From Acidobacteriota bacterium (GTDB lineage Bacteria; Acidobacteriota; Vicinamibacteria; Vicinamibacterales; 2-12-FULL-66-21): a stretch of 35,913 nucleotides of DNA. Location: contig JACCRT010000050.1 of the NCBI GenBank assembly GCA_013813355.1, positions 1 through 35,913 of the forward strand, in the 5' to 3' direction. The translations under genes were made by a program, and so were the position numbers. This document shows positions 1 to 35,913 of the stretch, piece by piece. Under the pieces are notes generated by a model. It worked only from the letters and a program-made list of their open reading frames with translations, searched no databases and was not told the DNA's origin. The stretch's first letter is position 1. Each line of letters opens with the position of its first letter.

Positions 1-759
1 GGGGGGGGCGCCGCGGCGCCGCAGTTGCCGGATTTCAGCAAGTGGGGCGAGATCGAACGGAAGCCGATGAGCAACATCCGCCGGAAGACGGCAGAGCACC
101 TCAGCTCGGCATGGAACACGATCCCCCACGTCACGCAGCACGACAAGGCCGACATCACCGAACTCGAGGCGCTGCGCAAGCAGTATGGCGCCCAGGCCGA
201 AAAGGCGGGCGGAAAAATGACGATGACGGCCATCGCGATGAAGATCGTGGCGGCGGCCGTGGCGCGCTTCCCGCAGTTCAACGCCTCGGCCGACATGGCG
301 CGGCAGGAGATCGTCTTCAAGAAGTCGATTCACATCGGTGTCGCGGTAGATACCGGGCGCGGGCTGCTGGTACCGGTCATCCGGGACGTCGACCAGAAGG
401 GCATCATCGAGCTGTCCGTCGAGTTGTCGCAGGTGTCGGAGCGGGCCCGCGGTGGCAAGCTGTCGCTCGACGACATGCAGGGCGGGGGCATGACGATCAC
501 CAACCTCGGCGGGATTGGCGGCACGTCCTTCACGCCTATCGTCAACTGGCCGGAGGTCGCGATCCTCGGGATTTCGCGCGGCGCACACGAGCCCGTGTGG
601 CGCGAGGCGACCGAGGACGAAGATGGAGGCTTCGAGGCACGGCTGATACTGCCGCTGTCTCTGTCGTACGATCACAGGGTGATCGACGGCGCCGACGCGG
701 CGCGCTTCCTGCGCTGGGTCTGCGGGGCGTTCGAGCAGCCCTTCGTCCTGGCGCTGTGA
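1..759 (+). CDS. Dihydrolipoamide acyltransferase (E2) C-terminal catalytic domain, 5' partial
   Basis: Frame open to the window start; catalytic motif SYDHRVIDGADAARFL (HxxxDG); IRRKTAEHLSSAWNTIPHVTQHDKADITELE typical of E2 catalytic domains; followed by E3. Confidence 0.93.
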   Translation, partial: GGGAAAPQLPDFSKWGEIERKPMSNIRRKTAEHLSSAWNTIPHVTQHDKADITELEALRKQYGAQAEKAGGKMTMTAIAMKIVAAAVARFPQFNASADMARQEIVFKKSIHIGVAVDTGRGLLVPVIRDVDQKGIIELSVELSQVSERARGGKLSLDDMQGGGMTITNLGGIGGTSFTPIVNWPEVAILGISRGAHEPVWREATEDEDGGFEARLILPLSLSYDHRVIDGADAARFLRWVCGAFEQPFVLAL

Positions 760-827
760 CAGGGTTCAGTCGGTAATCACTGGCGGCGCCGTGCCGGCGT
801 CGCCCTGCGGGTGTCATCGTCTTTTTT

Positions 828-2246
828 ATGTCGTCTACTACACAACTCGCTGTCATTGGGGCTGGGCCTGGCGGCTACGCGGCCGCCTTCTATGCGGCCG
901 ACCTCGGCATGCAGGTCACGCTCGTCGATCCGGCCCCGAATCCCGGCGGCGTCTGCCTCTACCGGGGGTGCATCCCCTCCAAGGCGCTGCTGCACGTGGC
1001 GAAGCTCGTGCAGGAAGCGAAGCACGCCGAAGCGTGGGGCATCAGTTTCGAGGCGCCGACGATCGATCTCGATCGGCTCCGCGCTTTCAAGGAGAAGGTC
1101 GTCAACCAGCTGACCGGAGGCCTGGGCCAGCTGTCGAAGCAGCGAAAGGTGAGCTACATCCAGGGTACGGCCTCATTTCGTGACGCCCGCACGCTGGGAA
1201 TCGCGGGGGTTGACGGGGCCGGAGATCAGACGCTCGAGTTCGAGCACGCGATCATCGCTACCGGTTCACATCCGTCGAAGGTGCCAGGGCTCGACCTGGA
1301 GAGCGACCGCCTGATGGATTCAACCGGCGCGCTGAACCTGCCCGACATCCCCGGGTCGCTGCTCGTTGTCGGCGGCGGCTACATCGGCCTCGAGCTCGGG
1401 TCGGTGTATGCCGCGCTCGGCACGAAGGTGACGGTCGTCGAGATGACCGACGGGCTGCTGCCGGGTGCGGATCGCGATCTGGTCAACATCCTGGCCAAAC
1501 GCATCGAATCGATTTGCGAAGCCGTCCTTCTCAACACGAAGGTAGTGGGGATGAAGGAAGGAAAGGGCGGGATTACCGTCAGCCTCGAGGGTGACGTGGA
1601 GCCGAAGGAACGGACCTACGACCGCGTACTGGTGTCCATCGGCCGGCGCCCGAATGCGGTGGCCGGGATTGAAAGGACCGGCGTCACGGTGAACCAGCGC
1701 GGGTTCGTCGAGGTGGACGCAAGCCTGCGGACGTCCGAGCCGACCATCTACGCCATCGGCGATGTCGTCGGAGAGCCGATGCTGGCTCATAAGGCGTCGC
1801 ACGAGGGGCGGACGGCGGTCGAGGCGATTGCGGGGGAGAAGGCGGCGTTCGAGCCTCTGGCGATTCCAGCGGTGGTGTTCACCGATCCGGAACTCGCGTG
1901 GGCCGGCCTGACCGAGAACGACGCGAAGACAACAGGGCGCGAGGTCACGGTCGCGCGGTTCCCCTGGGGCGCGTCCGGCCGGGCGCTGACGCTCGATCGG
2001 TCCGACGGGATGACGAAGCTCCTCCTCGATCCGAAAACGGAGCGTGTACTCGGCGTGGGCATCGTCGGTCCCGGGGCCGGTGAGCTGATTGCCGAAGGCG
2101 TGCTGGCGATCGAAATGGGCGCGAACGCCACCGACCTCCGCATGACGATCCATCCTCACCCGACGCTGTCCGAGACGGTCATGGAGTCGGCCGAGGTCTT
2201 CTTCGGCCACGCCACGCACGTGTATCGACCGCGCCGCGGACGATAG
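828..2246 (+). CDS. lpdA: Dihydrolipoyl dehydrogenase (E3)
   Basis: GAGPGGYAAAFYAADLG FAD site, redox GGVCLYRGCIPSKALL, C-terminal IHPHPTLSE. Confidence 0.95.
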   Translation: MSSTTQLAVIGAGPGGYAAAFYAADLGMQVTLVDPAPNPGGVCLYRGCIPSKALLHVAKLVQEAKHAEAWGISFEAPTIDLDRLRAFKEKVVNQLTGGLGQLSKQRKVSYIQGTASFRDARTLGIAGVDGAGDQTLEFEHAIIATGSHPSKVPGLDLESDRLMDSTGALNLPDIPGSLLVVGGGYIGLELGSVYAALGTKVTVVEMTDGLLPGADRDLVNILAKRIESICEAVLLNTKVVGMKEGKGGITVSLEGDVEPKERTYDRVLVSIGRRPNAVAGIERTGVTVNQRGFVEVDASLRTSEPTIYAIGDVVGEPMLAHKASHEGRTAVEAIAGEKAAFEPLAIPAVVFTDPELAWAGLTENDAKTTGREVTVARFPWGASGRALTLDRSDGMTKLLLDPKTERVLGVGIVGPGAGELIAEGVLAIEMGANATDLRMTIHPHPTLSETVMESAEVFFGHATHVYRPRRGR

Positions 2247-2253
2247 CCTGGGC

Positions 2254-2274
2254 GGGTGGAGGTTACCTCCGCCC
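2254..2274. terminator. Hairpin between convergent genes (candidate bidirectional terminator)
   Basis: GGGTGGAGGTTACCTCCGCCC near-perfect inverted repeat between lpdA stop (2246) and the minus-strand gene ending at 2302; no U-tract. Confidence 0.45.
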
Positions 2275-2301
2275 CTCACGCAAGACCCCGGGAGCGAGTT
2301 T

Positions 2302-2901
2302 CTACCTGTCCCGAGGCTGCCGCAGCTCCGGGCTGCACGGTTCGCCCGTGCCTTCGATCCGCTGCACCATCACCAGCGGTGCGGTGCCGGTCGCCATGGA
2401 TTGCTGCCCGATCGGGCCGGCTTCCTGCGCGACCTTTTCGGAGTGGTGGAGGTCGGCACCCGCTCGCGACTCGTCCGGTCGGGGATCGGCCTGCTGCGGT
2501 CCCGGCTGTGGCCCGCTGGTGCCCACCAGGTCGCGGCCGTCATCCCGGATCGTGCCGACGATCGTCACACGCTCGCCAACCCGCTCCCGCAGTTGCTCGG
2601 CGCCGTCCGCCGTCGCGAGGCGCACCCAGGACCCTTCGTTCACGGCGTGTGGCTGCGCAGACGGCTGCGTGAGCGACGGCTGCTCACCAGCCGACGTCAC
2701 GCGCACGTGCTGCAGCGCGAACTCGTTGGCGCGGCCCGGCGCGACGCCGATGCAGCCGTTGAGCGAGATGGGGCTGGCCGAACCGGCGCCGTCCTCGGCC
2801 GTACGGGCGTGGTCGGCTCGATCGCCGCCGCAGCCTACGGCGAGAACAGCCCACGCTGCTACGAAGGCGATGAGGGCCTGTTTCAGATCATTCCGCATTC
2901 C
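2302..2901 (-). CDS. Hypothetical lipoprotein/secreted protein
   Basis: MRNDLKQALIAFVAAWAVLAVGCGG has a lipobox-like VGCG; rest without recognised domain. Confidence 0.65.
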   Translation of the reverse strand, partial: GMRNDLKQALIAFVAAWAVLAVGCGGDRADHARTAEDGAGSASPISLNGCIGVAPGRANEFALQHVRVTSAGEQPSLTQPSAQPHAVNEGSWVRLATADGAEQLRERVGERVTIVGTIRDDGRDLVGTSGPQPGPQQADPRPDESRAGADLHHSEKVAQEAGPIGQQSMATGTAPLVMVQRIEGTGEPCSPELRQPRDR

Positions 2902-2976
2902 GACCTCCAAGGTGCGCACTGCAAGTTGGGTTCCTGCCCCCGGGTGTCAGGCAGCCATCAGGGGTGGGCTATCAGC

Positions 2977-3936
2977 TCAGCCGCAGCTGTTCGGAAGACC
3001 GCGGCCATCATTGGCCCCGGCATTCTCCAAAGCGTCTGCCTGCTCGTGAGCATGGTAGGAGCTGCGGACGAGCGGCCCGGCTTCGATGTGTCCAAAGCCC
3101 ATCTCCAGCCCCAGGCGCTTGAGCTCGGCGAACTCGGCCGGCGCGTAGTAGCGCACCATCGGGAGATTGGCGAGAGAGGGACGCAGGTACTGGCCAATCG
3201 TCACGATCTGGACGCCGGCCGTCCGGAGGTCGCGCAAGGTGGCGACCACCTCGTCCCATTCCTCACCCAGCCCCACCATGAGGCCTGACTTCGTCGGGAT
3301 CGACGGCGCATGGGTGCGGGAGCGGCCGAGCAGTTCGAGGGCGCGCGCGTAATTCCCCCCGGGGCGCGCCGTGCGATACAGCCGCGGCACCGTCTCGATG
3401 TTGTGGTTCAGCACGTCGGGCCCGGCGTCCAGCACGGTGTGCAGCGCGGTTGCTCCCCCCTTGAAGTCGGGGATCAGCACCTCGATGCGGCAGCCCGGGA
3501 TCCGCGCGCGCGTTTCGGCGATCGTCCGCGCAAAGTGACCGGCGCCGCAGTCGTGCAGGTCGTCCCGATCGACCGAGGTGATCACGACGTAGGCGAGGTT
3601 CATCGCGTGGATCGCGCTCGCCACCTTCACGGGTTCGGCGGCGTCGGGCGGCTTCGGCTTGCCATGCACGACGTTGCAGTATCCGCACGAGCGCGTGCAC
3701 GTGTCGCCGAGAATCATGAACGTCGCGGTGCCGTGGTCCCAGCACTCGCCGATGTTTGGGCAGTTGGCTTCCTCGCAGACGGTGTGCAGGCCCAGCGTGC
3801 GCATCAGACCTTTGAGCCGGGTGTAGTTTTCGGACCCGGGCGCGCGCACCTTGAGCCACTCGGGCTTGGGCGCTCGCGGCAGCTCCTCAGCCCGCTTCTT
3901 CCGGCCCCGAATCATGTTGAGCGGAATCGTCTGCAT
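2977..3936 (-). CDS. lipA: Lipoyl synthase (radical SAM)
   Basis: CEEANCPNIGECW, GDTCTRSCGYCNV (CxxxCxxC); start chosen at MQTIPLNMIRGRKK. Confidence 0.95.
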   Translation of the reverse strand: MQTIPLNMIRGRKKRAEELPRAPKPEWLKVRAPGSENYTRLKGLMRTLGLHTVCEEANCPNIGECWDHGTATFMILGDTCTRSCGYCNVVHGKPKPPDAAEPVKVASAIHAMNLAYVVITSVDRDDLHDCGAGHFARTIAETRARIPGCRIEVLIPDFKGGATALHTVLDAGPDVLNHNIETVPRLYRTARPGGNYARALELLGRSRTHAPSIPTKSGLMVGLGEEWDEVVATLRDLRTAGVQIVTIGQYLRPSLANLPMVRYYAPAEFAELKRLGLEMGFGHIEAGPLVRSSYHAHEQADALENAGANDGRGLPNSCG

Positions 3937-4299
3937 GAGCGCCCAATTATACCTTTCGGGCAACCGGCGCCGCTCCCGACCTCGAATTCGACATCGGACG
4001 ACGAAAACAGGACATCAGGGCTTCGACGCGGGGCACCCCTCCAGCCCGGCAAAGTGCAGTGAAGCCGCACATCGGACCATTTCTGCAGTTACTGGGGTAT
4101 GGCTACCCGGTCGATCAGGCGCTCGCCAGGCATGTTGTTCGGCCGGAGGCGTTCACGGAGAGTGGCGAGGCGCATTGGCGCGAGCTCGCGATATGGAGCG
4201 CCGTCGGCTGCGGATGGCTCCACCCCGACAGGCCCGCGTCGGGTGAACGTGTGCCGTTTGCGATTGGCGGCAGCGCGCAGCACGCGACACAATACAGCC

Positions 4300-5013
4300 A
4301 TGACTCTCCCATCCTCCAACCGCCTGGCCATCACCTGGCTCGGCCACTCTACCTTCGTCCTCACGACTCCGGGGGGCAAGCGGATCGTCACGGACCCCTG
4401 GCTCGAAGGGAATCCCATGTGCCCCAAAGGCACGCACATCGACGCGGCGGATCTGATTCTGCTGACGCACGGCCACTCCGACCATTCCGGCGACATCGTC
4501 TCGGTGTCGCGGGCGACCGGCGCGCCAATCCTCGCGGTGTACGAACTCGCGCTGTGGCTCGAGGGCAAGGGCCTGCACAACGTCCAGGGCATGGGGATCG
4601 GCGGGACGCTGGCGGTGGCGGGCCTGGAGGTGACGATGGTGCCGGCCCTCCACACGAGCAGTGCGATCGAGCACGACGTTCCCGTGTACGTGGGCCTGGC
4701 CACGGGGTTCGTCGTCCGCATGGAGAACGAGCAGACGATTTATTTCGCTGGTGACACGGCGCTCTTCGGCGACATGCGTCTTATCGCCGAGATTCACCGG
4801 CCGGATATCGCGTTTTTACCCATTGGCGACCGCTACACGATGGGCCCGGAAGCCGCGGCGCTCGCGTGCCGGATGCTGGGCGTGCGACAAGTCGTGCCGA
4901 TGCACTACGGCACGTTCCCCGAGCTGACCGGCAGGCCAGAGCGGCTCGAGACGCTGCTCGCCCCGCACGGTGTAGACGTGCTGGTGCTGAAGCCCGGGGA
5001 TACGGCGTCGTGA
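4300..5013 (+). CDS. MBL-fold metal-dependent hydrolase (UPF0173-like)
   Basis: ITWLGHSTFVLTTPGGKRIVTDPWLEGNP, LTHGHSDHSGD, MHYGTFPELTG; start at ATG 4300 rather than upstream ORF start. Confidence 0.88.
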   Translation: MTLPSSNRLAITWLGHSTFVLTTPGGKRIVTDPWLEGNPMCPKGTHIDAADLILLTHGHSDHSGDIVSVSRATGAPILAVYELALWLEGKGLHNVQGMGIGGTLAVAGLEVTMVPALHTSSAIEHDVPVYVGLATGFVVRMENEQTIYFAGDTALFGDMRLIAEIHRPDIAFLPIGDRYTMGPEAAALACRMLGVRQVVPMHYGTFPELTGRPERLETLLAPHGVDVLVLKPGDTAS

Positions 5014-5070
5014 GCAGCTGGCAGTAGGGAGCTGACAGGACGCAGCAGTGATTTCACGACGCAACCCGTT

Positions 5071-5250
5071 TCAGTCCGAGTGGTTGCGAGTCTCGTTGAG
5101 CCAGTGTTCGCTCATGCAGCCGAGGTTCGCCGCGCTCGCGCCGCCCCTGGTCCGGTTCACGATTGCCACGACGGCGGCGAGTGTCAGGAGTGCGATGGTA
5201 ATCAGCAGCGTAGGTTCAACCTCACATGGCGTGACTGGAGTGGCGTGCAC
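5071..5250 (-). CDS. Candidate small single-TM protein (GTG start, 59 aa)
   Basis: Not in the supplied ORF track (no ATG). Reads VHATPVTPCEVEPTLLITIALLTLAAVVAIVNRTRGGASAANLGCMSEHWLNETRNHSD*; hydrophobic helix and mostly G/C third positions. Confidence 0.4.
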   Translation of the reverse strand: MHATPVTPCEVEPTLLITIALLTLAAVVAIVNRTRGGASAANLGCMSEHWLNETRNHSD

Positions 5251-5305
5251 AATCGTGCCATCTCATGGCTCCCGCAGTCTGCGGTTGTGCACACCGCCTC
5301 CGGGA

Positions 5306-6052
5306 TCAGGGCAAGGACGGGTGCGGCAGCAACTCGACGATCTTCGTCGCCACGGCCTCGACAGCGAGCCCGGACGTGTCTACCGTGTGCTCGGCCATGG
5401 CGTAGAGCGGTTCGCGTTGCGAGAGCAGCAGGCGCAGGTCTGCCATCGCCTGCGGGTGGTCCGCCATGGGGCGCTTGTCGCCTTGGCGGACGACGCGGTT
5501 CCAGTGGTCCTCGGGCATGGCCCTCAGCCAGATAGTCGTCGCCGATCGGCGAAGGAGGGCGTAGGTATCGGGCGATGTGACGATCCCGCCGCCGGTGGCG
5601 AGCACCATGGGGCGGCCTTGCCTCAGCACGTCCTGCAGCGTCGCGCGCTCGAGGCGCCGATAGTAGTCCTCGCCGTGGAGCGAAAACAGTTCGCTGAGGC
5701 TGAGATCCGCGGCTTTTTCGATGCGGCGATCGAGTTCGACGAATGACACCCGGAGACGCTTCGCGAGGCAACGCCCAAGCGTCGTCTTGCCCGCGCCCCG
5801 GAGACCGAGCAGCGCCACGATTGACGGATGAGCTTGATGCCTGCCAGCCAGCAGCGCGGCCGGCGTCGTCTCGAGCGCCGTGGCCACATCGGCCAGCCGA
5901 CGAACAGAGATGTTGCCGCTCCCGGCCTCGAGCTGCAGGAGGAACCGGGGCGACAGCCCTGAACGTTCCGAGACCTCCCGCAGCGTCCATCCGCGCGCCA
6001 GCCGGAGCGCCCTCGTCCGGCGTCCGAGACCCGTGAGCAGCTCCTCGCTCAT
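5306..6052 (-). CDS. boxR: BzdR/BoxR-type transcriptional regulator: XRE HTH fused to shikimate-kinase-like domain
   Basis: N-term LRLARGWTLREVSERSGLSPRFLLQLEAGSGNISVRRLADVATAL (HTH); C-term IVALLGLRGAGKTTLGRCLAKRL P-loop, FVELDRRIE, ATGGGIV shikimate-kinase motifs; divergent from boxC. Confidence 0.87.
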   Translation of the reverse strand: MSEELLTGLGRRTRALRLARGWTLREVSERSGLSPRFLLQLEAGSGNISVRRLADVATALETTPAALLAGRHQAHPSIVALLGLRGAGKTTLGRCLAKRLRVSFVELDRRIEKAADLSLSELFSLHGEDYYRRLERATLQDVLRQGRPMVLATGGGIVTSPDTYALLRRSATTIWLRAMPEDHWNRVVRQGDKRPMADHPQAMADLRLLLSQREPLYAMAEHTVDTSGLAVEAVATKIVELLPHPSLP

Positions 6053-6137
6053 CTGCGCACTATATTACACAACGTAGGAGCAGCAGCGCAGTATAGTGCC
6101 TTGACACTGCCGGGAATCCGCAGGTACGCTTTCCGGA
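6053..6137. promoter_or_regulatory. Divergent boxR/boxC control region with inverted repeat GCACTATA...TATAGTGC
   Basis: Perfect 8-bp arms at 6057-6064 and 6092-6099; TTGACA at 6101-6106 and TACGCT at 6125-6130 (18-nt spacer) before boxC ATG 6138; TATAGT on the minus strand (6064-6059) before boxR ATG. Confidence 0.6.
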
Positions 6138-7826
6138 ATGAGCACCGCCATCCACACCTCGTCGCGTGTCACCTTTGAAACCTCGCCCGAGCAGTACCAC
6201 CACTGGAAGCTGTCGTGTGACGGTCCCGTGGCGACGCTGTCGATGGATGTGCAGGAAGACGCGGGGCTGTCACCCGACTACAAGCTGAAGCTGAACTCGT
6301 ACGACCTCGGTGTGGACATCGAGCTTGCGGATGCCGTCCAGCGCCTGCGCTTCGAACACCCGGAGGTTCGCACGGTCGTCGTCACCAGCTTGAAGGAGCG
6401 CATCTTTTGCGCCGGCGCGAACATCTTCATGCTGCGCGGGTCGAGCCACGCCTGGAAGGTGAACTTCTGCAAATTCACCAACGAAACGCGCCTGGCCATC
6501 GAGGACGCCAGCGAGAACTCCGGTATCAAGTTCCTTGCGGCGCTCAACGGGATCTGCGCGGGCGGCGGCTACGAGCTGGCGCTGGCGTGCGACGAGATCA
6601 TCCTCGTGGATGACGGGAACTCGGCAGTGAGCCTGCCCGAGACGCCGCTGCTCGCGGTCCTGCCGGGCACCGGCGGCCTCACCCGTGTGGTGGACAAGCG
6701 CAAGGTGCGGCGCGACCTGGCGGATTTCTTTGGCACGGTGGCCGAGGGTATCCGGGGCAAGCGCGCGGTGGAGTGGCGGCTCGTGGACGCCGTCTATCCG
6801 ACGAGCCAGTTCAAAGAGCAGGTTGCGAAGCGCGCGCAGGAGCTGACCGCGCAGTCGGATCGCCCATCGGGTGCCAAGGGCATCACGCTCGGCCCGCTCA
6901 ATCCCGAAGTCACCGACGATGCGCTGCGGTACTCGGTGGTGAGCGTGGACATCGATCGCGACAGACGTGTCGCCACGCTGACCGTGCGTGGGCCGGAAGG
7001 GGACCTGCCGTCCACGCCCGAGGCGATCCAGGCGGTCGGCGACCAGTTCTGGCCCCTGCGCGCGTTCCGCGAGCTCGACGACGCGCTGCTGCGCCTGCGA
7101 GCGAACGAGTCGCTGATCGGCACCGTGGCGGTCAAGACGGAGGGTGATGCGGCCAAAGTGCTCGAAGCGGATGAGGTCCTGCTTGCGCACAAGGACGACT
7201 GGCTCGTCCGCGAGATCACGCACTTCATCAAGCGGACACTGAAGCGGATGGATCTGACGTCACGCAGTTTCTTTGCGCTGATTGAACCGGGGAGCTGCTT
7301 CGCGGGCACGCTGTTCGAGCTGGCGCTGGCGTGCGACCGGCAGTACATGCTCGACGATCCCGACCAGCCGAACACGATCGCGCTCTCGGCGATGAACGGC
7401 CGCCACGGCGCCGAAAAGGATACGGCGGGCGGGCCGCTGCCGATGAGCAACGGGCTCACGCGTCTCCAGACCCGCTTCCTCGGCGAGCCGGATCGGGTGG
7501 ACGAGGTGCTGGGGGCCGCGGAGGCGTTCGACGCACAGCAGGCTGGCGACGCCGGGCTCGTCTCGTTTGCGCCCGACGAACTGGACTGGGACGACGAGGT
7601 GCGCCTGGCGATCGAGAGCCGTGCGGCGTTCTCGCCCGATGCGCTGACGGGCATGGAAGCCAACCTCCGCTTCGCCGGTCCCGAGACGATGGAAACGAAG
7701 ATTTTCGGACGCCTGACGGCCTGGCAGAACTGGATCTTCCAGCGCCCGAACGCGGTAGGTGAGAAGGGGGCGTTGACCGCCTACGGTTCGCAGTCGCGCC
7801 CGGAGTTTGATTTCAATCGCGTGTAA
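6138..7826 (+). CDS. boxC: 2,3-epoxybenzoyl-CoA dihydrolase / benzoyl-CoA-dihydrodiol lyase
   Basis: 562 aa; crotonase-fold double domain, VTSLKERIFCAGANIFMLRGSSHAWKVNFCKFTNETRLAIEDAS and FFALIEPGSCFAGTLFELALACDRQYML match BoxC; next to boxB. Confidence 0.93.
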   Translation: MSTAIHTSSRVTFETSPEQYHHWKLSCDGPVATLSMDVQEDAGLSPDYKLKLNSYDLGVDIELADAVQRLRFEHPEVRTVVVTSLKERIFCAGANIFMLRGSSHAWKVNFCKFTNETRLAIEDASENSGIKFLAALNGICAGGGYELALACDEIILVDDGNSAVSLPETPLLAVLPGTGGLTRVVDKRKVRRDLADFFGTVAEGIRGKRAVEWRLVDAVYPTSQFKEQVAKRAQELTAQSDRPSGAKGITLGPLNPEVTDDALRYSVVSVDIDRDRRVATLTVRGPEGDLPSTPEAIQAVGDQFWPLRAFRELDDALLRLRANESLIGTVAVKTEGDAAKVLEADEVLLAHKDDWLVREITHFIKRTLKRMDLTSRSFFALIEPGSCFAGTLFELALACDRQYMLDDPDQPNTIALSAMNGRHGAEKDTAGGPLPMSNGLTRLQTRFLGEPDRVDEVLGAAEAFDAQQAGDAGLVSFAPDELDWDDEVRLAIESRAAFSPDALTGMEANLRFAGPETMETKIFGRLTAWQNWIFQRPNAVGEKGALTAYGSQSRPEFDFNRV

Positions 7827-7833
7827 CTGGGAG

Positions 7834-7890
<57 letters not shown>

Positions 7891-7974
7891 GGCAAGGTGC
7901 TGCGCCTGCCCACAGGCGTGGCGATACACACCGGATGCTGCCAGCTGCCGACTGCCTACTACAAGGATCACGAC

Positions 7975-9393
7975 ATGATTTCAGCCGAGAGAATCCCCAA
8001 CAACGTCGGCCTGTCGAGCAACAAGCGGCTGCAGCGGGCGCTGGAGCACTGGCAGCCGAAATACCTCCAGTGGTGGCAGGACATGGGTCCGCAGGGCTTC
8101 CAGAACTACCACCAGGTGTACGTGCGCACCGCCGTGAGCGTCGATCCCTCCGGGTGGGCGCATTTCGAGTACGTGAAGCTGCCGGAGTACCGCTGGGGGA
8201 TCTTTCTCGCGGACCCTGTGCACGATCGGCGCATCGGGTTCGGTGATTTTTTCGGCCAGCCTGTGTGGCAGGAAGTGCCGGGCGAGTTCCGCAACCAGCT
8301 CCGCCGGCTGATCGTGACGCAGGGCGATACCGAGCCCGCGAGCGTCGAGCAGCAGCGGTGGCTGGGGCAGCGCTGCCCGAGCCTCTACGATCTCCGCAAC
8401 CTGTTCCAGGTGAACGTCGAAGAAGGCCGGCACCTGTGGGCGATGGTCTACCTGCTGCACTCGTACTTCGGGCGCGACGGCCGCGACGAGGCGGAGGAAC
8501 TGCTCGAGCGCCAGAGCGGCAACCGCGACAAGCCGCGCATCCTCGACGCGTTCAACGAGCCGATCGAGAACTGGCTCGACTTCTTCATGTTCACGATGTT
8601 CACCGATCGCGACGGCAAGTCGCAGTTGCTGTCGCTCTCCGAGAGCTCGCTGGATCCCCTGTCGCGCACGACACGCTTCATGCTGACCGAGGAAGCGCAC
8701 CACATGTTCGTCGGCGAGACCGGCATCGCCCGCATCATCGAGCGCACCTGCCAGCTGCTCGGCCAGGCGGGTTTCTCGGAAGACGTGCGGCGGCTGGGCG
8801 CCATCGACATCCCGACCATCCAGAAGTTCATCAACCTCTGGTTCAGTCTCAGCCTCGATCTCCACGGCAACGAGATTTCGACCAACGCCGCGTCGTACTT
8901 CGGGAATGGCCTCAAGGGTCGCGCGATGGAAGACAAATGGGACGACCATCACGCCATCGAAACCCATTACGAGCTCGACGTACCGAACGGGGACGGGCTC
9001 GAACGCAAGGTCATCCCCATGCGCACGGCCATGAACGAAGTGCTGCGTGACTGGTACGTCGGCGACTGCCAGGCGGGCGTCACGCGCTGGAACAAGATTT
9101 TCGAGCGCCACGGCATGTCCGACCGGCTGCGCCTGCCCGACCGCAAGTTCAACCGCGGCATCGGCATGTTCTCGTCGCTCCACTACGATCCGAACGGCGC
9201 GCCGCTCTCGGTCTCGGAATGGGAGCGCCGCCGGAACGAGTGGCTCCCGGCGCCGGCCGATCGCGAATACCTGCTGAGCATCATGGCCTCGCCGGTCTAC
9301 GAGCCTGGCAAGTTCGCCAATTACATCGCGCCGCCGCTGCGCGGGATCAATCGGCAGCACCTGAACTTCGAATACGTGCGAACGGAGATATAG
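7975..9393 (+). CDS. boxB: Benzoyl-CoA 2,3-epoxidase subunit B (di-iron oxygenase)
   Basis: MISAERIPNNVGLSSNKRLQRALEHWQPKYLQWWQDMGP, GWAHFEYVKLPEYRWGIFL, EEAHHMFVGETGI; length 472 aa fits BoxB. Confidence 0.94.
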   Translation: MISAERIPNNVGLSSNKRLQRALEHWQPKYLQWWQDMGPQGFQNYHQVYVRTAVSVDPSGWAHFEYVKLPEYRWGIFLADPVHDRRIGFGDFFGQPVWQEVPGEFRNQLRRLIVTQGDTEPASVEQQRWLGQRCPSLYDLRNLFQVNVEEGRHLWAMVYLLHSYFGRDGRDEAEELLERQSGNRDKPRILDAFNEPIENWLDFFMFTMFTDRDGKSQLLSLSESSLDPLSRTTRFMLTEEAHHMFVGETGIARIIERTCQLLGQAGFSEDVRRLGAIDIPTIQKFINLWFSLSLDLHGNEISTNAASYFGNGLKGRAMEDKWDDHHAIETHYELDVPNGDGLERKVIPMRTAMNEVLRDWYVGDCQAGVTRWNKIFERHGMSDRLRLPDRKFNRGIGMFSSLHYDPNGAPLSVSEWERRRNEWLPAPADREYLLSIMASPVYEPGKFANYIAPPLRGINRQHLNFEYVRTEI

Positions 9394-9445
9394 CCTGCCG
9401 ACGGAGGGGGCTGACCTGTCTTCGTCGCCTCCGGCAACTGAACAC

Positions 9446-10249
9446 ATGTCGTATCAAAAGATCGCCTACACCATCACAGACGGCGTCGCCGTCATCGAGT
9501 TGCACGATCCGCCGGCCAACACCTACTCGTACGAGATGATGCTCGAGATCGACTCGGCGGTCCTCTCGGCGCGGATGGACCCGGGCGTCCACGTGATCGT
9601 GCTGCGGGGCGCGGGTGAGAAGTTCTTTTGCGCCGGCGCGAACATCGGGATGCTGAAGGACGCCGATCCCGAGTTCAAGTACTACTTCTGCCTCCACGCC
9701 AACGAGACGCTCATGCGCCTCGAGCAAACACCCAAGCTCGTGATCGCCGCGCTCAGCGGCCACACTGTCGGCGGCGGCCTCGAGGTCGCGCTGGCGGCTG
9801 ACATTCGCATCGCCAAACGTGGCGCAGGCAAGATCGGTCTGCCGGAGGTTGCGCTCGGCGTGCTCCCTGGCACCGGCGGCACGCAGCGGCTGGCCCGCCT
9901 GATCGGCAAGGCCCGGGCGATCGAACACATGGCGGTCGGGCAGTTGATGTCGTTCGACGACGCGCACGCGCTGGGCCTCGTGAATCATGTCTGGGACGAG
10001 GGCGAAACGAAGGGATTGTCGTTCCACGACGCAGTGCTCGAGTACGCGAAGCAGTTCACGCCGCCCGGCAAGGCGAGTCGCGCCGTCGGGCGGATGAAGC
10101 GCGCTGTGCAGTCCGGGGTCGAGGCCGGCTTCCTCGAGGGACTGTCGCTCGAGCGCGAGCTCCAGCAGCTCCTCTTCCAGAGCGACGACGCCCGGGAAGG
10201 CCTGGCGGCGAACCTCGAGAAACGGAAGCCTCAATTCAGGGGACAATGA
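9446..10249 (+). CDS. Enoyl-CoA hydratase/isomerase family protein
   Basis: GAGEKFFCAGANIGMLK, GHTVGGGLEVALAADIRIA, LPEVALGVLPGTGGTQRL. Confidence 0.92.
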   Translation: MSYQKIAYTITDGVAVIELHDPPANTYSYEMMLEIDSAVLSARMDPGVHVIVLRGAGEKFFCAGANIGMLKDADPEFKYYFCLHANETLMRLEQTPKLVIAALSGHTVGGGLEVALAADIRIAKRGAGKIGLPEVALGVLPGTGGTQRLARLIGKARAIEHMAVGQLMSFDDAHALGLVNHVWDEGETKGLSFHDAVLEYAKQFTPPGKASRAVGRMKRAVQSGVEAGFLEGLSLERELQQLLFQSDDAREGLAANLEKRKPQFRGQ

Positions 10250-10276
10250 ACGCAAGATCGGCCCGAACACGACACC

Positions 10277-11737
10277 ATGACGACAACCGCGAGCCTCGAC
10301 AAGCATCTCTTCATCAACAACGAATGGCGCCCGGCCGGCTCCGGCAAGACGATGGAGGTTGTCAACCCGGCGACCGAGGAGGTGTGCGCCTCGGTGGCGT
10401 CGGCTGACAGCGGCGACCTCGACGCGGCGGTCGACGCGGCGCGCGCGGCGTTCGTCGGGCCTTGGGCGACGATGTCGGCGCGCGAGCGCGGGCGCCTCGT
10501 CCGGCGCATGGGCGAGCGGCTGATGGAGAAGGCCGACGAGATCTCGCGGCTCGAGACGCTGCACAACGGCAAGCCGATCAACGAGTCGCGCCACGTGGAA
10601 ATTCCGGCGGCCGCCGAGTGCTTCGAGTACTTCGGCGGGTGGTCCGACAAGCTGATGGGCGAGACCATCCCGGTCAAGGGCAACCACCTGACCTACACGC
10701 TGCGCGAGCCGCTCGGCGTGTGCGCCGCGATCGTCCCCTGGAACTTCCCGCTGCTCATCGCGGTGTGGAAGATCGCGCCGGCTCTCGCCACCGGCAACAC
10801 GATCATCGTGAAGCCGGCCAGCCAGACGCCGCTGACGGCGCTGGCGCTCGGCGACATCGCGGTGGACGTCGGGCTGCCCCCGGGCGTCTTCAACGTCCTG
10901 ACCGGCCCCGGCGCGAAGCTCGGGCAGGCCATCGTCGAACACCCCGGCATCGACAAGATTGCCTTCACGGGCGACACGTCCACCGGCAAGGGGATCATGC
11001 GGGGCGCGGCCGACACGCTCAAGAAGATCACGCTCGAGCTGGGGGGCAAGTCCCCGAACATCGTGCTGCCGGACGCCGACATCGAGGCGGCGGTCCGCGG
11101 CGCGACGATCGGGATCTTCTACGGCAAGGGGGAGGTCTGCGCCGCGGGGTCGCGCCTGCTCGTGGACAAGTCCATCAAGGACGAGTTCATCGACAAGCTC
11201 GCCGCGCGCACCAAGAAAATGGTCGCGGGCGACCCGATGGACCCGAAGACGCGCTTCGGCGCGCTATCGTCGAAGAAGCAGATGGAAACGGTCCTGCGCT
11301 ACATCGAATCGGGCCGGAAGGAAGGCGCGACGCTGGTGGCTGGCGGAGAGCGGATCGACATCGGCACCGGCAGGGGCTACTTCGTCCAGCCGACGGTGTT
11401 CGCGGACGTGCAGCCGGAGATGACGATCTCGCGCGAGGAAATCTTCGGACCGGTGCTGGCGGCGATTGAGTTCGCGGATCTCGATGAGGCCATCGCCCGC
11501 GCGAACGACACGCCGTACGGCCTGGCGGCCGGCGTGTGGACGCGCGACATCAAGAAAGCGCACTACGTGGCCAGCAAGCTCAAGGCCGGTACGGTCTGGA
11601 TCAACACCTACAACGTCTACGACACGGCGGCGCCCTTCGGCGGCTACAAGGCCAGCGGCTTCGGCCGCGAGATGTCGGCGCACGCCCTTGAGCATTACAC
11701 GCAAATCAAGAGCGTGTGGGTCGACCTCAACATGTAG
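10277..11737 (+). CDS. NAD(P)-dependent aldehyde dehydrogenase
   Basis: IVPWNFPLLIAVWKIAPALATGNTIIVKPASQTPL, ELGGKSPNIV, GKGEVCAAGSR (catalytic Cys). Confidence 0.93.
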   Translation: MTTTASLDKHLFINNEWRPAGSGKTMEVVNPATEEVCASVASADSGDLDAAVDAARAAFVGPWATMSARERGRLVRRMGERLMEKADEISRLETLHNGKPINESRHVEIPAAAECFEYFGGWSDKLMGETIPVKGNHLTYTLREPLGVCAAIVPWNFPLLIAVWKIAPALATGNTIIVKPASQTPLTALALGDIAVDVGLPPGVFNVLTGPGAKLGQAIVEHPGIDKIAFTGDTSTGKGIMRGAADTLKKITLELGGKSPNIVLPDADIEAAVRGATIGIFYGKGEVCAAGSRLLVDKSIKDEFIDKLAARTKKMVAGDPMDPKTRFGALSSKKQMETVLRYIESGRKEGATLVAGGERIDIGTGRGYFVQPTVFADVQPEMTISREEIFGPVLAAIEFADLDEAIARANDTPYGLAAGVWTRDIKKAHYVASKLKAGTVWINTYNVYDTAAPFGGYKASGFGREMSAHALEHYTQIKSVWVDLNM

Positions 11738-11763
11738 AGAGGCGCGAACCTCTCACGCGACAT

Positions 11764-12930
11764 ATGTCCGATCCGCTCCTCCGCTGGCGCAGCGAATTCC
11801 CCATCGTGGACACCTGCACGTACCTGGTGAGCCACTCGCTCGGCGCGATGCCCCGACGGGCAGTCACGTATCTTCAGCAGTTCGCCGACGAGTGGTCGTC
11901 GCGCGGCGTTCGCGCGTGGCATGAGGGGTGGTGGGACATCGGCCGGACGACCGGCGACCTCCTGGCCCCGATCCTCGGCGTGCCTGCAGGCACGATCTCG
12001 ATGCACCAGAACGTCACGGTGGCAATGGCCATCATCGCCTCGTGCTACCGGTTCGACGGGCCGCGCCGGAAGATCGTGCTCACCGACCTCGAGTTCCCGT
12101 CCAACATCTACCTGTTCGAGGGCTTTCGCCGCTACGGCGCCGAGATCGTCCGCGTGAAGTCGGACGATGCGATGCGGACGAACCTGGAGCGGCTGCTCGA
12201 CGCCATCGACGAGCGGACGGCGCTCGTGCCGCTGTCGTACGTGCTGTTCAGGAGCGCGTACATCCAGAAGGTGGACGCCGTTATCGAGAAGGCGCATCGC
12301 GTCGGCGCGCGCGTAATCCTCGACCTCTACCAGGCCGCCGGCACCGTGCCGCTGAACGTCGAGGCGTCAGGCGCCGACTTCGCCGTCGGCGGCTCCGTCA
12401 AGTGGCTGTGCGGCGGCCCCGGCGCCGGCTACCTCTACGTGCGGCCCGACTTGGCGAAGGGCGTCGAGCCGGGCTTCGTCGGCTGGGCCGCGCACGCGCA
12501 GCCGTTCCAGTTCGTGGCGGAGGCGATCGAGTACGCGGACGCGCCGGAGCGCTTCCAGAGCGGCACCCCCAACGTGCCGTCGCTGTACTCGGCGCGCGCC
12601 GGCTACGAGATTGTTGCGGAGGTCGGCGTCCAAGCCATACGCGAGAAATCGCTGCGGCTGACGCGGCGCATGATCGACCTGGCCCGCGAGGCAGGGTGGC
12701 GCGTCAACACGCCCGATCGAGACGACGAGCGGGGTGGTGCGGTGATCGTGGACGTGCCGGATGCCGAGGCGGCTGCCGCCGAGCTGATCCGCCACGAGGT
12801 CATCGTGGATTACCGGCCTGGTGCGGGTATCCGCATGGCCCCGCACTTCTACAACACGGTGGAGGAGATCGAGCAGGCGATGGAGACGCTCTCGGCGATT
12901 GTCGAAGGAAGAGCACGCGGTAAAGAGTAA
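11764..12930 (+). CDS. Kynureninase-like class V PLP-dependent enzyme
   Basis: LVSHSLGAMPRRA, QNVTVAMAIIASCYRF, LTDLEFPSNIYLFEG, VILDLYQAAGTVPLNVEASGADFAVGGSVKWLCGGPGAGYLYVRPDL (PLP Lys in SVKWLCGGPG). Confidence 0.85.
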   Translation: MSDPLLRWRSEFPIVDTCTYLVSHSLGAMPRRAVTYLQQFADEWSSRGVRAWHEGWWDIGRTTGDLLAPILGVPAGTISMHQNVTVAMAIIASCYRFDGPRRKIVLTDLEFPSNIYLFEGFRRYGAEIVRVKSDDAMRTNLERLLDAIDERTALVPLSYVLFRSAYIQKVDAVIEKAHRVGARVILDLYQAAGTVPLNVEASGADFAVGGSVKWLCGGPGAGYLYVRPDLAKGVEPGFVGWAAHAQPFQFVAEAIEYADAPERFQSGTPNVPSLYSARAGYEIVAEVGVQAIREKSLRLTRRMIDLAREAGWRVNTPDRDDERGGAVIVDVPDAEAAAAELIRHEVIVDYRPGAGIRMAPHFYNTVEEIEQAMETLSAIVEGRARGKE

Positions 12931-12959
12931 AGGGTAAGGGGTAAAGGCGAAAGGGTAAC
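12918..12959 (+). repeat. Degenerate purine-rich tandem repeat (GGTAAAG-like)
   Basis: cggtaaagagtaaagggtaaggggtaaaggcgaaagggtaac. Confidence 0.75.
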
Positions 12960-12969
12960 GGAGCCGGAC

Positions 12970-13818
12970 GTGAAGATTCGAACGATAGCAGTGCTGGGAG
13001 CCGGGACGATGGGGCATGGGATTGCGCATGCGGCCATCGCGGGGGGCTACGAGACGCGGATGTACGACGTCGCGGATGCGGCCGTGAAGAAGGGGCGTGC
13101 GGCGATCGAGGCGATCGCGAAGAAGGGCGTCGAGCTGGGAACGGTGACGACCGCCGATGCTGAGGCGATGCTGAAGCGGTTGACCGCCACGAGCGATCTC
13201 GGCGAGGCGCTTGCCGACACGGATTTCGTCATCGAGGCGGCGCCGGAGAAGATCGACCTGAAGCTCGCGCTGATGGGCGAGATCGATCGGCTGGCGCCGG
13301 CGCACGCGATCGTGGCGACCAACACGTCCGCGCTCAGCATCACCGAGATGGCCGGCGCCACACGCACCCCGTCCCGCGTGGCCGGCATGCACTTCTTCAA
13401 CCCGGTCCACCGGATGAGGCTCATCGAGATCGTCCGCGCGCTCGAGAGCTCGCCCGACACCCTCCAGGCCATCGATGAGGTCTCGCGGCAGATGGGCAAG
13501 GACACTGTCGTCGTTCGCGAGTCGCCCGGGTTCATCACCACCCGCGTGAACGCCAGCATCGGCAACGAGGCGTTCTATATGCTGATGGAAGGCGTCGCGA
13601 CTCCCAGGGACATCGACAAGGCGCTCAAGCTCGGGTTGAACCACCCGATGGGGCCTTTCGAGCTCGGCGACCTCGTCGGTCTCGATACGCGGCTTCGTAT
13701 TCTCGAGTACCTGCACCGCAGCATGGGCGAAAAGTACCGCCCGTGCCCGCTGCTGGTGCAGTACGTCAAGGCCGGCCGGCTTGGCCGGAAGGTTGGCCGG
13801 GGCGTCTACGAGTACTGA
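12970..13818 (+). CDS. 3-hydroxyacyl-CoA / 3-hydroxybutyryl-CoA dehydrogenase
   Basis: IAVLGAGTMGHGIAHAAIAGGYETRMYDV Rossmann, GMHFFNPVHRMRLIEIVR, NHPMGPFELGDLVGLD. Confidence 0.93.
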   Translation: MKIRTIAVLGAGTMGHGIAHAAIAGGYETRMYDVADAAVKKGRAAIEAIAKKGVELGTVTTADAEAMLKRLTATSDLGEALADTDFVIEAAPEKIDLKLALMGEIDRLAPAHAIVATNTSALSITEMAGATRTPSRVAGMHFFNPVHRMRLIEIVRALESSPDTLQAIDEVSRQMGKDTVVVRESPGFITTRVNASIGNEAFYMLMEGVATPRDIDKALKLGLNHPMGPFELGDLVGLDTRLRILEYLHRSMGEKYRPCPLLVQYVKAGRLGRKVGRGVYEY

Positions 13819-13838
13819 ACGGCCCTATAATCGATCGA

Positions 13839-14192
13839 ATGGACAGTTCGCCTGAAGTCGCCGTCACTTTCTCCCTCCAGGAGGCGAGGGAGCTGCTCCC
13901 CGAGGTCAAGCATCTGACCGCTGACGCCGTCCGCCGGACCGAGTCACTGGCGTCGCAGCTGCAAGGCCTGGCCGAGGACGACCCCGACTACGTGCGCCTG
14001 GCGGCCGCTCTCAAGGCCGTCATCGAGCAGTGGGCCGACCAGGTTCACTCCATGGGGCTCGAGGCGAAGGGCCTGTGGCTGGTGGATTTCGACAACGGGC
14101 AGGGCTACTACTGCTGGTCCTACCCCGAGCCCACTATCTCGCATTACCACGGCTATGACGATGGGTTCGACGGCCGAATGACCATCCAGTAG
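13839..14192 (+). CDS. DUF2203 family protein
   Basis: [61 protein letters not shown]. Confidence 0.85.
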
Positions 14193-14282
14193 GCCCAGGC
14201 GCCACGCGGCGTGCCACGCTGCGCTGTCACAACTCAGGCGAGCCGAAAGGCCCTGGTGCGGTATAACCGTTGTAGCGGTCGG

Positions 14283-14304
14283 GCCTGCCGGATTGCCGGC
14301 GGGC
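14283..14304 (+). terminator. Strong hairpin downstream of DUF2203 gene, candidate terminator/attenuator
   Basis: GCCTGCCGG-ATTG-CCGGCGGGC, 9-bp stem with one G-U; no U-tract. Confidence 0.4.
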
Positions 14305-14453
14305 GGGCTGTCTCTGGGGCCGCGCGGTCGCGCAACGGGTGACATTCGAACCATTCGGTGGCGGCGCGGCGGTTGCACTCGAACCGGCCGACGCGTCACC
14401 GCTGCAGGCAGTTGTGCCGGGCCGGACGCCCGGGACGCGGAGGAGCGGGGCGC

Positions 14454-14714
<261 letters not shown>

Positions 14715-14796
14715 TTGGTCAACAGAGGAGGCGGAAACGCTGTGGCGAATTGGATGTCGTCATCTCCGTGACCTCCGTGACCTGACAAGGAGCAGC

Positions 14797-15342
14797 ATGG
14801 GCCTCCTGGAGCACAAGTTCGAGGACAACTTCATCACCACGAACGTGGACAAGGTCCTCAACTGGGCGCGGCAGTCGTCGCTCTGGCCGATGGGCTTCGG
14901 CCTGGCGTGCTGCGCCATCGAGATGATGGCGACCGGCGCGTCACGCTACGACATCTCGCGCTTCGGCGCCGAGGTCTTTCGGGCGTCCCCCCGCCAGGCG
15001 GACCTGCTCATCGTTGCCGGGACGGTCACGAAGAAGATGGCGCCGGTGCTGCGCCGGCTCTACGACCAGATGCCGGAGCCGAAGTGGGTGATCTCCATGG
15101 GGAGCTGCTCGAACGCCGGCGGGCCGTTTCCGACGTATAGCGTGCTCCAGGGTGTCGACAAGATCGTCCCGGTGGACGTCTACGTGTCCGGCTGCCCGCC
15201 GCGGCCCGAGGCGCTGCTCTACGGCCTGATGCGCCTGCAGGACAAGATCCGCCGCGAGAACACCGTGCTCCGCCGCGAGCGGGTGATCCACTCGGGCGAG
15301 ACGGACGCACGGCTGGTCGAGTCATCGGCGCGACAGGGGTGA
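14797..15342 (+). CDS. nuoB: NADH-quinone oxidoreductase subunit B
   Basis: [81 protein letters not shown]. Confidence 0.95.
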
Positions 15343-15346
15343 CCCG

Positions 15347-15817
15347 ATGCAACGACTGAGCAGGTTCTTCAAGACGTTCTTCCTGGTCGACATCGCGAAG
15401 GGCCTGTGGCTCACGCTGCGCTACACGCCGCAGCCGGCCTTCACCTTTCAATACCCGGCCGAACGCCGGCCGGTATCGCCGCGCTTTCGGGGCCTGCTTC
15501 GGCTCCAGGTGGAGCCTGAAACCGGCGCCCAGACCTGTATTGTCTGCGACCAGTGCGCCAAGGTGTGTCCCGACGACCTCATCTCGCTCGGCGGCCACCG
15601 CGAGCCGGGGCAGAAGATCAAGATTCTCGACTATTTCGATTTCAATCTGTCTCGCTGCAGCTTCTGTGGGCTGTGCGCCGAGGTCTGTCCGACCAAGCCG
15701 GTGAAGGCGCTGATCATGAGCGAGGACTACGAGCTCGGCACCTACTCGCGCGACTCGCAGATCATGCGCATCGATGAGATGTACGACGGGGTCCCGATCG
15801 AGCCGTACGTGAAGTAG
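15347..15817 (+). CDS. nuoI: NADH-quinone oxidoreductase subunit I (2[4Fe-4S])
   Basis: CIVCDQCAKVCPDDLI and CSFCGLCAEVCPTKPV; starts 4 nt after nuoB stop. Confidence 0.9.
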   Translation: MQRLSRFFKTFFLVDIAKGLWLTLRYTPQPAFTFQYPAERRPVSPRFRGLLRLQVEPETGAQTCIVCDQCAKVCPDDLISLGGHREPGQKIKILDYFDFNLSRCSFCGLCAEVCPTKPVKALIMSEDYELGTYSRDSQIMRIDEMYDGVPIEPYVK

Positions 15818-15845
15818 GCAGTTTCCACGGCGAACGCCGCTGCCC

Positions 15846-16349
15846 TCAGCGCTCCAGCGCCCGCCGCGCGTTGAGTCGCTCGGCGCGCCGCGCATCGGCT
15901 TCGGCCGCCTTCCGCTTCTCGTCGTCACTCTCCAGGATGAGCCCCGGGATCGGCAGCCGTGCACCGTCGCGGTCCACGGCGACGAACGTCAGGTAGGCGC
16001 GGCTCGTCATCCGCCGGACGCCGGTCAGCGTCTCCTCCGAGAACACCTCCACCTCGACCTCGAGCGACGTGCTCCAGGCCGCGGTGACACGCGAGTGCAG
16101 GATGATGAGGTCCCCGACCTTGATCGGATGGAGGAACTGGAGCCCGTCGACCGCCGCTGTGACGAGCAGGCTGCGGGTGTGGCGGTGACAGGCGACGGCG
16201 CCCGCGATGTCGATGAGGTGCATCACCGTGCCGCCGAGGATGAACCCGAGTGGGTTGGCATCGTTCGGCAGGACGACCTGCACCATCTCCGTGGCGGAGT
16301 CGCCCGGGTGTCTGGGTGGAAGCGTGGACGTCATCGTTGTCGGCGGCAC
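15846..16349 (-). CDS. Acyl-CoA thioesterase, hotdog fold
   Basis: VLPNDANPLGFILGGTVMHLIDIAGAVACHRHTRSLLVTAAVDGLQFLHPIKVGDLIILHSRV. Confidence 0.9.
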   Translation of the reverse strand: MPPTTMTSTLPPRHPGDSATEMVQVVLPNDANPLGFILGGTVMHLIDIAGAVACHRHTRSLLVTAAVDGLQFLHPIKVGDLIILHSRVTAAWSTSLEVEVEVFSEETLTGVRRMTSRAYLTFVAVDRDGARLPIPGLILESDDEKRKAAEADARRAERLNARRALER

Positions 16350-16388
16350 CCGCGTGGGCCAGAGGTTCGGGTCGGCCTCCGGGTCAAA

Positions 16389-16718
16389 TCAATTCCCGCA
16401 GTTCCTGTCCACAAATGCCTTGAGAGTGCACCGGAGCTCGGCGGGCAGATCGTCGTCGCGAATGGTGCGCAGGAGGGAGACCGTCGACTGGTAGGTTTTC
16501 AGCTGCGTCACGCACCGTGGGCATGCCGCCAGGTGCCGCTCGAGACGGGTATGGACCTCCGGCGGCAGGTGGCGTTCCACGAAATCCGCCAGGAGGCCCA
16601 CGAGTTCGTTACAACGCTTCACGGCCGCCGCCGGACAACCACGGCCGCTGTCACCCGACAGGAGGCAGCCGGCAGCCAGGATCCCGACACGATCCGCGAG
16701 CATCCCCGGCCCCGACAA
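16389..16718 (-). CDS. Zinc-finger (ZAS/anti-sigma-like) protein without adjacent sigma gene
   Basis: HLPPEVHTRLERHLAACPRC (HxxxCxxC); exact start uncertain. Confidence 0.7.
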   Translation of the reverse strand: MSGPGMLADRVGILAAGCLLSGDSGRGCPAAAVKRCNELVGLLADFVERHLPPEVHTRLERHLAACPRCVTQLKTYQSTVSLLRTIRDDDLPAELRCTLKAFVDRNCGN

Positions 16719-16768
16719 ACGATCCGTGTCAAATCCGTGTCATCCGTGGCCCAAAAAGAGCGCTCTGG

Positions 16769-19700
16769 CTAGAAGTCGTAGCCGATCCACAACGAAAACC
16801 GAGGCTTGCGGAACCACTCGCTGCCCGACGAGTTGTTCAGCAGGCCCTGGTAGGCGAACACGTTGTCCTCCCACTCCCGGTTGAGCAGCGTGCGCCAGGA
16901 CCAGTTGAAGTGGATGGGGAAGCCGAGGGCGAAGGTCTGGAGCCCGATCCCGTACGAGGCGCGGCCGTCCACCAGCTTGAAGCCCGGAATGGCGACCGGG
17001 TCGCCGTAGACCGGTACGGCCCCGAACAGCGGATTCGCCTGAAATCCGAGCAGCGGCGTCACGACCGTATCGCCGCCCGACCACACGTTCATCGCGATGC
17101 CGTCGTACCCGGATGCGCCCACGCCCGCGAACAGCACGCCACGCAGGCCGCCGACGATCCCGACCGGTGTGAGCGCTGCCTCGATCAGGGGGAAGCGCAG
17201 TTCGGCGTTGGCAAAAAATGCCTTGTTGCCGAGGAACTCCAGGTAGTCGTAGCCCCGCAGCTCGGAGTTGCCGCCGAAGTACATGTAGCCGGGGAAGTCG
17301 CCCCAGCTCTTGTAGCCGCGGGCGCGGAACGCGAGGACGCCGTTGGTGGCGAGCCGCTTGTAGTAGCGCGCGTCGAGGTCGACGCTCTGGCGCGAGAGGA
17401 AGTTGCCCATGCGCGGCGCGTACTCGTAGCCGAGCCGCACCGTGTCACCGGCGAGCGGCCCGTACTGCCGGAACACCGTGGTTTCGCGCACGAGTGACAC
17501 CCCGATGGGCATGAACTTGCCGTCCGAGAACAACGTCCGCCCGAACCGTTCTTCCTGGAAGCGGTCGGCCTCGAATTGCAGCGCCGGATCGTTGTACTGC
17601 TGCCTGAACTGGAGCAGACCTCCCGAGAGTTCGACCCGGGCGTACCGGTTGAACGGGTAAATCCCGTAGGCCGTCGCCCCGCGGGCCGTCTGGGTGGCCA
17701 CGGCGTCCTGGCGGCGCAGGAACGCGTAGTCCTCCGGGAACAGCACGCCGGGGTCGAGGCCGTAGTAGAACTGCGTCTGCGAGTACGCCTGGAACGCGTA
17801 ATGGAGGCGCCGCGCCAGGTTCAAGTACGAGAACGACATCGTCCGGTACTGGGCGACCGACGTGGCGAACAGGTTGAACTGCTTGTCGCCCAGCACGTCG
17901 CTGAAGGTCACCATCGTGCCGCCGAAGAAGTCGCCGCCGCTCGTCACCCCGAGGTTCACCGGCGGGCGACCCTCGAGGAACATCTTCTCGAAGGTGCCCT
18001 TCCGCCGGATGTTCGACTCGACCAGCGTGTGCATCATCGGCGGCTGGAAGTCGATGACCGGCCCGGGCGCGCCGAAGTCGTCGCTCGCGACGGTATGGAT
18101 CGGCTCCTCGCGCTTGATCGTGTGGATGCCGTACTCTCCCTTGGAGTACGTCACGAAAGCGATGCGCGGGTTCTGCTCGTCGCGCAGGAGGACCGGCGAG
18201 ACGTTGCCGGTCAGCGTGTCGGTGTACTGCCGCAATTCGCCGGTCTTCAGGCCCAACGTCCAGATGTTGTAGATGTTGCCGTTGCGGGCGATCTCGGGAT
18301 CGATGGGCTCGTTCGGATTCACCGCCGTCGAGGGGAACACGAGCGTGTCGGCGTCGATAAACCGGGCGCCCCCTTCGTCGTGAGTGCCAAACGTAATCTG
18401 GGTCTTCGCGCCCGTCGTGAGGTCGAGCCGGAACAGCTTGTCATTCCCGCTGACGCGCGCCAGGTACACCAGGTGGCTGCCGTCGGGCGAGTACACCGGC
18501 GCATAGGCGCCGAATTCGTCGTTCGTGACGTTCCGCACCTCGCCGCTGTCCACGTTGACGATGAAGATGTCGCCAATCGCGTCGCGCAGCGCCGAGAACG
18601 CCACCTCGCGGCCGTCCGGCGAGAAGCTGGGCGACTCCGGCATGTCCACCATCCGCAGCGGAATCCGCTGTTCAATCCGCTCCGTGACCACGTTCTGCAG
18701 GATGAGCGTCTTGTGCTTCTCCGTCCGGACGAAATACGCCAGCTTGTCGCCGGAGGGTGACCACGCCATCCACGGGACCGCGTTGTTCCGGAAGCCACCC
18801 GGCGTGACGATGTATTCGTAGCCGCGGCGGTGGCTGAACCCCTTCGTGAGGTTGTGCGTGACCTTGCCGTCGCGGGTCGAGAGCAGGATGATGTCGAGCT
18901 CCTGGTCCTTCCGGTTCCCCGCGGCCACGGCGAGGAGATCGCCGGAGGGCGACGGCTCGATCGACAGCGAAACCACGTACGGGGTGCGGTCGGGGCGTGG
19001 GGCCAGGTTGCGGCCGTAATCGATCGGCCGTTCCTTGTCGCGGAACGGTTTGAAGCGCTCCTTGAGGTAGCGCTCGAACTGCTCGTCGAACTCCTCGCCC
19101 TTCATCCGGAACGCTTCTTCGTACGCGCTTTCGCCGCCGCCGATCACCGCTTTTCGCAGCGCGAAGAGGAACTGGCGGATGCCTTCCTTGCCCCAGCGCG
19201 ACTCCATGAACTCGAAGGCCGCGTGCCCGAGGTTGTAAGGCAGGCGCCCGCCGAGCGGCACGCCTTCGAATTCGCTCATCGCCGGGATGATGTCGGCGAT
19301 GGCCGCATCCCGCACCGTCATGAGGTCGAACGGGTTCCAGTAGCCGGTCAGGTAGTCGGCGAGGCCTTCGTCGACCCAGAGCGGCAGACCTCGGCGCAGC
19401 AGCGAACGCGGGATGATATCGAACTCGAAGATATGGACGAGTTCATGCGTGATGAGGCGATACAGCGCGTCGGATGGCTCGTCGATCGGCAGCACCATCC
19501 GGTCCCGGTAGGGCTCGGCAAAGGCGAGGACGCCTTCCGGCAGTTCCATGGGCGCGATGTTCTGCTGCTGGAACTCCGCCTGCGTCTTGAAGAGCACGAC
19601 CGGGACCTTCCGGGCGAGGTCGTGCTTCAGATCGGCGCTGACCTGCTGGTACGCGCTCTCGGCGTACGACGCAATCCGCTCGAGGTGCGGCTCGATCTCG

Positions 19701-19891
19701 GGGTAGTAGAAGAACTCGAAATGATCGGTCGTGTAGATCTTCCAGTCAAACGTGTCGTACTTGATCCGGTTCTTGCCGAAGTACGGAATGTATGGGGTCT
19801 GGGCAAAGGCCTCCTGGACCGATCCGGCCAGGAAGACGAGCGCCAGCAGGGAAAGGCCCGCGACAGTGCCGCGCCTGTTGCGCGTGCGCAT
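16769..19891 (-). CDS. Outer-membrane fusion protein: signal peptide, M1/MA-type HExxH-like peptidase domain, TolB/PD40-like beta-propeller, Omp85/D15-like beta-barrel
   Basis: LITHELVHIFEFD (HELVH), propeller repeats SPSFSPDGREVAFSAL and APVYSPDGSHLVYLA, C-terminal YMYFGGNSELRGYDYLEFLGNKAFFANAELRFPL (D15-like); ends in aromatic F. Confidence 0.88.
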   Translation of the reverse strand: MRTRNRRGTVAGLSLLALVFLAGSVQEAFAQTPYIPYFGKNRIKYDTFDWKIYTTDHFEFFYYPEIEPHLERIASYAESAYQQVSADLKHDLARKVPVVLFKTQAEFQQQNIAPMELPEGVLAFAEPYRDRMVLPIDEPSDALYRLITHELVHIFEFDIIPRSLLRRGLPLWVDEGLADYLTGYWNPFDLMTVRDAAIADIIPAMSEFEGVPLGGRLPYNLGHAAFEFMESRWGKEGIRQFLFALRKAVIGGGESAYEEAFRMKGEEFDEQFERYLKERFKPFRDKERPIDYGRNLAPRPDRTPYVVSLSIEPSPSGDLLAVAAGNRKDQELDIILLSTRDGKVTHNLTKGFSHRRGYEYIVTPGGFRNNAVPWMAWSPSGDKLAYFVRTEKHKTLILQNVVTERIEQRIPLRMVDMPESPSFSPDGREVAFSALRDAIGDIFIVNVDSGEVRNVTNDEFGAYAPVYSPDGSHLVYLARVSGNDKLFRLDLTTGAKTQITFGTHDEGGARFIDADTLVFPSTAVNPNEPIDPEIARNGNIYNIWTLGLKTGELRQYTDTLTGNVSPVLLRDEQNPRIAFVTYSKGEYGIHTIKREEPIHTVASDDFGAPGPVIDFQPPMMHTLVESNIRRKGTFEKMFLEGRPPVNLGVTSGGDFFGGTMVTFSDVLGDKQFNLFATSVAQYRTMSFSYLNLARRLHYAFQAYSQTQFYYGLDPGVLFPEDYAFLRRQDAVATQTARGATAYGIYPFNRYARVELSGGLLQFRQQYNDPALQFEADRFQEERFGRTLFSDGKFMPIGVSLVRETTVFRQYGPLAGDTVRLGYEYAPRMGNFLSRQSVDLDARYYKRLATNGVLAFRARGYKSWGDFPGYMYFGGNSELRGYDYLEFLGNKAFFANAELRFPLIEAALTPVGIVGGLRGVLFAGVGASGYDGIAMNVWSGGDTVVTPLLGFQANPLFGAVPVYGDPVAIPGFKLVDGRASYGIGLQTFALGFPIHFNWSWRTLLNREWEDNVFAYQGLLNNSSGSEWFRKPRFSLWIGYDF

Positions 19892-20249
19892 GGTTCACCT
19901 CGGAATGGCAGCAGCAGGAGACTGACCGGTCCCGGACTCGCGCCCCGTATGGAACAAACCGGTGCAGACGTCGATGTTACTGTAGCTAAGACTCTTGTCG
20001 CAACGATTCCGTCCCGGATTGCGGACGATCCCGCGCGCATTTTTCTGCCGGTGGCGCGCAAAGCAAGGAACGGGCCCGATGAGCGACGCCCGGCTTTCGG
20101 CCGAAAAAGCGCGTGCGCCGCCCCGGAGAGGCCTCCAGACTCGGGCGGCGCGCGCTGGTTCGTCCCCGAAAGTGGCCAGCACTGTACAATCGGGAGGAAT
20201 AACGACCCCGTCCCCGGTGTTCTCCCCGGTGGGCGTGTTGTGAAACGCC

Positions 20250-20888
20250 ATGGTGTTCCGACGCCGCTCCCCGTCGTCCACCGGTGAGCGTGCCGGCGGC
20301 GACGCCGGCCGCTCCGCGGGGGAGCCCTTCGCGGACGGCGGGGCGGGCGAGGACTTCGCGGTCGAAGCGCTGTCGCACCTCGACAGTCTGTTCGGCACGG
20401 CCGTGCGGCTGACGCGCCGCGGCCCCGACGCCGAGGACCTCGTGCAGGACACCTATCTGAAGGCCTTCCGGTCGGCGGCACAGTTCAGGCGCGGCACGAA
20501 CCTGAAGGCGTGGCTGTTCACGATTCTGTACAACACGTTCCGGAACATGCGTCGCGACCACGGCCGGAGCCCGATTGACGTCGACAGCGAGGTTGTGGAA
20601 GCGGCGGCCTCGCCGGCGCGGGACCTGTCCCCCGAGCAGATCCTGACGCGTGCGACGCTGGATGTGGACCTGCAGGCCGCGCTCGAGGGCTTGCCCGACG
20701 CCTTTCGCCAGGCGGTCTGGTTGCGGGACGTGGAAGAGCTGGCGTACGCCGAGATTGCCAGCGTGCTGGATGTGCCGATCGGGACGGTGATGTCGCGGAT
20801 TTCGCGCGGCCGGCGCCTGCTTTACGACGGGCTGGCCGCCCGACGAACGGGGCAGGCCACCAGAGCAGTGGACGAGATAAAAGGTTGA
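20250..20888 (+). CDS. ECF-family RNA polymerase sigma factor
   Basis: GPDAEDLVQDTYLKAFRSAAQFRRGTNLKAWLFTILYNTFRN (region 2), LRDVEELAYAEIASVLDVPIGTVMSRISRGRRLL (region 4). Confidence 0.95.
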   Translation: MVFRRRSPSSTGERAGGDAGRSAGEPFADGGAGEDFAVEALSHLDSLFGTAVRLTRRGPDAEDLVQDTYLKAFRSAAQFRRGTNLKAWLFTILYNTFRNMRRDHGRSPIDVDSEVVEAAASPARDLSPEQILTRATLDVDLQAALEGLPDAFRQAVWLRDVEELAYAEIASVLDVPIGTVMSRISRGRRLLYDGLAARRTGQATRAVDEIKG

Positions 20889-20892
20889 TGGA

Positions 20893-21657
20893 ATGAAGGA
20901 GTGCCGGGAAATCGAACCGCTGCTCGCCTCGTACGTGGATGGCGAGGCCTCGGGTGCCGAGTGCGGCGCCATACAGGCGCACCTCGACCAGTGCGGGGCG
21001 TGTCGCGACGCGGCAGCAGATGAGCGCACGGCACGCGAGGTGCTGGTCGCGTGTCGCGCGCGCCTGCGTGCGCGCGCGCCGGGCGCGTTGCGGACACGGT
21101 GTGCCGCGCAACGAGCCGCCGTCGCGGCGGTGCGCGGTGACGTGCATGCGTTGTCGGGCTGGCGAACGCTCGTGCCGCTGTCGCTCGCCGCCAGCATCCT
21201 GCTGGCGGTCGCCGGCGTGTTCATCTACAGCGCAGTCAGCCAGGTCGAAGCGCTGGCCGCACAGCTCGCCGTCGATCACGTCAAATGCGCGAGCTTCAAG
21301 TCCTCGACAGCCGGCGATCCGATCGCAATGGCCGCGCGCTGGGAGCAGGCCAACGGATGGCCCGTGCGCGTGGCACCCAGCGCCGCCCAGCACGATCTCG
21401 AGTTCCTGACGATCCGCAGCTGCCTGGTGACCGACGGTCGCACGGCACACATGATGTACAGGTGGCGGGGGGAGCCGCTCTCGGTCTTTGTACTGCCGAA
21501 CACCGTGGAGGCGGTGAACGCCGAGCGCGTCATCGAACGCTTCGGCTACGGCGCGGCGATGTGGTCCGCCGAGGGGCGCACCTACGTCGTGGTGGCGAAC
21601 GGGCATCCGCAGGACATGGAGCCGGTGGTCCGGTACGTGAGGGCCAACGCGCGCTGA
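20893..21657 (+). CDS. Anti-sigma factor with zinc finger and one TM helix
   Basis: CREIEPLLASYVDGEASGAECGAIQAHLDQCGACRD (HxxxCxxC); TM LVPLSLAASILLAVAGVFIYSAV; directly after ECF sigma. Confidence 0.9.
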   Translation: MKECREIEPLLASYVDGEASGAECGAIQAHLDQCGACRDAAADERTAREVLVACRARLRARAPGALRTRCAAQRAAVAAVRGDVHALSGWRTLVPLSLAASILLAVAGVFIYSAVSQVEALAAQLAVDHVKCASFKSSTAGDPIAMAARWEQANGWPVRVAPSAAQHDLEFLTIRSCLVTDGRTAHMMYRWRGEPLSVFVLPNTVEAVNAERVIERFGYGAAMWSAEGRTYVVVANGHPQDMEPVVRYVRANAR

Positions 21658-21704
21658 TCACGACACGACACTTCACGCCAGTCTTCAGCAGAACAGGTGA
21701 GACA

Positions 21705-22349
21705 TTGACGAATTTCGACAGCCCGGTGACCCCGACGCCAGATCCGCTGCCTCCTCCAGCCGCTGCGGATGCTGGCGCTGCGCCTCCGCCGCACGGACGG
21801 TCGGGACGCCGCTGGGCGATCGCGGCCGTGGCGGCGCTGGCGCTCGCGTTGCTGACGTTCCCGATGTTGACGTCGAACCCAGGCGACGTGACGCACGTGG
21901 CAGACATCAACCTGCCCGAGAACGCGGTGTGCAGCGGCGAGGGTGCGGCAAACTACGACTTCACCTTGACGGGCCCCGACGGCGATACCGTGAGCCTCGC
22001 CGACTACAAGGGGCAGGTGGTCCTGCTGAACTTCTGGGGTACGTGGTGCCCGCCGTGCCGCGTCGAAGTGCCGGCATTCGTCGAAGTGCAGGAGGCTTAC
22101 CGCGATCGCGGCTTCGTCATCGTTGGCGTGGCGGTGGAAGATACGGCAGAGGCGGTGCGCGCCTTCGCGTCCGAGATGCGGATCAACTATCCGCTTGCGA
22201 TGACGCAGGACGACATCGAGCACGCCTACGGACCGATCTACGGTCTGCCGCTCTCATACGTCATTGCGCGCGACGGGTCGATCTGCCGCAAGCATTTCGG
22301 GGAGCTGACGAAGGAACGCGTCGAAAAAGAGATCGCCGGGCTCCTGTAG
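21705..22349 (+). CDS. TlpA/ResA-like membrane-anchored thioredoxin, TTG start
   Basis: TM helix then FTLTGPDGDTVSLADYKGQVVLLNFWGTWCPPCRVEVPAF (WCPPC). Confidence 0.92.
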   Translation: MTNFDSPVTPTPDPLPPPAAADAGAAPPPHGRSGRRWAIAAVAALALALLTFPMLTSNPGDVTHVADINLPENAVCSGEGAANYDFTLTGPDGDTVSLADYKGQVVLLNFWGTWCPPCRVEVPAFVEVQEAYRDRGFVIVGVAVEDTAEAVRAFASEMRINYPLAMTQDDIEHAYGPIYGLPLSYVIARDGSICRKHFGELTKERVEKEIAGLL

Positions 22350-22364
22350 TATGATCGCCGCAGG

Positions 22365-22586
22365 ATGTTGAAAGGATTCACGCACGCGCGGCTTGCCTGC
22401 GGTTGCCGCGTCGGCTTTCGCGACGGCGTGGAGGGCAGCCCGGTCACCGTGATCGTCGATCAGAAGGGGCCCGGTTGCCCGCTGACGCTGCACGTGCGGG
22501 ATCTGCCCCTGTTCGACTATCGGGAGGCGCTCCGCCCCTCCACCAGGCTCCTTCCTCCCAACGAAGAAGAATACGAAGAGTCCTGA
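22365..22586 (+). CDS. Small hypothetical protein (73 aa)
   Basis: MLKGFTHARLACGCRVGFRDGVEGSPVTVIVDQKGPGCPLTLHVRDLPLFDYREALRPSTRLLPPNEEEYEES; intact ORF between co-directional genes. Confidence 0.6.
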   Translation: MLKGFTHARLACGCRVGFRDGVEGSPVTVIVDQKGPGCPLTLHVRDLPLFDYREALRPSTRLLPPNEEEYEES

Positions 22587-22635
22587 TCTCCGCACTCCAG
22601 CGCTGCCCGGGCAGGTTGTGTCACAATCGGCCCCA

Positions 22636-24075
22636 ATGGGATATCGCGCGCTTCCTGCCATCGTCGTTCTCGCGCTGACCACATCCGTCCTGGCCGGGCA
22701 GACACCCGCGCAGCATCCAGCCGAGGAAGCCTTCGCGGCAGCCGTGGACGAAGCCCGCTTGCGGCGCGCCGTCCGCGAGCTGGTCGCGCTCGGCCCGCGC
22801 ATGGGCGGGACCCCCTCGAATGATGCATCGGCCGATTACCTGGCCGACTACTTCCGCGGCATAGGACTGGACGTCGAGGTCTTTGAGGATCCGCCGAAGC
22901 TCGCGCACTGGGAGGATTCCTGGCGGGTCGAACTCGAGGACGGCAGCGTGCTGGCGTCCGCCTGGCCGATGGGATTCTCCCCGTCAGTACCCGAACCGCG
23001 GAGCGGCCAGCTCCTGGTCGTCGACAACCTGACACAGGCCACCCCCACCGCGCAGTGGCGCGGCCGCGTGATCTACACGCCCGGCGATGTCGCATCGGCG
23101 TATGCCGCCGTCGTGAAGAGCGGCCATCTGCCCCTCGCGATCCTGTCGAGCGCACCGAACGATCCGCCTCGCTACCTGGACTGGTCCCGCATCACCGAGC
23201 TGCCGGCGCGGGCCGATCATCCGTTCCCCGCATTCAATGTCTCGTACGTGGACGGCCGGACCCTGGCGTCGGCGGCCGAGACCGGGCGCAGCGTGCGTGT
23301 GTCGCTCGTGTCGCAGGTGCGCGAGGGGCGGCCCAAGACCGTCGTGGCGACGTTGCCCGGCCGCGAGGCCGATCAGTACTACCTGGTTTGCGCGCACGGC
23401 GATTCCGATTCGGGCGGGCCGGGCGCCGACGACAATGCGTCGGGTGTGTCGACCGTCATGGAGATCGCGCGCGTGTACGCCGCGCTGGTCGAGAGCAAGC
23501 AGATCCCGGTCCCGCGGTACTCACTCCGATTCGCCATCTGGGGCTCGGAATACCATTCCTCCCACGCCTACATCGAGCGGGAAGGTGAGCGCCTGCGCAA
23601 CGTGCAGGCCGTGATCAACTTCGACGAGACCGGAACCGGCGCCGAGCGTGATGCCATCTACTTCGAGTCGAACGAGGTTCCCTGGAACGAAAACCTGCTC
23701 CGCACGTTCGAGCGAGTCGCCGGCGACTACGCGAAGCGCCACGGCTTCTGGACGGAGTACACCACGAACCCGTCACAGGGCGGCACCGACTCGTACGCGT
23801 TCCTCCCCAGGCAGTACAAGGGCAAGGCCTACACCAGCCTGCAGATCCCCGCGACCACGATTTACACGGCGGCGTGGGACAAGCTGGCGGAGCTGCCGCA
23901 GACGCCCGGCTGGGAATCTCCGGGGACGCCGGACCCCAAGAACCTGAAAATTGATTACTCGCTCTACTACCACTCATCGGGTGACACCCCCGAGAACACG
24001 ACCGAGCGCGAGCCTCACAACATGGTGAAGGCCGTGAAGGTCACCGGGCTGGTGCTGCTCAGACTGAACCGCTGA
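22636..24075 (+). CDS. M28 family peptidase, secreted
   Basis: Signal MGYRALPAIVVLALTTSVLAGQTP; CAHGDSDSGGPGADDNASGVSTVMEIARV zinc-peptidase motif, INFDETGTG. Confidence 0.9.
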   Translation: MGYRALPAIVVLALTTSVLAGQTPAQHPAEEAFAAAVDEARLRRAVRELVALGPRMGGTPSNDASADYLADYFRGIGLDVEVFEDPPKLAHWEDSWRVELEDGSVLASAWPMGFSPSVPEPRSGQLLVVDNLTQATPTAQWRGRVIYTPGDVASAYAAVVKSGHLPLAILSSAPNDPPRYLDWSRITELPARADHPFPAFNVSYVDGRTLASAAETGRSVRVSLVSQVREGRPKTVVATLPGREADQYYLVCAHGDSDSGGPGADDNASGVSTVMEIARVYAALVESKQIPVPRYSLRFAIWGSEYHSSHAYIEREGERLRNVQAVINFDETGTGAERDAIYFESNEVPWNENLLRTFERVAGDYAKRHGFWTEYTTNPSQGGTDSYAFLPRQYKGKAYTSLQIPATTIYTAAWDKLAELPQTPGWESPGTPDPKNLKIDYSLYYHSSGDTPENTTEREPHNMVKAVKVTGLVLLRLNR

Positions 24076-24098
24076 GACGTCCCACGCGTCGGCCCGAT

Positions 24099-24842
24099 TT
24101 ACTCGAAGCCGATCCGCAGATCCGCGACGAGCGGCAGGTGATCGGACGCCATCAGCGCGGTTCGGGTACGCACCAGTTCCATGCCGCGCACTTCCACCCG
24201 ACCCTCGTAGTAGATGTGGTCGAGGTGCAGCACCGGAAAGATGCCTGGATAGGTGCGCCGGCGCTTCAGGTGCGCGTAGATGTCGATGCTCTCGAACAGC
24301 GAGCTGAGTGTGCTGGTGGCGAGGCCTCGCAGCCACTCGTTGAAGTCGCCGAGAATGATCTTCGGCCCCTGCACCCGACGGTCGTGGACGAACGAGGCCA
24401 GGCGGGGCGCCTGGTAACGGCGCTCGAGCACTGCCGTGCCCAGGTGGACGTTGTAGATGTGCAGCGGCAGGGGACCGCCGACGTCGAGATCGGCGCGCTG
24501 GCAGCCGCGCGCCTCGCAGGTGCGCCACGTCAGCTCGTACTGGCTGTGGTGCACGATCGGAAAGCGGCTGAGCACGACGTTGCCGAAGAGGTGATTACGC
24601 AGGTGCCTCACCGGCGCCATCACCCATCCCATGCCCAGCGCGGCGCCCAGCTCTTCCGCCTGGCCGGCGCCCGCAGGACCGGCGCCGATGACCTCCTGCA
24701 AAGCCACCACGTCCGCATTCATTGACCGGATGACCTCGGCGATCCGTGACGGCAGCGTCCGGCGGTCCATCCCGCGACAGCGGTGCACGTTGTACGTGGC
24801 GATACGCAGGTCGACTTCCCGACGCGGGCGTTCGCCCGTCAT
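24099..24842 (-). CDS. Endonuclease/exonuclease/phosphatase family protein
   Basis: LRIATYNVHRCRG, ADVVALQEVIG, IILGDFNEWLRG, ASDHLPLVADLRI. Confidence 0.92.
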   Translation of the reverse strand: MTGERPRREVDLRIATYNVHRCRGMDRRTLPSRIAEVIRSMNADVVALQEVIGAGPAGAGQAEELGAALGMGWVMAPVRHLRNHLFGNVVLSRFPIVHHSQYELTWRTCEARGCQRADLDVGGPLPLHIYNVHLGTAVLERRYQAPRLASFVHDRRVQGPKIILGDFNEWLRGLATSTLSSLFESIDIYAHLKRRRTYPGIFPVLHLDHIYYEGRVEVRGMELVRTRTALMASDHLPLVADLRIGFE

Positions 24843-24858
24843 GGCCGGCGGCCCTTCC

Positions 24859-26163
24859 TCACTGCTGTCGCTCCAGGATCCAGACAAATGGCCCCACGAT
24901 CTTTTCCCAGATGGGGCGCCGCCGCCATGCGTCCAACGTCACCTCCCGACTGTCGTTCAGGTCCTGCTCGAAATCCTTCAGCAAGCGCGCGGCCACTTCC
25001 GGGTCCCGCATCGCCAGGTTCACCTCGTCGTTGTGCTCGAACGATCGGTTGTCGATGTTGGTCGTTCCCAGCACTGCCCATACGTCGTCCACGAGCAGGA
25101 CCTTGGCGTGCGTCATCGTGGCGCGATACTCGAATATCCGGATGCCGGCTTCGAGGAGCGGCCCCCACATCCGCCGGCTCGCCAGACGCACCCAGCGCTG
25201 GTCCGTGATCCGGCCGGGCACGATGACGGTGACCTTGACGCCGCGGCGGGCGATCTCCATGAGCGCCCGGCGCAGCGCGCGGTCAGGCAGAAAGTAGGGG
25301 GTCGTGATGAGGATGCTGCGGTCGGCCGCCTCCATCAGGAGCTGAAACGCGACGCGCGAAGCGGTGGCGCGATCCGAGGGGGAACTCTTCACCACGAACG
25401 CCGTCGTCTCGCCCGCCGGCGTCAGGCTCGGGAAGTAACTCGGACCGGTCAGGATCTCGCCGCAGCATTCGAGCCAGTTCTCGGCAGCCACGCCCTGCAG
25501 CGCGGCGACCACCGGGCCCTCGACCCGCGCCATCGTATCGCGCCAGGGCCGCCGCTTCGTCGGCCGCCAGCTGGGGAACGCCCACCAGTCAGCCACGCCC
25601 GCGCCGCCGATGAACGCCACGCGCCCGTCCACGACGAACAGCTCGCGGTGAGTGCGGTTGTTCAGGCGTGCGAGCGAATACCACCGGATGCGTTGGTACG
25701 CCTCGACCCGGCAGCCGGCGTGCCGCAGCCGCCGCAGGGGCCGGCCCCACAGGTTGAAACTGCCGATGGCATCGACCACGAGCGTGACGGTCACCCCCGC
25801 GCGAGCGCGCTCCGACAAGGCCTCGATGAACTGGTCGGCAATCCGCCCGGGCTGGAAGATGTAGCACTCGATGTGGATCGAGTGCTCCGCGGAGGCAAGT
25901 GCCTCCAGCATCGCGGGATAAAAGGCCGGGCCGTTGGTGAAGATCGCCACGCGGTTGCCGTGGTGGAGCGGGGCCTGGCAGGTCGACTGCAGCGTGTAGA
26001 GGAAGTCCTGCGCGTGCACCGACGTGCGCTGGGCGAGGTGATAGTTGATGCTCGGCGTGAACAGGAAGACGAGGATGAGCCAGACGAGGAAGATCGCCCC
26101 GGCGGTGGCAAGCCAGAACATCAGCGCGGAGGTGCGTGCCGGCGCGCGGCCCGGACAACCCAT
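24859..26163 (-). CDS. Cardiolipin synthase-like phospholipase D
   Basis: Two HxK motifs: NRTHRELFVVDGRVAFIGGAGVAD and MTHAKVLLVDDVWAVLGTTNIDNRSFEHNDEVNL; N-terminal TM. Confidence 0.92.
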   Translation of the reverse strand: MGCPGRAPARTSALMFWLATAGAIFLVWLILVFLFTPSINYHLAQRTSVHAQDFLYTLQSTCQAPLHHGNRVAIFTNGPAFYPAMLEALASAEHSIHIECYIFQPGRIADQFIEALSERARAGVTVTLVVDAIGSFNLWGRPLRRLRHAGCRVEAYQRIRWYSLARLNNRTHRELFVVDGRVAFIGGAGVADWWAFPSWRPTKRRPWRDTMARVEGPVVAALQGVAAENWLECCGEILTGPSYFPSLTPAGETTAFVVKSSPSDRATASRVAFQLLMEAADRSILITTPYFLPDRALRRALMEIARRGVKVTVIVPGRITDQRWVRLASRRMWGPLLEAGIRIFEYRATMTHAKVLLVDDVWAVLGTTNIDNRSFEHNDEVNLAMRDPEVAARLLKDFEQDLNDSREVTLDAWRRRPIWEKIVGPFVWILERQQ

Positions 26164-26233
26164 CCGCGGCCGAGCGGCGCCATGTACGCGGGTCGGGGAA
26201 GCCTCACGGGGGCCATGGGGATATCATAGTCGG

Positions 26234-26593
26234 ATGCCGGGTCGTCCGTACGTGCTCTCCGCCGTCGTCGCGATGTCCCTGGGCCTCGGCGCCTGCAGGC
26301 CCGCGCAGCCGCCGATCTCCATCCGTGAGGGCACGATGAAGATCGAGAACAGGACGACCGACGAGTGGCGAAACGTACGGATTGTGGTCAACCATCACTT
26401 CGGCGGCGGCGCCCCGTCGCTCGCTGCGGGAGGCCGTCTCGATGCGCCCCTCCGTTTGCTGCAGACCGGGCACGGTCAGAAGTTCAACCCTGTACGCCAG
26501 CCGGTTTTTCGCGTTGAAGTCACCGCCACCACCGCCGATGGCCGGCCCGTCCGGATCCTCTGGCCCGAGGATGCCGACGACCAGGCAAAGTGA
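26234..26593 (+). CDS. Hypothetical lipoprotein
   Basis: MPGRPYVLSAVVAMSLGLGACRPAQP lipobox LGAC. Confidence 0.65.
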   Translation: MPGRPYVLSAVVAMSLGLGACRPAQPPISIREGTMKIENRTTDEWRNVRIVVNHHFGGGAPSLAAGGRLDAPLRLLQTGHGQKFNPVRQPVFRVEVTATTADGRPVRILWPEDADDQAK

Positions 26594-26603
26594 GGAAGCA
26601 CCC

Positions 26604-26903
26604 ATGGCCCTGAAATCCGAGTTCTCGACGACGTGCCCGTGCTGTGATGCGACGCTGGTCATCGACGTCAATCTGCGTCGAATAGTACGGCACGAGACGC
26701 CTGTGCGTGGCGACCGACCGGAGTTGAGCGATGCGCAGCGCATCCTGACCGAGGCGGCGGCGCGGCGCGAAGCGGTGTTCCAGGAATCGTTCGCGGCTGA
26801 GAAGACCCGCGGCGATGCGCTGTCGAAGCGCTTCGAGGAGGCGCTCCGCCAGGCGAATACCGAGCCCATCACCAAGCCCACCCGGGACTTCGATCTGGAC
26901 TGA
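26604..26903 (+). CDS. Small zinc-ribbon-like/coiled-coil hypothetical protein
   Basis: MALKSEFSTTCPCCDATLVIDVNLRRIVRHE... CPCC knuckle then charged helix. Confidence 0.65.
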   Translation: MALKSEFSTTCPCCDATLVIDVNLRRIVRHETPVRGDRPELSDAQRILTEAAARREAVFQESFAAEKTRGDALSKRFEEALRQANTEPITKPTRDFDLD

Positions 26904-26906
26904 CCG

Positions 26907-27572
26907 TTACCACGCCCGGCGCGGCAGCTCTGACCAACGATCCCGCCCGGCGAAGTCGATTGGCCGGCGGTCGGGATGGCGCTGCTTGAATGCCACATAT
27001 TTCGCACGCAACCTGTCGATCCGGCGGTCCGAGATCCGGATGGCCCTGTGCGGCAGATCCAGCAGCATTCGTTCGACCTTCCAGACGTTTTTTTCAGACA
27101 GCCGCCAGTCATAGTCGTCGAGCAGCCGGAGATCGGCCACCGCGTAGCCCGTGATACGGCCGGAATAGTCCACGTACGGATCCACATAGCTGAGCGCCAG
27201 CGCGCGAGGCGTGGCAAACACCGGTCGGCGGCCGTGCAGCCCGGGATCCCGTGAGCGGCCGATGGATCCCCACCGCCCCCGTGTCCGAAAGATGAAGAGG
27301 ACGTGGTCCAGCTCGTCGATCGATTCGAAACTGAGGACCAGCGGGGGATAGCCGTGCTGCTCGAGGATCACGGCCGCGGCCAGCGCGGCTTCCAGGCAGT
27401 GGGCCGTGCGATGCCGCAGCACGCCCCGGAAACTGCGCAGCTTCGCGCGCTCGGGCGGCGGCTCGGTGTTGTACGGCAGCGCGTTGAGGTAGCGCTGGAC
27501 GGCGCCTGGAGTCGCCAGTCGCCCGATCAGCCGCCGTTCGGCCGCTGTGAATGGCGGCGAGCTGTCAGGCAC
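26907..27572 (-). CDS. Transglutaminase/papain-like fold hypothetical protein
   Basis: RTAHCLEAALAAAVILEQHGYPPLVLSFESIDELDHVLFIFR: Cys in helix followed by DH-containing strand. Confidence 0.55.
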   Translation of the reverse strand: MPDSSPPFTAAERRLIGRLATPGAVQRYLNALPYNTEPPPERAKLRSFRGVLRHRTAHCLEAALAAAVILEQHGYPPLVLSFESIDELDHVLFIFRTRGRWGSIGRSRDPGLHGRRPVFATPRALALSYVDPYVDYSGRITGYAVADLRLLDDYDWRLSEKNVWKVERMLLDLPHRAIRISDRRIDRLRAKYVAFKQRHPDRRPIDFAGRDRWSELPRRAW

Positions 27573-28413
27573 CCGCGGCCCGCATCGCCTGGAGAAGCTC
27601 GGTCGGCGTCCAGTCGTTCCCGCTGAAGATCGTCACAATCCGTCCCTGCGGATCGATGACCGCCGTTCGCAGGTTGTGGATGATCTCCACGTCGTCCGGA
27701 TTGTCGCGGATGGTGGTGACGCCGAACCGCGCCGAGAACGGGTCGAGGTGTTCGCGGTCACCAGTCACGAAACGCCAGCGCGCCGGATCCGCGCCGACGC
27801 GCCTGGCGTGCGCGTCGAGGACGTCAGGCGTGTCGAATTCCGGATCGAAGGAGATCGAGACCAGCTGCGCACGCGCCGCCAGGCGCGGATCCCTCCCGAG
27901 CTCACGCTGAACCACGGCAAAGTGCCGGTCCATCAACGGGCAGAAGGTGGGAATCGGACATCGCGTGTATATGAACGTGACGGCCACCACCCTACCGCGC
28001 CAGTCCGACAGCCGGAGTGGACGGCCGGATTGATCGAGCAGGAGGACGTCGGGCGCTTCGTCGCCGGGCGCCACGATCGGCATCGCGGCTCCCGGGGGTG
28101 GTTCGGGTTCCGTGAGGGCGACATGGCCAATCGCTTCCACGCTCGCAAGGTACGCGTCGGTATCGCTCACCACCAGGGTCGCCCGGACGAGATCTCCCGG
28201 ACGCCGCCCATCGAGCACCCCCGCCTCACGCACCCTGAACGGCATCGTCATCGCGGGCATAAAGCCCTGGATGTCGTCATGGCGAATCGTGAGTTCCTGG
28301 CGATCGGCATTGACGGCCAGCACCTGGCCGCGGAGTTCGTACTGGCGTTCGCTCCTCGAGCAGCCGAGCGCTGAGAGGCACAGTAGAAGGAAGATGGCGA
28401 CCGGCCGGCGCAT
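27565..28413 (-). CDS. Copper-binding (CusF-like) domain fused to SCO1/SenC domain
   Basis: QELTIRHDDIQGFMPAMTMPFRV (CusF-like) then VVAVTFIYTRCPIPTFCPLMDRHF (SCO CPxxxCP-like), SISFDPEFDTPDVL. Confidence 0.88.
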   Translation of the reverse strand: MRRPVAIFLLLCLSALGCSRSERQYELRGQVLAVNADRQELTIRHDDIQGFMPAMTMPFRVREAGVLDGRRPGDLVRATLVVSDTDAYLASVEAIGHVALTEPEPPPGAAMPIVAPGDEAPDVLLLDQSGRPLRLSDWRGRVVAVTFIYTRCPIPTFCPLMDRHFAVVQRELGRDPRLAARAQLVSISFDPEFDTPDVLDAHARRVGADPARWRFVTGDREHLDPFSARFGVTTIRDNPDDVEIIHNLRTAVIDPQGRIVTIFSGNDWTPTELLQAMRAAGA

Positions 28414-28500
28414 GGAACCACTCTAGCTCGGCTAGTCGAGCACGTAAAGACGGTGACGGTCGAGCTGGCCCACGGGCCCGGATGACGGCACGCGTTCTGC

Positions 28501-28656
28501 TATACTCGCCGCCGAAGAGAGAGCTCGCCGGTGCCTGAGCCGATCGCCGTGATCCACACGCAGACAGAAACGCGAGCTTTCCCAGAGGGCGCGACCCGCC
28601 GCGCACGGGTCACCTCCTAAACGGCAACGCGCGCGGGGCCAGGAGCAACAGAGAGC
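28501..28656 (+). promoter_or_regulatory. Candidate structured 5' leader of the RRM gene with extended -10 and 16S-tail-like anti-SD
   Basis: TGCTATACT extended -10 (hexamer 28501-28506); hairpin GACCCG-CCGCGCA-CGGGTC (28593-28611); TCACCTCCT 28610-28618; SD AGGAG 28641-28645; ATG 28657. Confidence 0.5.
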
Positions 28657-29022
28657 ATGGGCAGTAGATTGTACGTCGGCAACCTTCCGTATTCCGCCAC
28701 CGAGGATCAGCTGACCGAGCTGTTCAGCCGTGTCGGGAAGGTCGAAACCGTCCGCGTCATGCGCGACATGGCCACCGGTCGCGCGCGGGGCTTCGCCTTC
28801 GTCGACATGGGGTCCGACGAAGACGCACAGAAGGCGATCAGCGAATTCCACGAGCAACCGATGGATGGCCGGGCGCTGGTGGTCAACGAAGCGCGCCCGA
28901 GGGCAGAAGGAGGCTTCGGCGGTGGCGGCGGCCGGCCGGGCGGCGCCCGTGGGGGTGGTGGCGGCAGGTCCCACGATGACGAGGACTTCGCCGGCGGCAG
29001 GCGCAAGGAACCCCGGTGGTAG
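28657..29022 (+). CDS. RRM-domain glycine-rich RNA-binding protein
   Basis: RLYVGNLPYSATEDQLTELF (RNP2), GRARGFAFVDM (RNP1), Gly/Arg-rich tail. Confidence 0.95.
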   Translation: MGSRLYVGNLPYSATEDQLTELFSRVGKVETVRVMRDMATGRARGFAFVDMGSDEDAQKAISEFHEQPMDGRALVVNEARPRAEGGFGGGGGRPGGARGGGGGRSHDDEDFAGGRRKEPRW

Positions 29023-29026
29023 CACT

Positions 29027-29078
29027 CAGAACGCAGAATGTAGAACTGAGAACACCCTAGCACACAGAACGTGGAACG
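29027..29078 (+). repeat. Degenerate (C)AGAACGNN-type intergenic repeat
   Basis: cactcagaacgcagaatgtagaactgagaacaccctagcacacagaacgtggaac. Confidence 0.6.
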
Positions 29079-29134
29079 CGGGATGCCTCAACGGGCCGGT
29101 CCTCGGCACGTTGTGTGTTCCAAGGTTCTGAATT

Positions 29135-29878
29135 TCACGGCTCATCGACCACCCAGCCGTCGCGGAGCTGCACGATGCGGCTGCCGTACTCCGCGTTGGC
29201 TTCCGAGTGCGTGACCTGGATGATGGTCGTGCCCGTCTCGTTCAGCTTCCTGAACAGCTCCATGATCTCCTTGCCCTGGCTCGAGTGCAGGTTGCCCGTC
29301 GGCTCGTCGGCGAGGATGACCTTCGGATTCGAGATCACCGCCCGCGCCACCGCGACGAGCTGCTGCTGACCGCCCGACAGCTGGTTCGGGTAGAGGTCCT
29401 TCTTGCCGACAATCGCGAACTTGTCGAGGATGTCGCAGACCATGCTTTCGCGTTCGGCTTTCTTGATGTCGCGGTACGACAGGGGGATGTCCAGGTTCTC
29501 GTACACCGTCAGGTGATCCAGCAGGTGATAACTCTGGAAGACGAAGCCGATGTGCTGCTTGTGCAGCTTTGCGCGGTCTTTCGCGCCGAGCCGGTGCACA
29601 GGCTGGTCGAGGAAGTAGTAGTCGCCCGTCCACGCACTGTCGTGCATGCCGACGATATGGAGCAGCGTCGACTTGCCGGCGCCCGACGGCCCCATGATGG
29701 AGATGAACTCCCCCTCCTTGACGTCCATGGTGATGCGCCGCAGCACATACGTGCGGCTCGTGCCGTGGGCATAGGACTTCTCGAGGTTCCGGAGCCCGAT
29801 CAGGGCGTTCGGCGCCAGCGTGCCCTCCGGCTGGAACTCGGGCTGCGCGGCGGGGGTCGATCTGCTGAAAAACGCCAT
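29135..29878 (-). CDS. ABC transporter ATP-binding protein (MacB/LolD-type)
   Basis: Walker A GPSGAGKSTL, signature LSGGQQQLVAVARA, Walker B VILADEPTGNL. Confidence 0.95.
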   Translation of the reverse strand: MAFFSRSTPAAQPEFQPEGTLAPNALIGLRNLEKSYAHGTSRTYVLRRITMDVKEGEFISIMGPSGAGKSTLLHIVGMHDSAWTGDYYFLDQPVHRLGAKDRAKLHKQHIGFVFQSYHLLDHLTVYENLDIPLSYRDIKKAERESMVCDILDKFAIVGKKDLYPNQLSGGQQQLVAVARAVISNPKVILADEPTGNLHSSQGKEIMELFRKLNETGTTIIQVTHSEANAEYGSRIVQLRDGWVVDEP

Positions 29879-29951
29879 GGTCTGAACCTTCCGTGGGAGA
29901 GTGTCTCGTGTTAGACGGGAGCGCCGCGTGACTGGTTGCGGATGATTATAG

Positions 29952-30182
29952 CTACGGACCAACACTGATGATACGGATTGAGAACGAAGCCAGACTGGTG
30001 GAGAAAAACGGAACGAATCGCGCCAGCCCTGCCGCCCGCCAGCGGGTGACAGGGGTCGGCAGCAATACCGCGCTGGCAAGGGTGGCTGCCGCGACAGCCC
30101 CCAGGGCCAGACCCCATCCGCTCGCGGCGCCCTCCGTGAGTACCAGCCAGGCGACGCTGAAGAGTAACAGGCGCGCGATCAT
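29952..30182 (-). pseudogene. N-terminal remnant of Na+/H+ antiporter subunit E (MnhE/MrpE)
   Basis: [60 protein letters not shown] resembles MnhE N-terminus (LLF..W.VLTEG); ends early. Confidence 0.6.
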
Positions 30183-30485
30183 GTCGTCACCAGCCAGGGG
30201 TGAAGCTGCCGGCGGGCCGCCGCGCGCCGTGAAGTCCTGCCAGACCATGACGAGTTGCCCGGGCGCCTCGTAAGGGAGCGGACGGAGCAGCAGGGCATTG
30301 ACGACCGTGAAAATGGCGGTGGTGGCCCCGATGCCGAGCGCGATGGTGAGGACCGCGACTGCCGTGAACCCTGGGGCCTTCAGCAGCGTGCGACAGGTGT
30401 AGCGAATGTCGTCGATTCTGAAGTCAACCTCGACGCTGTGCCAGCCAATGTCGTGCCGATCCCGGTCGGAAGCCGCACGCTTCAC
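30183..30485 (-). pseudogene. N-terminal remnant of ADOP/MacB-type ABC permease, in frame with the MnhE remnant
   Basis: [67 protein letters not shown]; full-length permeases are ~800 aa. Confidence 0.8.
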
Positions 30486-30726
30486 GCAGGCTGCAGTTTA
30501 GCGCTTATCGCACGCCTCGTGTCCCCGACGCTGGTGTTCGGCCCCGGACACCCGCGTCCCACTGCGGCACAAGCCCGGGCAATCGTTCGGCAGCCGGCAT
30601 CCCGTCGGCCTCACGGCGCGCGCCGCGAGGCTTGATAGTAGACTCGGACCGAGCCCCGGATGGGGCCGGAAGCCCTGAACGGCTGTAAGGGGCTGGCTAT
30701 TCACCTGTTTGCAGGAGGTCCGCAGG

Positions 30727-31644
30727 ATGCAGTGCAAGATGGTCTGTCCAGGCATCGCCGGCGTCGCCGCCATCCTTTTCGCCGTAGCCCCCCCGGTCAT
30801 GGGGACGCAGGCGCCTTCAGAGCCCATCGTGGTTCAAAGCGGTTTGCGGTCTCCGGAGTCGGCGCTCCACGATGTTGCTGCCGACGTCTATCTCGTGTCG
30901 AACATCAGCGGCAATCCGAGCGAGAAAAACGGGCGCGGCTTCATCACGCGCGTGGCGCCAGATGGGCAAGTGGCGCAACTGAAATGGATCGACGGCGAGC
31001 AGGAGGGCGTGACGCTGCATGCGCCGAAAGGGATGGCCCTGCGAGGGGAAACGTTGCTCGTCGCCGACATCGACGCGATCCGGCTCTTCGATCGCGCCAG
31101 CGGCAAGCCGATGGGTGTGTGGCCAGTAGAAGGCGCCACCTTCATGAATGCCATCGCCGTCGGCGCCGACGGCATCGTCTACGCCACCGATACCGGTATC
31201 GATCTGACCACTGGCGAGCCGAAACCGACCGGCACGGCCGCGATCTACCGCTTCGACCAGGCCGGCAAGCCCACGGTGGTTGCGCGGGGACAGGAACTGC
31301 AGGGCCCAAACGGAATCCTGGTCGTGGCCGATGGCCTCACGGTCGTCGAGTTCCTGTCCAACCGCGTGCTGCGTGTCGCTCCGGACGGCACGGTTTCAAC
31401 GCGGTTCACCCTCCCGGACGGAGGCCTCGACGGTGCCGTACGCCTCGCGGATGGCAGCCTGTTGATCTCGAGCTGGGGGGCCAATGCCGTGTACCAAGTC
31501 GACCCGCAGGGCAAGGCCACGGCTATCGTCAAGGACGTACCCGCGGCTGCCGATCTCGGCGTGGACATCACGCGCGGGCGGCTGCTCATTCCGCAGCTCA
31601 CGGAGGACACGCTGCGGATCGTGCCGCTGCCGCAGGCTCGCTAA
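30727..31644 (+). CDS. SMP-30/NHL-like secreted beta-propeller protein
   Basis: Signal peptide MQCKMVCPGIAGVAAILFAVAPPVMGTQA; repeats such as PKGMALRGETLLVADIDAIRLFD, GLDGAVRLADGSLLISSWGANAVYQVD; SD GCAGGAGG upstream. Confidence 0.82.
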   Translation: MQCKMVCPGIAGVAAILFAVAPPVMGTQAPSEPIVVQSGLRSPESALHDVAADVYLVSNISGNPSEKNGRGFITRVAPDGQVAQLKWIDGEQEGVTLHAPKGMALRGETLLVADIDAIRLFDRASGKPMGVWPVEGATFMNAIAVGADGIVYATDTGIDLTTGEPKPTGTAAIYRFDQAGKPTVVARGQELQGPNGILVVADGLTVVEFLSNRVLRVAPDGTVSTRFTLPDGGLDGAVRLADGSLLISSWGANAVYQVDPQGKATAIVKDVPAAADLGVDITRGRLLIPQLTEDTLRIVPLPQAR

Positions 31645-31684
31645 AGACAGAACCCGCCGGGTTGCTGCTGGCTCGCGGCGACGA

Positions 31685-31763
31685 GTCCCTGGAAGCGTGA
31701 TGCGTCACCTAAGTCCCTGGCTGGGCATCCCGGCTCGCTGGGTTGCTCCTTCCAGGGGACTAG
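31685..31763. repeat. MITE-like palindromic element, short copy
   Basis: Left end GTCCCTGGAAGCGTGATGCGTCAC (31685-31708), right end TCCAGGGGACTAG (31751-31763). Confidence 0.65.
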
Positions 31764-32239
31764 GGTTTCACGGTCGAGAAGACCTGCGTCTGGCCCGCGC
31801 GGTCGAACGTCATCACGGTGTACGGCCGGGGCGTGACCCCCGGGACCTCCATACCCGGCGAACCCAGCGGCATGCCGGGCACGGCGAGGCCCGCCACGGC
31901 GGGCCGCTCCTTGAGGAACCGCAGCACCTCACGTGCGGGGATGTGCCCTTCGATGGCGTAGCCATCGATAAGCCCGGTGTGGCAGGAATGCATGGCCGGC
32001 GGAACCCCGTGCTTGGCTTTGAGGGTGTCCAGCTCGGCCTGGCTGACGTCCCGGGCCGTTACCTGGAAGCCGGCAGCGCGCATGTGATCCACCCACTTGG
32101 TGCAGCACCCGCACGTGGGGGTCTTGTACACGTCCATCGCGAGGACGTGCGGCTGCGCCGGCTGGCGCTGGGCGTGCACCGCGTAGGCCCCGCCGGCCAC
32201 CACCCCGATGACACCCAGCGTGAGCGCCAGAATCTTCAT
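31760..32239 (-). CDS. DUF411 family metal-binding protein
   Basis: MDVYKTPTCGCCTKWVDHMRAAGFQVTARDV, MHSCHTGLIDGYAIEGHIPAREVLRFLKERP. Confidence 0.93.
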   Translation of the reverse strand: MKILALTLGVIGVVAGGAYAVHAQRQPAQPHVLAMDVYKTPTCGCCTKWVDHMRAAGFQVTARDVSQAELDTLKAKHGVPPAMHSCHTGLIDGYAIEGHIPAREVLRFLKERPAVAGLAVPGMPLGSPGMEVPGVTPRPYTVMTFDRAGQTQVFSTVKP

Positions 32240-32263
32240 AGTTCTTGTTGGCATCAGCCTATT

Positions 32264-32589
32264 CTAGTCCCCTGGACGCGTGATGCGTCATATAAGTCCC
32301 GGGCGGGGCACCCCGGCTCGCGGCGTTGCTCCTCCCTTACATAGGCCCACCATGCGCGGTCGTCGCGCCTTGCGATCCGGACGCCGCGCTCCGGGACCTA
32401 TCAGCCCGTGGTGAAAGTCTGGCTGCATTCGACGGGCGATGCATCCCCGCGGGCTGCGTTGCTCCTCCCTTAAATACGCGCAGTATTCTCGGTCGTCGCG
32501 CCTTGTCCGCGGGGCGCCTCGCCCGTCTCGGTGCGACGCCAGACTTTCACCACGGGCTGCTATGCAACGCATCACGCTTCCAGGGGATA
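32264..32589. repeat. MITE-like palindromic element, long copy with internal hairpins
   Basis: Ends CTAGTCCCCTGGACGCGTGATGCGT (32264-32288) and reverse complement of CTATCCCCTGGAAGCGTGATGCGTTGC (32564-32590); inner perfect 22-bp inverted repeat. Confidence 0.7.
32402..32559. repeat. Perfect 22-bp inverted repeat CAGCCCGTGGTGAAAGTCTGGC with nested hairpins
   Basis: Arms 32402-32423 and 32538-32559; nested GACGGGCGA/TCGCCCGTC, CCCCGCGG/CCGCGGGG, AATAC/GTATT. Confidence 0.9.
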
Positions 32590-32597
32590 GCAGCCCA

Positions 32598-35282
32598 TCA
32601 CCCGGTGTTTCGCATCCCCGCTGCGATACCGTTGACGGTCATCATGAATGCGTGCCCGAGCTGCGGGTCGGGATCATCGCCGTGTTCCCGGAGTCGACGG
32701 AGCAGCTCGATCTGCACGAGGTTGATCGGATCGACGTACGGGTTACGAACATCGATGGATCGGCGCAGCACGGCGTTGTGCGCGAGCAGCCGGTCGCTGC
32801 CGGTCACATCCAGCAGCACCTGGGCGGTCTCAGCCAGCCGGCGGCGCAAATCGACACCCATCGACTGGAGCTCCGCGGGCACGAGCCGCCGATCGTACTC
32901 TTCCGCAATTCGCGCATCGGCTTTGGCGAGCACCATCTCGATCAGGTCCAGCGTCGAACGGAAGACGGGCCACTCCCGGTACATGGTACGAAGCAGGCTT
33001 CGGTCCCCCTCGTGGATGGCGGCCGCCAGCGCCTCGCCGGACCCGAGCCAGGTCGGCAGCAACAGGCGGGTCTGCGTCCAGGCAAAGACCCAGGGGATGG
33101 CTCGCAGGGACTCGACACCGCCGGCGTCTCCTTTCCTGGGACGACGTGCCGGCCGGCTGCCGATCGGAAGCGTCGCCAGTTCGGGCTCCGGCGTGGCGGC
33201 GCGGAAGTACGGCACGAATGCGGGGTGTTCATGGACGATCGCGCGGTAGGTGGCGCGAGCGGTCACAGCCAGCCTGTCCATCGTCTCGCGCCAGGACGAG
33301 GGGAGCGTGACGGGTGGCGTGAGCGTGGCGTCGAGCGCGGCGGTTGTGTAGACCTCGAGCGTGCGGAGCGCGATATCCGGCAGGCCGAACTGGGCCTGAA
33401 TCATCTCGCCCTGCTCCGTCACCCGCAGGCGTCCCTCGACCGAGCCAGGCGGCTGAGACTGGATGGCGAGGTAGGTGGGCCCTCCGCCGCGGCCCACGCT
33501 GCCGCCCCGCCCGTGAAACAGCGTCAGCTCCACCCCTGCCCGGCGGCACACGTCGACCAGCGCTTCCTGAGCGCGATACAGCGCCCAGTTCGCGGAGAGC
33601 CGTCCGCCATCCTTCGCGGAATCCGAATAGCCGATCATCACCTCCTGTGAGTCGCCAATCCGCGCCCGGTACCACGGGATCGACAGCAACGCGCTCATCG
33701 TGTCGGCGGCGGCGCCCAGGTCGTCGAGCTGCTCGAAGAGCGGGACCGTGCGGAGATGACAGCCGGCCAGCTGCTGGAGCAGTTCCACTGCGAGCACGTC
33801 GGAGGGTGCCTGCGCCATGGAGATGACGTACGCGCCGAAGGATTCGGGCGATAGCGAGGCCGCCGTACGGAACGTTTCGATGACGTCGCGGTCCTCAGGA
33901 CCCAACGCATCGGCCTCGGGCCATCGCAACAGGGGCCCCTCGCCGGTGAGGGCCCGGATCAGAAACGCCTGGCGTTCTTCTTCCGGCCAGGACGTGTAGG
34001 CGCCGCCGCCGTGCGGCGTGGTGACGGAATCGAGCACCGCGGCATGCCGTGCCGCGTGCTGCCGCAGGTCGAGTCGAACCAGCGTCAGGCCAAACGCCGC
34101 CGTACGGCGCAGGATGTCCGCGAGCCGGCCGCTTGCGACGACCTGCTGCCCGGTGTCGACGAGAGAGTCGTAGCAGAGCCGCAGGGGTTCGATGAGTTCG
34201 TCGATCGAGAGATACGGCTCGGCCTGGTGCGGGGAGCTCGCGTCGGGGCGAGCCGATGCCGTCGCGTCGGCGGCCAGTTCCCGGCCGAGGATGTCGCGGG
34301 TGACCCGCAGGCGATCGCGCACCTCGCGGAGCACGGCCCGATAGGGTTCCCTGGCCGCGCCGCTTCGCGCCCGCAGGGCGGCTGTCGCGCTCGTGATCGA
34401 CAGCTCGTGACGCAAGGCCTCGATCTCGCGTTCGTAGAGGTCCGCCGCCATCCACCGGGAAATCACGCAGGCGAGGCGGGTCGTCTCCGGAGTGACGTTC
34501 GGGTTGCCGTCCCGATCGCCGCCAATCCACGAGCCGAAACGGATCGGTGCGGCATCGAGCGGCAGCGTCCGTCCGGTGAAGTGCTGGAGCGCGCGATCGA
34601 GCCCGCGAAGGTAGCGTGGCAGCGCGTCCCAGAGCGTCTGCTCGAACACGAGCAGCCCGCCGATGATCTCGTCGCGCGGCGTGGGACGCTCCGGCCGGAT
34701 CTCCTCGCTCTCCCACGCCGTGGTGATTTCGCGCCGGAGGTCCTGCACCACCTCGTCCTGCTCGACGGGCGTGAGGTCCGGCCGGTCCCGGCGCGCGAGA
34801 GCTTCCGCGATGCGCAGGTGCTTCTGGACGAGCGTCCGCCGGACGATCGCGGTGGGATGGGCGGTCAGTACCAGTTCAATCCGCATCGAGGCGACGCTCT
34901 GATAGAGAGCGGCCGGGTGAGTTCCGCGCCGCAGCAGGCGGTCGAACGCCTCCTCGCAGGACGCCGGCTGCGGCCCGGCCGCGGGATTTCGCTGATACTG
35001 GCGGCGACGCCGGATTCGATGGTGCTGCTCGGCGATGTTCGCCAGTGCGAGAAAGTGCGAGAACGCGCGTGCGACCGGAACGGCGTCCGCGACGGGAAGA
35101 TCCGCCAGGTCCTCGGAGAGGGCAGAGAAGTCGTCGGTGCCGGTCCGACCTCGCTTGGATCGCGCCCGCACACGCTCGACCGTATCGAAGAGTGCCTGCC
35201 CGCCGCGCAGCTGCAGCGTTTCGCCGAGCAGATCTCCCAGCAACCGCACATCGTCACGCAGCGGCTGGTGCGGATCGGCCAT
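32598..35282 (-). CDS. ppc: Phosphoenolpyruvate carboxylase
   Basis: VLTAHPTAIVRRTLVQKH, FGSWIGGDRDGNPNVT, MIGYSDSAKDGGRLSANW, FHGRGGSVGRGGGP. Confidence 0.96.
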   Translation of the reverse strand: MADPHQPLRDDVRLLGDLLGETLQLRGGQALFDTVERVRARSKRGRTGTDDFSALSEDLADLPVADAVPVARAFSHFLALANIAEQHHRIRRRRQYQRNPAAGPQPASCEEAFDRLLRRGTHPAALYQSVASMRIELVLTAHPTAIVRRTLVQKHLRIAEALARRDRPDLTPVEQDEVVQDLRREITTAWESEEIRPERPTPRDEIIGGLLVFEQTLWDALPRYLRGLDRALQHFTGRTLPLDAAPIRFGSWIGGDRDGNPNVTPETTRLACVISRWMAADLYEREIEALRHELSITSATAALRARSGAAREPYRAVLREVRDRLRVTRDILGRELAADATASARPDASSPHQAEPYLSIDELIEPLRLCYDSLVDTGQQVVASGRLADILRRTAAFGLTLVRLDLRQHAARHAAVLDSVTTPHGGGAYTSWPEEERQAFLIRALTGEGPLLRWPEADALGPEDRDVIETFRTAASLSPESFGAYVISMAQAPSDVLAVELLQQLAGCHLRTVPLFEQLDDLGAAADTMSALLSIPWYRARIGDSQEVMIGYSDSAKDGGRLSANWALYRAQEALVDVCRRAGVELTLFHGRGGSVGRGGGPTYLAIQSQPPGSVEGRLRVTEQGEMIQAQFGLPDIALRTLEVYTTAALDATLTPPVTLPSSWRETMDRLAVTARATYRAIVHEHPAFVPYFRAATPEPELATLPIGSRPARRPRKGDAGGVESLRAIPWVFAWTQTRLLLPTWLGSGEALAAAIHEGDRSLLRTMYREWPVFRSTLDLIEMVLAKADARIAEEYDRRLVPAELQSMGVDLRRRLAETAQVLLDVTGSDRLLAHNAVLRRSIDVRNPYVDPINLVQIELLRRLREHGDDPDPQLGHAFMMTVNGIAAGMRNTG

Positions 35283-35428
35283 GCCTGATTATGGTGTCAA
35301 TCGGGCGCACTGTGACAGGGAGTCACGAGCGTCATGCGGCCGGCTTCAATCTCGCCGCAAAGCCCGCCGGGCGCGGATAGGCATTGATCTTGAAGCCAGT
35401 TTCGGGGTACGAACGTCCAAAGGTCCGA

Positions 35429-35913
35429 ATGCTGACTTGTGCCACAACCGTGTTGCTCGTGGGCGCGCTCCTCCAGGCGCCCCAGCCGTCTGCTCCTCCG
35501 GCGGGAACTCAACAGGGCATGGCGTCAGCGCCGCAGCCCGCGGCGGAACAGCCTCCAGCCGAGCAGCCCCCGGCGCTGGATCCAGAGGATCTGCCGTTTT
35601 CGCTGGGTCGCATCCAGAAAGCCATGGCGCGCCCCTCCACCGTTCGACTGGAACTCGACCGACCTGTTTTCCGGACAGAAGTGATTGGGCGAAAGCCCAC
35701 TATCGAGGACATTCTTGGGCCGGACTTTGCGCGGGGCGCAGCCAGTCACGGCGGGATGACCCACCAGGAATTCCTGAACATGGTCACGCCGAAGGACGTG
35801 CAGGGGTACGCCGCGTTTTCGAACGGGGAAGCGCTGACGGTCGCCGCCACGTCCTTCGTCATGCAGTGGGCGCTGCAGCGCGCCGTGCAGCGGTTCGAGG
35901 ATGCGAATACCGA
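35429..35913 (+). CDS. Secreted hypothetical protein, 3' partial (not in supplied ORF track)
   Basis: ATG 35429 opens a frame without stop to the window end: MLTCATTVLLVGALLQAPQPSAPPAGTQQGMASAPQPAAEQPPAEQPPALDPEDLPFSLGRIQKAMARPSTVRLELDRPVFRTEVIGRKPTIEDILGPDFARG... Confidence 0.75.
   Translation, partial: MLTCATTVLLVGALLQAPQPSAPPAGTQQGMASAPQPAAEQPPAEQPPALDPEDLPFSLGRIQKAMARPSTVRLELDRPVFRTEVIGRKPTIEDILGPDFARGAASHGGMTHQEFLNMVTPKDVQGYAAFSNGEALTVAATSFVMQWALQRAVQRFEDANT

Follow-up and report, generated by a model that had tools for sequence, protein, structure and literature searches.

In Escherichia coli, the leader of rpsO, the gene of the RNA-binding protein S15, forms a pseudoknot beside its ribosome-binding site. 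The leader described here likewise precedes the gene of an RNA-binding protein and possibly forms a pseudoknot next to the ribosome-binding site. It differs from rpsO in that its pseudoknot is a prediction and in that the DNA studied holds neither an S15-like protein nor an S15-like motif. In Bacillus subtilis, attenuators are in general over-represented upstream of genes for RNA-binding proteins (PMC2965389). Bacterial RRM proteins themselves are poorly understood, and most of what is known about their regulation comes from cyanobacteria and Bacteroides.

Cyanobacterial rbp genes carry conserved cold-response boxes in their 5' UTRs (PMC9333190). In these genes and at our locus the encoded protein is small, with a single RRM and a glycine-rich tail, the conserved 5' leader is long, and each genome has several paralogues; they belong to different phyla, and the likeness is one of layout. 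The mRNA of Bacteroides rbpB contains a binding site for RbpB, which was taken as possible autoregulation (PMC11697453). RbpB, an RRM-1 protein, is a bacterial RRM protein with a protein-binding site in its own mRNA; it favours AU-rich RNA, whereas the leader analysed here is GC-rich and contains CGCG motifs.

Here, we analysed the leader of an RRM gene in a 35,913-nt stretch of Acidobacteriota DNA (contig JACCRT010000050.1, hereafter the window) from a genome that is 57% complete. An initial annotation had noticed a hairpin followed by an anti-Shine-Dalgarno (anti-SD) stretch in this leader and had proposed a mimic of the 16S rRNA 3' tail. We arrive at a different reading, to which we assign a probability of roughly two in three: CCUCCU is one strand of a hairpin stem within a conserved, cis-regulatory RRM leader of about 145 nt, and its likeness to rRNA is accidental.

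Results

The letters and coordinates previously reported for the hairpin, for ACCTCCTAA (28612-28620), for AGGAG, for the ATG at 28657 and for TATACT were all correct (Table 1). The comparison of GGGTCACCTCCTAA with GGATCACCTCCTTT gave 11 of 14 identical positions, as had been claimed. The divergent neighbour upstream of the RRM gene (27565-28413, minus strand) codes for a protein in which a CusF-like domain at the N-terminus precedes an SCO1/SenC domain. Downstream of the RRM gene, in the window as in many orthologues, lies a convergent ABC-transporter gene.

Table 1 Features of the RRM gene leader in the window.
Feature	Position	Strand	Remarks
Extended -10 promoter element TGC-TATACT	28498..28506	+	TATACT hexamer at 28501-28506; recurs in orthologues
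P1 helix, 5' arm GAGAGCUCGC	28519..28528	+	Just past the presumed transcription start; minimum-free-energy (MFE) prediction
P1 helix, 3' arm GCGAGCUUUC	28572..28581	+	From folding and orthologue register
P2 hairpin lower stem, 5' arm AGGGCG	28586..28591	+	From constrained folding and comparison with L002
P2 hairpin upper stem, 5' arm GACCCG	28593..28598	+	Hairpin of the initial annotation
P2 loop CCGCGCA with first CGCG motif (el1)	28599..28605	+	Motif recurs in orthologues
P2 hairpin upper stem, 3' arm CGGGUC	28606..28611	+	From constrained folding, orthologue hairpins and L002
P2 lower stem, 3' arm CCUCCU (previously read as anti-SD)	28613..28618	+	Partner 28586-28591
Second CGCG motif (el2), CGCGCGCGG	28628..28636	+	Just 5' of the SD; pairing with the P2 loop possible
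Shine-Dalgarno (SD) AGGAG	28641..28645	+	AGGAG-like SD also in orthologues
RRM gene, 121-aa single-RRM protein with glycine-rich C-terminal tail	28657..29022	+	PF00076, E 4.7e-23

Homologous RRM genes were gathered from the family and the order, their upstream regions were oriented and the start codons were placed. On a tree of the RRM domain, the orthologues of the window gene, which come from related soil bacteria, form one clade. The nearest named relatives are metagenome-assembled genomes (MAGs) of Acidobacteria, and a more distant RRM match comes from a Luteitalea MAG; as Luteitalea belongs to the Vicinamibacterales within the Acidobacteriota, the single order that harbours the orthologues is very probably Vicinamibacterales. 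A protein search at class level yielded no further close homologues. Three of the orthologues (L005, L007 and L010, all of one genus) have a leader of about 50 nt instead of the long one, without the twin CGCG motifs.

In the proposed mimicry of 16S helix 45 and its tail, CACCUCCU would pair with the SD of its own gene or bind rRNA-recognising factors and thereby gate translation. An exact TCACCTCCT indeed adjoins the hairpin about 22 nt 5' of the SD. This exact motif occurs twice in the window compared to 0.20 expected occurrences (two were reached in 3 of 100 shuffles), with the second copy at 33638-33646. Four stretches agree with the 16S tail at 11 of 14 positions where 1.5 are expected, and four were reached in 7 of 100 shuffles. 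The resemblance is not clearly in excess of chance and, since the 16S-like pattern was chosen by eye from 36 kb, it is no evidence of function.

Conservation turned out to be the deciding point. Among 138 RRM-gene homologues, CACCTCCT was found upstream of a single one, which is the window itself, and CCTCC within the last 75 nt was present in one of 30 orthologues, again only the window. In the regions upstream of RRM genes, CCTCC shows no enrichment (48 occurrences, 43.9 expected, sd 5.4). Homologous leaders accordingly lack CACCTCC, an outcome that the initial annotation had itself named as refuting its proposal. The nearest long-leader relative, L002, has CACGCTTG in place of CACCTCCT, by which the anti-SD is lost and the pairing with the opposite arm is retained. 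A pairing of AGGAG with CUCCU is possible in principle, and in nested partition-function folding, the only model applied to it, the probability of a pair peaks at about 0.16 at 37 °C, but the value falls to 0.02 at 10 °C, i.e. the predicted gate is weaker at low temperature. Given the absence from every other homologue and the replacement in L002, we discarded the 16S-tail mimic as highly improbable. A literature search found no paper on an mRNA-borne mimic of the 16S tail of this kind. Judged by sequence comparison, one hairpin arm resembles the rRNA tail by accident.

The hairpin upstream of the SD fared better. Constrained folding around the loop CGCG suggests a two-part hairpin, P2, with an upper stem (28593-28598/28606-28611) and a lower stem (28586-28591/28613-28618), the latter including CCTCCT. 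The stems around the loop CGCG vary in sequence among the orthologues, while pairing is retained; the L006 orthologue lacks a good P2. The most informative comparison is the one with L002, whose RRM protein is 84% identical to that of the window (its sequence is identical to L032). Anchored on GGGCGCG and CAC, the arms of L002 are CGGGCGCGGCTGT and TCGGCCACGCTTG, and the position of CCUCCU is taken by CGCUUG, with pairing kept. In both sequences 11 of 13 positions pair. Three changes are two-sided (A-U to C-G, A-U to G-C and C-G to G-C), and four further pairs exchange G-C with G-U or C-G with U-G. A shuffled 3' arm equalled the P2 pairing of L002 in 0.5% of trials, and arms slid against each other formed 4-6 pairs. 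The alignment of the two sequences was anchored by hand on both sides and an alignment of the pair by MAFFT differs, for which reason we rate the compensation in L002 as good, not as final evidence. As L002 has lost the anti-SD but kept the pairing of P2, CCTCCT is most likely a part of the hairpin stem.

Energy calculations gave a more modest picture. Compared to a matched null that repeats the choice of the core, P2 in the clade has a mean z of about -1.0 (SE about 0.2), other RRM leaders having -0.5. A first shuffle figure (mean z -1.66) was discarded in favour of this value, because the core had been selected on the real sequence only, which made the figure too generous. Folding of the local region was no better than that of shuffles (z +1.1 and +1.25), the hairpin of the initial annotation is not formed in the minimum-energy fold of this region, and nested folding of the window favours pairing of el1 with el2 over P2. 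Taken together with the pairing kept in the relatives and the compensatory changes in L002, the existence of P2 is moderately supported.

The extended -10 element and a long leader, both postulated by the initial annotation, recur in the relatives, with a leader length of about 145-150 nt. In most orthologues of the window gene, TGCTATACT or TGGTATACT is located about 150 nt 5' of the ATG, and wherever a -10 was found in a long-leader orthologue, it precedes the ATG by about 140-167 nt. TATACT occurs in 31 of 137 RRM upstream regions compared to 0.8 expected. The 5' half of the leader would be closed by the P1 helix, which is predicted in the minimum-energy fold from 10 to 50 °C; its register is found in many orthologues as GAAAGC, GGAAGC or GAGAGC with GCUUUC. 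The energy support for P1 is modest in relation to shuffles (mean z -0.62, SE 0.19). A premature terminator was not found in the leader of the window.

Two CGCG motifs recur within the long leader. The first is located at about -55 in the hairpin loop and the second at about -25, just 5' of the SD. Both motifs (-72 to -42 and -38 to -16) are present in all 26 testable long-leader members; the same pair occurs in 8 of 112 other RRM leaders, in 13% of random windows from the same loci and at 4 of 36 other sites with SD and ATG. CGCGCG was counted 42 times in 23 clade leaders, compared to 11.9 expected, and 16 times in the other RRM leaders (17.3 expected). By its layout, the window belongs to this window-type leader, although it was itself among the sequences that defined the type. 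The leader layout and both CGCG motifs are hence conserved across the sequences compared, and the anti-SD is not.

Conserved motifs may have other causes than an RNA structure. Downstream of the promoter, the twin CGCG could serve a transcription factor as its operator in the DNA, with incidental RNA structure. GCGCGC is palindromic and conserved beyond what pairing alone needs, and the motifs are situated in a divergent intergenic region, with the SCO1-like gene on the other strand. Nevertheless, we regard an operator as unlikely: one CGCG is in the loop of a hairpin with compensatory changes in its stem, the other is inside the ribosome-binding region at a fixed distance from the SD, and the length of the leader is conserved. 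It is similarly improbable that the leader does nothing more than provide a GC-rich 5' UTR in which the SD is accessible, the motifs having been inherited by descent in a young clade. Such a view would fit the modest energy signals of P1 and P2 and the loss of the long leader in one genus, but the flanks are strongly diverged and yet both CGCGs occur in every long-leader member; moreover, leader length and -10 are maintained across several families of the order.

Could the two motifs pair with each other? In the window, nested folding strongly predicts about five pairs between el1 and el2 from 10 to 50 °C, and the same pairing emerges as the consensus fold when 15 leaders are aligned automatically. 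Another automatic alignment, of the divergent leaders, yielded no consensus fold, and the folds of subgroups contain one or two two-sided pairs each. Native el1:el2 pairing was no better than pairing with el2 swapped between species (permutation p = 0.77), and covariation is limited to one exchange of A-U for G-C. A pseudoknot of el1 and el2 was for these two reasons dropped as an established element. An RNA thermometer or cold-shock leader, in which the stem of el1 and el2 would open or refold as the temperature changes, could be considered as well. The stem is predicted to be stable and adjoins the SD, and the cyanobacterial rbp genes with their cold-response boxes (PMC9333190) offer a parallel. 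However, the predicted pairing is nearly constant from 10 to 50 °C, and we consider a thermometer rather doubtful.

RRM paralogues of the order possess a second conserved leader, GGUGG(A/U)..AGCCCGCC..GAGCCGAUCGAG..CUCGCUCC..CCACC. A covariance model of it, R1, was used to scan 297 Acidobacteriota genomes (E ≤ 0.001) and gave nine matches in eight genomes, all nine directly upstream of an RRM gene. One match lies outside the order (G212, E 1.2e-8) and was absent from the model. Leaders of the R1 type are located in L147-L155 (1501-1625 in most), L092 (1163-1283, minus strand) and L090 (261-381, plus strand). R1 and the leader of the window are alike in being long conserved leaders of RRM genes in the same order with a helix near the 5' end, whereas the core GAGCCGAUCGAG...CUCGCUCC is missing from the window's leader. 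We rejected the window leader as a member of R1, since it gave no significant match (best forward score -0.1 bits), and the comparison of the two types did not establish homology. In R1-type leaders, for example L067 and L083, the pyrimidine-rich CUCGCUCC, about 100 nt 5' of the SD, pairs with its own SD region slightly better than with swapped ones (p = 0.016 in a permutation uncorrected for relatedness). A further sub-group of RRM paralogues (L026, L074, L072, L078 and L089) has a strong GGAAGGCCGCC/GGGCGGCCUUCC hairpin at about -190 to -100, soon after the -10 and followed by a short U-containing run, which resembles a premature terminator.

Rfam gave no match at the gathering threshold for the window, only sub-threshold and off-target matches for 20 loci, and none for R1. 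The window-type leader is new to the catalogues searched, and no paper on RRM leaders of Acidobacteriota was found in the literature search.

Discussion

From these comparisons, we infer a regulatory role of the leader, a ligand and pairing of the P2 loop with el2. The leader would be arranged in the order extended -10, P1 closing the 5' half, CGCG-loop hairpin, second CGCG, SD and AUG, and would act in cis, affecting how the mRNA of the small glycine-rich RRM protein is translated or how stable it is. The two CGCG motifs might pair, either as a pseudoknot or as an alternative stem beside the ribosome site, or they might jointly serve as a twin site for a ligand, probably the RRM protein itself, resulting in feedback or temperature control. 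Pseudoknot, alternative stem and double protein-binding site are all possible. The RRM gene would be subject to auto- or cold regulation via its leader, and regulation by the RRM protein itself is plausible. A more speculative and rather improbable extension would be that structured leaders of two or more families absent from the catalogues, among them the twin-CGCG type and R1, let RRM proteins of Acidobacteriota control their own synthesis, in the window type via a pseudoknot between the hairpin loop and the flank of the SD.

The case also teaches that a striking anti-SD beside a hairpin can arise by accident from a stem arm. For the RRM proteins of these bacteria, the recurrent leaders of two types are candidate autoregulatory binding sites and would make the RNA preference of the proteins directly testable.
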